Assembly (NCBI RefSeq): GCF_014203425.1
Contig: NZ_JACHJC010000001.1
Coordinates: 5,792,001 to 5,856,000 of the forward strand
Direction: 5' to 3'
Source: Micromonospora echinospora
GTDB taxonomy: Bacteria; Actinomycetota; Actinomycetes; Mycobacteriales; Micromonosporaceae
DNA length: 64,000 nucleotides
Below the pieces are notes generated by a model. It was not told the origin of the DNA, did not search any database, and saw only the letters and a list, made by a program, of their open reading frames with translations. The stretch's first letter is position 1. Every line of letters starts with the position of its first letter. Both the position numbers and the translations under genes were made by a program. Positions 1 through 64,000 of this stretch are shown here, in pieces.

Positions 1-1
1 C

Positions 2-1432
2 GGTGTCACCGGCGGGGTGGGCGCCTCGGCGGTGCTGCCGTACCTCGCCGTGCCGGTCACCGTGACCGCGCTGAGCCGCCGCTTCCGCGAGGGCGCCGCG
101 CTGCTCGTGGTGGCGGCGGCGACGCTCGTGGCCAGCGCCGCGTTCACCCAGGTCGACGGTGGCGCGCAGCTCGGTCAGGTCGGCTACCTGGCGGTCTGCG
201 CCCAGTGGCTGATCCTGGCCGGTCTCGGCCTCTACACCGCCGGCACGCTCCAGCGCGTGATGCGGGTCCGCGGCGAGGGCAAACCCCAGCCGTACGCCGA
301 GGCGACCCGGCTGCTCACCCAGCTGCGTACGGTCGCCCGGCAGCTGCCCGGCGCCACGCTGGACCCGGGCGGCATCTCCGAGCACCTGCTGGAGGAGCTG
401 CGGGTGGTGGCGAAGACCGACCGGGGCGCGGTGCTCTCCGCCAGCGGCGGCGGCCGGCTGGTCGTGCTGGCCCAGATCGGCGCGGACCGGGTCGACTGGG
501 AGACCACGCTCGACGCCGACTCGGCCATCGCCGACGCCTGGGCCAGCCAGCAGCCGACCGTCTCGTCCCGCTCGCAGGGCCGCTCCCGGCGCTCCGGGGA
601 GGTCTCCGCGCTGATCGTGCCGCTGGTGGCCGGCGTGCGCACGGTCGGCCTGGTGGTGATCGAGGCGGACACCGCTGCCGCGTACCCGCCGCCTGTGGTG
701 TCCCGGGTGACGGCGCTGACCGGCCCGGCGGCGCTGCGGCTGGAGGCGGCGCTGCTCTTCGACGAGGTGCGCTCGCTGGCGACGAACGAGGAGCGGCAGC
801 GGCTGGCCCGGGAGATCCACGACGGGGTCGCCCAGGAGCTGGTCATGGTCGGGTACGGCATCGACAACGCCCTGGCCACCGTGCACGAGGACGCGGAGGA
901 GACCGCCGACTCGCTGCGCACGCTGCGCCAGGAGGTGACCCGGGTGATCACCGAGCTGCGGCTGAGCCTGTTCGAGCTGCGCAGCGAGGTGGACCGGCAC
1001 GGTGGCCTGGCCGCCGCCATCGCCGAGTACGCCCGTACCGTCGGCGCCTCCGGCGGCCTGCGGGTGCACCTGTCGCTCGACGAGTCCACCGCGCGGCTGC
1101 CGGCCGCGACCGAGGCCGAGTTGCTGCGCATCGCGCAGGAGGCGGTGACGAACGCCCGCAAGCACGCCGGCGCCTCGAACCTCTGGGTCACGTGCGAGGT
1201 GGATCCCCCGTACACCCGAATTGAAGTGTCGGATGACGGTCACGGCATCGGTGACCAGCGCCCGGACGGGCACTATGGCCTTGCGATCATGGCGGAGAGG
1301 GCGGAACGTATCCGAGGCCGGTTGGAGATCAGGCCACGTCAACCCAGTGGGACGACAGTGGCCGTGGTGCTCGGCTCGTCGCCCCGGCGCGATAAGGTGC
1401 GCGGCAGCGCCGCAGCAGCAGAAGGGGAGTAA
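2..1432 (+). CDS. Two-component sensor histidine kinase, NarL/DesK type (5' end cut by window)
   Basis: This is a sensor kinase that autophosphorylates on histidine and passes the phosphate to the response regulator encoded 7 nt downstream. The frame is open to the window edge, so the true start lies upstream; a GTG at 17 is only an internal candidate. The visible N-terminus is hydrophobic (about residues 1-80, two to three membrane segments). It is followed by a GAF-like region (about 100-245). The HisKA_3 dimerisation motif LAREIHDGVAQE (about 270) carries the phospho-accepting His, and the HATPase_c part has AQEAVTNARKHAG (N-box) and SDDGHGIG (G1 box). The signal sensed is not evident. Family confidence is high. 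Confidence 0.9.
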   Translation, partial: GVTGGVGASAVLPYLAVPVTVTALSRRFREGAALLVVAAATLVASAAFTQVDGGAQLGQVGYLAVCAQWLILAGLGLYTAGTLQRVMRVRGEGKPQPYAEATRLLTQLRTVARQLPGATLDPGGISEHLLEELRVVAKTDRGAVLSASGGGRLVVLAQIGADRVDWETTLDADSAIADAWASQQPTVSSRSQGRSRRSGEVSALIVPLVAGVRTVGLVVIEADTAAAYPPPVVSRVTALTGPAALRLEAALLFDEVRSLATNEERQRLAREIHDGVAQELVMVGYGIDNALATVHEDAEETADSLRTLRQEVTRVITELRLSLFELRSEVDRHGGLAAAIAEYARTVGASGGLRVHLSLDESTARLPAATEAELLRIAQEAVTNARKHAGASNLWVTCEVDPPYTRIEVSDDGHGIGDQRPDGHYGLAIMAERAERIRGRLEIRPRQPSGTTVAVVLGSSPRRDKVRGSAAAAEGE

Positions 1433-1439
1433 CCCGAGG

Positions 1440-2108
1440 ATGACCAGCAGTCCGACACCGGCCACCCGTACCAAGGTTCTCCTAGTCGACGACCACGACC
1501 TCATCCGCAAGGGCCTGCGGCACGCCTTCGAGCGTGACCGCCAGTTCGAGGTCGTGGGCGAGGCCGCCACCGCCGCGGAGGGCGTGCGCCAGGCCGGCGC
1601 GCTCCAGCCCGACGTGGTGATCATGGACCTTCGCCTGCCCGACGGCAGCGGCCTGGAGGCCACCCGCGCCCTGCGCAAGTCCAGCGCGTCGATGGGCATC
1701 GTCGTGCTGACCATGTACGCCGGCGACGACCAGCTCTTCGGTGCCCTGGAGGCCGGCGCGAGCGCGTTCGTGCCGAAGACCGCGCCGGCCGACGAGGTGG
1801 TCGCCGCGGCCCGGCACGCCGCCTCCTCCCCCAGCGCGTTCACCGCCGCCGACCTGGCCGAGGCGATGAAGCGCCGGCTGGCGCCGTCCGGCCCGCAGCT
1901 GTCCCCCCGCGAGGGCCAGGTGCTGCGGCTGCTCGCCGACGGCATGAGCGTGGCCGGCATCGCCAAGCAGCTGTTCGTCAGCGAGTCGACCGCCAAGACC
2001 CACATCTCCAAGCTCTACGAGAAGCTGGGCGCGGCCAACCGGGCCCAGGCGCTGATGACCGCGCTGCGGCTGGGCCTGCTCGAGGCCCCGGACGCGCCCA
2101 AGTTCTGA
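1440..2108 (+). CDS. NarL/FixJ-family response regulator
   Basis: This DNA-binding response regulator of 222 residues is the partner of the kinase just upstream and is probably co-transcribed with it. The receiver domain has the acidic pair in LLVDDHD, the phospho-acceptor Asp in VIMDLRLPDGSG and the conserved Thr/Lys positions (VVLTMY, FVPKTA). The C-terminal LuxR-type helix-turn-helix has LSPREGQVLRLLADG and KTHISKLYEKLG. The ATG at 1440 is chosen because it gives a full-length receiver with no N-terminal extra and sits directly after a GAGG. The gene ends at a strong hairpin. Target genes cannot be inferred. Confidence 0.93.
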   Translation: MTSSPTPATRTKVLLVDDHDLIRKGLRHAFERDRQFEVVGEAATAAEGVRQAGALQPDVVIMDLRLPDGSGLEATRALRKSSASMGIVVLTMYAGDDQLFGALEAGASAFVPKTAPADEVVAAARHAASSPSAFTAADLAEAMKRRLAPSGPQLSPREGQVLRLLADGMSVAGIAKQLFVSESTAKTHISKLYEKLGAANRAQALMTALRLGLLEAPDAPKF

Positions 2109-2117
2109 GGCACACCG

Positions 2118-2158
2118 CCGGAAGAGGCCCCGTCCGCCACGGACGCGGGCCTCTTCGG
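2118..2158 (+). terminator. Hairpin terminator after the two-component pair
   Basis: GAAGAGGCCC (2121-2130) pairs with GGGCCTCTTC (2147-2156) around a 16-nt loop that can itself pair (GTCC with GGAC). There is no T-tract, as is usual for high-GC actinobacterial terminators. Confidence 0.7.
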
Positions 2159-2304
2159 CGTCACGGGTGCGGCTGACCGCGCACGGTGAACGGCCGGACG
2201 CATAGCGACGACGGTCTTTGCACCACGACGGCGGAGGGGCAGAATACGCGGGTGATCCGCGCGGCGGTGACGGCCGCGCGTCGTCGACACCCGAGGGGCA
2301 GGAC

Positions 2305-3117
2305 ATGCAGCGGCCGGACTGGGCACCCGAGACGATCGACATCGAACGCCCCAGCGTCGCCCGCATGTACGACTACTACCTCGGCGGCTCGCACAACTTC
2401 GCCGCCGACCGGGCCGCCGCCCGGGCGATGGTGGAGGCGGTGCCGGAGGCCCCGCTGATGGCCCAGGCCAACCGCGCGTTCCTGCGCCGGGCGGTGCAGT
2501 ACCTCGCCGGGACCGGCGTCCGCCAGTTCCTGGACATCGGCTCCGGCATCCCCACCGTCGGCAACGTCCACGAGATCGCCCAGGGCATCGACCCGGAGTC
2601 GCGCGTCGTCTACGTCGACGTGGACCCGGTGGCGGTGGCACACAGCCAGGAGATCCTGGCCGGCAACGATCGCGCCACGGTGCTCCAGGAGGACCTGCGC
2701 AACCCGGAGGCGATCCTGGCCCACCCGGAGGTCACCCGGCTGCTGGACTTCACACAGCCGGTCGCGGTGATGGTCGTGGCGGTGCTGCACTTCATCCCGG
2801 ACACCGACCGCCCCGAGGAGATCCTGCGGACGCTGCGCGCGGCGCTGGCGCCCGGCAGCCACCTGGTGCTCTCCCAGGCCAGCGAGGACGGCCGCGCGGG
2901 CACCGGCGAACGGGCCGAGGCGGAGCGGGTCTACCGGCGCACCGACAACCAGCTCTGGATCCGCAGCCGGGCCGAGCTGACCGCGCTCTTCGACGGCTTC
3001 GAGCTGGTCGACCCGGGCGTGGTGTGGGTGCCGCAGTGGCGGCCGGACTCCCCCGACCAGGCCGAGAACGCCGAGCGGGCGGTCTTCATGGGCGGCGTCG
3101 GGCGGCTCGGTGGGTGA
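2305..3117 (+). CDS. SAM-dependent methyltransferase, DUF574/Methyltransf_19 family
   Basis: This 270-residue protein is of the actinobacteria-specific SAM-methyltransferase family PF04672 (formerly DUF574). The hallmark N-terminus ARMYDYYLGGSHNF is present, as is the SAM-binding glycine motif FLDIGSGIPT (about residue 75) and an acidic residue after the second strand (VYVDVDPVA). The substrate is unknown for most of the family; Streptomyces genomes carry many paralogues near regulatory genes. The ATG at 2305 follows an AGGGGCAGG ribosome site; the longer frame to 2218 lacks one and reads low-complexity sequence. The stop overlaps the GTG of the next gene by 8 nt, which suggests translational coupling with the GGDEF-EAL protein. 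Confidence 0.85.
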   Translation: MQRPDWAPETIDIERPSVARMYDYYLGGSHNFAADRAAARAMVEAVPEAPLMAQANRAFLRRAVQYLAGTGVRQFLDIGSGIPTVGNVHEIAQGIDPESRVVYVDVDPVAVAHSQEILAGNDRATVLQEDLRNPEAILAHPEVTRLLDFTQPVAVMVVAVLHFIPDTDRPEEILRTLRAALAPGSHLVLSQASEDGRAGTGERAEAERVYRRTDNQLWIRSRAELTALFDGFELVDPGVVWVPQWRPDSPDQAENAERAVFMGGVGRLGG

Positions 3118-4861
3118 CGACGCGACCCGCTGCCGGCCCGGCGTGTTCGCCCGGGCCTGGGCGAAGGCCGTCTCCGGGACCAGCTACCTGCCGATGGCGC
3201 AGACGCAGCTGGAGGAGATGTTGCAGCGGCTCACCGAACGGCTGGCCCAGGCGCTGCGGGCCGAGCCGTTCGACATGCGGATCGGCCAGCAGGTCGGCGC
3301 GGAACTGGTGCAGGCGCACATCGCCTCCGCCGAAGGGCTGGGCCGCACCGTCGAGGTGATCCAGCTGCGCCTGGTCCGCGACCTCGACCTGGTCGTCGAC
3401 GACGTCGAGGACCGGATGGCGCGGCTGCTCGCCACCGTCGCCACCGGCTACGCCCGCGCGCTGCGCGACCGCACGCTCGACGAGCAGGAGTCCATCCGCC
3501 GCGCCGCCATGATCGCCCGGGCGCACGCGGAACGGGCGCTGCGCGACAGCGAGGCCCGGTTCCGGCACCAGGCCACCCACGACCCGCTCACCGGCCTGCC
3601 CAACCGCACGCTGTTCACCGAGCGGCTGGCCGCCGCGATCACCCGGGGCGCCGACCGGGTCGGCGTCTGCTTCCTCGACCTGGACCGGTTCAAGATCGTC
3701 AACGACTCCCTCGGCCACCAGGTCGGCGACTCGTTGCTGGTGGCGGTGGCACAGCGGCTGCACGAGGCGCTCGGCGAGCATCTGGTGGCCCGGCTCGGTG
3801 GCGACGAGTTCGTGATCCTGATCGAGCGCACGACCGGCACCGACGACGCGGTGAAGGTCGCCGAGGCGGCGCTCGCAGCGGTTGGCGAGCCGGCGCTCGT
3901 CGACGGCCACGAGCTGACCGTCTCGGCGAGCATCGGCATCGTGGAACGCCCGGTCGCGGGCACCTCCCCGATGGAGCTGATGCGCGCGGCCGACAGCACG
4001 CTGCACTGGGCCAAGGCCGCGGGCGGGGCCCGCTGGTCGCTGTTCGACGCCGACCGCAACCGCCGCGACCTGGCCCGGTACGCGCTGTCCGCGGCGATCC
4101 CGGCCGCGCTGGACCGGGGCGAGTTCTACCTCGACTACCAGCCGCTGACGTCCCTGCGCGACGGGCGGGTGCTCGGCATGGAGGCGCTGGTGCGCTGGCG
4201 CCACCCCGAGCTGGGTGTGCTGCGGCCGGACAGCTTCATCCCGCTGGCCGAGGAGACCGGGCTGATCGTCCCGCTCGGCAGCTGGGTGCTGGCCGAGGCG
4301 TGCCGCGAGGCGGGCACCTGGCCGGCGGTCGACGGCGACGCGCCGTTCGTCAGCGTCAACCTCGCCGTACGCCAGTTGCACCGGGCCGACCTGGTGCCCG
4401 AGGTACGCGGCGTGCTCGGCCGCACCGGCCTGCCGCCGCGCCGGCTGCAACTGGAGATCACCGAGAGCACCATGATGAGCACCGTGGTCGAGCCGGTGCG
4501 GGCGCTGCGGGTGCTCGGCGACCTGGGCGTCCGGGTCGCCATCGACGACTTCGGCACCGGCTACTGCAACCTCGCGTACCTGCGGGACCTGCCGGTCGAC
4601 GAGCTGAAGGTGGCCGGCGAGTTCGTCACCGGCCTGCGCGCGCCGGACAGCGGCACCGACGAGCGGATCCTCGCCTCGCTCGTCTCGCTGGCGCACGCGC
4701 TGGACCTGACCGTCACCGCCGAGGGCGTGGAGACGGCCGACCAGGCGGACCGGCTGCGCGCGATCGGCTGCGACGCCGGGCAGGGCTGGCACTTCGGCCG
4801 CCCCGGCCCGGCCGCGCCGCACCTGGGCCGGGTGCCCGTGCACGTCGAAGCCGTCTCCTGA
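3110..4861 (+). CDS. GGDEF-EAL protein (cyclic-di-GMP turnover)
   Basis: This 583-residue cytosolic protein has an N-terminal helical region (1-150) without an evident membrane segment or PAS domain. A GGDEF domain follows (about 150-315), with an intact RLGGDEF signature at 229-235, and then an EAL domain (about 325-575). The EAL domain retains MEALVRWRHP (358 on), QLEITES, DDFGTGY and TAEGVET, so both cyclase and phosphodiesterase signatures look intact. The inhibitory RxxD I-site five residues before GGDEF is absent (LGEH there), so product feedback inhibition is unlikely. The GTG start overlaps the upstream methyltransferase. Net activity (synthesis or breakdown) cannot be read from sequence. 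Confidence 0.9.
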   Translation: MGDDATRCRPGVFARAWAKAVSGTSYLPMAQTQLEEMLQRLTERLAQALRAEPFDMRIGQQVGAELVQAHIASAEGLGRTVEVIQLRLVRDLDLVVDDVEDRMARLLATVATGYARALRDRTLDEQESIRRAAMIARAHAERALRDSEARFRHQATHDPLTGLPNRTLFTERLAAAITRGADRVGVCFLDLDRFKIVNDSLGHQVGDSLLVAVAQRLHEALGEHLVARLGGDEFVILIERTTGTDDAVKVAEAALAAVGEPALVDGHELTVSASIGIVERPVAGTSPMELMRAADSTLHWAKAAGGARWSLFDADRNRRDLARYALSAAIPAALDRGEFYLDYQPLTSLRDGRVLGMEALVRWRHPELGVLRPDSFIPLAEETGLIVPLGSWVLAEACREAGTWPAVDGDAPFVSVNLAVRQLHRADLVPEVRGVLGRTGLPPRRLQLEITESTMMSTVVEPVRALRVLGDLGVRVAIDDFGTGYCNLAYLRDLPVDELKVAGEFVTGLRAPDSGTDERILASLVSLAHALDLTVTAEGVETADQADRLRAIGCDAGQGWHFGRPGPAAPHLGRVPVHVEAVS

Positions 4862-4904
4862 GGCGGACCGGCCGCCGGGCCGGAGCCGCTGTCCGGGGCG
4901 GCGG

Positions 4905-6029
4905 TCAGCCGGCCAGCAGCGCGGCCATCCGCTGCGCCTGCGTCTCCCAGCGCCACTCCCGCTCCACCCAGGCCCGGCCGGCCGCGCCGAACTGCCGGGC
5001 CAGGTCCCGGTCGGCGAGCAGCGTGGCCACCCCGTCGGCGAGCTGGGCCACGTCCCGGCCGGAAACCACGAACCCGGTCTCGCCGTCGCGGACCGCATCC
5101 GGCGCGCCCCCGGAGTCGCCGGCCACCACCGGCAGCCCGGTGGCCCCCGCCTCCAGGTAGACGATCCCGAGTCCCTCCACGTCCAGGCCCCGGTTACGGG
5201 TGCGGCAGGGCATCGCGTAGACGTCACCGGCCGCGTAGTGGGCGGGCAGCGCGTCCGACGGCACGGAGCCGGTGAACACCACGTCGTGTTCCAGCCCGGT
5301 CTGCCGGGCCAGCTTCTCCAGCGTCGAGCGGTACGGCCCGCCGCCGACCACCAGCAGCGCGGCGCCGGGCACCCGGCGGCGGATCTCGGGCAGCGCGCGG
5401 ATCAGCATGTCCTGGCCCTTGCGGGGCACCAGCCGCGACACGCACACCACCACCGGCCGGTCGGCCAGCCCGAGCCGCTTGCGGACCTCCTTGCCGTCGA
5501 CGTCCGGGTGGTAGGTCTCCACGTCCACGCCGGGCGCGAGCCGGCGCAGCTCGGTCAGCCCGTCCAGCACGCGCGCCAGCCGCGTCCGGGTGTACTCGCC
5601 GAGGTAGGTGGTCACGTCCACGCCCCGGCCGATGCGGCGCAGCGCCGAGCGGGCGCCGGGCAGCGCCGCCCAACCGACCTCGTGCCCGTGGGTCAGCGCC
5701 ACCGCCCGGCGGATCCCGGCCCGCCGCCGCAGGCCCGTCGCGAGCAGCCCCAGCGGGGCCGCCGCGCCGAACCAGACCGTGTCGCAGTCGTACGCGCGGG
5801 CCAGCCGCGCCGCCCGCCGGGCGATCAGCGGCGTGGGCAGCAGCACCCGGGTACGTTCCCGGACGACCTCGAACGGCTGGTCGGCGTCGAACTTCTCCGC
5901 CCCGCGCCAGCTCGACGCGTAGACCACCACCGAGCCGGGCGGCTGGCGTACCGCGAGGTTGTGCACGAACGACTGGATGCCGCCGGGGCGCGGCGGGAAG
6001 TCGTTGGTGATCAGCAAGGTGCGGCTCAT
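4905..6029 (-). CDS. pimB: GDP-mannose-dependent PIM mannosyltransferase (PimB-like, GT4)
   Basis: This 374-residue GT4 glycosyltransferase is predicted to add the second mannose to phosphatidylinositol monomannoside on the inner face of the membrane. The whole protein follows mycobacterial PimB' (Rv2188c) as I recall it: an N-terminal glycine motif TNDFPPRPGGIQSF, THGHEVGW, VCVSRLVPRKGQD, the nucleotide-binding segment CRTRNRGLDVEGLGIVYLEA and SGGAPDAV near the C-terminus, with the E-x7-E pattern expected of GT4. The ATG at 6029 overlaps the stop of the M48 protease gene (ATGA), so the two are one operon. Its neighbourhood with trpD and the respiratory genes matches the mycobacterial order. 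A generic GT4 role in another glycolipid is the main alternative. Confidence 0.85.
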   Translation of the reverse strand: MSRTLLITNDFPPRPGGIQSFVHNLAVRQPPGSVVVYASSWRGAEKFDADQPFEVVRERTRVLLPTPLIARRAARLARAYDCDTVWFGAAAPLGLLATGLRRRAGIRRAVALTHGHEVGWAALPGARSALRRIGRGVDVTTYLGEYTRTRLARVLDGLTELRRLAPGVDVETYHPDVDGKEVRKRLGLADRPVVVCVSRLVPRKGQDMLIRALPEIRRRVPGAALLVVGGGPYRSTLEKLARQTGLEHDVVFTGSVPSDALPAHYAAGDVYAMPCRTRNRGLDVEGLGIVYLEAGATGLPVVAGDSGGAPDAVRDGETGFVVSGRDVAQLADGVATLLADRDLARQFGAAGRAWVEREWRWETQAQRMAALLAG

Positions 6030-7285
6030 CGGCCGGACTCCCTGGCGTAGGCGCGGGCGGCGGCCATCCGCTCCACGGTGGACGGGTGGGTAGCCGACCA
6101 GAGGTGCTCCCAGCGCGGCGGGTCGGGGTCGGCCAGGTTGACCCCGGCCAGCCGGCGCTGCATCGCCTCGAACGTCGCCGGGTCGCCGGTGAGCGCCAGC
6201 GCGTGGGCGTCGGCGCGGGCCTCGATCCGGCGGGAGACCAGCGCCTGCACCGGCGTGGTGAGCAGGCCGGCCACCGTGACCAGCGCGATCAGCAGCGGGA
6301 ACGCCCGCGGCTGGGCGATCGAGTCGACGCCGGCGAGCCGCAGCAGTGGCGTCCAGGAGCCGATCAGGTAGAGCGACACCACCGCCGCGGCGGCGCCGAG
6401 CGCGCCGAGCAGCGTGCCGGTCCACACGTCCCGGTCCTTGGCGTGCCCCAGCTCGTGGGCCACCACGCTCGTCACCTCCGCCGGCTCCGCCTCGCGCAGC
6501 AGCGTGTCGTAGACCACCACCCGCCGCGTCGGCCCGAGCCCGGAGACGTACGCGTTCACCGCGCTGGTACGCCGGGACGCGTCGGCGACGAGCACGTCGC
6601 GCACCGGTACGCCGTCCCGGGCCGCCATCGCGGTCAGCTCGCTGCGCAGCGGGCCCGGCTCCATCGGGGTGAACCGGTTGAACACCGGCTCGACGAGCAC
6701 CGGCAGCACGAACGACAGCACCACCACCAGGGCTGCCGCGCCGGCCGCGCCGAACGCCCACCACCAGCGCGGGGCCAGCCGGATCACTGTGTAGAAGCCG
6801 AGCAGCACCAGCGCGCCGATCACCGCGCTCACCGCGTACGACTTGAGCAGGTCGACCGCCCAGCCGCCCCAGCTCTGGGTGCTCAGCCCGTAGCGGACCA
6901 GCACTGTGCGCCGCCAGGCCGCGAAGGGCAGGGTGAGCAGGTCGGCGAGGAACATGACGGCCAGCCCGCCGAGCACGGCCTGCGCGATCCAGTGCCCGCC
7001 GAAGGGCCGGCCGGCCAGTTCGACCAGGCGCCCGCCCAGCGGGGTGAGGCCGAGCAGCAGTGCCACCACCAGCCCGACCGCCAGCGCCGACCAGGCCGCC
7101 GGGCGCAGCGCGCCGTGGAACGCGCGGCCCCGGGCCACCTGCTCGGCCGGTAGCTCCCGCAGCGCCGCGAGCTGGTCGGCTCGCGGCGCGGGCGGCCGGC
7201 TCCACGGCACCAGCAGCGCCACCGCCACGAGCAGCGCCACCGCCAGGCCGGCCAGGGTCAGCAGGGCCCACCCGCGCGGGGTCAC
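6026..7285 (-). CDS. M48-family membrane metalloprotease (Ste24/HtpX-like)
   Basis: This integral membrane zinc protease is about 419 residues from the GTG at 7285. The zinc motif is HELGHAKDRD (HELGH at 277-281) and a downstream EARADAHAL supplies the third ligand. The N-terminal half has four to five hydrophobic segments and two more follow the zinc site, as in CAAX protease Ste24. Bacterial relatives are linked to membrane protein quality control, but the substrate here is unknown. The GTG start is preferred because a GAGG lies 7-10 nt upstream; an in-frame ATG at 7348 would add 21 Arg/Gly-rich residues. The 4-nt overlap with pimB indicates coupled translation. Confidence 0.87.
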   Translation of the reverse strand: MTPRGWALLTLAGLAVALLVAVALLVPWSRPPAPRADQLAALRELPAEQVARGRAFHGALRPAAWSALAVGLVVALLLGLTPLGGRLVELAGRPFGGHWIAQAVLGGLAVMFLADLLTLPFAAWRRTVLVRYGLSTQSWGGWAVDLLKSYAVSAVIGALVLLGFYTVIRLAPRWWWAFGAAGAAALVVVLSFVLPVLVEPVFNRFTPMEPGPLRSELTAMAARDGVPVRDVLVADASRRTSAVNAYVSGLGPTRRVVVYDTLLREAEPAEVTSVVAHELGHAKDRDVWTGTLLGALGAAAAVVSLYLIGSWTPLLRLAGVDSIAQPRAFPLLIALVTVAGLLTTPVQALVSRRIEARADAHALALTGDPATFEAMQRRLAGVNLADPDPPRWEHLWSATHPSTVERMAAARAYARESGR

Positions 7286-7504
7286 CGCCGCACCTCGCCG
7301 TCGTGCCCGGTCCGCGTCATGCCGCCCCCTCCCACCGTGACCGCTCATCCTATTGCCCGGCCCGCGCTCGGACCGCCGTGCCCGACGACCGTCCCGACCG
7401 CGCGGCCCGGCATCTGCTCAGGCCCAGCGACCGGCATCCGCTCGGGCCCGGCGACCGGCATCTGCTCAGGCCCGGCGAAAGGCCGACAGCAGCCGGCAGG
7501 CGGG

Positions 7505-7738
7505 TCAGGCGATCCGGCGACGGCCGGTACGGCGGGGCGCCGGCGCCCGTCTCGCGGCCGGCGCCACGGCGGGCGCGGGTGGCAGCACCTCGACCTCGAA
7601 CCCGGCCCGCGCGAACACCTCGATCGCCCGGTGCTCGGCCGGGCCCAGGTCGGCCGGGTCGGAGTCGAGCAGAGCGGTCACCAGGCAGCCGGAGCAGCCG
7701 GCGCCGCGGTTGCCGCAGGTGTCGCAGTCGATGAGCAT
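7505..7738 (-). CDS. Small Cys-rich protein of unknown function
   Basis: This 77-residue protein was not assigned to a family. The N-terminus has five cysteines in a short space, CDTCGNRGAGCSGC, which resembles a zinc- or Fe-S-binding knuckle. A short acidic stretch (LLDSDPADLGPAEH) and a basic Pro/Arg tail follow. The ATG at 7738 has AGGAGG five bases upstream, an ideal ribosome site, which is the best evidence that the gene is real; codon use is typical of the window. It lies between the M48 protease gene and the NYN-domain gene on the same strand but with gaps on both sides. Metal binding is inference only. Confidence 0.7.
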   Translation of the reverse strand: MLIDCDTCGNRGAGCSGCLVTALLDSDPADLGPAEHRAIEVFARAGFEVEVLPPAPAVAPAARRAPAPRRTGRRRIA

Positions 7739-7964
7739 CAACGCCTCCTGACGGGTCGCCGGTGGCGCTCGGAGAAGGGACCACCACCGTCGGTCACCAC
7801 GACGCTAACGCCCGGGTATGACAGAACCGGACAACGAGGCAGCACCCGCCGCGAACCCCAACCAGTACGCCGAAGTGGCGCGATCAGCACGCGCCCGACC
7901 CCGCCACTCCCCCGATCTGGAGTCGATCAAGCAGGGCGGCGGTCAAGCGGGGACGGCTGTGCGG
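7739..7964. other. Intergenic gap without a supported gene
   Basis: The stretch separates two minus-strand genes. A plus-strand ATG at 7818 opens a frame that has no ribosome site and runs antisense into the NYN-domain gene. No hairpin or repeat was recognised. Confidence 0.5.
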
Positions 7965-9365
7965 TCAGGAGCGGGCCAGGCGCCGCAGCAGCGAGTCGGC
8001 GCCCAGCGGGTACGCGCCGTGCCGGCGGACCCCGTCGGCGACCTCGCGGTCGGAGGAGACCACCACCACCGGCCGCCCGGCCGGCTCGGCGCGGACCAGC
8101 CGGCGGATCAGCTCGTCCGCGGTCTCGCCCTTGCGGGAGAACAGCACCCGCACGCCGCGCGGCGCGGGCGGCAGCCCGTGGATCCGCTCGGCGCCGTCGA
8201 AGACCACGGTGACCTCGTCCCCGGTCTGCGCGGCGATCCCGCCCAGCCCGGTGATCAGCCGCTTGCGCTGCTGCTCCAGCGACATCTCACCGAAGCCGCG
8301 CTTGGTGACGTTGTAGCCGTCCACCACCAGGTGTGCCCGGGGCAGCGCGAGGAGCTGGTCGAGGCGGGCCGGGTCGTCGGTGTCGCGGGCCCTGGTCGCC
8401 GGTCCGGCCGGCGCGGCGCCCGGCTGGTCGGCGAACGCGTCGGCGACGAAGTCGGCGGGCAGCTTGTCCACCGGGTCGAGCGCCAGCTCGCGGCGCAGCC
8501 CGACGGCCGCCTGGCCGATCGTCTCCAGCAGCAGCCACAGCCGGGCGTCGTCAACCGAGCGGGCCTCCTTGGCGCTGGCCCGGGCCACGCCGGCGGCGGC
8601 CTCCGCCTCGGCCAGCCGGGCCCGGGCGCGGCGCAGCTCGGCGTCCGCGTCGGCCGCCGCGCGGGCCGCCCGGCCCCGCTCGGTGGCGAGCAGTTCGGTG
8701 GCCTTGCGCTCGCGGCCCTGGGTCTCCCGCAGGGTACGGGCCAACTGGCGCGCCTCCTCGCGGAGCTGACCCAGCTCCTCCCGGACCCGGGCCAGCTCGT
8801 CGCGCAGCTTCTCCGCCTCCACCCGGGCCACCGCCCGGTCGTGCTCGGCACGGGCGGCCCGCTGCTCGGCCTCGCGGACCAGTTCGGCCACGACCGCACT
8901 GTCGGCCTCGGCGCGTACCGCCTCGCCGCTGGCCTCGATCAGTTCCCGCCAGCCGCGGGGCCGGGCCAGGTAGGCCAGGGCGGCCACCTCGACCGGGTCG
9001 GCGGCGGCCGGGGCGGTGCCCTCCACCACCGCCGCGCCGAGGTCGCCGGCGTCGGCCAGCACCCGGGCGGTGATCCGCTGCCGGAACAGCGGGTCGGCGG
9101 TGAGCTGGGCGGCGATCACGGGCGCGCCGAGGCGGGCGCGGCGGTTCGGGGCGAACTTGGCGACCCGCCGCAGTGGCACCGGCACCTCGTCGGCGGGCAG
9201 GCCGGGCAGCACGGCGGCGGTGAGCGTCACGATCCGCTGCCGGACCGGCTCGGGCAGGGTGGGCTCAGGCTCGACCGGGATCGGCGCGTCCTCACCGGCA
9301 CCGGGCACACCGACCACCGGCTCCTCCGCGGAGGAGTGGTCGTCGTACGGCTCGGTGAGGGGCAT
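7965..9365 (-). CDS. Coiled-coil NYN/PIN-like ribonuclease-fold protein
   Basis: This 466-residue protein has three parts. The N-terminal globular region (about 30-150) contains RRVAKFAPNRRARLG. A long Glu/Arg/Ala coiled coil follows (about 165-275, for example REAEQRAARAEHDRAVAR). The C-terminal NYN (YacP-like) domain (about 325-466) begins HLVVDGYNVTKRGF and contains VVFDGAE, FSRKGETADELI and VVVSSDREVADG. These give the conserved acidic residues of PIN-like nucleases (DGYN, FDG, ADE, SSD). NYN proteins are thought to act on RNA, and actinobacterial versions are annotated as RNA-binding; the substrate here is unknown. The ATG at 9365 is the only strong start. The gene diverges from the exonuclease gene across a 126-bp gap. 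Confidence 0.85.
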   Translation of the reverse strand: MPLTEPYDDHSSAEEPVVGVPGAGEDAPIPVEPEPTLPEPVRQRIVTLTAAVLPGLPADEVPVPLRRVAKFAPNRRARLGAPVIAAQLTADPLFRQRITARVLADAGDLGAAVVEGTAPAAADPVEVAALAYLARPRGWRELIEASGEAVRAEADSAVVAELVREAEQRAARAEHDRAVARVEAEKLRDELARVREELGQLREEARQLARTLRETQGRERKATELLATERGRAARAAADADAELRRARARLAEAEAAAGVARASAKEARSVDDARLWLLLETIGQAAVGLRRELALDPVDKLPADFVADAFADQPGAAPAGPATRARDTDDPARLDQLLALPRAHLVVDGYNVTKRGFGEMSLEQQRKRLITGLGGIAAQTGDEVTVVFDGAERIHGLPPAPRGVRVLFSRKGETADELIRRLVRAEPAGRPVVVVSSDREVADGVRRHGAYPLGADSLLRRLARS

Positions 9366-9478
9366 GAGGCAAGTCTCCCACCCCGAACGGGCCCACCGCC
9401 CAGTGGTGAGCCGATCTCTCATCGTACCCCCGTGGTAACTCCTGGGACCGCAGTGACGCGAGTGTCGGACCGTGCCGC

Positions 9479-9484
9479 TAGCGT
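9479..9484 (+). promoter_or_regulatory. -10 element for a leaderless transcript
   Basis: TAGCGT lies 7 nt before the GTG at 9492. This places the transcription start at or next to the start codon and supports that start over two in-frame GTGs upstream (9453, 9462). No clear -35 is visible. Confidence 0.55.
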
Positions 9485-9491
9485 CCCGCGG

Positions 9492-11249
9492 GTGACACGA
9501 GCGGAGTACGTCCAGGAGTCGCTGGCCGGCCTGGACACTGCGGCGGGCAGCGCTGTGGACCCGGCGCTGCCGCTCTACGCGACCACCTTCGTGGTGGTCG
9601 ACCTGGAGACCACGGGCGGCGCGCCCGACGGCGGCGGGATCACCGAGATCGGCGCGGTGAAGGTGCGCGGCGGCGAGGAGCTGGGCGTGCTCGCCACGCT
9701 GGTCAACCCGGGCGTGCCGATCCCGCCGTTCATCACCGTGCTGACCGGCATCACGCAGGCCATGCTGCTGCCCGCCCCGCCGGTCGAGCAGGTGCTGCCG
9801 AGTTTCCTGGAGTTCATCAGCGACGCCGTGCTGGTCGCCCACAACGCGCCGTACGACGTGGGGTTCCTCAAGGCCGCCTGCGCCAGGCACGGCTACCGCT
9901 GGCCCAACCCCCGGGTGCTGGACACGGCCGCGCTGGCCCGGCGGGTGCTCACCCGCGACGAGGTGCCCAACCGCAAGCTGGGCACGCTCGCCGCCTACTT
10001 CCGCACCGCGACCCAGCCCACCCACCGGGCGCTGGACGACGCCAAGGCCACCGTCGACGTGCTGCACGGGCTGATCGGCCGGCTCGGCGGGCACCGGGTC
10101 GACACCGTCGGCGAGGCCATCGAGTTCGCCCGCGCGGTCACCCCCACCCAGCGCCGCAAGCGGCACCTCGCCGACGGGCTGCCCAAGGTGCCGGGCGTCT
10201 ACATCTTCCGGGCCGCCGACGACCGGCCGCTCTACGTCGGCACCTCCGGCGACGTCGCCACCCGGGTCCGCAGCTACTTCACCGCCGCGGAGAAGCGGGC
10301 CCGGATCTCCGAGATGCTCGCCGCCGCCGAGCGCGTGGAGGCGGTCGAGTGCGCCCACTCGCTGGAGGCGGAGGTCCGCGAGCTGCGGCTGATCGCGGCG
10401 CACGCGCCGCCGTACAACCGCCGGTCGAAGTATCCGGAGCGCCAGGTGTGGCTGAAACTCACCGACGAGGCGTACCCCCGGTTGTCGATCGTGCGCGACA
10501 TCGCGCCGACCGACACGGCCTACCTGGGGCCGTTCCGGTCCCGGCAGGCGGCCGAGCTGGCCGCCGCCGGTTTCCACGACGCGGTGCCGCTGCGCCAGTG
10601 CACCCACCGGCTGTCCCGGCGCACGACCATGCCGGCCTGCGCGCTGGCCGAGCTGGGGCGCTGCCCGGCGCCCTGCGAGCACCGGATCACCCCCGAGGAG
10701 TACGACGACCGCGCGGCGACGCCGTTCCGCACCGCCACCCGCGACGACCCCGGTGTGGTGGTGGACGCGCTGCTCGACCGCATCGAGGTGCTGTCGGCCG
10801 CCCAGCGCTACGAGGAGGCGGCTGTGGTACGCGGCCGGCTCGTAGCGGTGCTGCGCGCGGCGGTCCGGATGCAGCGGCTGGCCGCGCTGACCGGCATCGC
10901 CGAGCTGGCCGCCGCCCGCCCGGCGGCCCGGGGCGGCTGGGAGCTGGCGCTGGTCCGGCACGGCCGGCTGGCGGGGGCCGGGGTGTCCCCGCCGGGTGTC
11001 CACCCGCGACCGACGATCGCCGCGATCCGGGCCACCGCCGAGACGGTGCTGCCCGGGCACGGGCCGGTGCCGTCCGCGACCGCCGAGGAGACCGAACGGA
11101 TCCTGTCCTGGTTGGAGCGACCGGAGACCCGCCTGGTCGAGGCGACCTCCGGATGGGCCTCGCCGGTGGCCGGGGCGGGGCGTTTCCGTGACCTGCTGGC
11201 GAAGGCGGAGAGCGGCGGATCGCACAAAGTCTCGACCGAACGCTCATGA
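9492..11249 (+). CDS. DEDDh exonuclease with GIY-YIG (UvrC-like) C-terminal half
   Basis: This 585-residue fusion has an N-terminal DnaQ/epsilon-type 3'-5' exonuclease (about 30-200). It shows ExoI VVDLETTG, ExoII AHNAPYDVGFL and ExoIII HRALDDAKAT, all catalytic acids and the His present. A GIY-YIG nuclease domain follows (GVYIF and LYVGTSGDVATRV, about 235-310), then a UvrC-like Cys cluster (ACALAELGRCPAPCEH) and a UVR motif (AAQRYEEAAVVRGRL). The RNase H-like nuclease half of true UvrC is missing, so this is not the excinuclease subunit. It matches the Rv2191/SCO-type family also found near trpD. It probably acts in DNA repair. A leaderless promoter fixes the GTG start. Confidence 0.9.
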   Translation: MTRAEYVQESLAGLDTAAGSAVDPALPLYATTFVVVDLETTGGAPDGGGITEIGAVKVRGGEELGVLATLVNPGVPIPPFITVLTGITQAMLLPAPPVEQVLPSFLEFISDAVLVAHNAPYDVGFLKAACARHGYRWPNPRVLDTAALARRVLTRDEVPNRKLGTLAAYFRTATQPTHRALDDAKATVDVLHGLIGRLGGHRVDTVGEAIEFARAVTPTQRRKRHLADGLPKVPGVYIFRAADDRPLYVGTSGDVATRVRSYFTAAEKRARISEMLAAAERVEAVECAHSLEAEVRELRLIAAHAPPYNRRSKYPERQVWLKLTDEAYPRLSIVRDIAPTDTAYLGPFRSRQAAELAAAGFHDAVPLRQCTHRLSRRTTMPACALAELGRCPAPCEHRITPEEYDDRAATPFRTATRDDPGVVVDALLDRIEVLSAAQRYEEAAVVRGRLVAVLRAAVRMQRLAALTGIAELAAARPAARGGWELALVRHGRLAGAGVSPPGVHPRPTIAAIRATAETVLPGHGPVPSATAEETERILSWLERPETRLVEATSGWASPVAGAGRFRDLLAKAESGGSHKVSTERS

Positions 11250-11281
11250 CCAACTGACCGATCGGACTACCTCGACTCCCT

Positions 11282-11287
11282 TAGTCT
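11282..11287 (+). promoter_or_regulatory. Candidate -10 for the RSH gene
   Basis: TAGTCT lies about 92 nt before the chosen GTG. It would give an approximately 85-nt leader that contains the GGCCGCCGG hairpin. No convincing -35 is visible. Confidence 0.35.
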
Positions 11288-11330
11288 GTTAAAGGAGTGC
11301 AGACCTGCCCGATTCGCGGGCTCTGCTCCC

Positions 11331-11351
11331 GGCCGCCGGTTTCCGGCGGCC
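11331..11351 (+). promoter_or_regulatory. Leader hairpin upstream of the RSH gene
   Basis: GGCCGCCGG (11331-11339) and CCGGCGGCC (11343-11351) form a perfect 9-bp stem with a 3-nt loop, ending 13 nt before the AGGAGG at 11365. It may be a terminator of upstream transcription or a translational control element; sequence alone cannot decide. Confidence 0.45.
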
Positions 11352-11378
11352 GAGGGCCGGGGTGAGGAGGTGTCCCAG

Positions 11379-13166
11379 GTGGACGTCGACGCCGGACACG
11401 GCGCCGCCCTGGGTGGCGCGCTTCCAGCCCAGGGCGAACTACCGCTCACCCGCCGCCTGCGTTCCCTGCTCACCTGGCCGACCTCCGACGGCGACCCGGT
11501 CACCACACTGGTCCGCGCCCACCGGGGCATCCACGCGAGCGCCGACGCCTCGATGCTGCGTCGCGCCTACACGATCGCCGAGAACATGCACCGCGGTCAG
11601 TTCCGCAAGAGCGGTGAGCCGTACATCACCCACCCGCTGGCGGTGGCGCAGATCTGCGCCGACCTCGGCATGGACACCATCACGCTGGTCGCCGCGCTGC
11701 TGCACGACACGGTGGAGGACACCCGCTACACGCTCCAGGCGCTCCAGGAGGACTTCGGCCGCGAGGTCGCCCACCTGGTCGACGGGGTGACGAAGTTCGA
11801 CAAGGCGTTCTACGGCAAGGCCGCCGAGGCGGAGACCGTCCGCAAGATGATCGTGGCGGCCGGCAAGGACGTCCGGGTGCTGGTGATCAAGCTGGCCGAC
11901 CGGCTGCACAACATGCGCACGCTCGGGGTCCGCTCGGCCGCCTCCCGGGAGCGGATCGCCCGCAAGACCCAGGAGGTCCTGGTCCCGCTCTGCGACCGGC
12001 TCGGCATCCAGACGCTCAAACGCGAACTGGACGACGTGGTCCTGCTGCACCTGCGGCCGGAGGAGCACGCCCGGCTCGCCCGCTTCGTGCACGACCGGCC
12101 CGGCTGGGACGCCTACCTCGCCGACGTGGTGGCCCGCACCCGGGTGGCGCTGCGCCGCAACCGGGTGGACGCCGACGTCTCTCCCCGTCCCCGCCACCTC
12201 TACTCGATCTGGAAGGACACCGTCGCCGGCGGTCACGCGGCTCCGTACGACCTGCCGCGTATCGCGATCGTGGTGGACGGCCCGGCGACCGACTGTTACG
12301 CCGCGCTGGGGGCCGTGCACGGGCTCTGGCGGCCGGTGCCGGGCCGGTTCAAGGACTTCATCGCCTCCCCGAAGAACAACCTCTACCGTTCCCTGCACAC
12401 GAGCGTCTGCGGCCCGCAGGACCGCACGGTCGAGGTGCTGATCCGCACCAACGAGATGCACCGCTCCGCTGAGTACGGCGTGGCCGCCCACTACCGCTTC
12501 CCCCGGGCCGCGGGCCGGGGGGTCGACCGGGCGGACGAGCTGGCCTGGCTGCGCCGGGTGCTCGACTGGGAGCAGGAGACCGTCGACCCGACCCAGTTCA
12601 TGGAGTCGCTGCGCTGCGACCTGTCGGAGGCGCAGATCCAGGTCGTCGCCGACGGGCGGCAGGTGGTGCTGCCGGCCGGGGCCACCCCGGTCGACCTCGC
12701 GTACGAGCTGGGCACCGAGCGCGGTGACCACTGCCTGGCGGCCCGGATCAACGGCCGGCTCGCCCCGCTCTCCTCCGAACTGGAGGAGGGCGACGTGGTG
12801 GAGATCTACACCGAGCGCGACACGGAGAACGGCTGCGAGGCCGACGCGCCCCCGCGCGGGCCGCGCCGGGAGTGGCTGGGCTTCGTCAAGTCCCCGCACG
12901 CCCAGATGCAGATCAACCGCTGGTTCGCCGAGCACACCGAGCCGGGCATCTCGATCGCCGACAAGGTACGCCTCGGCCGGGCCTCCATCGGCTTGGCGCT
13001 GCGCAAGCACAGCCGGGGTCTGGCCAGCGACCTGCCGCTGCTGCGGCTGTCCGAGGAACTGGGCTACCCCGACCTGGAGACGCTGCTGGTGGCGGTCTTC
13101 GACCGCGTTGTCGAGCCGGACACCGTGGTCGAGCAGTTGATCGACCTGGTCGACCACCGGCAGTAG
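11379..13166 (+). CDS. Short RelA/SpoT homologue (RSH) without ACT domain
   Basis: This 595-residue (p)ppGpp enzyme has an HD hydrolase domain (about 50-230), a synthetase domain (about 265-390) and a TGS domain (about 405-470). The hydrolase motifs are complete: ITHP, LLHDTVEDT (HD at 109-110) and KLADRLHNMRTLG. The synthetase keeps RPRHLYSIWK, RFKDFIASPK, YRSLHTSV and EVLIRT. However, the usual Arg in the D-x4-5-R strand (RI/RC in Rel and RelA) is Ala (YDLPRIAIVVD). The zinc-finger and ACT regulatory domains of the roughly 790-residue main Rel are absent, so this is probably a second RSH like Streptomyces RshA. The GTG at 11379 has AGGAGG 8 nt upstream; a GTG at 11370 overlaps that site and is less likely. 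Confidence 0.85.
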   Translation: MDVDAGHGAALGGALPAQGELPLTRRLRSLLTWPTSDGDPVTTLVRAHRGIHASADASMLRRAYTIAENMHRGQFRKSGEPYITHPLAVAQICADLGMDTITLVAALLHDTVEDTRYTLQALQEDFGREVAHLVDGVTKFDKAFYGKAAEAETVRKMIVAAGKDVRVLVIKLADRLHNMRTLGVRSAASRERIARKTQEVLVPLCDRLGIQTLKRELDDVVLLHLRPEEHARLARFVHDRPGWDAYLADVVARTRVALRRNRVDADVSPRPRHLYSIWKDTVAGGHAAPYDLPRIAIVVDGPATDCYAALGAVHGLWRPVPGRFKDFIASPKNNLYRSLHTSVCGPQDRTVEVLIRTNEMHRSAEYGVAAHYRFPRAAGRGVDRADELAWLRRVLDWEQETVDPTQFMESLRCDLSEAQIQVVADGRQVVLPAGATPVDLAYELGTERGDHCLAARINGRLAPLSSELEEGDVVEIYTERDTENGCEADAPPRGPRREWLGFVKSPHAQMQINRWFAEHTEPGISIADKVRLGRASIGLALRKHSRGLASDLPLLRLSEELGYPDLETLLVAVFDRVVEPDTVVEQLIDLVDHRQ

Positions 13167-13202
13167 GCGAAGCCGGTTCGCCCGCGTCCGCTCCGGGGCC
13201 AC

Positions 13203-13208
13203 TAGCCT
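13203..13208 (+). promoter_or_regulatory. -10 element for a leaderless transcript (Nudix gene)
   Basis: TAGCCT lies 7 nt before the ATG at 13216, and no ribosome site precedes that ATG. This is the same geometry as at 9479 and 48465. Confidence 0.5.
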
Positions 13209-13215
13209 GGACGAC

Positions 13216-13755
13216 ATGATCCCCCGCGCGCGTGCCACCGGACGGGCCATCGGCTACCAGATCTTCTACCGGCTTCCGGTCCCGCTGCGGCGGCGGCTGG
13301 TGCGGCTGGTGGTGCCGAAGTACGTCGTCGGCGCGGTCACGCTGGTCCGGGACGCGGAGGCCACCGGCGCGGGCCGGATCCTGCTGCTGCGCCAGCCGCC
13401 CGGCTACAGCTGGACGCTGCCCGCCGGGCTGCTGCAACGCGGCGAGGCCCCGGTGGTCGGCGCCGCCCGGGAGCTGTACGAGGAGTCCGGCGTCCGTCTG
13501 TCCCCGGACGCGCTGCGCCCGGCGGTGCCGAACGCGGTGGTGCACGCCAAGGGCTGGGTCGACGTGGTGTTCGAGGCGGAGGTGCCGGCGTCGCGCACCG
13601 AGCTGAAGGTGGACGGGGCCGAGGTCTTCGAGGCCGCCTTCCATCCGCTGGACGACCTGCCCCGGCTCAGTCGCGCCACCGCCAACCTGCTGGGCTACTA
13701 CGGCATCGGCCCGCGCGCCGGCGAGGTCCCGCCGGTCGCGCCACCGGCCGCGTGA
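13216..13755 (+). CDS. Nudix hydrolase
   Basis: This 179-residue Nudix-fold pyrophosphohydrolase has a complete Nudix box, with G-x5-E-x7-REUxEExGU read as GLLQRGE...RELYEESGV (about residues 73-95). All metal-ligand Glu residues are therefore present. A basic N-terminal helix (YRLPVPLRRRLVRLVV) precedes the fold and a Pro-rich tail ends it. The substrate cannot be told from the box. The stop overlaps the GTG of the nucleotidyltransferase gene (GTGA), so both are probably translated together; a nucleoside-diphosphate-linked substrate would fit that partner but is inference. Confidence 0.85.
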   Translation: MIPRARATGRAIGYQIFYRLPVPLRRRLVRLVVPKYVVGAVTLVRDAEATGAGRILLLRQPPGYSWTLPAGLLQRGEAPVVGAARELYEESGVRLSPDALRPAVPNAVVHAKGWVDVVFEAEVPASRTELKVDGAEVFEAAFHPLDDLPRLSRATANLLGYYGIGPRAGEVPPVAPPAA

Positions 13756-14693
13756 ACACCCCGGTCCCCGGCGCGCCCGACCCGGCGTCCCGCGGCGCGG
13801 TGACGCCCGGCCCGGCGGCGGGCGGCCCGGCAGTGAACGGCCCGGTGGCGGGGGTCGAGGTGTGCGCGGTGGTGCTGGCCGCCGGCGAGGGCACCCGGCT
13901 GCGCCCGCTCACCGAGCGGGTGCCGAAGGCGCTCTGCCCGGTCGGCAACGTCCCGCTGCTGGACCGGGCGCTGGCCCGGCTGGCCGGGCTCGGCCTGACC
14001 GGTCCGGAACGGGTCGCGGTGAACGCCTGCTACCTGGGTGACCAGGTCGTCGCGCGGGTGGGCGACCGGGCCCACCTGTCGGTCGAGCCGGACGCCCCGC
14101 TGGGGACCGCCGGTGGTGTGGGCCGGCTGCGCGACTGGATCGCCGGCCGGGGCGTGCTGGTCGGCAACGCCGACGCGTACCTGGTCGATCCGCTGGCCCC
14201 GCCCGGGCCGGACATCGCCGCGCTGCTCGACGGCTGGGACGGGCACGGCGTACGCCTGCTCGGCCGGCCCGCCGACGACCCGGACGCCCTCGGGACCTTC
14301 GACGGCCACGAGTTCGTGGGTTTCTCGCTGCTGCCCTGGCGGCTGGTCCGCGACCTGCCGGCCACGTTCGGCGACCTGGTCCGGACGGTGTGGCGGCCGG
14401 CGGAGGCGGCCGGCGCGCTCACCGTGGTGCCCTACCGGGGCACGTTCTACGACACCGGCACCCCGGCCGACTACCTGGACGCCAACCTGCACGCCGCCGG
14501 CCCGGACGGGCTGGTGGACCCGTCCGCAGCCGTGACCGGCCGGGTCACGGCCTCGGTGGTGGGCGCGGGCGCGCGCGTGCACGGCGACGCCGACCGGTCC
14601 GTGGTGTGGCCGGGCGCGCGCGTCGCGGCCGGGGAACGCCTCCACCGGGTGATCCGGGCCGGGGACGACCTGACCGTCCCGGCGGCGCGCTGA
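13752..14693 (+). CDS. Sugar-1-phosphate nucleotidyltransferase family protein
   Basis: This 313-residue NTP-transferase (GT-A/Rossmann fold) has the activating loop AVVLAAGEGTRLRPLTERVPKAL starting near residue 40 (G-x-G-T-R-x-R-P-x5-P-K). It also has a GTAGG motif (about 117) and the metal-site Asp in GNADAYL. The last 50 residues look like the start of a left-handed beta-helix (PSAAVTGRVTASVVGAGARVHG), as in GDP-mannose or UDP-GlcNAc pyrophosphorylases but shorter. The first 33 residues are Pro/Gly/Ala-rich and probably disordered. The GTG start overlaps the Nudix stop. The sugar is not determinable; mannose-1-P guanylyltransferase or MurU-like activity are both possible. Confidence 0.8.
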   Translation: MNTPVPGAPDPASRGAVTPGPAAGGPAVNGPVAGVEVCAVVLAAGEGTRLRPLTERVPKALCPVGNVPLLDRALARLAGLGLTGPERVAVNACYLGDQVVARVGDRAHLSVEPDAPLGTAGGVGRLRDWIAGRGVLVGNADAYLVDPLAPPGPDIAALLDGWDGHGVRLLGRPADDPDALGTFDGHEFVGFSLLPWRLVRDLPATFGDLVRTVWRPAEAAGALTVVPYRGTFYDTGTPADYLDANLHAAGPDGLVDPSAAVTGRVTASVVGAGARVHGDADRSVVWPGARVAAGERLHRVIRAGDDLTVPAAR

Positions 14694-14706
14694 GGGCCGC
14701 TGGCTC

Positions 14707-14712
14707 TAGCAT
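14707..14712 (+). promoter_or_regulatory. Candidate -10 for the Lrp-domain gene
   Basis: TAGCAT lies 33 nt before the GTG at 14746, leaving a leader of about 27 nt that carries the CGGAG ribosome site. Confidence 0.4.
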
Positions 14713-14745
14713 GGGCCTCGTCGCCGACGAACGGAGAACCGTCCC

Positions 14746-15033
14746 GTGATCACCGCGATCGTGCTGATCGACTGCGCCACCGACTCCATCCCCGAGGTGG
14801 CCGAGACCCTGGCCAACCTGCCCGGCGTCAGCGAGGTCTACTCGGTGGCCGGGCACGTCGACCTGATCGCCATGGTCCGCGTCCGGGAGTTCGAGCAGAT
14901 CGCGCAGGTCATCGCCGGCAGCATCTCGAAGGTGCCGGGCGTGCTGAACACGGAGTCGCACATCGCCTTCCGTGCCTACTCCCAGCACGACCTGGAGGAG
15001 GCGTTCGCGATCGGGCTCGCGAGCGCCGACTGA
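14746..15033 (+). CDS. Stand-alone Lrp/AsnC ligand-binding (RAM) domain protein
   Basis: This 95-residue protein consists only of the C-terminal ligand-binding and oligomerisation domain of Lrp/AsnC regulators. It shows the beta-alpha-beta fold with VSEVYSVAGHVDLIAMVRV and PGVLNTESHIAF. The DNA-binding helix-turn-helix is absent. Such stand-alone proteins bind amino acids or modify the assembly of full-length Lrp proteins; the ligand is unknown. The GTG at 14746 follows ACGGAGAACC, and the frame starts directly with the first beta strand (ITAIVLI). The gene ends at a very strong terminator facing the DUF4142 gene. Confidence 0.85.
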   Translation: MITAIVLIDCATDSIPEVAETLANLPGVSEVYSVAGHVDLIAMVRVREFEQIAQVIAGSISKVPGVLNTESHIAFRAYSQHDLEEAFAIGLASAD

Positions 15034-15040
15034 CACGAGC

Positions 15041-15078
15041 CGGTGACCGGCCCGCCCTCGTGGGCGGGCCGGTCACCG
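15041..15078. terminator. Strong bidirectional hairpin terminator
   Basis: A perfect 17-bp stem (15041-15057 with 15062-15078, arm beginning CGGTGACCGGCCCGCCC) closes a 4-nt loop. It lies between the convergent Lrp-domain gene and the DUF4142 gene and can serve both. Confidence 0.85.
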
Positions 15079-15094
15079 TCGACCGTGCGGTACG

Positions 15095-15763
15095 TCAGCT
15101 CTGGCTGGGCACCGGGGTTTCCGTGGTGCCCGGAGCGGGCTCCTCGGTCACGGTGCCGCCCGGAGCCGGCGACTCGGTGCCACCCGGGGACGTGGTGCCG
15201 CCCGGGCTGGGCGTGCCGCTGGCACTGGTCTGCGGAACCGGGACACCCAGCGTCTGGGCCAGGGCCACCAGCGCGTCGTAGTGCGCCTGCAGGACCGGCA
15301 GCGCGTCCTGCGCGATCTGCACCACCGACTGCTCCGAGCCCTGCGAGATCTCGGTCTGGGTGGCCTGGATTGCCTGGACGTGGCCGGCGAGCTGCGCGGT
15401 CACCCAGGCCTTGTCGAACTCGGGCCCGTTGAGGTTGTTCAACTTGTCGAGGACCTTCTGCTGGTCGGCGGTCGGGTCGGCCGGCAGCTGCACGTTGAGC
15501 TGCTGGGCGGTCGACTGCACCGTCTGGTCCAGCTGGGTGTGGTCCGTGACGAACATCTTGCCCAGGTCCTTGACCTGCTGGTTCTGGCCCTTCTGCTCGG
15601 CCAGGTTACCGGCGGTGATCTCGAACAGGTTGACCTGGTGCACCGCCTGCAGGTACTGCGTGTCCTGCGTCGACGGCTGCGCCGCGGCCTGCGCCGCGGC
15701 GGCGGGCGCCAGCCCCACGACCACCAGCGCGGCCATCAGGCCCAGGCGTTTGATTCCCAGCAT
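15095..15763 (-). CDS. Secreted DUF4142 protein
   Basis: This 222-residue exported protein has a Sec signal peptide (MLGIKRLGLMAALVVVGLAP, cleavage likely after AAAAQA or nearby). The helical DUF4142 domain follows (about 35-170), with the family-typical opening DTQYLQAVHQVNLFEI and the His-containing DLGKMFVTDHTQLD. The last 45 residues are a Pro/Thr/Ser/Gly tail (GTPSPGGTTSPGG) that probably spans or attaches to the cell wall. DUF4142 has a ferritin-like helical appearance but no established function. The ATG at 15763 is preceded by GGGGGAGGAAG. It is transcribed alone between two strong hairpins. Confidence 0.85.
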   Translation of the reverse strand: MLGIKRLGLMAALVVVGLAPAAAAQAAAQPSTQDTQYLQAVHQVNLFEITAGNLAEQKGQNQQVKDLGKMFVTDHTQLDQTVQSTAQQLNVQLPADPTADQQKVLDKLNNLNGPEFDKAWVTAQLAGHVQAIQATQTEISQGSEQSVVQIAQDALPVLQAHYDALVALAQTLGVPVPQTSASGTPSPGGTTSPGGTESPAPGGTVTEEPAPGTTETPVPSQS

Positions 15764-15916
15764 TCTTCCTCCCCCATGAGACGTCGGACCGCACGGATAC
15801 CCGGCTGACCGGGGTTATTCCTGCGATTCCACCCGTCCGTGTCGGGGGCGGCGGGGACCGGTGCACCGCACGCCGGACGCCGGGCGGGCACAACCGGACG
15901 ACAGGTGCGTAAACGG

Positions 15917-15953
15917 CAGTGGCGCCCGCCGGATGATCCGGCGGGCGCCACTG
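15917..15953. terminator. Hairpin terminator downstream of qcrB
   Basis: CAGTGGCGCCCGCCGG (from 15917) and its exact complement ending at 15953 form a stem of about 16 bp around ATGAT. It ends the ctaE-qcrCAB unit on the minus strand. Confidence 0.8.
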
Positions 15954-15971
15954 TCAGTCGTACCGGGAAGG

Positions 15972-17603
15972 TCAGCGACGGCTCTCGCCGCTGCCGATCT
16001 CCTCCCGCTCCGGCCGGTCCTCGACCGGCGGGTGCCCCGGCGAGACCGGCGCCTCGGCCGGCTTCTCGATCGGGTAGAAGAAGCCCCGGATCGCCGGGCC
16101 GAGGGCACCGAGCCGGTTCATCTTCTTCGGCACCACCCAGCCGACGTAGTCCAGCGCCGGCGGGTGACCGTCGTGTCCCTCGGCCGAGGTGAGCGGCTGG
16201 TGGACCTCGACGAACCGGCCGTCGGGCAGCCGCTTGATGATGCCGGTCTCCACGCCGTGGGCCAGCACCTCCCGGTCGTGCTGCTGCAGACCCAGGCAGA
16301 TCCGGTACGTGACGTAGTACGCGATCGGCGGCAGGATCAGCAGGCCGATCCGGCCGGCCCAGGTCATCGCGTTCAGGCTGATGTGGAACTTGTCGGCGAT
16401 GACGTCGTTGGCGCCGGAGAGCGTCAGCACGATGTAGAAGGCCAGCGCCATGGCGCCCACGGCGGTCCGGGCCGGAACGTCCCGGGGCCGCTGGAGCAGG
16501 TTGTGGTGCTTGTAGTCCTTGAGGCGGCGCGCCTCCAGGAACGGGTACATCGTCGACAGGCCCACCAGGATTCCGGGTAGGACCACAGTCGGCCAGAACA
16601 ACGGTGGAATGACGTACCCGTTGCCGATCGGAATGTGGATCTCCCAGCCCGGCATGAGTCGGGTCGAGCCGTCGAGGAACATGACGTACCAGTCGGGCTG
16701 GCTGGCCGCCGAGACCACCCACGCCTCGTACGGGCCGAACAGCCAGATCGGGTTGATCTGGAACATGCCGCCCATCAGCGCGATCACGCCGAAGACGACC
16801 ATGAAGAAGCCGCCCTGCTTGAGCGCGTAGCGCGGGAACATCCGCTCGCCGACCACGTTGTCGTTGGTCCGGCCGGGGCCGGGCCACTGGGTGTGCTTCT
16901 GCTTGAACACCAGGCCGAGGTGCACGCTGATCAGCGCGACCAGCAGGCCCGGGACGAGCAGCACGTGGGCGATGAAGAAGCGGCTGATGATGATCGTGCC
17001 GGGGAACTCCCCGCCGAAGATCGACGAGCTGACCCAGGAACCGATCACCGGGATCGACAGGATGATCGCGGAGGCGATCCGCAGACCGGTGCCGGACAGA
17101 CCGTCGTCCGGCAGCGAGTAACCGGTGAAGCCGGCCAGGAAGCCGACCCAGAACAGCAGCGAACCGATGATCCAGTTGGTCTCACGCGGCTTGCGGAACG
17201 CGCCGGTGAAGAACACCCGCAGCATGTGCACCACGATCGCGGCCATGAACAGCAGCGCCGCCCAGTGGTGCATCTGCCGCATGATCAGGCCACCCCGGAC
17301 ATCGAACGAGATGTCCAGGCTGGAGGCGTACGCGGCCGACATCGGGGTACCCCGCAACGGCGCGTAGCTGCCGTTGTAGATGACCTCGGTCATCGTCGGC
17401 TCGAAGAAGAACGTCAGGAAGACGCCGGTCAGCAGCAGGACGATGAACGAGAAGAGCGCGATCTCGCCCAGCAGGAACGACCAGTGGTCGGGGAAGACCT
17501 TGTTCAGCAGCTTGCGCAGGGGCGTGGCCACCTGGAAGCGGTCGTCCACCGCCCGCGCGCTCTTGGCCGGCAGCGCGGCGGCATCAAACTTTCGGCGCTT
17601 CAT
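15972..17603 (-). CDS. qcrB: Cytochrome bc1 complex cytochrome b subunit (QcrB)
   Basis: This 543-residue menaquinol:cytochrome c oxidoreductase subunit carries both b haems in the membrane. Features seen are [11 protein letters not shown] and the second His pair around [12 protein letters not shown] (haem ligands), the [12 protein letters not shown] quinone-site segment, and about eight to nine membrane helices. A long C-terminal cytosolic extension (about 430-543) is typical of actinobacterial QcrB. The PEWY motif of the Qo site appears as QPDW, the actinobacterial form as far as I recall. The ATG at 17603 overlaps the qcrA stop (ATGA). This is the core of the bc1-aa3 supercomplex encoded with qcrA, qcrC and ctaE. 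Confidence 0.95.
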
Positions 17604-18688
17604 GGCCGCTCCCAGAAGTCGGGACCGATGGTCTCGGTGTAGTCGGACTTCGCCACGAAGAAGCCCTCCTCGTCCACCTCGATCGGCAGCTGCGGCAGCG
17701 GCCGGTTCGCCGGGCCGAAGATCGGCTTGGCGTTGTCGGTGATGAGGAACTGGGACTGGTGGCAGGGGCAGAGCAGGCGGTTGGTCTGCTGCTCGTAGAG
17801 GCTGGCCGGGCAGCCGGCGTGCGTACAGATCTTGGAGTACGCGACGTAGTTGCCCCACATGTAGTCGCCGTGGCCCTTGCGCTCGTTCGCGGCGCGCGAC
17901 TTCTGCGCGTCGTCCTCCCGCAGGTGGATGAGCAGGGTGGGCGAGTCGGCGTGCTTGTTGCTGACGCCGCCGTCGATGCCCGGGAACACGGTGAGCTGGC
18001 CACCGACGCTGACGTCGGCGGGGCGGATCGGACGGCCGTCCTCACGGATCAGCCGGATCTTCTTGCCGCCCTCGCCCGGCTGGAAGCCGGTGGTGAACAT
18101 CTGGTTGTTCTTGTGCGGCTGCTCGATCAGGCCACCGATCAGCGGCGCGGCGGCCACCGCGCCCACCGGCGCCAGACCGGCGAGCAGCGAGATGCCGAGC
18201 AGCGGCCGGCGGCGTACGCCCATCTCGTCGGCCAGGTAGAGCATGGTCTCACCGGTGATCTTGCGACTCTCCGGGTTGTCGACCTGGTCGTGCCGGTCCT
18301 GGATCGACACCTCCTTGGGCAGCAGCTTCTTGCCCCAGGTCAGGATGCCGAAACCGATGCCGAGCAGCGCCAGGCCCAGCGTCACGCCGAGCAGCGGCGT
18401 GTAGAGCTTGTCGCCGCCGCGACCCGGCTCCCACTGCCACGGCCACCAGATGTAGACCACCAGGAAGGCGGTCGCGAAGACGCCGGTCAGCAGGAACATC
18501 AGGGCGACGGTACGGGTCAGCCGGCGCTCGGCCTTGCTGCCCGGGACCACCTGCGGCTCGTAGTGGACGATCTCGATGTCGTCCCGCCGGGCGCCCTCCT
18601 GAACGACCTCGAACCGGGAGAGCCGGGGGTCGTTCACGTCGAGCGGCTCCGGGCCCCGCTGGGCCTGGTGCTCGGTGTGGGTGCTCAT
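17600..18688 (-). CDS. qcrA: Cytochrome bc1 complex Rieske iron-sulfur subunit (QcrA)
   Basis: This 362-residue Rieske protein of the actinobacterial type has three N-terminal membrane segments (about 60-80, 95-118 and 160-185) rather than one. The [2Fe-2S] domain carries box 1 CTHAGC (C288, H290, C293) and box 2 CPCHQS (C307, C309, H310). C288, H290, C307 and H310 are the expected cluster ligands, and C293/C309 the disulfide. It accepts electrons from menaquinol and passes them to the dihaem QcrC. The ATG at 18688 starts a hydrophilic 55-residue leader usual in this family. It lies 67 nt after qcrC and overlaps qcrB by 4 nt. Confidence 0.95.
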
Positions 18689-18755
18689 GCCGTCACCTCG
18701 CTACGGGTGACGCCGGGGGTCGGCGCCACAGCACTGGAAGCATTGATCCGTCCGG

Positions 18756-19589
18756 TCACGACTTGCCCGCAATCCACAGGCTCGCGAAGACCAGCGCGAC
18801 GATGCCGACCAGGAAGATCGCGACACCCTCGGTCGACGGGCCGTACCGGCCCAGGTTGAAACCGCCCGGGTCGCCGTCGTGCTTCAGCGTCTCCTGGATG
18901 TAGGCGATGATGTCCGCCTTCTCCTCGGGCGTGATCTGGTTGTCGCCGAACACCGGCATGTTCTGCGGGCCGCTCAGCATCGCGGCGTAGATCTGCCGGT
19001 CGCTGGCCGGCGCGAGGCTCGGCGCGTACTTGCCGGAGGACAGCGCGCCGCCGCCACCGCCGAAGGCGTGGCACTGCGAGCAGTTGATCCGGAACAGCTC
19101 GCCACCGGTGGCCAGGTTGGCGCCCTCACGCAGGTCGCCGTTGGGCACCTCCGGACCGCCACCGAGCTCCTGGATGTACTGCCCGAGCTGGCGCACCTGC
19201 TCGTCGGTGAACTGCGGCGGCTTGCGCATGGCCTGGGCCTCCTGCCGGGCCATCGGCATGCGACCGCTGCTCACCTGGAACTCCACCGAGGAGGACCCGA
19301 CGCCGATCAGGCTCGGACCACGGCCCTCGACGCCCTGGGCGTTGCGACCGTGACAGGTCACACAGCTCACGTCGAACAGCGCCTTACCCTCGTTGCCTGC
19401 GGCGGTCAACGGCGGGTTGTCCTGCGCCTGCACGCCGGGGGCGAAGACGGTGTAGGCACCGCCGGCCAGCATCAGCGCGGCGAACAGCCGGACCGCGGCG
19501 CCCAGCCGGCGGCGGCCCCTGCTGCGCGCTACGGGCCGCCCGCGCAGCCGCGCGAGCAGACCGCGGCGGCGGTCGTTGTCAGAAGTCAT
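18756..19589 (-). CDS. qcrC: Cytochrome bc1 complex dihaem cytochrome c subunit (QcrC)
   Basis: This 277-residue membrane-anchored c-type cytochrome has two haem-binding motifs, CVTCH (76-80) and CSQCH (170-174). The axial Met residues are probably in the GRMPM and NMPVFG segments. An N-terminal hydrophobic segment (about 30-52) exports it and a C-terminal helix (about 252-272, VAIFLVGIVALVFASLW) anchors it. In actinobacteria this subunit replaces soluble cytochrome c, handing electrons directly to CtaC in the supercomplex. The ATG at 19589 has AAGGA 8 nt upstream. The gene follows ctaE by 72 nt on the same strand and probably shares its transcript. Confidence 0.95.
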   Translation of the reverse strand: MTSDNDRRRGLLARLRGRPVARSRGRRRLGAAVRLFAALMLAGGAYTVFAPGVQAQDNPPLTAAGNEGKALFDVSCVTCHGRNAQGVEGRGPSLIGVGSSSVEFQVSSGRMPMARQEAQAMRKPPQFTDEQVRQLGQYIQELGGGPEVPNGDLREGANLATGGELFRINCSQCHAFGGGGGALSSGKYAPSLAPASDRQIYAAMLSGPQNMPVFGDNQITPEEKADIIAYIQETLKHDGDPGGFNLGRYGPSTEGVAIFLVGIVALVFASLWIAGKS

Positions 19590-19661
19590 GACCTGTGTCC
19601 TTAACCGGTTGGACCTTGTCTCAGGGGACGGAGCAGCGGCGCGGTTCGTGACGCGCCAAGA

Positions 19662-20261
19662 TCACTGGAGCCAGTAGATCATGGCGTAGAGCCCGATCCA
19701 CACGACGTCCACGAAGTGCCAGTAGTAGGACACGACGATCGCCGAGGTCGCCTGGGCTGGAGTGAACCGGCCCATGGTGGTGCGGATCATGAAGATGATG
19801 AAGGCGACCAGACCGCCGGTCACGTGCAGACCGTGGAATCCGGTGGTGAGGTAGAACATCGACCCGTAGCCGTCTTCGTTGATCTTCACGCCCTCGTGCA
19901 CCAGGGTCCGGTACTCGTTCAGCTGACCGAGTACGAAGATCAGACCCATGATGAACGTGATCGTGAACCACCGGCGCAGGGCGTGGACGTCGCCGCGCTC
20001 GGCCGCGAACACGCCGATCTGACAGGTGATCGAGGAGAGCACCAGGATCACCGTGAACGTGGTCGCGTACGGGATGTTCAGCACCTCGGTGTGCTTCTCC
20101 CACTGCTCCGGCGCAGCCGCGCGGATGGAGAAGTACATCGCGAACAGCGCCGCGAAGAACATGAGTTCGCTGGAGAGCCACACGATCGTCCCGACGCTGA
20201 CCATGTTGGGTCGGGTCAGGGAGTGGATCCGGCTCTTGTCAATGGCTGGGGCCGCAGTCAC
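19662..20261 (-). CDS. ctaE: Cytochrome c oxidase subunit III (CtaE)
   Basis: This 199-residue aa3 oxidase subunit III has five membrane helices, the short bacterial form. Typical segments are [19 protein letters not shown], the [12 protein letters not shown] histidine motif and the C-terminal [14 protein letters not shown]. It stabilises the catalytic subunit CtaD, which is not encoded in this window. The GTG at 20261 is the only start that keeps the N-terminus short. AATAAT lies six bases upstream of it on the coding strand and could be the -10 of a leaderless transcript. It heads the ctaE-qcrCAB unit and diverges from the CtaG-like gene. Confidence 0.93.
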
Positions 20262-20356
20262 GCGGTCATTATTGCCCCTGACCGGGACCGACGATCAGCG
20301 GGGTGCCAAACCCGCCCCCTCCGTGGCCCGATCGTGGTGGTCCACTTCGCCTGACC

Positions 20357-20362
20357 TACCCT
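20357..20362 (+). promoter_or_regulatory. -10 element for a leaderless transcript (CtaG-like gene)
   Basis: TACCCT is followed by 7 nt and the GTG at 20370; there is no ribosome site in between. Confidence 0.5.
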
Positions 20363-20369
20363 GAAAAGC

Positions 20370-21323
20370 GTGCTGCACGTCGATCAGATCCTCGCCGTCA
20401 CCTCGGCCGTTCCGGCGACGCTGGCGGCGGGAGGCGAGAGCGCCCCGCCGCCGTTCACCGTGGCCCGGGTGTTCACCGAGACCCGGCTGGACAGCTGGCT
20501 CACGCTGGGCATCGTGCTGGCCGCCGGTCTCTACCTCTACGGGGTGCACCGGCTGCGGCTGCGCGGCGACCGCTGGCCGGTCATCCGTACCGTGTCGTTC
20601 CTCGGCCCCGGCCTCGGCGGCATCGCGCTGGTCACGCTCACCGGGCTCGGCGCGTACGACACCGCCCTGCTCTCGGTGCACATGGTCCAGCACATGGTGC
20701 TGTCGATGATCGCGCCGATCTTCCTGGCGCTCGGCGCGCCGGTCACGCTGGCGCTGCGCACGCTGCCGGTACGCCCGCGCAAGCGCCTGCTCGCGATCGT
20801 GCACAGCCGGATCGCGCGGATCTACAGCTTCCCGCTCGTGGCGTTCACCATCTTCGTGGTGAACCCGTTCGCGCTCTACTTCACCGACCTCTACGAGTTC
20901 ACCCTGCGTCACGAGTGGGCACACGAGCTGGTCCACGCGCACTTCATCGCCACCGGCTGCGTCTTCTTCTGGCCGCTGCTCGGCCTCGACCCGCTGCCCG
21001 GACGCTGGCCGTACCCGGCGCGCGCGCTGCTCATGCTGCTCTCGGTGCCGTTCCACACCGTGCTCGGGCTCACCATCATGCAGAGCACCACGCTGTTCGG
21101 CGGCGACTGGTACCCGTCGCTCAACCTGTCCTGGTCCGACCCCTGGAACGACCAGGTGGTGGCCGGGGGCGTCCTCTGGGCCGGCGGCGAGTTCGTCAGC
21201 GTCACCATGCTCGCCGTCCTGGTCGTCCAGTGGGTCAGACAGTCCGAGCGCGAGGCCCGCCGGCTGGACCGCGAACTGGACCGCCAGGAGGCCCGCGAGC
21301 GCGCCGCGGAAGCCAGCGCCTGA
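20370..21323 (+). CDS. ctaG: Cytochrome c oxidase assembly protein, CtaG (caa3-type) family
   Basis: This 317-residue polytopic membrane protein of the caa3_CtaG family is implicated in copper supply to, and assembly of, the haem-copper oxidase. About seven hydrophobic segments are visible. Conserved histidines stand in [10 protein letters not shown] (about 100-109), [16 protein letters not shown] (about 190-205) and VPFHTVLGL, with a Met-containing stretch nearby, all suitable for metal binding. The C-terminus is an Arg/Glu/Ala-rich helix (about 290-317). It diverges from ctaE, which fits a shared role in oxidase biogenesis. This family is unrelated to the Cox11-type protein also called CtaG. 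Confidence 0.85.
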
Positions 21324-21387
21324 GGCCCCTGCAGGGGTACGCCCCAAGCCCGCCCGGGCGGGGCGACAGGCCGAACGTTACGCCCGC

Positions 21388-21393
21388 TACGAT
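21388..21393 (+). promoter_or_regulatory. Candidate -10 for the receiver-like gene
   Basis: TACGAT lies 35 nt before the ATG at 21428, giving a leader of about 28 nt that contains GAGGTGGGAG. Confidence 0.4.
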
Positions 21394-21427
21394 CAGCGGG
21401 CAGCTACGAGGTGGGAGCCACGTCACG

Positions 21428-21826
21428 ATGAGCGATCGTCTTTGCACCGTCCTGCTCTACAGCGACGACCCGAAGGTCCGCGACCGGATGCGGCTGGCCG
21501 TGGGCACCCGGCCGGCGCCCGGCATCGAGATCGAGTTCGTCGAGGCCGACGAGTACGCCGCCTGCGTCCGGCTGGTCGACGACTACGAGATCGACCTGCT
21601 GCTGCTCGACGGCGAGGCGAGCCCGGGCGGCGGCATCGGCATCGCCCGCCAGATCAAGGACGACCGGGACGACGCGCCGCCGACCTGCGTGGTGCTGGCC
21701 CGCGCCGCCGACCGCTGGCTGGCCGCGTACGCCGAGGTCGACGCCACGCTGACCCACCCGCTGGACCCGGTGATCGCCGGCAGCACCGTCGCGGAGCTGC
21801 TGCGCCGCACCCCCGCCGCCGCCTGA
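21428..21826 (+). CDS. Single-domain response-regulator-like protein
   Basis: This 132-residue protein has a receiver-like fold and no output domain. It starts [15 protein letters not shown] (acidic pair SDD), has the would-be phospho-acceptor in [13 protein letters not shown], and a [10 protein letters not shown] strand where the conserved Thr/Ser is replaced by Ala. The final conserved Lys is not obvious (ATLTHPLDP), so phosphotransfer chemistry may be impaired. It may act as a protein-interaction module. The ATG at 21428 follows GAGGTGGGAGCC. It sits between the CtaG-like gene and trpD, and no kinase is adjacent. I do not recognise a named gene. Confidence 0.78.
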
Positions 21827-21906
21827 TCCCCCGGCCTTCGCGCGCCACGGCGACGCGGCCGTGGCGCGCCCCAACCGCTTTCCTCACGCCGCTCGGGAGG
21901 CCCGTC

Positions 21907-22953
21907 ATGGGCGAACGGACCTGGCCGCTCTTGCTGAACGCGCTGCTGCGCGGCGAGGAGCTTTCCACCGCCGACACCGCGTGGGCGATGGGCGAGATCA
22001 TGGCCGGCTCGGCCACCCCGGCGCAGATCGCCGGGTTCGCCGTGGCGCTGCGCACCAAGGGCGAGACGCCCGCCGAGCTGGGCGGCCTGGTCGAGGCCAT
22101 GCTGACCCGCGCGGTGCCGGTGCGCCTGCCCGACGAGGTACGCGAAACCGCGCTGGACGTGGTCGGCACCGGCGGTGACCTCGCGCACACGGTGAACATC
22201 TCCACCATGGCAGCGCTCGTGGTCGCCGGGGCCGGCGTCCGCGTGGTCAAGCACGGCAACCGGGCCGCCTCCTCCTCGTGCGGCACGGCGGACGTGCTGG
22301 AGGAACTCGGCGTACCGCTGGACCTGGCGCCCGAGCAGGTGGCCCGCTGCGTCACCGAGGCCGGCATCGGCTTCTGCTTCGCCGCCCGCTTCCACCCCGG
22401 CATGCGCCACACCGGCCCGGTCCGGCGCGAGATCGGCGTACCCACCGCCTTCAACTTCCTCGGCCCGCTGACCAACCCGGCGCGGCCCCGCGCGGGCGCG
22501 GTGGGCTGCTTCGACCGGCGGATGGCCCCGGTGATGGCGGCCGTCTTCGCGGCCCGCGGCGACTCCGCGATCGTGGTACGCGGCGAGGACGGCCTGGACG
22601 AGTTCAGCACCGGCGCGCCCACCCGGGTCTGGGTGGCGCAGCAGGGCACCGTCACGGAGGCGCTGCTGGACGCGGCGCAGCTCGGGGTACCCCGGGCCAC
22701 CCTGGCCGACCTGCGCGGCGGAGACGCGGCCTACAACGCCGACGTGGTCCGCCGCCTGCTGGCCGGCGAGACCGGCCCGGTGCGGGACGCGGTGCTGGTC
22801 AACGCCGCTGTCGCGCTGTCCACCCAGGGCCCGCTCGACGGTGATCTGCACGAGGCGCTGCGGGCCAACCTGGACCGCGCCGCCGAGGCCGTCGACTCGG
22901 GCGCCGCCGCGGCCGCGCTGGAACGCTGGCTGGCGGTCGCGCGCGCCGCCTGA
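21907..22953 (+). CDS. trpD: Anthranilate phosphoribosyltransferase (TrpD)
   Basis: This 348-residue enzyme joins anthranilate and PRPP to give phosphoribosyl-anthranilate in tryptophan synthesis. It shows the PRPP-binding GTGGD motif (about 82-86), NISTMAA, the KHGNRAASS loop (about 111-119), and the anthranilate-site and Mg segments [16 protein letters not shown] and GEDGLDEFS (D-E pair for metal). Length is normal for the family. The ATG at 21907 has GGGAGG 6 nt upstream. It stands alone here, away from other trp genes, next to the respiratory genes, which is a known actinobacterial arrangement. Confidence 0.95.
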
Positions 22954-22963
22954 CGCGGGCCTG

Positions 22964-22987
22964 ACGCGGGTGTTGTCGTACCCGCGT
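22964..22987 (+). terminator. Hairpin after trpD
   Basis: ACGCGGGT (22964-22971) pairs perfectly with ACCCGCGT (22980-22987) across an 8-nt loop, 11 nt after the trpD stop. An unusually AT-rich stretch follows (23000-23030), which could hold the promoter of the next small gene. Confidence 0.5.
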
Positions 22988-23083
22988 GCCAAACTACACG
23001 GGAGTTATTTTCCGTTTTCGGTCTTTGGTCCACCGGCCGGCGCCCCACCGCCCCGGCCGGTGCCCGGAGCGAGAGGAGCCCCC

Positions 23084-23290
23084 GTGTCTGACCGCGAGCT
23101 GCACTGCGACACCTGCGAGGACGTCGTGCTGTTCGAGGCGCCGCCCTGCGGCGACGGGCACGGCGTCGACTGCCCGGAGCTGATCTGCACCGGCTGCGGC
23201 GCGGCAGTGGTGATCGCCACGTTCACCTTCCGCCCGACGCGCCTGTCCGGCCGCCGCCCTCGCCGCCCGTCCCACGCCCAGGCCGCCTGA
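23084..23290 (+). CDS. Small zinc-ribbon-like protein
   Basis: This 68-residue hypothetical protein has two CxxC pairs, CDTCED near the N-terminus and CTGCGA near residue 38, plus single Cys residues in PPCGDG and DCPEL. The spacing suggests one or two zinc-binding knuckles. The tail is basic (RLSGRRPRRPSH). The GTG at 23084 is preceded by GAGAGGAG, a good ribosome site, whereas frames extending upstream run into the intergenic AT-rich stretch. The function is unknown; nucleic-acid or protein binding is a guess from the ribbon and basic tail. Confidence 0.72.
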   Translation: MSDRELHCDTCEDVVLFEAPPCGDGHGVDCPELICTGCGAAVVIATFTFRPTRLSGRRPRRPSHAQAA

Positions 23291-23660
23291 CCGCCGCTCC
23301 CCTCCCCGCCCTTCCCGCGCCTTCCGCGCGCAGAGGCACCCTTCCACGCCGCGCCCTTCCGCGCGCAGAGCGCCCTTCCCGCGCCACACCCTTCCCGCGC
23401 CCTTCCCGCGCCGAGCCATTCCTGCGCCCCTTCCGCGCCCTTCCGCGCACAGAGCACCCCTTCCGCGCCGAGCCATTCCTGCGCTCTTTCCCCTGTACCG
23501 CACCCTCTTCTGCACCCTGTCCGCGCCGCGCGTGTCCGTGCCTCTTTGCGCCTCCGCGCCGCGCGCGGCCGCCCACCCCTCCCCTCCCCTCCCCGCCACG
23601 TCGCGTCGCGCCACGCCGCGCCGCGCCGCGCCGCGCCCGACAGCCCACCCGTCCGCCGCT
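23291..23660. repeat. Pyrimidine-rich low-complexity tract with short direct repeats
   Basis: This gene-free stretch is strongly C/T-biased on the plus strand and built from variants of CCCTTCCCGCGCC. A 20-bp direct repeat GCGCCGAGCCATTCCTGCGC occurs at 23408-23427 and 23465-23484 (57 bp apart). CTTCCGCGCGCAGAG occurs at 23321 and 23356, with one mismatch at 23440. No ribosome site or plausible protein was found; minus-strand frames through it are Arg/Gly-rich artefacts. Confidence 0.7.
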
Positions 23661-23661
23661 C

Positions 23662-23720
23662 GTGATCAAGGAGTTTGTGTCCCCCGCGGTCGCCCAGGCG
23701 GACACAAACTCCTTGATCAC
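23662..23720. repeat. 57-bp TGATCA-bounded palindromic element, copy 1
   Basis: A 21-bp perfect inverted repeat (23662-23682 with 23700-23720, arm GTGATCAAGGAGTTTGTGTC plus one) surrounds a 17-nt GC-rich loop. Measured between the outer TGATCA hexamers it is 57 bp (23663-23719). Confidence 0.9.
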
Positions 23721-23767
23721 CGCCGCCTGGTGGCTGGCAAGTGGTGGGTGCGCCCCCGTCCGAGGCC

Positions 23768-23826
23768 GTGATCAAGGGGTTTGTGTCACCGACGGTGCGC
23801 GAAATTGCCTCAAACTCCTTGATCAC
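23768..23826. repeat. 57-bp TGATCA-bounded palindromic element, copy 2
   Basis: The left arm GTGATCAAGGGGTTTGTGTC matches copy 1 in 19 of 20 positions. The right arm keeps CAAACTCCTTGATCAC (23811-23826) but has lost the inner GACA pairing. The TGATCA-to-TGATCA span is again exactly 57 bp (23769-23825). Confidence 0.88.
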
Positions 23827-24012
23827 CGAGGCCCGGCCGGGCACGGGAGCGCAGGGTGGCCGGCGCGCTGGGCGGTGGGCGGTCGGCGTAAGGCGTCGGG
23901 CGTGGAGGGCGAGCGCTGGGGCTTGGGGTGAATGTCGGCGGTGACCCGTGACGGCACCGGTCTTGGGAGCGGACTGCGGTTCCGCCCATGTGGACAAGCC
24001 GCGCGATGGGAG

Positions 24013-24066
24013 AGAGATCTTGGTAGGAAATGGCCCCCATGAGGGCGCTTTCCTACCAAGATCTCT
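24013..24066. repeat. 50-bp AGATCT-bounded palindromic element
   Basis: An 18-bp perfect inverted repeat (24013-24030 with 24049-24066, arm AGAGATCTTGGTAGGAAA) has a short GCCC/GGGC inner stem. The AGATCT-to-AGATCT span is 50 bp (24015-24064). A related element of the same length lies inside the gene at 42298-42347. Confidence 0.9.
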
Positions 24067-24184
24067 TGTGGTCCTGGGAAGTGGAACGGTGCTCTCGGTG
24101 AATGGAACAGCCGGGAGGGCGTGAGCCCGGGTGGTGCGCGTCGGCGGCGGAGCGGGAGAGCGCCAGGCCGACCGCACGGGGCGG

Positions 24185-24241
24185 TGATCATGAGGTTGGC
24201 GGGGACAAAAGGGACCGCCGGTGCCGCCAACTTCATGATCA
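24185..24241. repeat. 57-bp TGATCA-bounded palindromic element, second sequence type
   Basis: TGATCATGAGGTTGGCGG (24185-24202) pairs with 24224-24241 with one G.T pair. The span between the outer TGATCA hexamers is 57 bp, the same as the two upstream copies, although arm and loop sequences differ. Confidence 0.85.
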
Positions 24242-24292
24242 ACGCGCGCGGGGCGAGGGCGGTGCCGGGGGCAGGCGGGAGGGGGAAAAGCG

Positions 24293-24327
24293 GCAGGCCC
24301 GCTACCCCGGGAGGGGTGCGGGCCTGC
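24293..24327 (-). terminator. Hairpin terminator downstream of ctaF
   Basis: GCAGGCCCGC (24293-24302) pairs with GCGGGCCTGC (24318-24327). It lies 15 bp after the ctaF stop on the minus strand. Confidence 0.7.
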
Positions 24328-24341
24328 GGTGGTGCTTCGGG

Positions 24342-24770
24342 TCAGTGCTCGGCGGTGCGGCGGGTGCCGGAGTAGTACTCGAAGAGCAGCCCGCAGGTGG
24401 CGAAGACCACCGCCACCATGCCCAGTCCCAGCAGCCAGAACTGCCAGAACACCAGACCGAGACCGGCGATCGCGGCGGCCAGCGCCAGACCGAACGGCCA
24501 GTAGCTGCCCGGGCTGAAGAAGCCGACCTCACCGGCGCCGTCGGCGATCTCGCCGTCCGGCCGGTCCTCGGGGCGCAGGTCGATACGGCGGGAGACGAAC
24601 CAGAAGAAGCCGCCGCACATGGCGCAGAGCAGGAAGGAGAGCAGCAGCGCCACGGTGCCGATCCACTCGATGTGGCCGTTGCTGTCGGCGTACGTCCAGG
24701 CGCCGTAGAGGATGGCCGCGCCGAGGAGGAACGTGGCGATGGTGAGGAAGATCTTCCACTCGGTCTTCAT
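24342..24770 (-). CDS. ctaF: Cytochrome c oxidase subunit IV, actinobacterial type (CtaF)
   Basis: This 142-residue membrane protein of the aa3 oxidase is specific to actinobacteria. It has four hydrophobic segments: FLTIATFLLGAAILYGAW near the N-terminus, ALLLSFLLCAMCGGFFWFV, and two after residue 90 including FGLALAAAIAGLGLVFW. The loop RPEDRPDGEIADGAGE and FFSPGSYWP are characteristic of the family. It is an accessory subunit of the oxidase within the bc1-aa3 supercomplex. The ATG at 24770 lies 10 nt after the ctaC stop, so ctaC-ctaF form an operon, closed by a hairpin. Confidence 0.92.
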   Translation of the reverse strand: MKTEWKIFLTIATFLLGAAILYGAWTYADSNGHIEWIGTVALLLSFLLCAMCGGFFWFVSRRIDLRPEDRPDGEIADGAGEVGFFSPGSYWPFGLALAAAIAGLGLVFWQFWLLGLGMVAVVFATCGLLFEYYSGTRRTAEH

Positions 24771-24780
24771 GCCGGACCTC

Positions 24781-25752
24781 TCAGCTTCCCGCGCCGGCCT
24801 GGGCGTCGGACGGGTTGAAGTTGTTCACGTCGCGCCGGGTGTCGAACGGCTTCGTCTCGGTGGCGTACTCGGGCTCACCGATCGCGCCGAGCGCCTCCTG
24901 GGTCGACTTGCCGGCCTTCTTGGCCGCCAGGAACTGGTCGTACTTCTCCGGCGAGACGACCCGCAGCTCGAAGTTCATGAAGGCGTGGTAGCTGCCGCAC
25001 AGCTCGGCGCAGCGGCCGACGAACGCGCCCTCCTGGTCGATGCTGGAGACCTCGAACGTGTTGCGCACGTTGCCCGGCATGACGTCGCGCTTGAACAGCA
25101 GCTCCGGCACCCAGAACGAGTGGATGACGTCGCGGCTGGTCTCCTCGAACCGGATCGAGCGGCCGCTGGGCAGCACCAGCACCGGGATGACCTCGCTGGT
25201 GCCCAGCACCGAGGCGACGGTGTTGGCGTCGCGGCCCTCGCCGTCGCGGTAGTTGAACTGCCAGTTCCACTTGAACGCCACGACCTCGACTGTGACGTCC
25301 GGGTTCTTCGACTCCTTGATCACGTCGGTCTGCACGACCGCCGTGTAGTAGAAGAGCACGGAGACCACGAGGATCGGCGCGATGGTGTAGAGGAACTCCA
25401 TCGGCAGGTTGTAGCGGGTCTGCACCGGCAGCTCGTTGCCGCGCTTTCGGTAGCGGACCACGCACCAGAAGATCAGGCCCCAGACGAACACACCGACGGC
25501 CAGCGCCGCGATGCAGGAGGCGATCCACAGGTCGTACATGCGCTGCGACTCGGGCGTGATGCCGCCCTGCGGCCAGCCGAACCCGCCGAACGCCTTGCCG
25601 ACGTCACAGCCGGTGAGCGAGACCAGCAGCGCCGCCGCGCCGAGACCGAGCCCGGCGATTCGACCAGCACCACGCCGCCGGCGTCCACCGGCCCCCGGGG
25701 AAGCGCTGTCCCGTACGGCCGAGCGCCGTACCTCCGAACTCCTTGCGACCAC
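24781..25752 (-). CDS. ctaC: Cytochrome c oxidase subunit II (CtaC), lipoprotein
   Basis: This 323-residue subunit carries the binuclear CuA centre that receives electrons from QcrC. A basic N-terminus and hydrophobic stretch end in a lipobox LVSLTGC (Cys49 likely lipidated). Two membrane helices follow (about 75-100 and 120-142), then the cupredoxin domain with CuA ligands H211 (VIHSFWVPE), C248, C252, H256 and M259 in RCAELCGSYHAFM. The GTG at 25752 has GGGAGG 9 nt upstream. The catalytic subunit gene ctaD is not in the window, as in other actinobacteria where it lies apart. Confidence 0.94.
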   Translation of the reverse strand: MVARSSEVRRSAVRDSASPGAGGRRRRGAGRIAGLGLGAAALLVSLTGCDVGKAFGGFGWPQGGITPESQRMYDLWIASCIAALAVGVFVWGLIFWCVVRYRKRGNELPVQTRYNLPMEFLYTIAPILVVSVLFYYTAVVQTDVIKESKNPDVTVEVVAFKWNWQFNYRDGEGRDANTVASVLGTSEVIPVLVLPSGRSIRFEETSRDVIHSFWVPELLFKRDVMPGNVRNTFEVSSIDQEGAFVGRCAELCGSYHAFMNFELRVVSPEKYDQFLAAKKAGKSTQEALGAIGEPEYATETKPFDTRRDVNNFNPSDAQAGAGS

Positions 25753-25909
25753 CTGGTCCTGCCTCCCTAGCGCGCCGCGGCGGTTGTTCTCCTTGACACC
25801 GACGGCAAAGGCGTCACCGACGGTCGCAGATTACTCGACCATGACCGGCCAGGCCGTCTTGGGGTCGCTGTCCACCCCCATCGGGGGGATCTTGGGCGTA
25901 ACCGGGCGA

Positions 25910-25915
25910 TAGCGT
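25910..25915 (+). promoter_or_regulatory. -10 element for a leaderless transcript (desulfurase gene)
   Basis: TAGCGT precedes the ATG at 25924 by 8 nt, with no ribosome site. Confidence 0.5.
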
Positions 25916-25923
25916 GGACCGTC

Positions 25924-27075
25924 ATGAGCGCCTCCCCGGTCTACCTGGACGCCGCCACAGCGGCCCCGCTGCATCCGGTCGCGCGGCAGGCGATGCTGGC
26001 CGCCCTGGACGACGGCTGGGCCGACCCGGCCCGGCTCTACTCGGCGGCCCGCCGGGCCCGCCAGCTCCTCGACGCCGCGCGGGAGGCCGCCGCGCAGACG
26101 CTCGGCGTCCGCGCCGACGAACTGTCCTTCACCCCCAGCGGTACGGCGGCAGCACACGCCGCCGTACTCGGTGGCCTGGCCGGGCGGCGGCGGGCCGGGG
26201 CGACGCTGGTGCACTCGGCGATCGAGCACTCGGCGGTGCTGCACGCCGCGCAGCGGCACACCGCCGGTGGCGGCGCGGCGGTGTCCGTACCGGTGAACCG
26301 GCTGGGCCGGGTGGACCTGGACGCCTGGGCGGCGGCGGTGGCCGCGCCCGGCGTGGCCCTGGCCGCGCTGATCGGGGCCAGTCACGAGGTGGGCACGGTG
26401 CAGCCGGTGCCCGCCGCGGCCGAGTTGTGCGCCGAGGCGGGCGTGCCGCTGTACGTGGACGCGGCGCAGCTCGTCGGCCGGGCGCCGCTGCCGCCGGGTT
26501 GGTCGGTGCTGACCGCCAGCGCGCACAAGTGGGGCGGACCGCCTGGCGTCGGGCTGCTCGTGGTGCGCAAGGGTGCCCGCTGGGAGTCGCCGTACCCGGC
26601 CGACGAGCGGGAGTCGGGGCGTACCCCCGGGGTGGTGAACCTGCCGGCGGTGGTGGCGGCGGCGGCGAGCCTGCGCGCGGCGGCTGCCGACGCGGCGGCC
26701 GAGGCGGCGCGGCTGGGTCCGCTGGTGGACCGGATCCGGGCGCGGGTGGCGGCCGAGGTGCCGGACGTGGAGGTGGTCGGCGACCCGGTGGACCGGTTGC
26801 CGCACCTGGTGACGTTCTCCTGCCTGTACGTCGACGGCGAGGCGCTGCTGCACGCGTTGGACCGGCGCGGGTTCGCGGTGTCGTCCGGCTCGTCGTGCAC
26901 GTCCTCCACGGTGCGCCCGTCGCACGTGCTGGAGGCGATGGGGGTGCTGTCGCACGGCAACGTGCGGGTGTCGCTGCACCGGGAGACCACCGAGGCGGAC
27001 GTCGAGCGGTTCCTGACCGAGCTGCCCGGGATCGTCGCGGGCCTGCGGGCGGAGGCGGGGGTGACGGACCTGTGA
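25924..27075 (+). CDS. Cysteine desulfurase, NifS/IscS-like (class V aminotransferase)
   Basis: This 383-residue PLP enzyme is predicted to remove sulfur from cysteine as an enzyme-bound persulfide. It shows a PLP-binding SAHKWGG with Lys202, an upstream HEVGTVQPV and DAAQ motif, and the active-site loop SSGSSCTSS with Cys325. The SSGSSC context and loop length are like IscS/NifS rather than SufS. The first helix opens YLDAATAAPLHPVARQAM. The stop overlaps the GTG of a TusA-like gene (GTGA). That pairing suggests persulfide transfer to TusA for tRNA thiolation or cofactor synthesis rather than cluster assembly alone. Confidence 0.9.
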   Translation: MSASPVYLDAATAAPLHPVARQAMLAALDDGWADPARLYSAARRARQLLDAAREAAAQTLGVRADELSFTPSGTAAAHAAVLGGLAGRRRAGATLVHSAIEHSAVLHAAQRHTAGGGAAVSVPVNRLGRVDLDAWAAAVAAPGVALAALIGASHEVGTVQPVPAAAELCAEAGVPLYVDAAQLVGRAPLPPGWSVLTASAHKWGGPPGVGLLVVRKGARWESPYPADERESGRTPGVVNLPAVVAAAASLRAAAADAAAEAARLGPLVDRIRARVAAEVPDVEVVGDPVDRLPHLVTFSCLYVDGEALLHALDRRGFAVSSGSSCTSSTVRPSHVLEAMGVLSHGNVRVSLHRETTEADVERFLTELPGIVAGLRAEAGVTDL

Positions 27076-27290
27076 GCGAGCCGGACGAGGTGCTGGACTG
27101 CCGGGGGCAGCGCTGTCCCCTGCCGGTGATCAATCTCGCCCGGCTGGTGCCGGGGCTGCCGGCGGGCGCGGTGGTGCGGGTGCTGGCCGACGACCCGGCG
27201 GCGGCGGTGGACATCCCGGCGTGGTGCCGGATGCGCGGGCACGAGTTCCTCGCCGCGCACGAGGGGCCCGCCTACGACGTCCGGGTGTAA
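27072..27290 (+). CDS. TusA/SirA-like sulfurtransferase
   Basis: This 72-residue sulfur carrier is of the TusA/YedF/SirA family. The family signature is LDCRGQRCPLPVINL near the N-terminus; the second Cys (CPLP) is the persulfide-carrying residue. The rest has the expected beta-alpha pattern, with VVRVLADDPAAAVDIPAWC and GHEFL. It is translationally coupled to the cysteine desulfurase (GTG overlapping its stop). The final TAA stop (27288-27290) is the first three bases of a dispersed palindromic repeat, so the repeat defines the end of the protein. Length is normal for the family, so no truncation is apparent. Confidence 0.88.
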   Translation: MSEPDEVLDCRGQRCPLPVINLARLVPGLPAGAVVRVLADDPAAAVDIPAWCRMRGHEFLAAHEGPAYDVRV

Positions 27291-27343
27291 GGAAGGGCCC
27301 CTTCTTAACGCCTCCGGTAGAGGAAGGGGCCCTTCTTAACACC
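27287..27343. repeat. Double AAGGGGCCCTT palindromic element, copy A
   Basis: Module 1 (27288-27309, TAAGGAAGGGCCCCTTCTTAAC) ends AACGCC and module 2 (27319-27340) ends AACACC. GAAGGGCCCCTTC (27292-27304) and GAAGGGGCCCTTC (27323-27335) are exact reverse complements, giving a 13-bp hairpin with an 18-nt loop. It sits between the convergent tusA-like and P-loop kinase genes. Confidence 0.88.
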
Positions 27344-27349
27344 CAACGT

Positions 27350-27901
27350 TCAGCTCAGGTAGGCGAGGATGCCCGGCAGCGGGTCGGCCGCCACGGCGGT
27401 GTCGACCACCAGGCGCGGGCCGATCAGCGGCTCGTACTCGGCACGGCGGCGCAGCGTCAGCTCCCAGGTGCCGTCCTCGGGCGGGCGCGCGTCGACCCGG
27501 CGCCGGTGCTCCTCCTCGTCGCCGCAGTGCACCTCGATCACCCGCAGCGGCACGCCGGCCCGTTCGGCCACGTCGTGCCAGAGGCCCCGGGCGCTGGCGA
27601 CCGGGTTCACCGCGTCGACCACCACGCTGAGCCCCAGGCCGAGCTGCACCTCGGCCAGCCCGGCAACCGCGCCGTACGCGGCCATGCCCGGCACGTCGCC
27701 GGTGAGGCCGTAGCGGTGCAGGGCCCGCTCGACCGGGTCGACCGGCAGGACCGGGGCGCGCAGGGCGACGCCGACCCGGGCGGCCAGGGTGGTCTTGCCC
27801 ACGCCGGGCAGCCCGGCGAAGGCGACGAGAACCGGGCCGCCGGAGCCGGGGCGGACCGCCTCCGGGTCCACCCCGCCCGCCGGGACGGCCGCGCCGGTCA
27901 C
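27350..27901 (-). CDS. P-loop kinase-like protein
   Basis: This 183-residue AAA/zeta-toxin-like or shikimate-kinase-like P-loop protein has Walker A GLPGVGKTT (about residues 30-38) and a Walker-B-like VVVDAVNPV (about 95). The segment CGDEEEHRRRVDAR is typical of small-molecule kinases whose LID region carries Arg residues. Relatives are usually annotated AAA family ATPase or gluconate/adenylylsulfate kinase-like, and the substrate is unknown. The GTG at 27901 overlaps the stop of the adenosine kinase gene (GTGA), so the two are co-expressed. A role in nucleoside or sugar metabolism is a guess from that link. Confidence 0.75.
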   Translation of the reverse strand: MTGAAVPAGGVDPEAVRPGSGGPVLVAFAGLPGVGKTTLAARVGVALRAPVLPVDPVERALHRYGLTGDVPGMAAYGAVAGLAEVQLGLGLSVVVDAVNPVASARGLWHDVAERAGVPLRVIEVHCGDEEEHRRRVDARPPEDGTWELTLRRRAEYEPLIGPRLVVDTAVAADPLPGILAYLS

Positions 27902-28872
27902 AGCAGGTGCGGCCGGACGTCCTCGGCGGCCGCGTCACCGTACGACTCGGCGAGTCGCTTCACGAACAGGTCGCGGCGGACCTCGTACTCCTGGCCGCCG
28001 AAGTTCTCCAGCACGAGCGTGGCGAGCAGGCAGCCGACCTGGGCGGCGCGCTCCAGGCCGACGCCCCAGTCGAGCGCGGCGAAGAATCCGGCCCGGAAGC
28101 CGTCGCCGACGCCGGTCGGGTCGACCGCCTGGATCTCCCGGGCGATCGGCACCCGGATCGTGCCGACCTCCCGGCCGACGATCTCCACACCCTGCTTGCC
28201 CAGCGTGGTGACCCGGACCTTGACCCGGTCGAGCAGCTGCTCGTCGGTCAGTCCGGCCTTGCTCTGCAGCAGCGACTTCTCGTACTCGTTGGTCATCAGG
28301 TAGTCGGCGCCCTCGACCAGGCCGAGCACGTCCTCGCCGTCCATCCGGGCGAGCTGCTGGGACGGGTCGGCGACGAAGGCGTAGCCCCGGTCCCGGCACT
28401 CGCCGGAGTGGCGGATCATCGCGGCCGGGTCGTTGGCGCTGACCAGCACCAGGTCGAGGCCGCCGAGGCGCTGCGCCACCGGGTGCAGCTCGATGTTGCG
28501 GGCCTCGCTCATCGCTCCGGCGTAGAAGGAGGCGATCTGGCACATGTCGGTGTCGGTGGTGCAGACGAAGCGGGCGGTGTGCGCCACCTCGCTGACGTGC
28601 ACCGAGTCGCAGTCGACGCCGTGGCGCTCCAGCCAGGAACGGTAGTCGGCGAAGTCGGCGCCGACCGCGCCGAGCAGCACCGGGCGCAGCCCGAGCTGGG
28701 CCATGCCGAAGGCGATGTTGGCGGCGGTGCCGCCGCGCCGCAGGACCAGCTCGTCGACGAGGAAGGAGAGCGAGACCTTGTCGAGCTGGTCGGCGATGAG
28801 CTGGTCGGCGAACCGGCCGGGGAAGCTCATCAGGTGGTCGGTCGCGATCGAGCCGGTTACGGCGATCTTCAT
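27898..28872 (-). CDS. adoK: Adenosine kinase, PfkB/ribokinase family (AdoK-like)
   Basis: This 324-residue PfkB-fold kinase closely resembles mycobacterial AdoK (Rv2202c) as I recall it. Shared signatures include AVTGSIATDHLM at the N-terminus, KVSLSFLVD, GAVGADFADYR, FYAGAMSEARNI, DPSQQLARM and the C-terminal anion hole/catalytic motif DPTGVGDGFRAGF with the base Asp. It phosphorylates adenosine to AMP in purine salvage. The ATG at 28872 follows GAGGGTTGAC; the in-frame start further upstream adds eight residues without a ribosome site. It shares a transcript with the overlapping P-loop kinase gene. Confidence 0.87.
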   Translation of the reverse strand: MKIAVTGSIATDHLMSFPGRFADQLIADQLDKVSLSFLVDELVLRRGGTAANIAFGMAQLGLRPVLLGAVGADFADYRSWLERHGVDCDSVHVSEVAHTARFVCTTDTDMCQIASFYAGAMSEARNIELHPVAQRLGGLDLVLVSANDPAAMIRHSGECRDRGYAFVADPSQQLARMDGEDVLGLVEGADYLMTNEYEKSLLQSKAGLTDEQLLDRVKVRVTTLGKQGVEIVGREVGTIRVPIAREIQAVDPTGVGDGFRAGFFAALDWGVGLERAAQVGCLLATLVLENFGGQEYEVRRDLFVKRLAESYGDAAAEDVRPHLL

Positions 28873-28995
28873 GTCAACCCTCGTGGTCGGGAGCACGGCG
28901 CGGTCAGCCTACCGGCCCCCGGACCGGCCGGACGGCGGTCGGTCACCAACCGGTCGATCAGCGCACACCCGGACGTCACGCACGGGGTACGACGA

Positions 28996-29033
28996 AGCGG
29001 CGGGCCGCCCCACTCGGGGACGGCCCGCCGCTT
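28996..29033. terminator. Hairpin terminator downstream of the A-type Fe-S carrier gene
   Basis: AGCGGCGGGCCG (28996-29007) pairs with CGGCCCGCCGCT (29021-29032), with an inner CCCC/GGGG stem. TTTT follows on the plus strand. It separates the minus-strand iscA-like gene from adoK. Confidence 0.75.
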
Positions 29034-29051
29034 TTCGGTCGGTGCGTCGAC

Positions 29052-29420
29052 TCAGCTGAAGGAGTCGCCGCAGGCGCAGGAGCTGCCCGCGTTCGGGTTG
29101 TCGATGGTGAAGCCCTGGGCGTCGATCCGGTCGGCGAAGTCGATGGTGGCGCCGGTCAGGTAGGGGGCGCTCATCCGGTCGACGACGACCTCGACACCGT
29201 CGAAGTCGGTGACGATGTCACCGTCGAGCGAACGCTCGTCGAAGAACAGCTGGTACCGCAGGCCGGAACAGCCACCCGGCTGCACGGCGACCCGGAGCCG
29301 CAGGTCGTCGCGGCCCTCCTGCTCGATCAGGGCCTTGACCTTCTGCGCCGCGACGTCGGTGAGGACGACGGTGCTGGGGGCCTTGGCCTCGGTCGACTCG
29401 GTCTGCGCTGGCGTGGTCAC
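29052..29420 (-). CDS. A-type iron-sulfur carrier (IscA/ErpA/HesB family)
   Basis: This 122-residue protein hands Fe-S clusters to target enzymes. The three conserved cysteines are present: GGCSGLRY in the middle and the pair SCACGD at the C-terminus. Other family segments are VDRMSAPYLTGATIDF and GFTIDNPNA. It is close to mycobacterial Rv2204c, which lies in the same gene neighbourhood. The GTG at 29420 has GGAGA six bases upstream, while the longer frame to 29465 has no ribosome site. The N-terminal 25 residues are Thr/Glu/Ala-rich and probably flexible. It is transcribed alone toward a strong hairpin. Confidence 0.92.
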   Translation of the reverse strand: MTTPAQTESTEAKAPSTVVLTDVAAQKVKALIEQEGRDDLRLRVAVQPGGCSGLRYQLFFDERSLDGDIVTDFDGVEVVVDRMSAPYLTGATIDFADRIDAQGFTIDNPNAGSSCACGDSFS

Positions 29421-29560
29421 GTGGAAGTCTCCCTGCGCGGTATTAGGTCCGGACGTCCTGGCCAACGCCGCACGTCCGCCAGTGATTCCCGGTGTGGTCC
29501 GTCTTTCGATCGTACGCCGCCGTCGGCGTCACCACCCGGCGGCGTGACCAGCGGAACCGG

Positions 29561-30697
29561 TCAGCGGCTCCACTGCCCGGCCAGCCGCGCGCCGAGCGCG
29601 CGCAGCCCCTCGGCCGGGCGGGTCATCGCCGCGTCCACCCCCCCGTGCTCCTCGCCGCCGAAGTGCTCCACCAGGCTGTACGCGTCGGTCACGCCCGCCG
29701 CGGCCGCCTCCCGCCGTCCGGTGCTCACCCGTCCCGCCAGCACCACGCAGGGCACGCCCCGGTCCCGGGCGGCTCCGGCCACGCCGGCGACCACCTTGCC
29801 GCGCAGCGACTGGTGGTCGAAGGAGCCCTCGCCGGTGATCACCAGGTCGGCGGTGTCGAGCGCGGCGTCCAGCCGCACCGCGCGGGTGACCAGCCCGATG
29901 CCGGATTCGCATCGGCCGCCCAGCGCCAGCGCTGCCGCGCCGAGGCCGCCGGCCGCGCCGCCGCCGGGCAGCGTGCCCAGCCCGGGCGGGCAGCCCGGAA
30001 GCCGTTCGGTCAGCACCTCCGCCCAACGCTGCAACGCGGCGTCGAGCAGCAGCACGTCGGCCCGGTCGGCGCCCTTCTGCGGGCCGAAGACGCTGCTCGC
30101 GCCGTGCAGCCCGAGCAGCGGGTTGTCCACGTCGGTGGCGGCGACGAGCGTCGCGCCGCGCAGCCGGGGCTCCCCGTCGAGCGCGGCCACCTCGGTCAGC
30201 GCCGCGCCGCCGTACGGCAGGGCCCGGCCGGCGGCGTCGAGCGGGGTGACGCCGAGCGGTACGAGCATCCCGGCGCCGCCGTCGTTGGTGGCCGAGCCGC
30301 CCAGTCCCACCACCACTGTGCGCGCGCCCGCCTCGACCGCGGCGGTGACCAGCAGCCCCAGCCCGTACGAGGTGGTGGCCTTCGGGTCGCGTTCGGCGTC
30401 GGCGAGCAGGTGCAGGCCGCACGCCTGGGCGCTCTCCAGGTACGCCGTGCCGTCGTCGGTGAGCAGAATCTCACCGGTGGCCGGGCGGCCCAGCGGGTCG
30501 ACGGTGGGCACCGGCAGCCGGCGTCCGCCGAGCGCCTCGGCGAGCACCTCGACGAACCCCGGTCCGCCGTCGGCCAGCGGCCGGACCAGCAGTTCGTCGC
30601 CGAGGGCGGCGTCCCGCCAGCCCTCGGCCACCGCGGCGGCCACCTCGGGGGCCGACAGCGTGCCGGCGAACTTGTCCGGGCAGAGCAGCACGCGCAT
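29561..30697 (-). CDS. glxK: Glycerate kinase (GlxK/GarK family)
   Basis: This 378-residue enzyme phosphorylates D-glycerate (2- or 3-phosphoglycerate product, type II kinase). Motifs seen are the N-terminal CPDKFAGTLSAPEVA, PLADGGPGF, GLGGSATNDGGAGM (about 145-158), FGPQKGA, GGGAAGGLG and ITGEGSFDHQS, all typical of PF02595. Length is normal. The ATG at 30697 is the first start that preserves MRVLLCPDK. It diverges from nadA across 67 bp. The same family lies next to the Fe-S carrier in mycobacteria (Rv2205c), so the context is conserved rather than metabolic. Confidence 0.92.
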   Translation of the reverse strand: MRVLLCPDKFAGTLSAPEVAAAVAEGWRDAALGDELLVRPLADGGPGFVEVLAEALGGRRLPVPTVDPLGRPATGEILLTDDGTAYLESAQACGLHLLADAERDPKATTSYGLGLLVTAAVEAGARTVVVGLGGSATNDGGAGMLVPLGVTPLDAAGRALPYGGAALTEVAALDGEPRLRGATLVAATDVDNPLLGLHGASSVFGPQKGADRADVLLLDAALQRWAEVLTERLPGCPPGLGTLPGGGAAGGLGAAALALGGRCESGIGLVTRAVRLDAALDTADLVITGEGSFDHQSLRGKVVAGVAGAARDRGVPCVVLAGRVSTGRREAAAAGVTDAYSLVEHFGGEEHGGVDAAMTRPAEGLRALGARLAGQWSR

Positions 30698-30764
30698 GCG
30701 CAGCAGTGTGGCAGGCCACATCCGAGGCGGCTGCGGCGCGGGCGCGCTGTGGGACCATGGGGGC

Positions 30765-31940
30765 GTGACTTCGACCTGGGTTGAGCCGTCCAACACCGCC
30801 ACGGCGCTGCTGCTCCTCGGCCGCGGCAGCGACCCCGCCACCGAACGTGGCGTGGAGTGTCCGGGTGATCTCCCCGCGCCGAGCGACCCCGATCTGGTGG
30901 CGCGCGCCGCCTCCGCGAAGGCCGCGCTCGGCACGAAGGTGTTCGTGCTGGGGCACCACTACCAGCGCGACGAGGTGATCCAGTTCGCCGACGTGACGGG
31001 CGACTCGTTCAAGCTGGCCCGGGAGGCGGCGGCCCGGCCGGACGCGGAGTACATCGTCTTCTGCGGCGTGCACTTCATGGCCGAGAGCGCCGACATCCTC
31101 ACCTCGGACGCGCAGAAGGTGATCCTGCCCGACCTCGCGGCCGGCTGCTCGATGGCCGACATGGCGGTGCTGTCGCAGGTCGAGGCCGCGTGGGACACGC
31201 TCACCGACCTGGGCGTCGCGGCCGACACCGTTCCGGTGACGTACATGAACTCCTCGGCCGACATCAAGGGCTTCGTCGGCCGCAACGACGGCGTGGTCTG
31301 CACCTCGTCCAACGCCAAGCGCGCGCTGGACTGGGCGTTCGAGCAGGGCAGCAAGGTGCTGTTCCTGCCCGACCAGCACCTGGGCCGCAACACCGCGGTG
31401 CTGGAGATGGGCTTCTCGCTCGACGACTGCGTGCTCTACGACCCGCACAAGCCCAACGGCGGGCTGACCGCCGAGCAGCTGCGGGACGCGAAGATGATCC
31501 TGTGGCGCGGTCACTGCTCCGTGCACGGCCGCTTCACGCTCGAAAGCGTCAACGACGTACGTGAGCGGGTGCCGGGCGTGAACGTGCTGGTGCACCCGGA
31601 GTGCCGGCACGAGGTGGTGAACGCCGCCGACCTGGTGGGCTCGACCGAGTTCATCATCAGGACGATCGAGGCGGCGCCGGCCGGCTCGGCGTGGGCGGTC
31701 GGCACGGAGCTGAACCTGGTCCGCCGGCTCGCGCTGGCCCACCCGGACAAGCAGATCATGTTCCTCGACCGGGCCGTCTGCTACTGCTCGACGATGAACC
31801 GGATCGACCTGCCGCACCTGGTGTGGGCGCTGGAGGAGCTTGTCGCCGGCCGCGTGGTCAACCAGATCACAGTCGATCCGGAGACCGCCCGACACGCCCG
31901 GTCGGCGCTGGACCAGATGCTCGCACTTCCGGGAGCCTGA
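30765..31940 (+). CDS. nadA: Quinolinate synthase (NadA)
   Basis: This 391-residue [4Fe-4S] enzyme condenses iminoaspartate and dihydroxyacetone phosphate to quinolinate for NAD synthesis. Three conserved Cys ligands are recognisable in IVFCGVHFMAES, WRGHCSVHGRF and VCYCSTM. Further family segments are LGHHYQRDEVIQFAD, YMNSSADIKGF, CTSSNAK and FLPDQHLGRN. The GTG at 30765 gives a 45-residue leader before the first domain strand, usual for the actinobacterial subtype. The partner nadB and nadC genes are not adjacent here. The gene diverges from glycerate kinase and ends about 214 bp before murA. Confidence 0.95.
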   Translation: MTSTWVEPSNTATALLLLGRGSDPATERGVECPGDLPAPSDPDLVARAASAKAALGTKVFVLGHHYQRDEVIQFADVTGDSFKLAREAAARPDAEYIVFCGVHFMAESADILTSDAQKVILPDLAAGCSMADMAVLSQVEAAWDTLTDLGVAADTVPVTYMNSSADIKGFVGRNDGVVCTSSNAKRALDWAFEQGSKVLFLPDQHLGRNTAVLEMGFSLDDCVLYDPHKPNGGLTAEQLRDAKMILWRGHCSVHGRFTLESVNDVRERVPGVNVLVHPECRHEVVNAADLVGSTEFIIRTIEAAPAGSAWAVGTELNLVRRLALAHPDKQIMFLDRAVCYCSTMNRIDLPHLVWALEELVAGRVVNQITVDPETARHARSALDQMLALPGA

Positions 31941-32037
31941 TCACCCTCGGTCACCTCACTGGCACGGAAACGCACCGGACACCCCGGTTCGTGCCCTCGC
32001 TGGTGATGTGACCGATTCCATTTTCGTCACGGAGGGC

Positions 32038-32043
32038 TATGCT
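32038..32043 (+). promoter_or_regulatory. Candidate -10 upstream of murA
   Basis: TATGCT is 9 nt before an in-frame ATG at 32053 and 112 nt before the preferred TTG at 32155. If it is used, murA has either a leaderless start with 34 extra residues or a leader of about 105 nt. Confidence 0.35.
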
Positions 32044-32154
32044 GCCGGGGCGATGACACATGCGGCCCGTTTTCCCATGGCCGCGTTCCGGGTAGCGATG
32101 AACTTCGTGCACCCATCACTAGACACAGCAGTACCCAACGCGCTGGAGGTTGCG

Positions 32155-33510
32155 TTGACCGACGACGTCCTGGTCGTACACGGAGGCACTCCGCTTGAAG
32201 GGCGGATCCGCGTGCGCGGCGCGAAGAACCTGGTGTCCAAGGCGATGGTGGCCGCCCTGCTCGGCGACACACCCAGCCGGCTGTTCGACGTGCCGCGTAT
32301 CCGTGACGTCGAGGTGGTCCGCGGTCTGCTCGGCCTGCACGGCGTCAAGGTCAGCGACGGCGACGAGGAGGGCGAGCTGGTCTTCGACCCCTCGAACGTC
32401 GAGAGCGCCAGCACCGACCAGATCAACGTGCACGCCGGTTCCAGCCGGATTCCGATCCTGTTCTGCGGCCCGCTGCTGCACCGGCTCGGCCACGCGTTCA
32501 TCCCCGACCTGGGCGGCTGCCACATCGGCCCGCGCCCGATCGACTTCCACCTCCAGGCGCTGCGCGAGTTCGGCGCCACAGTCGACAAGACGCCGGAGGG
32601 CCTGCACCTGTCCGCGCCCAACGGGCTGCACGGCACGAAGTTCGCACTGCCGTACCCGAGCGTGGGCGCCACCGAGCAGGTGCTGCTCACCGCGGTGATG
32701 GCCGAGGGCGTCACCGAGCTGCGCAACGCGGCGGTCGAGCCGGAGATCATCGACCTCATCTGCGTGCTGCAGAAGATGGGCGCGATCATCAAGGTGCACA
32801 CCGACCGGGTGATCGAGATCCAGGGCGTCAAGAAGCTGCACGGCTACACCCACCGGCCGATCCCGGACCGGATCGAGGCGGCCAGCTGGGCGGCGGCGGC
32901 GCTGGCGACCCGCGGGCACGTCGAGGTGCTGGGCGCCCAGCAGGCCGACATGATGACCTTCCTGAACATCTTCCGCTCGGTCGGCGGCGAGTACGAGGTC
33001 ACCGACCTGCGCCCGCCGCGCGGCGGCAGCTCGGGCCAGGAGGGCGGCATCCGCTTCTGGCACCCGGGCGGCGAGCTGAACGCGGTGGCGCTGGAGACCG
33101 ACGTACACCCGGGTTTCATGACCGACTGGCAGCAGCCGCTTGTGGTCGCGCTCACCCAGGCCCGCGGCCTGTCGATCGTCCACGAGACGGTCTACGAGCA
33201 GCGGCTCGGCTACACCGAGGCGCTGAACACGATGGGCGCCAACATCCAGGTCTACCGGGACTGCCTGGGCGGCACCCCGTGCCGCTTCGGCCGGCGCAAC
33301 TTCAAGCACTCCGCGGTGATCGCCGGGCCGAGCAAGCTGCACGCGGCCGACCTGGTCATCCCGGACCTGCGGGCCGGGTTCAGCCACCTCATCGCGGCGC
33401 TCGCCGCCGAGGGCACCTCCCGGGTGTACGGCGTGGACCTGATCAACCGCGGCTACGAGGACTTCGAGGCCAAGCTGGCCGACCTCGGCGCGCACGTCGA
33501 ACGTCCCTGA
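32155..33510 (+). CDS. murA: UDP-N-acetylglucosamine 1-carboxyvinyltransferase (MurA family)
   Basis: This 451-residue enzyme transfers enolpyruvyl from PEP to UDP-GlcNAc, the first committed step of peptidoglycan synthesis. The active-site Lys is in RGAKN (Lys24), the PEP-reacting Cys is in LGGCHIGPRP (Cys122), and late segments include ETDVHPGFMTDWQQP and DLRAGFSHLIAALAAEG. Cys122 predicts normal sensitivity to fosfomycin-type inhibition. The TTG at 32155 has GGAGG five bases upstream and matches the N-terminus of Streptomyces homologues as I recall them; an ATG at 32053 is possible. Actinobacteria often carry two MurA paralogues, and which one this is cannot be told. Confidence 0.9.
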   Translation: MTDDVLVVHGGTPLEGRIRVRGAKNLVSKAMVAALLGDTPSRLFDVPRIRDVEVVRGLLGLHGVKVSDGDEEGELVFDPSNVESASTDQINVHAGSSRIPILFCGPLLHRLGHAFIPDLGGCHIGPRPIDFHLQALREFGATVDKTPEGLHLSAPNGLHGTKFALPYPSVGATEQVLLTAVMAEGVTELRNAAVEPEIIDLICVLQKMGAIIKVHTDRVIEIQGVKKLHGYTHRPIPDRIEAASWAAAALATRGHVEVLGAQQADMMTFLNIFRSVGGEYEVTDLRPPRGGSSGQEGGIRFWHPGGELNAVALETDVHPGFMTDWQQPLVVALTQARGLSIVHETVYEQRLGYTEALNTMGANIQVYRDCLGGTPCRFGRRNFKHSAVIAGPSKLHAADLVIPDLRAGFSHLIAALAAEGTSRVYGVDLINRGYEDFEAKLADLGAHVERP

Positions 33511-33600
33511 CCGTCCCGTTTCCCGCGCCCGGCGCCGCCCCGCGACGCCGGTCCGCCGGCCCGGTGCACCCGTGATGTGCACCGGGCGCGGACGGTTGGC

Positions 33601-33606
33601 TACCCT
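33601..33606 (+). promoter_or_regulatory. -10 element for a leaderless transcript (DUF3043 gene)
   Basis: TACCCT is followed by 6 nt and the GTG at 33613. Confidence 0.5.
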
Positions 33607-33612
33607 TGCCGC

Positions 33613-34221
33613 GTGCCGTCGCTGTTTCGCCGCAAGTCCGCCGACCTCGTCGAGGAGTCCGTCACCACTGTGACGACCGACGAGGAGTCCTCCGCCGCCC
33701 GCCCCCGGGGCTACACGCCCAGCAAGAAGGAACTCGGGCAGGTCACGCCGAAGCGTCCGGTCGCCGGGCGTCGGCCGACCGCGCCGGCCAAGCCGCTGAC
33801 CAAGGAGGAGGCCCGCGCGCAGCGCCGCGCCGCCCGCGCCGAGGCCGCCGCCGAGTTCCGTCGCGAGGGCGGTCCGCGTGACCGGGGCCCCGAGCGGCTG
33901 CTGGCCCGCAACGTGGTCGACTCCCGGCGTACGGTCGGCACCTGGTTCTTCGGCGGCGCGCTGATCGTGCTGGTCGGCTCCAACCAGGCCATGCCGCCGA
34001 TCGTGCGGCTGCTGTCGAACCTGCTGTGGGGCGCGCTCGCGCTCGGCGTGCTGATCGACTCGGTGCTCATCTCCCGGAAGATCAAGCGGCTGATCCGCGA
34101 GCGCTTCCCGAAGAGCACCGAGAAGCTCGGCTCGATCTACTTCTACGCGATCATGCGGTCGATCACGTTCCGCCGGATGCGCGCTCCCGCGCCCCGGGTG
34201 AACATCGGCGACAAGGTCTGA
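33613..34221 (+). CDS. DUF3043 membrane protein
   Basis: This 202-residue conserved actinobacterial protein has an N-terminal half that is hydrophilic and strongly basic (SKKELGQVTPKRP, KEEARAQRRAARAEAAAEFRRE, about 30-90). Two adjacent hydrophobic segments follow (about 112-132 TWFFGGALIVLVGS and 134-155 LLWGALALGVLIDSVLI), and a basic C-terminal tail (RKIKRLIRERFPKSTEK). The topology suggests both ends are cytoplasmic, with possible nucleic-acid or membrane-surface contact. The function is unknown. The homologue in mycobacteria (Rv2206) also neighbours the glycerate kinase gene. The start is fixed by a leaderless promoter. Confidence 0.85.
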   Translation: MPSLFRRKSADLVEESVTTVTTDEESSAARPRGYTPSKKELGQVTPKRPVAGRRPTAPAKPLTKEEARAQRRAARAEAAAEFRREGGPRDRGPERLLARNVVDSRRTVGTWFFGGALIVLVGSNQAMPPIVRLLSNLLWGALALGVLIDSVLISRKIKRLIRERFPKSTEKLGSIYFYAIMRSITFRRMRAPAPRVNIGDKV

Positions 34222-34238
34222 CCGGACGAAACCGGAAC

Positions 34239-34270
34239 CGGCCCCTTCCCGCTCCGGCGGTGAGGGGCCG
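34239..34270. terminator. Hairpin terminator between DUF3043 gene and azlD
   Basis: CGGCCCCT (34239-34246) pairs with AGGGGCCG (34263-34270), with TTCTC following on the plus strand. It lies between convergent genes. Confidence 0.6.
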
Positions 34271-34315
34271 TTCTCGTGCGGGAATCGACCGACGTCTTGC
34301 GGGAAGCGGCCGCGC

Positions 34316-34624
34316 TCAGGCCACGCCGAGCAGGCGCAGGAGCGCGGTGGTGGCCGCCGCCCCGACCACTACCAGCACGAACGGCGCCCGGCGCCAGGCG
34401 AGCACCAGGCCGACCAGCACACCGGCGGGCCGGGCGTACCCGGCGAAGCCACCGGCCTCGGTCAGCGCCGCGGTGGCGGCGAGCGCGGCCAGCAGCGTGG
34501 CGGCGCCGACCGGCAGCAGGTGCCGGGCCCATTCGGGCAGGTCCAGCCGGTCCCGCAGCAGCACTCCGGCGACGCGGAAGCCGTAGGTGCCGGCGGCCAG
34601 GGCGAGGATCACGGCGATCAGCAC
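34316..34624 (-). CDS. azlD: AzlD-family branched-chain amino acid exporter subunit
   Basis: This 102-residue membrane protein is the small subunit of the AzlCD (BrnEF-like) two-component exporter. Three to four hydrophobic helices are visible: MLIAVILALAAGTYGFRVAG, LPVGAATLLAALAATAAL and the C-terminal FVLVVVGAAATTALLRLL. The motif TYGFRV near the start and the RHLLPV loop are family-typical. It overlaps the azlC stop by 7 nt, so the two are co-translated. Export of leucine, isoleucine, valine or azaleucine analogues is established for the family; the specificity here is unknown. It is probably controlled by the adjacent XRE-cupin regulator. Confidence 0.87.
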   Translation of the reverse strand: MLIAVILALAAGTYGFRVAGVLLRDRLDLPEWARHLLPVGAATLLAALAATAALTEAGGFAGYARPAGVLVGLVLAWRRAPFVLVVVGAAATTALLRLLGVA

Positions 34625-35469
34625 GAGCCCTCCCCGGCACGCACCTGGCGCCTCGCCCCACCGGCGTCCATCGGTCCGCCGATCCCGTCCGGCGCGGCGC
34701 CGGAACCGGCCGGCACGGCGACCGGGCCGCCGTCGCGCACGCGGCCGGGGTCATCACCCGGCGCGGTGTCCGGGTCGCCCGGCGCGGTGGGCGAGCGGCG
34801 GCGGGCCAGCATCGGCAGGGCCAGCGCGGCGAGCGCGAGCAGCACCGGCAGCCCGGCCGGCAGCAGCGGGGTCGCCAGCACGGCCAGGCCGGCGCCGAGG
34901 AGCGCCACCCGGCGCGTCTCCCGGTCGCGCAGGCTGGGCAGCAGCAGGGCGGCCAGCCCGGCCGGGAAGGCGGCGTCGAGTCCCAGCGCGGCCGGGTCGC
35001 CGGCCGCGCCCCCGGCGAGCACGCCGAGCGCGGTGCCGGCGTTCCAGGCCAGGAAGAGCAGCACCCCGGCGAGCCAGAACGCCCGGCGCCGCCCCGGTCC
35101 GGCCGGGCGGGCCAGCGCGAACGCGGTCGCCTCGTCGGTCATCAGGTGGCTGCCGAGCAGCCGCTGCCAGCGCCGGGAGCCGAGTGCGCCGCCGAGGGCC
35201 AAGCCGAACGGCAGGTGCCGGGCGTTGAGGAGCAGGCCGGCGAGGACCGCCGCGAGCGGGCTGCCGGCCACGACGAGGCCCACTGCCATGAACTGGGCGC
35301 CACCGGCGTAGACGATCGCCGACATGGCCAGTGCGGCCCAGGCGGGCAGGCCGGCGGCCACCGCCACGGCGCCGAACGACGCGCCCACGGCGAGCATCGC
35401 CGCGCCGATGGCGGCGACGTCGCGGAGCACCCGGGCGTCGCCCGTTCGGTATGCCGTACGCATGTCCAT
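34618..35469 (-). CDS. azlC: AzlC-family branched-chain amino acid exporter
   Basis: This 283-residue transporter is the large subunit of the AzlCD pair. The family core is present: GASFGAVAVAAG, IVYAGGAQFMAVGL, LLLNARHLPFGLALG and SHLMTDEATAFAL, with five to six membrane helices up to about residue 230. The last 55 residues (from about 228) are hydrophilic Pro/Gly/Asp-rich sequence (GDPDTAPGDDPGR) that the family normally lacks, probably a flexible cytosolic tail. The start is ATG at 35469 or 35463. It diverges from a regulator gene across 61 bp that hold a perfect inverted repeat, a likely operator. Confidence 0.87.
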   Translation of the reverse strand: MDMRTAYRTGDARVLRDVAAIGAAMLAVGASFGAVAVAAGLPAWAALAMSAIVYAGGAQFMAVGLVVAGSPLAAVLAGLLLNARHLPFGLALGGALGSRRWQRLLGSHLMTDEATAFALARPAGPGRRRAFWLAGVLLFLAWNAGTALGVLAGGAAGDPAALGLDAAFPAGLAALLLPSLRDRETRRVALLGAGLAVLATPLLPAGLPVLLALAALALPMLARRRSPTAPGDPDTAPGDDPGRVRDGGPVAVPAGSGAAPDGIGGPMDAGGARRQVRAGEGSC

Positions 35470-35489
35470 TATCCTGAACGCGAGAACGC

Positions 35490-35509
35490 TTGTTCGTCAA
35501 ACCGAACAA
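35490..35509. promoter_or_regulatory. Inverted-repeat operator between azlC and its regulator
   Basis: TTGTTCG (35490-35496) and CGAACAA (35503-35509) are perfect inverted half-sites with a 6-nt spacer, 21 bp from the azlC start and 22 bp from the regulator ATG. It is a plausible site for the XRE-cupin protein controlling both directions. Confidence 0.6.
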
Positions 35510-35530
35510 ACCGACCGCTGGAGCGAACAC

Positions 35531-36091
35531 ATGGCGATCGACCCCGCTCCCCCACTCGCCACCATCGCGGCAGCGCTGCGCCGCGAGCGCGAACGGGCGG
35601 GCCTGTCGCTGACCGAGCTGGCCCGCCGCGCCGGCATCGCCAAGTCCACGCTGTCCCAACTGGAGTCGGGCGCCGGAAACCCCAGCGTGGAGACGCTCTG
35701 GGCGCTCGGCGTGGCGCTGGACGTGCCGTTCAGCCGCCTGGTCGAACCGCCGGTCGCCGCCGTCCGGGTGGTACGGGCCGGTGAGGGCCCCCGGATCCGC
35801 TCCGAGCACGCCGACTTCTCCGCCACCCTGCTCGCCGCCGGGTCACCGCACATCCGGCGGGACGTCTACGTGATGGAGCTGGAACCCGGGGCGGTACGCC
35901 TCGCCGAGGCGCACACCCCGCGCAGCGTCGAACACGTCGTCGTGGCCGCCGGGCGGATGCGCGTCGGTCCGGAGACCGACCCGGTCGAGCTGGGACCCGG
36001 TGACTACGCCACGTTCCCCGGTGACACCCCGCACCGGTACGAGGCGCTGGCCCCCGGCACCTTCGCCGTACTCGTCATGGAGCACCCGTGA
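35531..36091 (+). CDS. XRE-family regulator with C-terminal cupin domain
   Basis: This 186-residue transcription factor has an N-terminal HTH_3 domain (about 12-68, LRRERERAGLSLTELARRAG then AKSTLSQLESGAGNPS). A C-terminal cupin ligand-sensing domain (about 105-183) shows EHVVVAAGRMRVG and GDYATFPGDTPHRY. The cupin lacks a full HxH metal set, so it probably binds a small ligand without metal. Being divergent from azlCD and next to an inverted repeat, it is likely the exporter's regulator, with branched-chain amino acids as plausible effectors. ATG 35531 is preferred; the frame upstream of it is antisense to azlC. Confidence 0.87.
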   Translation: MAIDPAPPLATIAAALRRERERAGLSLTELARRAGIAKSTLSQLESGAGNPSVETLWALGVALDVPFSRLVEPPVAAVRVVRAGEGPRIRSEHADFSATLLAAGSPHIRRDVYVMELEPGAVRLAEAHTPRSVEHVVVAAGRMRVGPETDPVELGPGDYATFPGDTPHRYEALAPGTFAVLVMEHP

Positions 36092-37052
36092 CCGCGGCCG
36101 GCGCCCGGTAGAGCCGGGTCACGACCTCCTCGATGTCGGGCTCCACGATCGAGATGTCCCGCAGCGTGGCCAGGCCGGCCAGGCCGGCCACCACCTCGGC
36201 GACGGTCGCCTGTTCCAGCGCGAAGACCAGCCGCCGCCCGTCCGCCTCCACCCGCTGCACCGGCGCGCCGGGCAGCACCGGCGGCTCGGTCAGCGCCGCG
36301 TCCAGCTCGGCGACCACCATCCGGCGTGAGCCGTACCGGCGGTGCAGCTCGGCGATCGACCCGTCGTGCACCACCCGCCCGTGGTCGATCACCACAAGTC
36401 GCCGGCACAGCCGCTCGATGTCGGCCAGGTCGTGCGTGGTGAGCACGAGCGTGGTGTCGCCGGCCCGGCCCAGCTCGGCCAGGAAGCCCCGCACCGCCTG
36501 CTTGCTCACCACGTCCAGACCGATGGTCGGCTCGTCCAGGAACAGCACCTCCGGGCCGTGCAGCAACGCCGCGGTCAGCTCGCCACGCATCCGCTGACCG
36601 AGCGAGAGCTGCCGGACCGGGGTGTCCAGGAACCCGTCCAGGTCGAGCAGTCCCCGGCAGCGGGCCAGCCGGGCCGCGTGCGCGCCGGCCGGCACCCGGT
36701 AGACGTGCCGCAGCAGGTCGAACGAGTCCCGCAGCGGCAGGTCCCACCACAGCTGCGAGCGCTGCCCGAACACCACACCGATCCGCAGCGCCAGGCGCGT
36801 CCGGTCGGCCACCGGCCGCAGCCCGCACACCCGGGCCCGGCCCGCCGACGGCGTCAGCACGCCGGTGAGCATCTTCAGCGTTGTCGACTTCCCGGCGCCG
36901 TTCGGGCCGATGTAGCCGAGCATCTCGCCGCGCTCCACCCGCAGGTCGACCCCGTCGACGGCGGTCACCGTCCGCTTCTCGCGGCGCAACCGCCCGGCCC
37001 GGACCCGGACCGTGAACTCCTTGCGCAGCCCGTCCATCTCGATGACGCTCAT
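36075..37052 (-). CDS. ABC-2 type exporter ATP-binding protein
   Basis: This 325-residue ATPase drives the two permeases encoded immediately upstream. It shows Walker A GPNGAGKST (about 49-57), Q-loop VVFGQRSQLWW, ABC signature LSLGQRMRGEL, Walker B EVLFLDEPTIGLD and the switch His in TTHDL. The SLGQR signature and the QRSQLWWDLP segment match the COG4586 type of actinobacterial exporters. A C-terminal domain of about 80 residues follows the nucleotide-binding domain. The ATG at 37052 overlaps the permease stop (ATGA). The stop lies within the end of the convergent regulator gene (17-bp overlap). The substrate is unknown. Confidence 0.9.
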   Translation of the reverse strand: MSVIEMDGLRKEFTVRVRAGRLRREKRTVTAVDGVDLRVERGEMLGYIGPNGAGKSTTLKMLTGVLTPSAGRARVCGLRPVADRTRLALRIGVVFGQRSQLWWDLPLRDSFDLLRHVYRVPAGAHAARLARCRGLLDLDGFLDTPVRQLSLGQRMRGELTAALLHGPEVLFLDEPTIGLDVVSKQAVRGFLAELGRAGDTTLVLTTHDLADIERLCRRLVVIDHGRVVHDGSIAELHRRYGSRRMVVAELDAALTEPPVLPGAPVQRVEADGRRLVFALEQATVAEVVAGLAGLATLRDISIVEPDIEEVVTRLYRAPAAVTGAP

Positions 37053-37888
37053 GACCCCGTACTCCGGTAGTGACGGACCCCGACGCGCCAGGCCAGGGCG
37101 GCCGACGTCGCCGCGACCACCGCGACGCCCGGCGCGGCCCAGCCCGCCCAGGGCGGCAGGCCGAGCGGGTCGGCGCGGCCCAGCAGCGCCAGCGCCGGGT
37201 GGTAGCTGACGAAGGCGAACCCCATCCCGTACGCGAACAGCGCGCGGAACCAGCCGCCGTACACGGTGACCGGGTACGAGGTGAAGTCGCGCCCGCCGTA
37301 GGTGACCGAGTTGGCCAGCTCGCCCGAGTCGACCCAGTAGAACGACACCGTGGCGGTCAGCACGAAGACCGAGGCGAAGAAGACCACGGCGGCCAGCGGC
37401 GCGACGACTGCCAGCGCCACCCGGCCCGGTGTCCAGTCGATCCCCGCCGAGCCGAGCGCGAACAGCAGCACGGCCAGTCCGAACACGGCCCGGGACAGCT
37501 TGCGCAGCGGCAGGTCCATCAGCAGCAACTGCGGCAGCGCGCCGAGCGGACGGACAAGCACGGCGTCGAAGAGGCCGGTGCGCACGTACCGGGGAAGCCG
37601 TTCGATGTTCCCGACCAGCAGGTCGGCGGTGGCGAAGCCGCACGACGACAGGCCGACCACGACGAGCGTCTCGCGCAGCGTGAAGCCGCCCAGCTCCCGC
37701 GTCACGCCGAAGATCACCAGGACGGTGACCACGTCGAACACCGTCGCGCCCACGTTGCCGACCAGGTCCACCACGAACGAGGTGCGGTACGCCGCCTGCG
37801 AGCGCGCCTGCGCGCCGAGCAGCGCCCGGTACGCCCGCAGCGCGCCGCCGCCCTCAGCCACCGCGGGCGCGCTGCCGCCCTCAGCCAC
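37049..37888 (-). CDS. ABC-2 family transporter permease (second permease)
   Basis: This 279-residue membrane protein of the COG3694-like ABC-2 permease group has six hydrophobic segments. They include TVFDVVTVLVIFGVTREL, VFGLAVLLFALGSAGI and VALAVVAPLAAVVFFASVFVLTA, with the conserved cytosolic stretch RTGLFDAVLVRPLGAL that contacts the ATPase. The GTG at 37888 overlaps the stop of the first permease by 8 nt (GTGGCTGA), which argues for that start over the 37915 frame start. It forms a heterodimeric channel with the neighbouring permease. Substrate unknown. Confidence 0.87.
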   Translation of the reverse strand: MAEGGSAPAVAEGGGALRAYRALLGAQARSQAAYRTSFVVDLVGNVGATVFDVVTVLVIFGVTRELGGFTLRETLVVVGLSSCGFATADLLVGNIERLPRYVRTGLFDAVLVRPLGALPQLLLMDLPLRKLSRAVFGLAVLLFALGSAGIDWTPGRVALAVVAPLAAVVFFASVFVLTATVSFYWVDSGELANSVTYGGRDFTSYPVTVYGGWFRALFAYGMGFAFVSYHPALALLGRADPLGLPPWAGWAAPGVAVVAATSAALAWRVGVRHYRSTGS

Positions 37889-38732
37889 CCTGCACCACCA
37901 GGCGGCGCTCGGCACGACGCTGGACCAGCCGGCACAGCGCCAGCAGCACCACCACCCAGCCGGCCTGCATCCCGACCAGGGCGAGACCGGTGGACATCGG
38001 CTCCCGCTCCACGAGCACGTCGAGCGGCACCTGGAGGATGCTCGGGAACGGGGTGGCGTACCGCAGGACCGCCTCCAGCGGACCCGGCAGGAACCCGAGC
38101 GGGAAGTAGAGCCCGGCCAGCACGCCCGAGCCGAGCGTCCACAGGATCATCGGGCCCCGGACGTCCTGCAACCAGTACGCGGTGGCGTTGACCAGATAGC
38201 GGCAGCCGAAGCAGACCACCACCGCGAGCAGCGCGGAGAGCAGGAACAGCGGCACCGTGGCCCAGTGCCGGGGCACGTACACCGCGAAGAAGAACGGCCC
38301 GATCACCAGCGGCGGCACCAGCCGGGCCAGCGCCGCGAACCCCGCCCGGCCCAGGTCGGTGGCGAGGTAACTGGTCACCGGATGCACCGGCCGCAGCAGG
38401 TCGGCGGCCACCTCGCCGGTGCGGATCCGGTCGGCCAGATCGGTCCAGCCCCAGATGGCGATCACCGCCAGCAGCCCCTGGCCGGCCCAGACGAACGTGG
38501 CGAGCTGCGCCCGGTCGTAGCCGGCCACAGTGCCTGCCGCGCCGGCCGCGGCGAGGAAGATGTAGCAGCGCAGAAAACCGAACACGGTGTTGGTGCACAG
38601 CCCCGCCACGGCGGCCTGGCGGTAGGTGGCGTGCCGCCGGAACCCGGCCGCCGCGATCGCGCCGAATGTCCGAAACCATGGGGTAACGTGTGCGCCGGTG
38701 GGTGGTGCCACAGTGGCGGTGACCGAGCCCAC
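37881..38732 (-). CDS. ABC-2 family transporter permease (first permease)
   Basis: This 283-residue permease is the first gene of the three-gene exporter operon. Six membrane segments are visible, with the coupling stretch RTGEVAADLLRPVHP equivalent to the other permease's RTGLFDAVLVRPLG. The GTG at 38732 is chosen because GGAGGG lies 7 nt upstream on its strand; the frame continues far upstream only as antisense to the WG-repeat gene. Co-translation with the second permease and the ATPase is indicated by overlaps of 8 and 4 nt. It diverges from the giant WG-repeat gene across about 160 bp. Confidence 0.87.
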   Translation of the reverse strand: MGSVTATVAPPTGAHVTPWFRTFGAIAAAGFRRHATYRQAAVAGLCTNTVFGFLRCYIFLAAAGAAGTVAGYDRAQLATFVWAGQGLLAVIAIWGWTDLADRIRTGEVAADLLRPVHPVTSYLATDLGRAGFAALARLVPPLVIGPFFFAVYVPRHWATVPLFLLSALLAVVVCFGCRYLVNATAYWLQDVRGPMILWTLGSGVLAGLYFPLGFLPGPLEAVLRYATPFPSILQVPLDVLVEREPMSTGLALVGMQAGWVVVLLALCRLVQRRAERRLVVQGG

Positions 38733-38832
38733 GCCGCTACCCTCCTTCCGCAGCCACGACGTGCTGGACCGGGCGACTGTACCGGCACGTCCGGCGCCCC
38801 AGCGCGAGAATTTCCAATGAGGTGACACCGCC

Positions 38833-38898
38833 GTGAGCGAGCGACGCGAGCCGGCCCCGGGGCCGTCCCGCGCGAGCGGCGGGAGGGGTTGCCGATGA
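38833..38898 (+). other. Possible 21-codon upstream ORF overlapping the WG-repeat start
   Basis: A GTG at 38833 opens a 21-codon frame whose TGA (38896-38898) overlaps the ATG at 38895 as ATGA. Its first bases, GTGAGCGAGCGACGCGAG, look like a short motif that I recall as dispersed in Micromonospora genomes. It could couple translation or be chance. Confidence 0.3.
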
Positions 38899-41800
38899 GT
38901 GGCTGGGGCAGCTGGCGCGAGCCGGCCGAACCGGCCTGGGCCGCCGAGCCCACCCACGAATGGCAGCCGCAGTTCCCCGGGCAGCGCTACCCCGGTGACA
39001 TCGGCATCGAGAACCTGACGCCGCGCCGCCGCGCCGTGGTCGGCCGGGCCGAGGTACGCCCGGTCAGCCCCACGCCCGACGCCGACCCGTACCCGGTCAG
39101 CCCGGCCGGCGCGAACCCGGTCAGTCCGGCCGGGTTCCATCCGGTCCGTCCGGCGCCCGACGCCGATCCGTATCCGGTCAGCCCCGCGGGGGCGCACCCG
39201 ATCAGTCCCGCCGGATTCCATCCGGTCAGCCCCGCGTCCGGCGACGCCTACCCGGTCAGTCCCGCCGGTCCCCGGCCGGGCCGTACGGCGCACGGCGGGA
39301 GCGGGCACCCGGTCCGCCCGGCGGGTTCACGCGACGCGCATCCGATCAGCCCGGCCGGGCCCCGCCGGGCCGATCCGGTGAGTCCCGCGGGTCCGCGCGA
39401 CGCGTACCCCGTCAGTCCGGCCGGCCCACGCGACGCATACCCGACCAGTCCCGCCGGCCCAGGCAGCACGTACCCGGCCGGTCCGGCCAGTCCAGGCGGC
39501 ACGTACCCCACCAGTCCGGCCGGCCCACGCGGCACGCACCCGGCCGGTCCACACGGCACGTACCCGAACGGTCCCGCCGGTCCGCGCGGGGCCGAGCCGG
39601 CGGGGTCCGGCGGTCCGCGCGGTGGCGGCCCGGCCGGTCCGGCCGCTTCCCGCGGCGCATACCCGGTCGGGCCCGCGGGTCACGGCGGCCAGCGCCCCGC
39701 CGGCAGCACTCCGGACGATCGTCGCGGGCACCCCACGGACGGGCGGCGGCCCTGGCCGGAGGATCGGCACCGCACCGGCCCGCCCACGCCGCCCGAGCAG
39801 CGGCTCGACCAACGCTGGGTACGTCCCGACGCCGCACCGCGCCGGCCGTCCCAGCCGGGCTGGATGCCGGAGCCGAACGAGTTCCCGCACGATGCCGAGC
39901 GCCGGGCCGACCGCCCGCACCAGGCCGACGGACGCCGCGCCCCGGTCGAGGGCCCGCCTGCCGCGTCGGAACAGCGGTGGGGCCCGGCGTCCGACGCGCG
40001 GCGGGACCACTCCCCCGCCGGGCGCCGCGAGTCCACGCCCGACGGACGCCGTGACCGCTTCCCGGACGAGCGCCGGGAGCCGCCGTTCGACGGGCGGCGC
40101 GACCACGGCGCCGGGCGTCCGGCCGATCGGCGCGACGACGCCGTGTCGCCGCTGGAGCGAGGCGCGGCCGGGTGGGGCCAGCCGGGCCGGGACGGTTGGC
40201 GCGGCACCGACGGTGACGGCTGGCGTGACCCGAGCCGGCGTCCCCCGGTGGAGCGGCGTGAGCCGGTGGACGGCCGCGCCCCGGCAGATCACCGCTCGCC
40301 GACGGACGGCCGGGCGCCGACGGGTGGCCGTTCCCCGGCGGATGGCCGTGCGCCGGGCCGGGAGGCCGCCGCGTACCCGGAGACCCAGCGCCGCGCGCCC
40401 GAGAACGGGCATCCGCAGACCGAGCCCGACCGGTACGGCGCACCGCGTCCCGCCGCCGACCAGCGGTGGCAGGGTCAGCGCCCGCCGGCCGACCGGTCCC
40501 GCCCGCACCAGGGCGAGTGGCCGATCGTCGAGCCGAGGTCCCGTCCCGAGCCGGACACGCGCCGGCCGGACGAACGGCAGCGCCCGCAGGAGGAACGGCC
40601 GGCGCCGCAGCGGTACCCGGTGCCGCCGTCCGACGCCGCCCGCCCCGACGCACGCCACCCGGAGCAGGGCAGTTCCGTCCGCCCAGGCTCGCGGGACACC
40701 CGGCCGACCGGTCCGGGCAATCAGTCCGACCTCGCCGGTCACCGCGACGAGGCGCGCTCCCAGCCCTCCGCCACCCGGCCGCCCACCGCCATGCCCCGCC
40801 CCGAGCCCGGTCGGTCGCAGCCCGACGCTGCCGCCCGCCCCGAGGCCCCTGCCCCGCAGTGGCCGACGCGGCCGGACTCCCCCCGGCCGGGATCGCCCGA
40901 CCGGAGTCCCGCGCAGCCGGACGACCGCCGGTCGTCGCCGGATGCACGCAGGCCGGCCCCGCCGGACGAGCGCAGGTCGACGCCGCCGGTGCAGTGGCCG
41001 GTGCGGCCTGCCGGTCACCCGCCGCCCCGAGTCGCCGACGGCCGGGAGACGGGACCTGTCGAACCGGCCGCACACACCCGCCCCGACGACCGTCCCCGGG
41101 TCGCCCCGGGACGCCCTGATCCGGTGCCGCCGTCGGCCGCGCCCGGCCGTTCCGGGGAAGGCTCGGCCACGCCTCGGACCGGCGACACCCCGCGTCCGGC
41201 ATCTCCTGAGCCGCAGGCCGGCGTGTCCGTCGCGGGCACTCCCGCTTCCGGCGCGGTCACCCCCGCCGCGTCGCCTTCCGACGCGCCCATTTCCCGTGCG
41301 CCCGCTTCGGGTGTACCAGTTGCCGGAGACCGGCCTTCCGGGGTGCGCGATTCCGGTCCGGCTGTTTCCGATCTACCCGTCTCCGGTCCGGCTGTTTCCG
41401 GTCCACCCGTCTCCGGTCCGGCTGTTTCCCGTGTGCCCGCTTCGGGCGCACCCACATCCGCAGCGCCCGCGTCCGGCGCGTCCACTACCAGCGCACCCAC
41501 GTCCAGAGTGCCCACGTTCGACGCCCCCGCTTCTGACGCACCCGCGCCTGGCGCGTCCACCTCCGACGCACCCAACTCCGGCGCGCCCAAGTCCGCCGCA
41601 CCCACGACCAGCGCGTCCACGTCGGGAGCGTCCGCTTTCGGCGCGTCCGCTGCCGGAGTACAGGGTCCGGGTGGCCCGGGAGCAACGGGCCGTAGCGAGG
41701 GGGCGACTCGGCCCACGCCGCCGCAGGACCGGACCGGCGAGCGTCCCGGCTCGCCTTCTACCGACCGGGTGAGCCCGGCCCAGGCCGCGACGGCTCGCCC

Positions 41801-44732
41801 GGCACCACCCGCTTACCCGGGTTCCGTGCCCGCACAGCAGACCGCCGACAGGCCGGCCGTACCCACGTCGGCCGGACCGGTCGAGCAGCGAACCGACGCC
41901 AGGCCCGCCGACTCGGTGGAGCACCCCGCCCCGACCGCGCCCCGGCCCGGCGACGAGCCCGTCGCCACCGGCGAGCCCGAAGCCGGACCGGACGCCGGAG
42001 CCACGCCGGGGGCGGATGCCGGTCGTCGCGAGTCCGAGCTGAGCGCTCCGTCCACGTCGGCCACTGAGACCAACCGGCCCGACGCCACAGTCACCCCCCA
42101 GCCCACGCCCGGAACAGGGCAAACGGCAACCGGCCCGGCCATCGACCGGACCCACGAGCCGTCGGAGCAAGCCAAGCACCCCCATGCGGAGACGACGACC
42201 ACTCCGTCCTCCCCCGCCACGGACTCCGGCCCCGAGGCATGGTTCCGCCCCAGCCAGCCCACCACCCCGGTCGCCGCCGAGGCTCCGAAACCGCCGGAGA
42301 TCTTGGAAGATTTCGGCCCCCCTGGGGGCCATTTCGTACCAAGATCTTCGGCGGACCGAGCTGAGCCGGCGACGCCCCACCCAGGGGCGCCAGCGGGAGA
42401 TGCCGCCGCAATGTCGGCCCGTGTCTCCGGGGCGGGTGCGGACGGGGTGGGCACGGCCTCGACGCTGCCCGGGACCGGCGTCACCACCCCGTCCGACGCC
42501 GCAACCAGCAACGACACACCGGCTGCACCGGCCGCCACCAGCACCAGCACCAGCACCAGCACCAGCACCAGCACATCCACAAGCACCGCCGACGCGCCGA
42601 CCCGCCCCACACCGAGCGCCGACGTGCCAGCCGGTGGCACACCGGCGGAGCGAGGAACGACCACCGACCCGGCGGCCGGACGCCTGGACACGTCGGCCGG
42701 GCCCGCCTCCGGCGGCGAGAACGCGGGCAATCGCATGTCCGCCGACACCGCAAGCGGCGGGCCGGTCACCGACGCCGAACCGCCGGTCACTGTGGAGGCG
42801 GCACCCGGCGCGACCGCGCCCACATCGGATTCCGCGCCGAACGGCACCACTCCCTCCGTCGACGCCGGAGCCACGCGGGGCGCAGCGGCATCAGAGGCCA
42901 TCGGTGGGGCACCGACGGAACCGACGGCAACCGACGACCCGCACGGGTCCGCTCACACCGAGGACAGGGCCGCCGCGCCGGAGCCGGTCGGCACCCCGGT
43001 CCACAGCGACCGCACCGACCTCCCAGCCGCGCAACCGGAGCCCGTCGGCATCCCCGCCGCCGCCGAGCGCACCGGCATCACAACCTCGCAGCCGGAACCC
43101 GCCGACACCGACCACACCACCGACATCGCAGCGCCGCAACAGGAGCCCGCCGGCACCCCTTCCGCCGGGCCGGGCGACGACTCCGGCAACGAGACCACGC
43201 CGACCGACGCGACCGGTGACCCGGACCCCGCACCCGCCGAACCCGCGACCGGCGGCGAGCCCGCAGCCCACACCGACGCCGCAGCCGTCGACCCGGAGCA
43301 CGACCGCGAGCCCACACCACCCGAGCCGACCGACGCGCCGACCGGTCAGACCGACAACGCGCCGACTCCCCGTACACAAGAACCGGACGCCGAAGCGGAC
43401 GCCGAGCCGCCGGTACCGCCGCCGGCGGACCCGGAGCAGGCCCTCGCCGCGGTCGGTTGGCGGCTGGATCCGCGTACGCTGCGCGAGGAGGCGCCCGATC
43501 CGGCGCAGTTGCGGCTGATCCGGGACGGCCTGACCGGCAAGCTCGACACCACACTGGACAACCGTGGCCGGGCCCGGCTGCTGAGCCTGCGGGCGGTGGC
43601 GTCGCGGATCCTCGGCGACCTGGACGACGCGCTCGGGGACGCGCGGCTGGCCGTCACGTACGCGGAATCGACAGGTGAGCTGCGGCGTAGCGCACTGGCC
43701 CGCGCCCGCCTGGCCGAGGCGCTGCGGTGGCGGGGTGACCACGCGGAGGCCGACCGGCTCTTCGCCGAGGCGAACTCGCCGGAGCTGCCGGACCCGCTGC
43801 GCGCGCTGCTGCACGAGCACGCCGGGCGGAGCTGCTACGACCAGGGCCGGCTAACCGAGGCGTGCCTGCACTTCGAGCGGGCGCTGGACCTGCGTCACGG
43901 CGAGGACGCGCCGATGAACGCGCGCGTCGAGGTGGCGCTGGACGCGGTCGCGGAGCGGGCCGCCGCCGACGGTTTCGGTCCCGCGCCGCGCCGGCCCGAG
44001 GAGGTGCTCGGCGCCCCGCGTCTCCCGGTGGCGACGTTCGACGAGGAGCAGCAGCTCTGGGGGTACGCGAACGCCGACGGCGAGATGGTGATCACGCACC
44101 GGTACGCCGAGGCGCAGCCGTTCCACGAAGGGCTGGCCTGGGTACGGCGTCCGGAGGCGTCCCGCTGGGCGCTGATCGACACGTCCGGCGCGGCGCTGAT
44201 CGAGGCGAACAACGGCTACCGGGCGGTGGGCGCCTTCTCCGAAGGGCTGTCCTGGGTGTCGATGGACGGCAAGGGCCGCTGGATGGCCGTCGACCGGATG
44301 AACATCGTGCGGATCCCGCCCGGGTACGAGGAGGTCAGGCCGTTCCGCAACGGCCTGGCTGCGGTACGGCAGAACGGCGGCTGGGGCGCGGTGGACCTCA
44401 CCGGCGAGGTGGTGGTGCCGACCCGGTACCACGGTCTCGGTACGCCGCTGGCCGACGGGCGGAGGGTGGACGGGTTCACCGCCGACGGCCTGGCAGTAAT
44501 CGAGCTGGCCGGTCGCCGGGGCGTGGTGGACCGCAGCGGCCGGGTGGTGGTCACGCCGGCGTACCCGACCGTGGTGGTGCATCCGGTGGCGTTCCTGGTC
44601 GCCACGGAGTCGGGCCGATGGGGCGCGCTGGACCGGCGCGGCGAGCCGCTCATCGACCCGGTGCACCCCGGCCGCGCGGCGGTGGTCGCGGAGATCGACC
44701 GGCTGCTCGCCGACGCCAGCCCGGTGCTCTGA
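38895..44732 (+). CDS. Giant low-complexity protein with C-terminal TPR-like and WG repeats
   Basis: This is a 1,945-residue protein with no signal peptide or membrane segment seen. Residues 1-55 contain a Trp-rich start (SGWGSWREPAEPAW). Residues 56-250 hold a dozen or more (V/I)SPAG-type repeats. Residues 250-1510 are Pro/Arg/Asp- then Pro/Thr/Ala-rich and predicted disordered, with VSGPAVSGPPVSGP and (ST)n runs. Residues 1516-1690 are helical and TPR-like (ARLLSLRAVASRILGDLDDA, ACLHFERALDLRHG). Residues 1706-1945 carry about six WG-type repeats (W1722 in LWGYANADG, then RWALIDTSG, GWGAVDLTG, RRGVVDRSG, RWGALDRRG). A palindromic repeat lies in frame near residue 1135. ATG 38895 follows GGGAGGGG. 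The function is unknown; a scaffold or adhesion role is speculation. Confidence 0.85.
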   Translation: MSGWGSWREPAEPAWAAEPTHEWQPQFPGQRYPGDIGIENLTPRRRAVVGRAEVRPVSPTPDADPYPVSPAGANPVSPAGFHPVRPAPDADPYPVSPAGAHPISPAGFHPVSPASGDAYPVSPAGPRPGRTAHGGSGHPVRPAGSRDAHPISPAGPRRADPVSPAGPRDAYPVSPAGPRDAYPTSPAGPGSTYPAGPASPGGTYPTSPAGPRGTHPAGPHGTYPNGPAGPRGAEPAGSGGPRGGGPAGPAASRGAYPVGPAGHGGQRPAGSTPDDRRGHPTDGRRPWPEDRHRTGPPTPPEQRLDQRWVRPDAAPRRPSQPGWMPEPNEFPHDAERRADRPHQADGRRAPVEGPPAASEQRWGPASDARRDHSPAGRRESTPDGRRDRFPDERREPPFDGRRDHGAGRPADRRDDAVSPLERGAAGWGQPGRDGWRGTDGDGWRDPSRRPPVERREPVDGRAPADHRSPTDGRAPTGGRSPADGRAPGREAAAYPETQRRAPENGHPQTEPDRYGAPRPAADQRWQGQRPPADRSRPHQGEWPIVEPRSRPEPDTRRPDERQRPQEERPAPQRYPVPPSDAARPDARHPEQGSSVRPGSRDTRPTGPGNQSDLAGHRDEARSQPSATRPPTAMPRPEPGRSQPDAAARPEAPAPQWPTRPDSPRPGSPDRSPAQPDDRRSSPDARRPAPPDERRSTPPVQWPVRPAGHPPPRVADGRETGPVEPAAHTRPDDRPRVAPGRPDPVPPSAAPGRSGEGSATPRTGDTPRPASPEPQAGVSVAGTPASGAVTPAASPSDAPISRAPASGVPVAGDRPSGVRDSGPAVSDLPVSGPAVSGPPVSGPAVSRVPASGAPTSAAPASGASTTSAPTSRVPTFDAPASDAPAPGASTSDAPNSGAPKSAAPTTSASTSGASAFGASAAGVQGPGGPGATGRSEGATRPTPPQDRTGERPGSPSTDRVSPAQAATARPAPPAYPGSVPAQQTADRPAVPTSAGPVEQRTDARPADSVEHPAPTAPRPGDEPVATGEPEAGPDAGATPGADAGRRESELSAPSTSATETNRPDATVTPQPTPGTGQTATGPAIDRTHEPSEQAKHPHAETTTTPSSPATDSGPEAWFRPSQPTTPVAAEAPKPPEILEDFGPPGGHFVPRSSADRAEPATPHPGAPAGDAAAMSARVSGAGADGVGTASTLPGTGVTTPSDAATSNDTPAAPAATSTSTSTSTSTSTSTSTADAPTRPTPSADVPAGGTPAERGTTTDPAAGRLDTSAGPASGGENAGNRMSADTASGGPVTDAEPPVTVEAAPGATAPTSDSAPNGTTPSVDAGATRGAAASEAIGGAPTEPTATDDPHGSAHTEDRAAAPEPVGTPVHSDRTDLPAAQPEPVGIPAAAERTGITTSQPEPADTDHTTDIAAPQQEPAGTPSAGPGDDSGNETTPTDATGDPDPAPAEPATGGEPAAHTDAAAVDPEHDREPTPPEPTDAPTGQTDNAPTPRTQEPDAEADAEPPVPPPADPEQALAAVGWRLDPRTLREEAPDPAQLRLIRDGLTGKLDTTLDNRGRARLLSLRAVASRILGDLDDALGDARLAVTYAESTGELRRSALARARLAEALRWRGDHAEADRLFAEANSPELPDPLRALLHEHAGRSCYDQGRLTEACLHFERALDLRHGEDAPMNARVEVALDAVAERAAADGFGPAPRRPEEVLGAPRLPVATFDEEQQLWGYANADGEMVITHRYAEAQPFHEGLAWVRRPEASRWALIDTSGAALIEANNGYRAVGAFSEGLSWVSMDGKGRWMAVDRMNIVRIPPGYEEVRPFRNGLAAVRQNGGWGAVDLTGEVVVPTRYHGLGTPLADGRRVDGFTADGLAVIELAGRRGVVDRSGRVVVTPAYPTVVVHPVAFLVATESGRWGALDRRGEPLIDPVHPGRAAVVAEIDRLLADASPVL
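42298..42347. repeat. 50-bp AGATCT-bounded palindromic element inside the WG-repeat gene
   Basis: Reverse-complemented, it matches the element at 24015-24064 in AGATCTTGGTA-GAAATGGCCCCCA with one mismatch and has the same 50-bp span. Outer (AGATCTTGG) and inner (GGCCCCC) stems are kept, with a mismatched middle. It is read in frame as EILEDFGPPGGHFVPRSS. Confidence 0.88.
42535..42585 (+). repeat. AGCACC hexanucleotide microsatellite in the WG-repeat gene
   Basis: About seven near-perfect tandem copies of AGCACC encode alternating Ser-Thr. Being a multiple of three, copy-number change would alter length without frameshift. Confidence 0.8.
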
Positions 44733-44740
44733 CCCGCACC

Positions 44741-45220
44741 TCACGCCGACGGCGGAGGGCCCAGCAGTTCGATGCCGTTGCGGGCGGCGGCGTGCCCGAG
44801 CGCGGCCGGGTCGATCGGGGCGGGGTCGGGCAGCCGGCGTTCGAGCGCCGGTACGCCCGCCTCGGCGGCGAACCGCTCGAACCCGGCCGGGGTGGTGATC
44901 TGGAGCGCGCGCAACGGCTCGTCCGGGCCGACCACGAAGGTGTGCGCCAGCCCGACCGGCAGCAGGACGAAGTCACCGGGCCCGGCGGTGAGCATATGGC
45001 CGTCGCAGAGGAACCGGGCGGTGCCGGAGAGCAGGTAGAACATCTCGTCCTCGACCTGGTGGCGGTGCAGCGGCGGGGCGAAGCCGGGCGGGTTCACGAA
45101 CTCGGCGACGGTGAGCCGGTCCCGGGTGTGCCGGCCGCCGGCCTTCAGGGTGCACAGGTTGCCGAGGAACCAGTACGCCTCGCCGTCGTGGGGCCCGAGC
45201 AGGTAGGGGCGGATGGACAT
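44741..45220 (-). CDS. Cupin-domain protein
   Basis: This 159-residue single-cupin protein has cupin motif 1 PLHRHQVEDEMFYLLSG, with metal ligands H52, H54 and E58. Motif 2 is GPGDFVLLPVGLAHTF with H93. All four ligands are present, so it probably binds a divalent metal, like quercetinase-type dioxygenases or isomerases. The C-terminal 50 residues (ERFAAEAGVPALERRLPDP) match the tail of actinobacterial proteins annotated as quercetin 2,3-dioxygenase-like. The ATG at 45220 has GGGAGG 5 nt upstream. It diverges from a TetR-family gene across 80 bp of nested inverted repeats, so it is probably the regulator's target. The substrate is unknown. Confidence 0.85.
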   Translation of the reverse strand: MSIRPYLLGPHDGEAYWFLGNLCTLKAGGRHTRDRLTVAEFVNPPGFAPPLHRHQVEDEMFYLLSGTARFLCDGHMLTAGPGDFVLLPVGLAHTFVVGPDEPLRALQITTPAGFERFAAEAGVPALERRLPDPAPIDPAALGHAAARNGIELLGPPPSA

Positions 45221-45247
45221 GACGGCCTCCCGATTTGGATGAACGGA

Positions 45248-45294
45248 GCGATATTCGATAGTCAGCAGTCTGCTGAATACGTTGTTAGTATCGC
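45248..45294. promoter_or_regulatory. Nested inverted repeats between cupin and TetR genes
   Basis: TCAGCAG (45262-45268) and CTGCTGA (45270-45276) flank a single T. An outer pair GCGATA (45248-45253) and TATCGC (45289-45294) encloses it. TAGTAT at 45286-45291 is a candidate -10 for the TetR gene, so a bound repressor would cover it. Confidence 0.5.
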
Positions 45295-45300
45295 GAGGTC

Positions 45301-45960
45301 ATGGCTGGAGTCAAGGACGGCAAGGCGACCCGCCCCTACCGCTCGACGGTGCGCGTGGAGAACGCGCGGCGTACCCGTCAGGCGGTCGTGCGGGCGGCGA
45401 CCCACCTGTTCGTCACACACGGCTACGCGGCGACGTCGCTGGCCGACGTGGCCGCTGCGGCCGGCGTCGCCCGGCCCACCGTGTTCGCCGCGTTCGGCTC
45501 CAAGGCCGCCCTGCTGCACCAGGTGCTCGACGAGGCGCTCGCCGGTGACGACGAGCCGGTGCCGGTGGCGCGTCGCCCGTGGTTCCAGCCGGTCTGGGAG
45601 GCGACCGACCAGGGTGCGGTGCTCGACGCGTACGCCGGGGTCTGCTCGTTGATCGGTCACCGCGCAGCCGGCGCGTTCGAGGCGGTGCGTCGCGCGGCGG
45701 ACGAGGCGCCCGAGGTGGCCGAGCTGTGGGAGACGCTGCTGCGCAACCGTCGCGCGGGCGCCACCATGGTGGTCGACCACCTGCTCACCCTGGACGGTCC
45801 GCTACGGGCGGGCGCGGGCACCGAACGCGCGGTCGACACGCTGTGGTTCTACAACGACCCGGCGCACTACGCGGCGTTGGTGCAGCGGTGCGGGTGGACG
45901 GAGGAGAGCTTCCGGGAGTGGCTCGGCGCCCGGATGCGGGACGCGCTGCTGCCGGGGTGA
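45301..45960 (+). CDS. TetR-family transcriptional regulator (cupin-linked)
   Basis: This 219-residue regulator has a basic N-terminal arm (KDGKATRPYRSTVRVENARRT). The TetR helix-turn-helix follows (about 25-70, FVTHGYAATSLADVAAAAGV and RPTVFAAFGSKAALL). The C-terminal ligand domain is unassigned. The ATG at 45301 is 9 nt after TAGTAT, so the transcript may be nearly leaderless. Divergence from the metal-dependent cupin gene and the nested inverted repeats between them suggest autoregulation and control of the cupin. The ligand is unknown but may be the cupin's substrate. Confidence 0.87.
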   Translation: MAGVKDGKATRPYRSTVRVENARRTRQAVVRAATHLFVTHGYAATSLADVAAAAGVARPTVFAAFGSKAALLHQVLDEALAGDDEPVPVARRPWFQPVWEATDQGAVLDAYAGVCSLIGHRAAGAFEAVRRAADEAPEVAELWETLLRNRRAGATMVVDHLLTLDGPLRAGAGTERAVDTLWFYNDPAHYAALVQRCGWTEESFREWLGARMRDALLPG

Positions 45961-45989
45961 GCCGCACGGCGGGGATGACCCGCCAGGAC

Positions 45990-45995
45990 TAGGGT
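45990..45995 (+). promoter_or_regulatory. -10 element for a leaderless transcript (aldo/keto reductase)
   Basis: TAGGGT is followed by 6 nt and the ATG at 46002. Confidence 0.5.
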
Positions 45996-46001
45996 CGGGC
46001 C

Positions 46002-47000
46002 ATGGAATTCCGTCACCTGGGCCGCTCCGGCCTGATGGTCAGCGAGATCTCGTACGGCAACTGGATCACCCACGGCTCGCAGGTCGAGGAGGACGCCGCG
46101 CTCGCGTGCGTCCGCGCCGCCCTCGACAGCGGCATCACCACGTTCGACACCGCCGACGTGTACGCCGGCACCCGGGCCGAGTCGGTGCTCGGGCGGGCGC
46201 TCAAGGGTGAGCGCCGCGAAGGGCTGGAGATCTTCACCAAGGTCTACTGGCCGACCGGGCCGGGCCGCAACGACCGGGGCCTGTCCCGCAAGCACATCAT
46301 GGAGTCGATCGACGGCTCGCTGCGTCGCCTGCAGACCGACCACGTCGACCTCTACCAGGCCCACCGCTACGACTACAGCACGCCGCTGGAGGAGACGATG
46401 GAGGCCTTCGCCGACGTCGTGCGTTCCGGCAAGGCGCACTACATCGGCGTCTCCGAGTGGAAGGCGTCGCAGCTGCGCGAGGCGCACGCGCTCGCCCGCG
46501 AGCTGCGCATCCCGCTGATCTCCAACCAGCCGCAGTACTCGATGCTGTGGCGGGTCATCGAGACCGAGGTGATCCCGGCCAGCGAGGAGCTGGGCATCGG
46601 TCAGATCGTCTGGTCGCCGATGGCGCAGGGCGTGCTGTCCGGCAAGTACCTGCCGGGGCAGCCGCCGCCCGCCGGCTCCCGCGCCACCGACGAGAAGTCC
46701 GGCGCGAACTTCATCGCGCGGTTCCTGAACGACGACGTGCTCACCCGGGTGCAGCGGCTCAAGCCGCTGGCCGAGCAGGCCGGGCTGACCATGCCGCAGC
46801 TCGCCGTCGCGTGGGTGCTGCAGAACCCGAACGTCGCCTCGGCGATCGTCGGCGCGTCCCGGCCCGAGCAGGTGCACGACAACGTGAAGGCGGCGGGCGT
46901 GAAGCTCGACGCCGACCTGCTCAAGGCGATCGACGAGATCGTCGAGCCGGTCACCGAGCGGGACCCGGCGAAGACCGAGAGCCCGGCGCAGCGTCCGTGA
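46002..47000 (+). CDS. Aldo/keto reductase (potassium-channel beta-subunit-like)
   Basis: This 332-residue NADPH-dependent TIM-barrel oxidoreductase has FDTADVYAGTRAESVLGRAL with catalytic Asp and Tyr, the catalytic Lys in FTKVYWP, and the His in YQAHRYD. The cofactor site near the C-terminus is AIVGASRPEQVHDN. The closest family appearance is the YghZ/Kv-beta group (AKR6/AKR14), which reduces aldehydes such as methylglyoxal; the substrate is not predictable. It has its own leaderless promoter downstream of the TetR gene and probably is not in that operon. Confidence 0.9.
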   Translation: MEFRHLGRSGLMVSEISYGNWITHGSQVEEDAALACVRAALDSGITTFDTADVYAGTRAESVLGRALKGERREGLEIFTKVYWPTGPGRNDRGLSRKHIMESIDGSLRRLQTDHVDLYQAHRYDYSTPLEETMEAFADVVRSGKAHYIGVSEWKASQLREAHALARELRIPLISNQPQYSMLWRVIETEVIPASEELGIGQIVWSPMAQGVLSGKYLPGQPPPAGSRATDEKSGANFIARFLNDDVLTRVQRLKPLAEQAGLTMPQLAVAWVLQNPNVASAIVGASRPEQVHDNVKAAGVKLDADLLKAIDEIVEPVTERDPAKTESPAQRP

Positions 47001-47048
47001 CGCCCCTCCCCGGGCCGGCGCGACCGCCGGCCCGGGGACGCACGACGC

Positions 47049-47846
47049 TCAGCCCTGCCAGAAGCGGATCAGGGCGAACCCGATCTGGTACAGCTCGCGC
47101 GGCAGCCCGAGCGCGTCGCCGACCGCGAACACGGCACCGAAGAACGCCCGGTTGATCTGCGGGCTCCACAGCAGCGCGAACAGCAGGATGAAGCCGTACG
47201 GGGCGAACAGGTCGTACATCCGCCGGTAGGCGGGGCTGAGCCAGGGCTGGAGCATGTTGCCGCCGTCCAGGCCCGGCACCGGCAGCAGGTTGAGCACGCT
47301 GGCGGTGAGCTGGAGGAACGCGAGCAGCCCGACGCCGGCCCAGAACTCCAGCGGCCCGCCCAGCTCGGGGCCCCACGCCACGGCCGCCACCAGCACCAGC
47401 GTGAACAGCACGTTGGTGGCCGGCCCGGCCAGGCTGACGAGCGTGTGCCGCAGCCGGCCGGGGATGGCGTGCCGGTCCACCCAGACCGCGCCGCCGGGCA
47501 GGCCGATGCCGCCGAGCAGTACCACGACCACCGGCAGCACGATCGACAGCAGTGGGCTGGTGTACTTCAGCGGGTTGAGCGTCAGGTAGCCCCGGTGGGC
47601 GATGTCCCGGTCACCGGCCCGGTACGCGACCACGGCGTGGGCGTACTCGTGCAGACAGAGTGAGACCAGCCAGCCGGAGACCACGAAGAGGAACACGTCG
47701 AACCGGACGTTGCCGTACCGGTTCCAGGTCATCACCCCGCTGGCGACGAAGAGCGCGACCAGGGCCAGGAAGATCGGGCTCGGCCGGAACGCCGCCCGGG
47801 GCACGCCGAGGACCAGCGGCTCGCCCGGGCGGTCGTAGCCGGTCAT
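47049..47846 (-). CDS. Site-2-protease-like M50 metalloprotease
   Basis: This 265-residue polytopic membrane zinc protease is of the short M50 group (no PDZ or CBS domain). The zinc motif is LHEYAHAVVAY (HEYAH, about 75-79). The third ligand region is NLLPVPGLDGGNML, a variant of the NPxPxDG motif. Five to six hydrophobic segments are visible. The group may carry out intramembrane cleavage of anti-sigma factors or other membrane proteins; the substrate is unknown. The ATG at 47846 overlaps the stop of the small upstream gene (ATGA). Confidence 0.88.
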   Translation of the reverse strand: MTGYDRPGEPLVLGVPRAAFRPSPIFLALVALFVASGVMTWNRYGNVRFDVFLFVVSGWLVSLCLHEYAHAVVAYRAGDRDIAHRGYLTLNPLKYTSPLLSIVLPVVVVLLGGIGLPGGAVWVDRHAIPGRLRHTLVSLAGPATNVLFTLVLVAAVAWGPELGGPLEFWAGVGLLAFLQLTASVLNLLPVPGLDGGNMLQPWLSPAYRRMYDLFAPYGFILLFALLWSPQINRAFFGAVFAVGDALGLPRELYQIGFALIRFWQG

Positions 47847-48043
47847 TCGGCCGGGGGTTGCAGGCTCATCCGGTAGTCCACCCGGTCGTCCTCGACCAGC
47901 ACGACTGTGGTGACGCCGGATGCCGCGAGCTCCCGCCAGGTCTGGCCGATCCACGACTCGGCGTCCGCCTGGCTCGGGAACGACTCACCCGGTCCGTCGA
48001 CCGCGTCGCCGTTCGTGCCCTCGTACCGCCAGCTCCACGCCAT
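47843..48043 (-). CDS. Small conserved hypothetical protein upstream of the M50 protease
   Basis: This 66-residue soluble acidic protein begins AWSWRYEGTNGDAVDGP and has a short helix (SQADAESWIGQTWRELAA) and two strands (VTTVVLVEDD and VDYRMSLQ). I recall similar small proteins widely in actinobacteria, without assigned function. The ATG at 48043 has GAGGGGAGA 6 nt upstream. The stop overlaps the protease start by 4 nt, so translation is coupled and the two may act together, for example as an accessory factor, but that is inference from order only. No signal peptide is present. Confidence 0.75.
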   Translation of the reverse strand: MAWSWRYEGTNGDAVDGPGESFPSQADAESWIGQTWRELAASGVTTVVLVEDDRVDYRMSLQPPAE

Positions 48044-48219
48044 GCCGCGTCTCCCCTCGCCGCCGTCGTCCCGCAGGACGCCAAACCTCCGCAAGCCTAG
48101 TCGCCCGCCCACGACGCTTCACCCCTCGACCGGCGCGGGCCGACGCGCGGGTGCCCGCAAGGTTCGGCCGTCACCAGCGGGGTATCCACGCCGGGACGTC
48201 GCCAGCGAGGGAGGACACC

Positions 48220-48429
48220 ATGCGGCCGTTGCGGGAGATGGACACCGAGGAGGTACGGGCGATGGCGGTACGCGGCGGCATCGAGGCGGCCCACGAGATG
48301 GACCGGGAGGAGCTGCTCGACGCGCTCCTCGCCCGCCCCGGCGAGGGAGCCTGGCAGGAGGATCCGAAGCCGGTTGACGTGAATCCCAACGACTATCGCT
48401 TCGGGGCCCCCGAGCGCCGACCGCGATGA
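48220..48429 (+). CDS. Small SAP/Rho-N-motif-like protein
   Basis: This 69-residue hypothetical protein has an N-terminal half, LREMDTEEVRAMAVRGGIE and MDREELLDALLARPG, that resembles the helix-loop-helix SAP or Rho N-terminal motif. Its expected positions are Leu, Leu, Gly and Arg-Glu-Glu-Leu, a motif that often binds nucleic acids. The C-terminal half is polar (DPKPVDVNPNDYRFG). The ATG at 48220 follows GAGGGAGG with a 5-nt gap, an excellent ribosome site. It stands alone before the cobU-cobT fusion gene, which has its own promoter. The function is unknown. Confidence 0.72.
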   Translation: MRPLREMDTEEVRAMAVRGGIEAAHEMDREELLDALLARPGEGAWQEDPKPVDVNPNDYRFGAPERRPR

Positions 48430-48464
48430 GCCACCTCTCACTGCCCCGCCCGGGCGGCGGCATC

Positions 48465-48470
48465 TAAGGT
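48465..48470 (+). promoter_or_regulatory. -10 element for a leaderless transcript (cobU-cobT)
   Basis: TAAGGT is followed by 7 nt and the ATG at 48478. There is no room for a cobalamin riboswitch. Confidence 0.5.
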
Positions 48471-48477
48471 ACGGGGC

Positions 48478-50526
48478 ATGTCCGTTGACGGGTGGCACAC
48501 CCTCCTGGTGCTCGGCGGTATCCGCTCCGGCAAGTCCGAGTTCGCCGAGTCGCTGGTCGCCGACGCGCCCACGGTCCGGTACGTGGCCACCGCCCCCGCC
48601 GGGGACCCGGAGGACACCGAGTGGGCGACCCGCCTCGCGGCGCACCGCGCCCGCCGGCCGGGGAGCTGGACCACCGAGGAGACCGCTGCGGACCCGGGCC
48701 GGCTCGCCGAGGTGATCACCACCGCCGGGCCCAACGAGACGCTGATCGTGGACGACCTGGGCGGCTGGGTGACGGTGCTGCTCGACCCGGCCCACCAGCC
48801 CGCCGACGACACCGCCACCATCGCCGAGCTGGCCACGGCGGTCCGGTCCAGCGAGGCCCGGCTGGTGCTGGTCAGCCCGGAGGTGGGCCTGTCCCTGGTG
48901 CCCTCCACGCCGCTGGGCCGCGCGTTCACCGACGCGCTGGGCGCGACGAACCGCGCGGTGGCCGACGCCTGCGACGCGGTCGCGCTCGTGGTGGCCGGCC
49001 AGGCCGCGTGGCTCAAGCCGGCCGCCCCCGCGCACGCGGCGCACACCGTGCCGCCCGCCGGCACGTCGCCCGAGGCGGAGCCGAGCCGCGCCGCGACGCC
49101 CGGGACCGATCCAGGCGCCGCCGCGGGGCTCGGGGCAGCCAGGGCGCCCGAGGCCATGCCCGCCGAGGCCACGTCCGGCCGGGCCGTACCGGCCGACTTC
49201 GGCGCCGGGGACGTGACGCTGCCCGAGGTGCTCACCCCGGCCGCCGCCCCGGTGCCCGGCCCGGCCACGCCGGAAGCGCCCGGTACTGGTGACTGGGCCG
49301 CCCCCACCATGGCGCTGCCGATGATCGCCACCGGTCTGGTGATCCAGCCGGGCATGGAACTGCCGATGCCCGACGACTACACCGGTCCGCAGGCGGTCGA
49401 CCGGCTCGCCACGCTCGACGTACCCGGCGCCGGCCTCGGCGTGCTGGAGCAGGTGGTCGGCTTCGCCGCCGCCACCCAGGGCACCTCGATCCCGCGTCCG
49501 TGGGACGCCGTGCGGGTGCTGCTGATCCACGGCGACCACGCCGGCGGCGCCTCGGCCGGCGCGGTGCCCGGCGAGTCCGCCCGCCGAGCCCGGCAGGCCC
49601 GCGCCGGCCGGGGCGCGCTGGCCCGGCTCGCCGCCGAGAACCGCGCCGATCTCCAGATCGTCGAGGCGCCCACGTCCGCGCCGATCGAGTACGGCCCGGC
49701 CCTGCCCGCCGACGAGGTCGAGGCGGCGCTGCGCTACGGCTGGCGGCTCGCTGAGCAGGCCGCCGACGCGGGGGTACGGCTGCTGGTGCTGGCCGCCTGC
49801 GGAGCCGGCGCCGAGGCGGCCGCCGCGGCGGTGCTCGCGGCCACCGCGGGCGCGGAGCCGCCCACTGTGCTCGGCCGGGTGGTCACCGAGCAGGGCGAGA
49901 TCGACGACGCCGCCTGGATGGTCCGCTGCGCGGCGGTACGCGACGCGCTGCACCGCACCCGCCGCTCCCCGCGCGAGGCCAAGGACATCCTGGCCGAGCT
50001 GGGCGGCGGCGACATCGCGCTGGCCACCGGCGTGCTGCTCGGCGCCACCGCGCGGCGGCTGCCGGTGCTGCTGGACGGTCCGGTCGGCACCGCCGCCGCG
50101 ATGGTCAGCCGCGACCTGGCCGGCCAGGCCCGGCACTGGTGCCTGCTGCCCGACCACGGCGGCCGTCCGGGCGTGCGCCTGGCCGCCGACGTGCTCGGCC
50201 TGACGCCGCTGGTGGACCTGCGGCTCGACCTGGGCGAGGGGGCGACCGCGCTGGCCGCGCTGCCGCTGCTGCGCTCCGCGCTGACGCTCGCCGCCACGCT
50301 GCCGGTACACCCGTCACTCGGCGGCGACGACAGCGACAGCGGAGACCGCAACAGCGACGGCACCGGCGGCGACGACAGCGGCAACAGCGACCGCACCGGT
50401 TACGGCACCGGACCGGACGAGCCGGACTTCACAGAGCCGGACTTCACCGAGCCGGAACCGGCCGGGCCGGGGCCGACCACGATCGGGTCCGACGAGCCGG
50501 TCTCCCCCGGCCGACGTGCCGACTGA
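48478..50526 (+). CDS. cobU: CobU-CobT fusion: AdoCbi kinase/guanylyltransferase and DMB phosphoribosyltransferase-like
   Basis: This 682-residue cobamide lower-ligand enzyme fusion has a CobU-type N-terminal part (1-185) with P-loop GGIRSGKS (13-20) and a candidate guanylylated His56 in RLAAHRARRPGSW. A Pro/Ala linker follows (185-280). The CobT-like part (about 290-625) has EAKDILAELGGGDIALATG, LDGPVGTAAAM and the catalytic-Glu region LDLGEGATALAALPLL. The usual CobT GIGNTT phosphate motif is not recognisable (ACGAGAEAAAAA there). The acidic C-terminal tail holds a PDFTEPDFTEP repeat and overlaps cobS by 11 nt. Fusion of these two activities is known in actinobacteria. Confidence 0.85.
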   Translation: MSVDGWHTLLVLGGIRSGKSEFAESLVADAPTVRYVATAPAGDPEDTEWATRLAAHRARRPGSWTTEETAADPGRLAEVITTAGPNETLIVDDLGGWVTVLLDPAHQPADDTATIAELATAVRSSEARLVLVSPEVGLSLVPSTPLGRAFTDALGATNRAVADACDAVALVVAGQAAWLKPAAPAHAAHTVPPAGTSPEAEPSRAATPGTDPGAAAGLGAARAPEAMPAEATSGRAVPADFGAGDVTLPEVLTPAAAPVPGPATPEAPGTGDWAAPTMALPMIATGLVIQPGMELPMPDDYTGPQAVDRLATLDVPGAGLGVLEQVVGFAAATQGTSIPRPWDAVRVLLIHGDHAGGASAGAVPGESARRARQARAGRGALARLAAENRADLQIVEAPTSAPIEYGPALPADEVEAALRYGWRLAEQAADAGVRLLVLAACGAGAEAAAAAVLAATAGAEPPTVLGRVVTEQGEIDDAAWMVRCAAVRDALHRTRRSPREAKDILAELGGGDIALATGVLLGATARRLPVLLDGPVGTAAAMVSRDLAGQARHWCLLPDHGGRPGVRLAADVLGLTPLVDLRLDLGEGATALAALPLLRSALTLAATLPVHPSLGGDDSDSGDRNSDGTGGDDSGNSDRTGYGTGPDEPDFTEPDFTEPEPAGPGPTTIGSDEPVSPGRRAD

Positions 50527-51289
50527 GGCGCGGCTCGCCGACGGCATCCGGCTGGCGCTCACCACGTTCACCACTGCCCCGGTACGCGCCGGCCGGGTCG
50601 ACCGGGCCGCCGCCGGCACCGCGATGGCGCTCGCCCCGCTGGTCGGCGCGCTGCTCGGCGCCGTACTCGGCGGGGTGCTGCTGCTCACCGGCGCGCTCGC
50701 GCCCCCGCTCGTCGCCGCGGTGGTCACTGTGGGGCTGGGCGCGCTGCTCACCCGCGGGCTGCACCTAGACGGGCTGGCCGACACCATGGACGCGCTCGGC
50801 TCGTACCGGCGTGGTCCGGCCGCGCTGGAGATCATGAAGCAGCCGGACGTCGGCCCGTTCGGGGTGGTCGCGCTCGTGGTCGTACTCCTGCTTCAGAGCG
50901 CGGTGCTCGCGGAGCTGGCCGGGCGGGACACGCTCGCCGCGTTCGCCGCCGTGGTCGCGGCGAGCGCGGCCGGACGGCTCGCCGTCGGCCTGGCCTGCCG
51001 CCGCGGGGTGCCGGCGGCCCGGCCCGAGGGCCTGGGCGCGCTCGTGGCCGGCACGGTCGGGTGGTGCGCGCTGGCGCTCGGCGCGGTCGCCGTCGCGCTG
51101 GCGGCCGTGCCCGCCGTCCCGGACCGTCCGTGGCAGGGGCCGCTCGCCGTGCTCGGCGCGCTCGCCGTCGCGGCCGGGCTGCTCCGGCACCTGGTACGCC
51201 GCTTCGGCGGCATCACCGGCGACGTGCTCGGGGCGCTCGTGGAGGTCGTCACCACGCTGTCCTACCTGGGACTGGTGCTGACCGGCTGA
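50516..51289 (+). CDS. cobS: Adenosylcobinamide-GDP ribazoletransferase (CobS)
   Basis: This 257-residue integral membrane enzyme joins AdoCbi-GDP to alpha-ribazole to complete the nucleotide loop of cobalamin. It shows TTFTTAPV near the N-terminus, the signature GLHLDGLADTMDALGS (about 82-97) with the Asp cluster, MKQPDVGPFG, and GGITGDVLGA near the C-terminus. Six or so hydrophobic segments are visible. The GTG at 50516 overlaps the end of cobU-cobT by 11 nt, so they are one translation unit covering the last steps of cobamide assembly. Confidence 0.93.
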   Translation: MPTEARLADGIRLALTTFTTAPVRAGRVDRAAAGTAMALAPLVGALLGAVLGGVLLLTGALAPPLVAAVVTVGLGALLTRGLHLDGLADTMDALGSYRRGPAALEIMKQPDVGPFGVVALVVVLLLQSAVLAELAGRDTLAAFAAVVAASAAGRLAVGLACRRGVPAARPEGLGALVAGTVGWCALALGAVAVALAAVPAVPDRPWQGPLAVLGALAVAAGLLRHLVRRFGGITGDVLGALVEVVTTLSYLGLVLTG

Positions 51290-51309
51290 ACGCCACCGGT
51301 CCGGGCGGG

Positions 51310-51315
51310 TAGCGT
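51310..51315 (+). promoter_or_regulatory. Candidate -10 for the DUF2314 gene
   Basis: TAGCGT lies 37 nt before the ATG at 51353, leaving a leader of about 30 nt with GAGGGGGAC as ribosome site. Confidence 0.4.
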
Positions 51316-51352
51316 TCGGGGCGAGTGCACCGGCGCGGTCGAGGGGGACGGC

Positions 51353-52642
51353 ATGCTCATCACGGACGACTTCCTGCCGGTACCGGTGCCCGAGTCGCTC
51401 GACGCGACCTATCTGGTGCCGATCACCGGGCTGCCCAAGGTGAGCCCGAAGACCGCCGTCGAAGGGCTGGCCGGCCGGCTCGCCGAGCCGGTGCACGGGC
51501 TGGCCAAGCAGATGCTCGACAGCCCGCTGATGACCGTGGACACCCGGACCGTGGACGAGTTCCCCGAGCTGCCGCCGGACCTGCTCACCGCGTTCGGCGC
51601 CACCGAGGAGCAGCTGGCCCGGCTGGCCGCCGCCACCCACCTGGTGGTGGTGCAGGCCGAGTACCGGCCGGGCTGGCCGCCCGCGCACGAGTGGGCCGCC
51701 CGCGCGGTGGCCGCGGCGGTCGCCGAGACGGTCGGCGGGGACGTGGTGGACGTCTTCGGGCTCCAGTTCCTCGACCCGGCGGCCGCGCTGCGCTCCCTGC
51801 CGGACGACAACGGCCGGATCCGGCTCGTCGACTGGGTGCTGGTGCCCTACTCGTCGGACGCCGACGGGCTCTGGTTCACCACCAAGGGGCTGCGCCGGTT
51901 CGGGCTGCTGGAGTTGCAGGCCCAGGGCGTGCCGGACCACCTGACCCGGGCCTGGGGCGCGGTGATGACCGGCGCGGCCCGACGGCTGCTGCGGGACTGG
52001 ACCGACGGCCTGTCCGGCGAGGAGGTGCCGGCGTTCGTGCAGCTGCCGGTGCTGGCCACGGTGACCGGGCACGACATCGCCGTCGCGTACGGCAATCCGG
52101 AGCAGCACGGCGCGACCGCGCCGGTGCTGCTGCGACTGGAGCTGGACCCGGCCACCGACCCGGACGCCGACTCGTTCCTGAGCCTGGGCCCGCCGCCCGG
52201 CCATCCGGGGCCGCCCGGCCGCTACTTCGCCGCCGCCTGCGCGACGCTGTTCAACGGCATCCAGCCGGACGTGCGCTACACCCGCACCGGTGACGCGATG
52301 AGCCGCGCGGTGGAGACGGCCCGAGCCGCGCTCGGCGACATCCGGGCCCGCTTCCTGGCCGGGCGGCTGCCCGAGGAGAGCCAGCTCGTGGTCAAGTACG
52401 GGCTGCCCGGCGACGACGGCCCCGAGTACGTCTGGGCCGGGGTGACCTCGTGGGACACGCCGGAACGGATCGTCGCGGCCAGCGCCAGCGACGCCAACAC
52501 CGACCCGAGCGTGCGGATCGGCTCGCCCGTGGTGGTGGAGGCGTCGGACGTGGTCGACTGGGCGGTGCTGGACGGCACCGGCGTGCTGGAGGGCGGCTGG
52601 ACGCAGGCAGTCCTCGACGCCGGGGAGCGCGGCGAGGACTGA
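51353..52642 (+). CDS. DUF2314-domain protein
   Basis: This 429-residue soluble protein has an N-terminal region (about 1-300) rich in alpha/beta pattern and not assigned to a family; it contains VVVQAEYRPGWPPAHEW and VDWVLVPYSSDADGLWFTTKGLRRFG. The C-terminal 115 residues match DUF2314: QLVVKYGLPGDD, EYVWAGVTSWD and a closing VVEASDVVDWAV. DUF2314 has no established activity. The ATG at 51353 follows GAGGGGGAC. It is transcribed after cobS but with its own candidate promoter, so it need not be a cobamide gene. It converges on gcvT with only 10 bp between stops. Confidence 0.8.
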   Translation: MLITDDFLPVPVPESLDATYLVPITGLPKVSPKTAVEGLAGRLAEPVHGLAKQMLDSPLMTVDTRTVDEFPELPPDLLTAFGATEEQLARLAAATHLVVVQAEYRPGWPPAHEWAARAVAAAVAETVGGDVVDVFGLQFLDPAAALRSLPDDNGRIRLVDWVLVPYSSDADGLWFTTKGLRRFGLLELQAQGVPDHLTRAWGAVMTGAARRLLRDWTDGLSGEEVPAFVQLPVLATVTGHDIAVAYGNPEQHGATAPVLLRLELDPATDPDADSFLSLGPPPGHPGPPGRYFAAACATLFNGIQPDVRYTRTGDAMSRAVETARAALGDIRARFLAGRLPEESQLVVKYGLPGDDGPEYVWAGVTSWDTPERIVAASASDANTDPSVRIGSPVVVEASDVVDWAVLDGTGVLEGGWTQAVLDAGERGED

Positions 52643-52652
52643 CCCGCGCGGC

Positions 52653-53777
52653 TCAGCGCACCGAGGGCTGGACGAACGGCGGCCTGGTCAGGCGCATCCG
52701 GGCACGACGGCCACGGATGTCCACCTCCAGCACCTCGCCGTCGGGCAGCTTCGGGTCGGTGTCGACCAGCGCCAGCGCGATGCCGTGCTTGAGCGTCGGG
52801 CTGAACGTGCCGCTGGTGACGGTGCCGACCTGCTTGTCGCCCGCGTACACGGCCATGCCGGGGCGTGGGATGGCCCGGTCGACGGCGGTGAGGCCGCGCA
52901 GCGTACGGGCCGGGCCCGCGGCCTTCTCGGCGCGCAGCGCGTCGCGGCCCCAGAACGCCGGCTTGTCCCAGCCCACCGCCCAGCCGGAGCGGCCCTGCAC
53001 CGGGGTGATCTCCGGGGAGAGGTCCTGCCCGTGCAGCGGGTACCCCATCTCGGTGCGCAGCGTGTCCCGGGCGGCCAGGCCGCAGGCGCGCACGTCGTCG
53101 GCCGCCGCGAAGATCGCGTCCCAGACGGCGACCGCGTGCTCGGACGCCACGACCAGCTCGTAGCCCAGCTCGCCGGTGTAGCCGGTGCGGCACACGGTCA
53201 GCTCCACCCCGGCCAGCGTGGCGGTCGAGAAGCTCATGTAGTCGTGCCCGGTGGGCAGGCCGAGCGCGCCGAGCAGGTCCGCCGAGCGCGGGCCCTGGAC
53301 CGCGAGCACCGCGTACGCCTCGTGCTCGTCGGTGACGGTGACGCCCTCGGGGGCGGCGGCGCGCAGCCGGCGGGCCACCTCGGCGGTGTTCGCGGCGTTG
53401 GGCACCAGGAAGACGTGGTCGTCGGCGTACAGGTAGGCGATGATGTCGTCCACCACGCCGCCGGTGGCGTCGTCGCAGCAGAGCGTGTACTGCGCCTGGC
53501 CGGGGGCGATCCGGCCGAGGTCGTTGGTGAGGCAGGCGTTGACGAAGTCCGCCGCGCCGGGCCCGGCGACCCGGATCTTGCCCAGGTGCGAGACGTCGAA
53601 CACGCCGACGCCGTCGCGGACGGCCGTGTGTTCCTTGAGCACGCCGCCACCGGCGTATTCCAGCGGCATCTGCCAGCCGCCGAAGGGGGCGAACTTCGCG
53701 CCGAGCGCGGTGTGCCGCTCGTGCAGCGGGGAACGGCGCAGCCGGGTCTCGGCGGCGTCGGAGGTCACCTCGGTCAT
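52653..53777 (-). CDS. gcvT: Glycine cleavage system T protein (aminomethyltransferase)
   Basis: This 374-residue enzyme releases ammonia and transfers the methylene group of the aminomethyl-lipoyl H protein to tetrahydrofolate. Recognisable segments are [21 protein letters not shown] (with the active-site Asp equivalent), [39 protein letters not shown] and the C-terminal [19 protein letters not shown]. Length is normal. The ATG at 53777 is the first start giving the family N-terminus [16 protein letters not shown]. Other gcv genes are not adjacent. It diverges from pepA, the same arrangement I recall around mycobacterial gcvT and pepB. Confidence 0.94.
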
Positions 53778-53810
53778 GGGTGGCAACTTACCGGCCGCGA
53801 CGACTGTGGT

Positions 53811-53816
53811 TAGCAT
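53811..53816 (+). promoter_or_regulatory. Candidate -10 upstream of pepA, with a nearby direct repeat
   Basis: TAGCAT overlaps the first copy of GCATCGGCGGGA (53813-53824); a second copy lies at 53837-53848, 24 bp on. The leader to the pepA GTG would be about 120 nt. Confidence 0.35.
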
Positions 53817-53943
53817 CGGCGGGATCCCGTCGGCGCGCATCGGCGGGACAGCCACGCCTCCCGGCGGGTAGGTTGCCGCCGGAGAGAACTTCATCGCCGG
53901 TACGCGACGTCGCGACCGGCCCGGCCCGCCCGGAGTAGCTTTC

Positions 53944-55512
53944 GTGACATCGCCCCGTACCACCCTCAGCCTGGTCGACACCGACCCCGCCGAACTCGCC
54001 GTCGACGCGATCGTGATCGGCGTGCACAGCCAGACCACCGAGCCGGGCAGCGGCGCACCCGCCCACGCCCTGCTGCTGGCCAGCGGCGCGGAGAGCATCG
54101 CCGCCGCGTTCGACGGAAAGCTGACCGAGACGCTGGCTCTGCTCGGCGCGACAGGTGGCCCGGGCGAGGTGATCAAGCTGGCCACGCTGGGCACGGTGAC
54201 CGCGCCGCTGGTCGTCGCCGTCGGGCTCGGCCCGGAGCCCTCGGGCGCCGCCCCGGCTCCGGAGTCGCTGCGCCGGGCCGCCGGCGCGGCCGTACGGGCG
54301 CTGGCCGGCGCCCCGCGCGTCGCCCTCACCCTGCCGCTGCCCGACGACGCCGACGCCCCGGCCGCGCTGCGCGCGGTCGCCGAGGGCGCGCTGCTGGGCG
54401 GTTACCGGTTCGCCGGCTACAAGACCAAGCCGCAGCCGGCCCGGCGCGAGCCGGTGGCCGAGGTGCTGGTGGCGGTGCCGGACGCGGCCGACGCGACCGC
54501 GCAGGCCGAGGTCGCCCGGGCGCAGGCGGTGGCCGGCGCGGTGCGGACCAGCCGGGACTGGGTGAACACCGCGCCGAACGAGCTGCGTCCCCCGGCGTTC
54601 GCCGACGTCGTCTCCGCCGCCGCCCGCGAGGCCGGGCTGGAGGTCGAGGTGCTGGACGAGGCGGCGCTGAAGGCCGGCGGCTACGGCGGCATCCTCGCCG
54701 TCGGCCAGGGCTCCGAGGCCCCGCCCCGGCTGGTGAAGATCACCTACACGCCCGCAGGCGGCGGCAACGGCAAGCGGGTCGCGCTGGTCGGCAAGGGCAT
54801 CACGTTCGACACCGGCGGCATCTCGATCAAGCCGGCCCAGGGCATGTGGGAGATGAAGTCGGACATGGCCGGCGCGGCGGCGGTCGGCGCGGCCATGCTG
54901 GCGGTCGCAGCGCTCAAGCCGTCGGTCACCGTCACCGGCTACCTGCCGATGGCGGAGAACATGCCGTCGGGCACCAGCTACCGCCCCGGCGACGTGATCA
55001 GCATGTACAACGGCAAGAAGGTGGAGGTGCTCAACACCGACGCCGAGGGCCGGATGGTGCTGGCCGACGCGATGGCGCGGGCCTGCGCGGACGGCGCGGA
55101 CTACCTGTTCGAGACCTCGACGCTGACCGGCGGGCAGGTGATCGCGCTGGGCAAGCGGATCGCCGGTGTGATGGGCACCCCCGAGCTGTGCGAGCGGGTG
55201 CGGGTGGCCGGCGACGAGACCGGCGAGCCGGCCTGGCCGATGCCGCTGCCGGACGACGTGCGCAAGGGCATGGAGTCCGACGTCGCGGACATCTCGCAGG
55301 TCAACGCCGGGATGGACCGGGCCGGGCACATGCTCCAGGGCGGGGTGTTCCTGCGCGAGTTCGTCACCGACGACGTGGCGTGGGCGCACATCGACATCGC
55401 CGGCCCGGGCTACCACTCGGGTGAGGCGACCGGCTACTGGACCAAGGGCGGCACCGGCGTGCCGGTGCGTACGCTGCTGCACCTCGTCGAGGACGTCGCC
55501 GCCAACGGCTGA
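53944..55512 (+). CDS. pepA: Leucyl aminopeptidase (M17 family)
   Basis: This 522-residue cytosolic dizinc exopeptidase has an N-terminal macro-like domain (1-170) and a C-terminal catalytic domain. The catalytic domain has [17 protein letters not shown] (Lys and Asp ligands), [12 protein letters not shown] (Asp ligand), and the signature [12 protein letters not shown] (N364 on, with Asp366 and Glu368). All metal ligands and the catalytic Arg are present. The GTG at 53944 has GGAG 8 nt upstream. It diverges from gcvT and is followed within 5 bp of the stop by a double palindromic repeat element that may end transcription. Confidence 0.95.
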
Positions 55513-55515
55513 CGT

Positions 55516-55572
55516 GTAAGGAAGGGCCCCTTCTTAACGCCTGGCGTTGTAGAAGGGGCCCTTTTTAACACC
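55516..55572. repeat. Double AAGGGGCCCTT palindromic element, copy B
   Basis: Module 1 GTAAGGAAGGGCCCCTTCTT (from 55516) ends AACGCC and is identical to copy A over the module. Module 2 is GTAGAAGGGGCCCTTTTTAA followed by CACC. It lies between the convergent pepA and the 109-residue gene. Confidence 0.88.
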
Positions 55573-55586
55573 TGGGTTCAGGTAGC

Positions 55587-55916
55587 TCAGAACAGCTCGG
55601 GACGGCGCTTGCGGCGCTCGTTGTAGTCGCGCATGCGCTGCGGGTACCCCATCAGCCGCACGTCGTAGATCGGGATGGCGATCCGGTGCGCCCAGCGGCG
55701 GGCCTCGTCCGGCCCGCCCACACGCCGCCGGGTCCACTCGCCGTCGTCGGCGATCAGCATGATCGTGGTCTCGGTGACCGTCGTACGGGGTTCGATGTAC
55801 GCCTCGACGCCCTTACGGGTCCGGACGAAGTTCTCCAAGTGGTCCAGATCGGCGCGGTCGGCGGCACGGTCGCGGCTCGCCGGGGCGGCCCGCTTTCGTC
55901 GTCGGAACAACCCCAC
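55587..55916 (-). CDS. Conserved hypothetical protein (actinobacterial, basic N-terminus)
   Basis: This 109-residue protein has a basic start (GLFRRRKRAAPASRDRAADRADL). The conserved core is HLENFVRTRKGVEAYIEPRT, then TIMLIADDGEWTRRRVG, and the tail is IYDVRLMGYPQRMRDYNERRK. Similar small proteins stand next to pepA or lpd in Streptomyces, as I recall, with no known function. The GTG at 55916 is chosen because GAGGAG lies 8 nt upstream on its strand; frame starts at 55925 or 55991 would overlap or miss that site. The mix of a beta core and basic ends hints at RNA or protein binding, which is not established. Confidence 0.78.
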   Translation of the reverse strand: MGLFRRRKRAAPASRDRAADRADLDHLENFVRTRKGVEAYIEPRTTVTETTIMLIADDGEWTRRRVGGPDEARRWAHRIAIPIYDVRLMGYPQRMRDYNERRKRRPELF

Positions 55917-56095
55917 CGAATCCACTCCTCCCCCAGCGCCGTCATCGTGGACGGTGCCAAGGGTACGTGTCACCGACGTGTCGTTGGGCACCTCGGTACG
56001 CGCCCGGTCCGTGGTGGTGACAAGATGACCGAGGTGGGGTGTGCCTGTTACTCCGCCGTAACCCCCGATGCAGTGACGCGACCTGGGAGTTGGAT

Positions 56096-57487
56096 GTGAG
56101 CGAGCCGAACGACACGACCTTCGACATCGTCATCCTCGGAGGTGGTAGCGGCGGCTACGCGGCGGCGCTGCGTGCCGCCCAGCTGGACCTCTCCGTCGCC
56201 CTCATCGAGAAGAGCAAGCTGGGCGGGACCTGCCTGCACAACGGGTGCATCCCGACCAAGGCGCTGCTGCACGCCGCCGAGATCGCCGACCAGACCCGCG
56301 AGTCCGAGCAGTTCGGCGTGAAGGCCGAGCTGGTGGGCATCGACATGAAGGCGGTCAACTCGTACAAGGACGGCGTGATCTCCCGCCTGTACAAGGGCCT
56401 GCAGGGCCTTGTCGGCAGCAGCAAGATGATCACCTTCGTGGCGGGCGCCGGCAAGCTGGTCGGCAAGAACGTCGTCGAGGTCGACGGCAAGCGCTACACC
56501 GGCCGTAACGTCGTGCTGGCCTCCGGCTCGTACGCGAAGAGCCTGCCCGGCCTGGACGTCGACGGCGAGCGGATCATCACCAGCGACCACGCCCTGACCC
56601 TGGACCGGGTGCCGTCCTCGGCGATCGTGCTCGGCGGCGGCGTGATCGGCGTCGAGTTCGCGAGCGTCTGGAAGTCCTTCGGCGTGGACGTGACCATCGT
56701 CGAGGCGCTGCCCCGCCTGGTCGCCGCCGAGGACGAGGAGTCGTCGAAGGCGCTGGAGCGGGCGTTCCGCAAGCGGAAGATCAACTTCAAGGTCGGCAAG
56801 CCGTTCGAGAAGGTCGAGAAGACCGACAAGGGCGTGAAGCTGACCATTCAGGGCGGCGACACGGTCGAGGCCGAGCTGCTGCTGGTCGCCGTGGGCCGTG
56901 GCCCGAACACCGCCGGCCTCGGCTACGAGGAGCAGGGCGTGAAGATGGACCGCGGCTACGTGCTGACCGACGAGCGGCTGCGCACCAGCGTGCCGAACGT
57001 CTACGCGGTCGGCGACATCGTGCCCGGCCTGCAGCTCGCGCACCGCGGCTTCCAGCAGGGCATCTTCGTCGCCGAGGAGATCGCCGGAAAGAGCCCGGCC
57101 GTGATCGACGAGGCCGGCATCCCGCGCGTGACCTACTGCGACCCGGAGCTGGCCTCGGTCGGCCTGACCGAGGCGAAGGCCAAGGAGCAGTACGGCGCCG
57201 ACAAGGTCAAGACGTACAACTACAACCTGGGCGGCAACGGCAAGAGCCAGATCCTCAAGACCGCGGGCCACGTGAAGCTGGTCCGGGTGGACGACGGCCC
57301 GGTGGTCGGCGTGCACATGGTCGGCGCCCGGGTCGGTGAGCTGATCGGCGAGGCGCAGCTCATCTACAACTGGGAGGCGTACCCGGCCGAGGTGGCGCAG
57401 CTCGTGCACGCCCACCCGACGCAGAACGAGGCTCTGGGCGAGGCGCACCTGGCCCTGGCCGGCAAGCCGCTGCACGCGCACGCCTGA
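56096..57487 (+). CDS. lpdA: Dihydrolipoyl dehydrogenase (E3)
   Basis: This 463-residue FAD disulfide oxidoreductase reoxidises the dihydrolipoyl groups of the E2 encoded next, using NAD+. It shows FAD-binding VILGGGSGGYAAA, the redox disulfide GGTCLHNGCIPT (C46, C51), NAD-binding VLGGGVIGVEFASVW, AVGDIVPG, and the C-terminal His-Glu dyad in HAHPTQNEALGE. The GTG at 56096 has GGGAG 6 nt upstream; the longer frame from 56039 lacks one. It lies 65 bp before the E2 gene on the same strand, consistent with an operon for 2-oxoacid dehydrogenases. Confidence 0.95.
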   Translation: MSEPNDTTFDIVILGGGSGGYAAALRAAQLDLSVALIEKSKLGGTCLHNGCIPTKALLHAAEIADQTRESEQFGVKAELVGIDMKAVNSYKDGVISRLYKGLQGLVGSSKMITFVAGAGKLVGKNVVEVDGKRYTGRNVVLASGSYAKSLPGLDVDGERIITSDHALTLDRVPSSAIVLGGGVIGVEFASVWKSFGVDVTIVEALPRLVAAEDEESSKALERAFRKRKINFKVGKPFEKVEKTDKGVKLTIQGGDTVEAELLLVAVGRGPNTAGLGYEEQGVKMDRGYVLTDERLRTSVPNVYAVGDIVPGLQLAHRGFQQGIFVAEEIAGKSPAVIDEAGIPRVTYCDPELASVGLTEAKAKEQYGADKVKTYNYNLGGNGKSQILKTAGHVKLVRVDDGPVVGVHMVGARVGELIGEAQLIYNWEAYPAEVAQLVHAHPTQNEALGEAHLALAGKPLHAHA

Positions 57488-57552
57488 CACGACAACCGCG
57501 GCGTCCGGCGACGGGCGAGAATCCCACCAGGGAATGAAGGAGTCTGGAGAAC

Positions 57553-59400
57553 ATGCCGGTATCGGTCACCATGCCCCGGCTCGGCGAGAGCGTCACCGAG
57601 GGCACCGTCACGCGCTGGCTCAAGCAGGAGGGTGACACCGTCGAAGTCGACGAGCCCCTGCTCGAGGTGTCGACCGACAAGGTCGACACCGAGATCCCGT
57701 CCCCGGCTGCGGGCGTGCTGAGCCGGATCGTGGTCGGCGAGGACGAGACCGCCGAGGTCGGCAGCGAGCTGGCGGTCATCGCCGGCGAGGGCGAGGACGC
57801 GGGCGCGGCTCCCACCGAGGAGGCCGAGCCGGCCACCGAGCCGACGGCCGCCGCCGAGGGCACCGGCCCCGAGCCGGAGCAGGCCGAGCAGGCCGCGGCC
57901 GAGCCGGGCGCCGAGGCCGAGCAGCCGGCCGTCGAGGAGCCGGCCCAGCCCGCCGCGTCGTCGGGCGAGGGTACGCCGGTGACCATGCCGGCCCTGGGCG
58001 AGAGCGTCACCGAGGGCACTGTCACCCGCTGGCTCAAGCAGGTCGGCGAGACCGTCGAGGTGGACGAGCCACTGCTGGAGGTCTCCACCGACAAGGTCGA
58101 CACCGAGATCCCGTCCCCGGTCGCCGGCACGCTGCAGGAGATCAAGGTCGCCGAGGACGAGACCGCCGACGTCGGCGCCGTGCTGGCGATCGTCGGGGTG
58201 GCCGGCGCCGCGCCCGCGAAGGCGGAGCCGAAGCCTGAGCCCAAGCCGGAGCCCAAGGCCGAGGCGAAGCCCGAGCCCAAGCCGGAGCCGAAGCCGAAGC
58301 CGAAGGTCGAGGAGCCCACGCCGGGCGCGTCCTACAACGAGCCGGCCGCCGAGGCGGAGCAGGCCGCGCAGCCGGCCAAGGCCGAGGCGGCGGCGCAGCC
58401 GTCCGCTCCGGCCGCCACGCAGCGCCCGAGCGTTCCGGCCGAGTTCGGCGAGGACGCCGCCGGGTACGTGACGCCGCTGGTGCGCAAGCTCGCCGCCGAG
58501 CACGGCGTGGACCTGGGCTCGGTCAAGGGCACTGGCGTGGGTGGCCGCATCCGCAAGCAGGACGTGCTGGAGGCGGCCGAGAAGGCGAAGGCCGCCAAGC
58601 CCGCTCCGGCCGCCGCCGCTCCGGCCGCGAAGGCGGAGGCGCCGGCCCAGCCGGCCGCCAAGCCGCAGCCGAGCGCCAAGCGGGGTACGACCGAGAAGCT
58701 GCCGCGTATCCGGGCCACCATCGCCAAGCGGATGCAGCAGTCGCTGCACGAGACGGCCCAGCTGACCACAGTGGTCGAGGTGGACGTCACCCGGGTCGCC
58801 AAGCTGCGGGCGCGGGCGAAGGAGTCGTTCCAGGCCAAGCACGGCGTGAAGCTGTCGTTCCTGCCGTTCTTCGCGCTGGCCGCGATCGAGGCGCTCCAGA
58901 CGTACCCGATCGTCCAGGCCAGCATGGACCTGGAGGGCGGGACGATCACCTACCCGGCCGCGGAGCACCTGGGTATCGCCGTGGACACCGAGCGCGGGCT
59001 GCTCGTGCCGGTCATCCACAACGCCGGTGACCTGAACATGGGCGGCATCGCCAAGCGGATCGCCGACCTGGCCGAGCGCACCCGGGCCAACAAGATCACC
59101 CCGGACGAGATGGCCGGGGCGACCTTCACGGTGACCAACACCGGCAGCCGGGGCGCGCTGTTCGACACCCCGATCGTGCCGTCGCCGCAGTCGGCGATGC
59201 TCGGTACGGGCGCTGTGGTGAAGCGCCCGGTCGTGGTGAACGACCCGGAGCTGGGCGAGGTCGTCGCGATCCGGTCGATGGTCTACCTGGCCATGTCGTA
59301 CGACCACCGCCTGATCGACGGTGCCGACGCGGCCCGCTTCCTCACCGCGGTGAAGGAGCGGCTGGAGGCCGGCAACTTCGAGGCCGAGCTGGGTCTGTAG
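57553..59400 (+). CDS. sucB: 2-oxoacid dehydrogenase E2 with two lipoyl domains (SucB/DlaT-like)
   Basis: This 615-residue dihydrolipoamide acyltransferase has lipoyl domain 1 (1-78, Lys43 in STDKVDTEI) and an Ala/Glu/Pro linker. Lipoyl domain 2 (about 140-215, Lys181) is followed by a Lys-Pro-Glu repeat linker ([13 protein letters not shown]), the E3/E1-binding domain (about 310-345, [16 protein letters not shown]) and the catalytic domain (385-615) with SYDHRLIDG (H585, D589). It forms the acyltransferase core. In actinobacteria one such E2 can serve the pyruvate dehydrogenase complex and be annotated SucB; which acyl group is used cannot be settled here. The two lipoyl domains are near-identical, indicating a recent or homogenised duplication. 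Confidence 0.93.
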
Positions 59401-59412
59401 ATCCGAGACGGC

Positions 59413-59445
59413 GAGGGGGCGCGCGGCGACATGCCGCGCGCCCTC
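59413..59445. terminator. Hairpin terminator after the E2 gene
   Basis: GGGCGCGCGGC pairs with GCCGCGCGCCC (59433-59443) around GACAT, followed by TCTTCGTCGTTT on the plus strand. It lies between the convergent E2 and SDR genes. Confidence 0.75.
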
Positions 59446-59461
59446 TTCGTCGTTTGCGGCC

Positions 59462-60397
59462 TCAGCCCTTCAGGTGCTCCTCGGATACCGTCCAGAGCTG
59501 CTCGGCGGCCTCCGGGTCCCGGGCGTACGGGGCCCAGCCGGTCCGCGTGCCGGGCTGGTTCGGTCCGGCCTCCTGGCAGTCCTCGAGGTACCGGCCGCCG
59601 ACGCCGTCGAGCAGCGGTGAGGTGGCGACCAGCACCGAGGTCGCCGCGCCCTGCTCGGGGGTCTTGAAGGCGGCCGCGTTGCCGCTGCGCATCCGCGCCA
59701 GTTCCTCCTCGCTGATGTAGCGCTGCAGGTTGGTCCGGATCGCGCCGGGCATCAGCGCGTTGGTGTAGATGCCGTCGTCGGCCCAGCGCCGGGTCGCCTC
59801 GACCGCGAAGAGCACGTTCGCGGTCTTGGACTGCCCGTACGCCAGCCACGGGTCGTACGGCCGCTGCCGGAAGTGGATGTCGGAGAACACCACCGGTGAG
59901 CGCAGATGGGCGCCCGAGCTGACCGAGACGACACGCGCGCCCCCGGCCGCGGCGAGTGCCGGGCGCAGTCCGGTGGCCAGCGCGAAGTGCCCGAGGTGGT
60001 TGGTCGCGAACTGCATCTCCCAGCCCTGCTCGGTGCGCATCTCCGGGGAGGCCATGATGCCGGCGTTGTTGACGAGCATGTGCAGCGGGCCGTCCCAGTT
60101 CCGGACGAACGCGGCCACCGACGCGAGATCGTCCAGGTCGAGCGGGGCGACCAGGATCCCGTCGTTGCCGGTGGCGGCGGTGATGTCGGCGGCGGCGCGC
60201 TGACCGGCCTCGGTGTTGCGGACCGCGAGGGTGACGTCCGCTCCGGCGGAGGCGAGCGCGCGGGCGGTCTCCACGCCGATCCCGGAGGCGCCGCCGGTGA
60301 CGACGGCCCGCCGGCCGGTCAGGTCCAGATCGCGGACCACTTCCAGGGCGGTGGTCTCGGAGCCGAACGGGGTCGTGACTGGTGTCGGGGTTGTCAT
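59462..60397 (-). CDS. Short-chain dehydrogenase/reductase (retinol-dehydrogenase-like)
   Basis: This 311-residue SDR has the NAD(P)-binding TGGASGIG (about 35-42), NNAG, the catalytic Ser in VVSVSSGAH, and YGQSK (Tyr and Lys) further on. The segment LAVRNTEAGQRAA with its Arg suggests NADP(H) preference. The extra insertion RQRPYDPWLAYGQSK and the longer C-terminus are typical of the retinol dehydrogenase/WWOX-like SDR subgroup. The ATG at 60397 has AAGGATGG upstream. It diverges from a TetR gene across a region with two copies of the same palindrome, so it is probably that regulator's target. The substrate is unknown. Confidence 0.88.
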   Translation of the reverse strand: MTTPTPVTTPFGSETTALEVVRDLDLTGRRAVVTGGASGIGVETARALASAGADVTLAVRNTEAGQRAAADITAATGNDGILVAPLDLDDLASVAAFVRNWDGPLHMLVNNAGIMASPEMRTEQGWEMQFATNHLGHFALATGLRPALAAAGGARVVSVSSGAHLRSPVVFSDIHFRQRPYDPWLAYGQSKTANVLFAVEATRRWADDGIYTNALMPGAIRTNLQRYISEEELARMRSGNAAAFKTPEQGAATSVLVATSPLLDGVGGRYLEDCQEAGPNQPGTRTGWAPYARDPEAAEQLWTVSEEHLKG

Positions 60398-60440
60398 GGT
60401 CCATCCTTGTCGACGGCGACGCGGACCGATGTCCGCCCGC

Positions 60441-60446
60441 TACGAT
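60441..60446 (+). promoter_or_regulatory. Candidate -10 for the TetR gene (SDR-linked)
   Basis: TACGAT lies just upstream of two CGGAG-N4-CTCCG palindromes, so the transcription start would fall at or within the first one. Confidence 0.4.
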
Positions 60447-60452
60447 GAGAAG

Positions 60453-60502
60453 CGGAGGATCCTCCGTTACTTGCTCAGCATAACCGGAGGGGACTCCGGT
60501 TA
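60453..60502. promoter_or_regulatory. Two CGGAG-N4-CTCCG operator sites 32 bp apart
   Basis: Site 1 is CGGAGGATCCTCCG (60453-60466). Site 2 is TAACCGGAG-GGGA-CTCCGGTTA (60481-60502). Both share CGGAG-N4-CTCCG and their centres are 32 bp apart, about three helical turns. They are likely sites for the downstream TetR protein, between it and the divergent SDR gene. Confidence 0.65.
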
Positions 60503-60545
60503 CCATCGACCCGGGCCTGCGACCCGGTCGAGCCGAGGAGGAACC

Positions 60546-61112
60546 GTGCCCGACCGTCCGCTGCGCGCCGACGCGCTGCGCAACCGGCAGCGCCTGCTGG
60601 ACGCCGCGGTGCAGGCGTTTTCCCGGGCGGGCGCGGAGGTAACGCTTGATCGCGTCGCCAAGGAGGCCGGCGTCGGGATCGGCACGCTCTACCGCCACTT
60701 CCCCAGCCGGGAGGCGCTCATCGAGGCGGCGTACCGCAACGAGCTGGAGAAGCTCTGCGACGCCGCGCCGTCGCTGCTCGCCACCCGGCCCGCCGACGTG
60801 GCGCTGCGGGCGTGGATGGACCGGTTCGTCGACTACCTCGCCACCAAGCGGGGCATGGCCGACGCGCTGCGGCTGGTCATCGCCTCCGGCGCCAACCCGT
60901 ACGCGCAGAGCCGCGACCTGCTGCGGGCCGCGCTCGGCGAATTGCTCGCGGCCGGCGCGGCAGCCGGTGTCCTGCGCGCCGACGTGGCCGCCGCCGACGT
61001 GCTCGCCAGCCTCAGCGGGGTCTCCCTGGTGGCCGGCGAGCCGGCCCAGCGCGCCCAGGCCGGACGCCTGCTCGACCTGCTCATGGACGGCCTGCGCCAC
61101 CGGCCGGGCTGA
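60546..61112 (+). CDS. TetR-family transcriptional regulator (SDR-linked)
   Basis: This 188-residue repressor-type protein has an N-terminal helix-turn-helix (about 8-58) that reads LRNRQRLLDAAVQAFSRAG and LDRVAKEAGVGIGTLYRHFPSREALIEAAY, the last part being a classical TetR signature. The C-terminal domain (ALRAWMDRFVDYLATKRGMADALR) belongs to the common actinobacterial SDR-associated group (TetR_C SbtR-like). The GTG at 60546 has GAGGAG 5 nt upstream. Two identical-core palindromes precede it, so autoregulation and control of the divergent SDR are likely. The inducer is unknown. Confidence 0.9.
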   Translation: MPDRPLRADALRNRQRLLDAAVQAFSRAGAEVTLDRVAKEAGVGIGTLYRHFPSREALIEAAYRNELEKLCDAAPSLLATRPADVALRAWMDRFVDYLATKRGMADALRLVIASGANPYAQSRDLLRAALGELLAAGAAAGVLRADVAAADVLASLSGVSLVAGEPAQRAQAGRLLDLLMDGLRHRPG

Positions 61113-61156
61113 CCGAATCGGCCACCCGGGCCACCCTGCGCTGACAGACTCGGCCG

Positions 61157-62482
61157 GTGGGCTCGTACCGCTGGCGGGGACGCCTGGGGCCGGCGGTGCC
61201 GGTGGCCCCCGGCGCCCGCGTCGACCGGTTCGAGATCTTCTTCGACCTGGTCTTCGTCTTCTCGTTCTTCATCATCACCCGGGCCACCGCCCTGCAGGTG
61301 ACCGGCGGGGCGCTGCTGCACGCGCTGCTGGTCCTCGCCGTGCTCTGGTGGTCGTGGGTCGTGCACAGCGTGGTCGCCACCCGGGTACGCCTCGGCGAAG
61401 GCTTCGTCCCGGTGCTCATGACCGTCGGCATGGCCGCGCTGTTCACGTTCGCGCTGTCCCTGCCGCAGGCGTTCCGGGACCCCACCGGCAACGCGGCCGG
61501 GCCGATGGTCGCGGCGCTCAGCTACACCGTCCTGCGGTTGATCCACCTGCTGCTGTACCGGCACGCCATCCGGGACAGCCCGAACGAGCGCCGGCAACTC
61601 CTCCGGTTCGCCCCGGAGCTGATCGGCAGCACCGCGCTGCTGCTGGTCGCCGCGCTGCTGCCGCCGAGGATCGACGACCTGTTCTCCGCGGCGGTGCTCC
61701 GGGACGTGCTGTGGGCGGTGGTCATCCTGCTCCAGTACGGCACCGGCATACTCGCCGGCACCTGGGGCTGGGGCGTCGCGTCCGCCGAACACTGGACCGA
61801 GCGGTACGACCTGATCCTGATCATCGCGCTGGGCGAGTCCGTGATCTCGGTCGGCGTCGGCAGCAATCTGCTCGGCCAGCCGCCCACCTGGCCGGCCGTG
61901 GCCGCCGCCGTGCTCGGCATCTTCTTCACCGCCGCGCTCTGGTGGGCGCACTACGACATGATCGGGCCGGCCGCCCGGATCGCGTTGCACGTCGCGCAGG
62001 ACGGCCCCCGGGTGGCGATGGCCCGGGACGCGTACGCGTACCTGTTCCTGCCGATGATCGCGGGCATCATCCTGTTCGCGCTCGGCGCCGAGACGATCGT
62101 GCACGGGATCGCCGACCCGAACGTGCCACCGAGCGAGCCGGCGCACGGTCCCGGCGTGCCGCTGCTGTTCGGCGGCGTGATCTGCTACCTCTGCGGCAAC
62201 ATGCTGTTCCAGCTGCGTACCCTGCGCACGCTGAGCTGGACGCGGGTCGCGACGGCGTTGCTGCTCGGCCTGAGCATCCCGGTCGCGGAGCGGGTCCCGG
62301 GGCTGGCCGCGCTGGGCATACTCACCGCCATCACCGTCGGCATGGTGGCCGTCGAGGTGATCGTCTTCGCCGAGGGCCGGCAGGCTCTGCGCAAGCTGGT
62401 CTTCGAGGAACGCGCCAGCCACGAGGCGCACGAGGCGGCCTGGCGGGCCCGCTGGCACGACCGGCCCGACGAAGGCGAGTGA
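61157..62482 (+). CDS. LtrA-family (low temperature requirement A) membrane protein
   Basis: This 441-residue polytopic protein of PF06772 has a signature opening, RVDRFEIFFDLVFVFSFFIITRA in part (FFDLVFVF), and a central ERYDLILIIALGESVISVG. The segment ALWWAHYDM follows and at least ten hydrophobic segments are visible. The C-terminal 35 residues are charged (EERASHEAHEAAWRARW). LtrA was linked to low-temperature growth in Listeria, but the molecular role is unknown. The GTG at 61157 has no clear ribosome site. It follows the TetR gene by 44 bp and might be part of the same transcript, although a functional link is unclear. Confidence 0.85.
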   Translation: MGSYRWRGRLGPAVPVAPGARVDRFEIFFDLVFVFSFFIITRATALQVTGGALLHALLVLAVLWWSWVVHSVVATRVRLGEGFVPVLMTVGMAALFTFALSLPQAFRDPTGNAAGPMVAALSYTVLRLIHLLLYRHAIRDSPNERRQLLRFAPELIGSTALLLVAALLPPRIDDLFSAAVLRDVLWAVVILLQYGTGILAGTWGWGVASAEHWTERYDLILIIALGESVISVGVGSNLLGQPPTWPAVAAAVLGIFFTAALWWAHYDMIGPAARIALHVAQDGPRVAMARDAYAYLFLPMIAGIILFALGAETIVHGIADPNVPPSEPAHGPGVPLLFGGVICYLCGNMLFQLRTLRTLSWTRVATALLLGLSIPVAERVPGLAALGILTAITVGMVAVEVIVFAEGRQALRKLVFEERASHEAHEAAWRARWHDRPDEGE

Positions 62483-62581
62483 ACAAGCGTCCCGCCGCCT
62501 CCGTGGAACCTGCCGGTTCGCGCCGCCGCGCCGCGGCTCTCCCCCGCCGGCCTGGCCCGCCTCGACGCGGCGTGACGTGTG

Positions 62582-62638
62582 TTGTTAAGAAGGGGCCCTT
62601 TCACCTCCTCAGGCGTTAAGAAGGGGCCCTTCCTTACG
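62582..62638. repeat. Double AAGGGGCCCTT palindromic element, copy C (inverted)
   Basis: Modules TGTTAAGAAGGGGCCCTTTC (from 62583) and GGCGTTAAGAAGGGGCCCTT (from 62612, ending TCCTTAC) are the reverse complement of the order in copies A and B. It lies between two plus-strand genes, about 100 bp after the LtrA-family stop. Confidence 0.87.
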
Positions 62639-62706
62639 GTTCGGCCGTTGGCAGAATCGGCGGGTGCGGGGTGGCCGGCGACGCGGCGCGCGCCGATGCT
62701 GAGGCG

Positions 62707-63654
62707 ATGGCGACCTTCTCCGTACAGGCCCATCCCACCGGCGCGGCGAGCTGGACCGAGCTGGCCCGCACCGTCGAGGCGGCCGGTTTCGACGCGCTGT
62801 TCGCCGCCGACCATCCCGGCGACTGCGCGTCGCCGTTCGTCGCGCTGGCCGCCGCGGGAGCCGTGACCAGCACGCTGGGCCTCGGCTCGTACGTCTCCAA
62901 CGCCGCCGTCCGGGAGCCGATCCTGCTCGCCGCCGACGTGGCCACGCTGGACGTGGTCTCCGGCGGGCGGGCCCGGCTCGGCCTCGGCGCCGGGCACACC
63001 CCGGCCGAGTGGCGGGCCGTCGGGCGCGAGCGCCCGGACGTGGCCGGCCGGGTCCGCCGCTGCGTCGCGGTGACCGAGGCGGTACGGGCACTGCTGGCCG
63101 GTGAGGAGGTCACTGTGGACACCGAAGAGCTGGCCGTGTACGCCGCCCACCTCAAGGAGCCCCGACCGGTCCAGGACCGGATCCCGCTCACCGTCGGCAC
63201 CGCGAACTCGGCGCTGCTGCGCTGGGCCGGGGCGCACGCCGACGTGGTGGGGCTGACCGGCTTCGGGCGTACCCTCTCCGACGGCCACCGGCACGAGGTC
63301 AGGTGGCGGACCGACCAGATCGAGGCGCAGCTCGCCCACGTCGCGGCCGGCGCCGCCGGCCGGGACACGCCGCCGGTCCTGGAGGCGCTGGTCCAGCACG
63401 TCGCGGTCACCGACGACGCGGAGGCGGTCGCGGCGCCGCTCGCCACGAAGCTCGACCTCACCGTCGACGAGCTGCTCGCCACCCCGTTCGCGCTGGTCGG
63501 CACCGCCGACGAGATCGCCGCGGCGGTCGCCGGGCACGAGCGCCGCTGGGGCGTCACCCACTTCGCGGTACGCGCCGGCGCGGTGGCGCCGCTCGCGCCG
63601 CTGCTGCCCCGGCTGGCCGGAAAAGCGCTGGACTTCGAGCACCCTCGAAAGTGA
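62707..63654 (+). CDS. LLM-class (luciferase-like) oxidoreductase, probably F420-dependent
   Basis: This 315-residue bacterial-luciferase-like TIM barrel protein is of the type usually annotated TIGR03621 F420-dependent oxidoreductase. It shows FSVQAHPTGAASWTELARTV, a DALFAADHPG strand end, LGLGSYVSNAAVREPILLA, the LDVVSGGRARLGLGAG phosphate-binding segment typical of LLM proteins, and PLTVGTANSALLRWAG. The cofactor (F420 or FMN) cannot be proved from sequence; F420 is common in this phylum. ATG 62707 is preferred because it starts directly at the first strand; a GTG at 62671 would add 12 Ala/Asp/Arg residues. The substrate is unknown. Confidence 0.85.
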   Translation: MATFSVQAHPTGAASWTELARTVEAAGFDALFAADHPGDCASPFVALAAAGAVTSTLGLGSYVSNAAVREPILLAADVATLDVVSGGRARLGLGAGHTPAEWRAVGRERPDVAGRVRRCVAVTEAVRALLAGEEVTVDTEELAVYAAHLKEPRPVQDRIPLTVGTANSALLRWAGAHADVVGLTGFGRTLSDGHRHEVRWRTDQIEAQLAHVAAGAAGRDTPPVLEALVQHVAVTDDAEAVAAPLATKLDLTVDELLATPFALVGTADEIAAAVAGHERRWGVTHFAVRAGAVAPLAPLLPRLAGKALDFEHPRK

Positions 63655-63665
63655 ACACTGTGCCC

Positions 63666-64000
63666 ATGACGACGACACGACGGCTGGGTCGCAGCGGCAT
63701 CGAGGTCAGCGCGATCGGCGTGGGCTGCTGGGCGATCGGCGGTCCGCTCTGGGACGGCACGCAGCCGCTCGGCTGGGGCGAGGTGGACGACGACGAGTCG
63801 GTGCGTACCGTCCACCGGGCCCTGGAGCTGGGCGCGACGCTGTTCGACACGTCCAGCAACTACGGCGCCGGGCACAGCGAGCGGGTGCTCGGCCGCGCGC
63901 TCGCCGGCCGCCGGGACCGCGCGGTCATCGCCACCAAGTTCGGCTACCCCACCGACGAGGCGACCCGGCAGGCCCTGGGCGAGGACGCCACGGCGGACTA
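63666..64000 (+). CDS. Aldo/keto reductase, N-terminal part (cut by window end)
   Basis: This is the first 111 residues of an aldo/keto reductase that continues past the window. The start RRLGRSGIEVSAIGVGCW and the motif FDTSSNYGAGHSERVLGRAL, with catalytic Asp and Tyr, are clear. The catalytic Lys is in VIATKFGY, where the usual GlyTyr-Lys context is kept. It is a different paralogue from the one at 46 kb (an insertion GGPLWDGTQPLGWGEVD is typical of the AKR13-like/YhdN group). The ATG at 63666 is 11 bp after the oxidoreductase stop, so both probably share a transcript. No frameshift is seen up to the edge. Confidence 0.88.
   Translation, partial: MTTTRRLGRSGIEVSAIGVGCWAIGGPLWDGTQPLGWGEVDDDESVRTVHRALELGATLFDTSSNYGAGHSERVLGRALAGRRDRAVIATKFGYPTDEATRQALGEDATAD

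Follow-up and report, generated by a model that had tools for sequence, protein, structure and literature searches.

Palindromes in the gap beside the ctaF-like gene

A single intergenic gap of the Micromonospora echinospora chromosome holds four long palindromes, and the question raised by this locus is what kind of element they are, how such elements came to be repeated and why they would be kept. The stretch analysed here (the window) comprises 64,000 nucleotides, and it was compared with sequence from the same genome and from other genomes. Three of the four palindromes (23663-23719, 23769-23825 and 24185-24241) are bounded by TGATCA and span 57 bp each, and one (24015-24064) is bounded by AGATCT and spans 50 bp, as read from the sequence and a palindrome scan of the window, which confirms the positions and spans given in a preliminary description of this DNA. 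The gap that holds them (Table 1) is flanked, according to a simple gene caller, by a small plus-strand ORF following a gene that we take to be trpD-like and by a minus-strand gene that we take to be ctaF-like. At the first type I palindrome, base pairing reaches out to 23662-23720.

Table 1. Palindromic elements and accompanying features of the window (positions counted from its first nucleotide)
Feature	Position	Strand	Basis
Type I palindrome, 57 bp, two inverted half-sites TGATCAAGGAGTTTGTGTC	23663..23719	.	palindrome scan; arm search
Type I palindrome, 57 bp, inner stem less perfect	23769..23825	.	palindrome scan
Type II palindrome, 50 bp, outer AGATCTTGG blocks and inner GGCCCC..GGGC block	24015..24064	.	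palindrome scan
Type III palindrome, 57 bp, half-site TGATCATGAGGTTGGCGG	24185..24241	.	palindrome scan
Type II palindrome, 50 bp, fifth member, beyond 23662..24241	42298..42347	.	palindrome scan; AGATCT-pair search
Convergent intergenic gap holding all four elements	23291..24341	.	simple gene caller
Separate GC-rich hairpin, outside the element families	24293..24327	.	read from sequence

Perfect 16-bp arms at spans of 30-80 occur four times in the window and in none of six first-order Markov sequences; when one mismatch is allowed in the 16-bp arms, the window contains ten such palindromes, compared with 0 or 1 in the first-order Markov sequences. The GC-rich hairpin of the table lies directly past the stop of the minus-strand ctaF-like gene, similar hairpins are found at that place in most of 30 ctaF loci, and it is probably the ordinary terminator of this gene. 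No known RNA family was recognised; Rfam gave no match at gathering score in the window or in seven further loci; the sub-threshold matches belonged mostly to microRNA models.

Families and spans across the genome

The elements are repeated throughout the genome. The type I arm TGATCAAGGAGTTTGTGTC, with up to 3 mismatches, was found at 46+39 places, one of them the element at 23663..23719, compared with 0 for the reversed pattern, and almost every match in this genome is paired at about 57 bp. Moreover, the genome contains at least 69 TGATCA pairs at spans of 42-72 and 34 AGATCT pairs at spans of 35-65, five of the latter being judged chance pairs of unrelated sequence; for these two pair patterns, the reversed control of 0 is a weak control.

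Family spans were taken from 484 kb of the genome (75 pieces, most of them around matches, and eight longer stretches, one of which contains the window), a sample that is no full census for types III, IV and V. The genome has about 40 type I elements, with a span of 57 bp in 34 of the 38 parsed, and at least 20 type III elements, with 57 bp in 18 of 20. Type II comprises about 29 elements, mostly of 50 bp (50 in 16 of 24 parsed, 60-62 in five). A few of the off-span elements of types I to III are parsing errors of the script. In the same sample, type IV spans 69-70 bp in 9 of 9 and type V spans 70-71 bp in 3 of 4, so that the span goes with the family. The type II elements with a span of 60-62 are located at G000:C1 1088221, 4664141, 5525976, 5880210 and 6548673. 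They depart from 50 bp because the inner GGGGCC block (the inner loop) is duplicated, a difference of about one helical turn.

Types I and III have arms of about 19 bp and a loop of about 19 bp. Every family head starts with GATC, most of them continuing as GATCnnGnnnTT and type II having GATCTTGG. As seen in the end logos, the GATC head lies within the paired arm at both ends, and outside it stands CG followed by G or T. The arms of the third element (type III in Table 1) had been described as unrelated to the others; in fact, 12 of the 19 positions match the type I arm, and these arms are related to those of the other types because all heads begin with GATC. The defined element class that had been proposed is upheld, as the palindromes recur across the genome at a family-specific constant span and form repeated elements that are REP-like in number and place.

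Two other palindrome families were also observed in this genome. One has the arms AAGGGCCCCTTCT and the middle TTAACGCC and occurs in the window at 27290-27337 and 55522-55563 and at G000:C1 6717635; the other, of about 50 bp with arms TGGAACGNCATGGGTGTC and without GATC heads, occurs at G000:C1 1513656, 3138089 and 5557732. In addition, six near-identical genes for secreted proteins (about 190-196 aa, starting MNTILRKS) are found at about G000:C1 1702216, 2408359, 3931359, 4261953, 6447276 and 7014127, and four of them share about 840 bp of similar upstream DNA with type I, III, IV and V palindromes. This unit of about 840 bp at four loci was considered as an element of its own and rejected, being the shared upstream region of the near-identical genes; Rfam gave no match in the upstream DNA of these genes.

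Placement relative to genes and terminators

Types I and III lie mostly at the 3' ends of genes. Among 38 type I elements, 18 stand in convergent and 16 in tandem gaps, 2 in divergent gaps and 2 within called genes; the 20 type III elements comprise 9 convergent, 6 tandem, 3 divergent, 1 intragenic and 1 at an edge. For type II (n=24) the figures are 5 convergent, 12 tandem, 6 divergent and 1 intragenic, for type IV 8 tandem and 1 divergent, and for type V 2 tandem and 2 divergent. Measured against intergenic length in eight long stretches, divergent gaps are avoided by type I (p 6e-7) and type III (p 0.018); type II showed no significant orientation bias against intergenic length (p 0.09 for divergent). 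The skew of types I and III had a p of 0.0014 when tested by number of gaps. No clear skew was seen in genome G386, with 6 convergent, 6 tandem and 4 divergent elements and 2 at edges.

Perfect stems of at least 9 bp are scarce where these elements stand. They were found in 1/18 convergent, 1/19 tandem and 0/4 divergent gaps with type I or III, compared with 16/45, 21/109 and 3/64 of the respective gaps without any element (p 0.025 for convergent, 0.011 for convergent and tandem gaps together), a count that misses imperfect terminators such as the hairpin past the ctaF-like gene. Types I and III seem to replace ordinary terminator stems in their gaps. Among the 48 elements having a facing 3' end, 25 lie at most 56 bp from it, and the end logos show no U-rich flank at the elements. 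The elements share with intrinsic terminators that they are stable hairpins just downstream of genes, and they share with REPs in the broad sense that they are palindromic, repeated in the genome and mostly extragenic between convergent or unidirectional genes, type II doing so weakly as regards placement. The preliminary description had set them apart from simple terminators, a distinction that may or may not hold: their conserved sequence and fixed span exceed what a hairpin terminator needs, but types I and III occupy the places of terminators and seem to take over from them.

Along the chromosome, no significant bias relative to dnaA was found for type I (KS p 0.07) or type II (KS p 0.60), as calculated from hand-copied positions, and types I, II and III all occur near dnaA. 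The gap after dnaA (G000:C1 599170-600210) contains a type I element at 599241 and apparent type II and degraded type III elements, as well as DnaA-box-like sites at 600135 and 600203.

Conservation at orthologous sites

A ctaF match was found in 59/61 genomes, and 30 ctaF loci were inspected. The same four elements stand in the same order beside ctaF in G067 and G028; a subset of them, including type III at a like place, is present in G033, G026 and G040, and a related element with other arms lies near ctaF in G001, G003 and G012. No element was seen at the inspected ctaF locus of G030. In the same gap beside ctaF, G006 has a dissimilar 57-bp palindrome bounded by CATGTCGGCGACATG (L076, 1999-2055), and G062 has a 70-bp palindrome of the type IV kind (L094, 2134-2203).

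Rates of change were compared between this genome and its sister genome G028, where 25 sites could be aligned through and the 19 with recognisable arms were used, a requirement that biases the test toward slow arms. In these 19 pairs, 12/494 sites had changed in the outer 13 bp, 35/228 in the next 6 bp and 76/358 in the loop, compared with 399/2386 in the intergenic and 107/976 in the coding flank. Compared with the intergenic flank, the outer 13 bp evolve about seven times more slowly, and the loop is not slower. Gap events numbered 5 in 1080 element sites versus 101 in 2386 intergenic flank sites, and the span was equal in 18 of the 19 pairs. The outer half-sites and the span are therefore preserved while the loop drifts. 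A looser set of pairs gave 0.083 changes per site for type I arms versus 0.164 for the flank and 0.257 for the loop.

Six aligned sites were left out of the rate test (806530, 6127559, 830972, 1727788, 2867664 and 4287361). At 806530 and 6127559, a type I element in this genome corresponds to a type III element of the same span in G028; since the DNA beside these switches differs for some bases, independent gain is as possible as replacement. At 830972, 1727788 and 2867664 (given as 830958, 1727784 and 2867659 in the wider tally below), no element was detected in G028, where the gaps have diverged so that clean edges are not seen. Position 1727784 falls in a predicted gene, and G028 has sequence there that resembles one arm. 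At 4287361 (G000:C1), compared with G028:C1 3673536, the type I loop looks inverted while the arms stay in place.

A wider tally of 28 type I sites gave 19 with the same type in G028, 6 with none detected and 3 with type III, one of these 3 lying in an array and being left out of the switches. Two array positions with a switched score, 4526795 and 4526972, were not taken as switches. Position 2432988 was scored as none detected, yet a degraded element is visible there, and two more sites scored in this way lie in arrays with short aligned segments.

Base pairing and sequence

The elements fold stably as RNA and as DNA, with z values of -4.7 to -8.8 for the RNA. Within this genome, the two arms of an element do not match beyond chance at the variable positions 14, 16, 18 and 19 of type I or at positions 10, 14, 15 and 19 of type III. 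For type II, pairing in the mid-stem holds in 82.3% of cells versus 83.0% after shuffling, and position 10 shows a within-element match with a p of 0.026. When 14 species groups were pooled, arm position 14 matched in 91 elements versus 78.3 expected, position 18 gave a weak match (p 0.03) and position 16 none. The base pair just outside the 57 bp matched in 42/67 elements versus 27.2 expected with the families pooled, and by family the p values were 0.11 (I), 0.046 (III) and 0.23 (II). The matches at position 14 and at the outside pair suggest that pairing may matter too.

Two stronger signals of covariation were rejected. Alignment A1, with 34 both-side changes versus 12.1 after shuffling, mixes types I and III, and by family in this genome the signal is absent or weak; cross-species arm matching at positions 14, 16, 18 and 20 comes partly from species-wide letter shifts. 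Wobble-pair figures from that cross-species comparison were left out of account, since giving each element an alphabetical orientation biases them. Clade-wide shifts were seen for the span (57 to 56) and for arm position 16. Arm-to-arm covariation is weak or absent, and the pattern reads as sequence recognition first, with pairing or arm-to-arm exchange second.

Distribution in other genomes

A scan of 84,980 species genomes, in which the outer type I arms were held constant and the span could range over 42-72, yielded 102 stretches; among the 80 listed, 79 are in records named Micromonospora and one in Actinotalea. These 80 contain 83 elements, of which 58 span 57 bp, 20 span 56 bp and five have other spans (55, 60, 61, 46, 47). 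A covariance model of types I and III, built from 28 sequences, matches 63/63 of the congeners listed, 110/250 genomes of the family and 22/44 of its genera, and the model of type II, built from 21 sequences, matches 100/250 family genomes, 21/44 genera and 55/63 congeners. The match counts for types I and III are not copy numbers, because each palindrome is found from either strand and scoring was limited to 22 candidates in a genome. Over the class, the I/III model matches 42/296 genomes and 31/114 genera; the 42 include three congeners, and part of the matches lie near the threshold.

Several distant genomes repeat spans of their own, namely 58 in G363, 67 in G386 and G458, 68 in G359, 37 and 67 in G448, 80 in G310 and 56 in G499, and mixed spans are found in G422 and G504. 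The 67-bp unit of G386 is built from three half-sites, of which two are direct, at 30 bp, and the third is inverted; inverted pairs of 37 bp are found in this genome too. Units with similar loops in dissimilar flanks are found in G363 and, as L285 and L283, in G386, which indicates that copies have spread in some lineages.

Mobility and transposase

The transposase search covered Y1_Tnp (PF01797) over the whole genome, and no match to it was found in this complete genome. Among 30 other element-carrying genomes, seven of which are less than 90% complete, 28 had no Y1_Tnp match and two (G214 and G040) had one. Mobilisation in trans by a RAYT/Y1 enzyme, which had been suggested for these palindromes, is thus unsupported and was rejected as an explanation. 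Y1_Tnp is present in 6/21 genomes of one search set and in 5/12 of the congeners in it; given the latter figure, a RAYT may still have played an ancestral role. As for traces of insertion, 67 elements showed no excess of direct repeats of 2-9 bp at 0-4 bp from their ends. The 40 type I copies of this genome include one equal-span pair with similar loops, which is a local duplication; the duplicated copies upstream of the secreted-protein genes, which also have similar loops, are not among such pairs because their spans differ.

Explanations weighed

That palindromes of similar length arose by chance has a negligible probability, as it is contradicted by the genome-wide repetition and the constancy of the span, and no point in its support was found. 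A rather unlikely explanation is that the elements are non-autonomous and MITE-like, in which case the arms would be terminal inverted repeats for a non-RAYT transposase, the span would come from a master copy, and the placement would result from insertion preference together with removal from promoters and genes. The similar loops in dissimilar flanks, the genome-specific spans of 58, 67, 68 and 80 bp in distant genomes, the clade-wide shifts of span and of arm position 16, and the sites with an element detected in just one of the two sister species all agree with such an origin. However, target-site duplications are not in excess, the single equal-span pair with similar loops among the type I copies is local, no Y1_Tnp is resident, and orthologous copies that stay in place have kept their arms and span much more closely than the flanks are kept.

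Ordinary bidirectional hairpin terminators or stabilisers of mRNA 3' ends, for which the RNA stem alone would matter and the shared sequence would be a relic of common descent, might account for the closeness to stop codons, the small number of other stems in gaps with elements and the stable RNA folds; Streptomyces terminators, in the part of PMC12207403 available to us, likewise have no strong U-tracts, and their median distance to the gene is 66-76 nt. This explanation is nevertheless improbable, since the outer sequence is nearly fixed beyond what mere pairing would need, the span is fixed though the loop sequence is free, covariation is missing for types I and III in this genome and in the type II mid-stem, and there is no U-rich flank. 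Sites for a chromosome-structuring protein of the nucleoid or of segregation, with no direct role in transcription and merely tolerated in 3' gaps, would fit a fixed inverted site that recurs tens of times in a genome and the presence of all three types near dnaA. They are very improbable, as the elements show no significant dnaA-relative bias and terminator stems are scarce in the same gaps.

Half-site pairs as candidate boundaries of transcription

The reading favoured here, tentatively and just short of even chances, is that the elements form a REP-like superfamily of fixed-span GATC half-site pairs that is under selection and serves a putative factor ending transcription, with copies amplified without a resident Y1/RAYT enzyme. 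Each element consists of two GATC-headed half-sites in inverted orientation, the distance between them being constant at 57 bp for types I and III, 50 bp for type II and about 70 bp for types IV and V. Selection would keep the elements because a putative host factor recognises the sequence of the half-sites, most likely in double-stranded DNA. Between convergent or tandem genes, this factor might mark the point where transcription stops or enforce that stop, for either direction, acting as a terminator or as a roadblock. The copies may have been amplified by a process independent of any resident Y1/RAYT enzyme. To our knowledge, no protein is known to bind these half-sites. In favour of this reading count the slow outer arms and equal spans in the G028 pairs, the placement of type I, the few perfect stems in gaps with types I and III, the lack of arm matching beyond chance within this genome, the fixed direct and inverted arrangements in G386 and the two sites where types I and III stand for each other at equal span. 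Against it count the arm matches across species groups and at the outside pair, the smaller contrast in the looser set of pairs, the lack of a significant orientation bias in type II and of a clear one in G386, and the type I sites with no element detected in G028.

A wider proposal, possible though doubtful, is that of an actinomycete superfamily with modular GATC half-sites and lineage-fixed spacings, in which a putative duplex-reading protein delimits transcription units and arm types are interchangeable at one site. REP-like repeats are usually viewed as selfish DNA or as mere hairpins, and such a boundary system would be unlike either RAYT-driven REPs or hairpin terminators. Resident copies have retained outer sequence and spacing while species diverged, in a genome that has no REP-linked enzyme, and two orthologous sites bear different arm types of equal span. 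For seeking a gene-end factor in actinomycetes, bacteria with poorly understood transcription termination, the elements offer a bait of defined 57-bp sequence, sites throughout the family and clear-cut mutants.

Comparison with known systems

RAYT-driven REPs and REPINs consist of a short conserved unit that occurs in inverted pairs scattered over intergenic DNA. The present elements share this layout and differ in that Y1_Tnp is absent from this genome and from nearly all other carriers searched. The sites of SlmA, Noc and MatP are single short palindromes present in tens per chromosome with a bias in chromosome position. Like them, the elements occur in tens of copies per chromosome of a fixed symmetric site; unlike them, they have two half-sites at a long fixed spacing and no significant bias relative to dnaA. 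Topic searches of the open-licence literature turned up no account of these elements in Micromonospora or Actinomycetes, and searches with element sequence strings returned only unrelated papers among the matches listed.

With GC-rich actinomycete intrinsic terminators, as described in the available part of PMC12207403, the elements share stable hairpins downstream of genes and the lack of a strong U-tract, and they differ from those terminators in sharing sequence-specific outer arms and a fixed span in dozens of copies. The stem-loop repeats Bor, Ype and Efa, in the available part of PMC1590033, are likewise repeated palindromic families near 3' ends; however, they belong to other lineages, and GATC heads or fixed-span half-site pairs are not described in that part.

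The closest comparison is with the GTAG and CGTC REPs of PMC3733652, the available text of which makes no mention of Micromonospora, Streptomyces, Frankia, Salinispora, Actinobacteria or GATC. As reported there, these REPs are hairpins of 20-40 bp with stems of mostly 6-9 bp (up to 13), usually small loops and an unpaired GTAG or CGTC tag, and the CGTC REPs are said to be without a dedicated transposase. The present elements are likewise repeated, extragenic and palindromic, as are the REP dimers/BIMEs in the same account, with several families per genome, and stand mostly between unidirectional or convergent genes near 3' ends. They differ in having arms of about 19 bp around a loop of similar length in types I and III and a constant span of 50, 57 or 70 bp, and they carry no unpaired tag, the GATC lying in the paired part at both ends. 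Many type III elements do have the string CGTC at their edge, where it is paired and present on either side. As far as the available part of PMC3733652 defines these classes, the elements are REPs in the broad sense by place and number, and are not GTAG or CGTC REPs.
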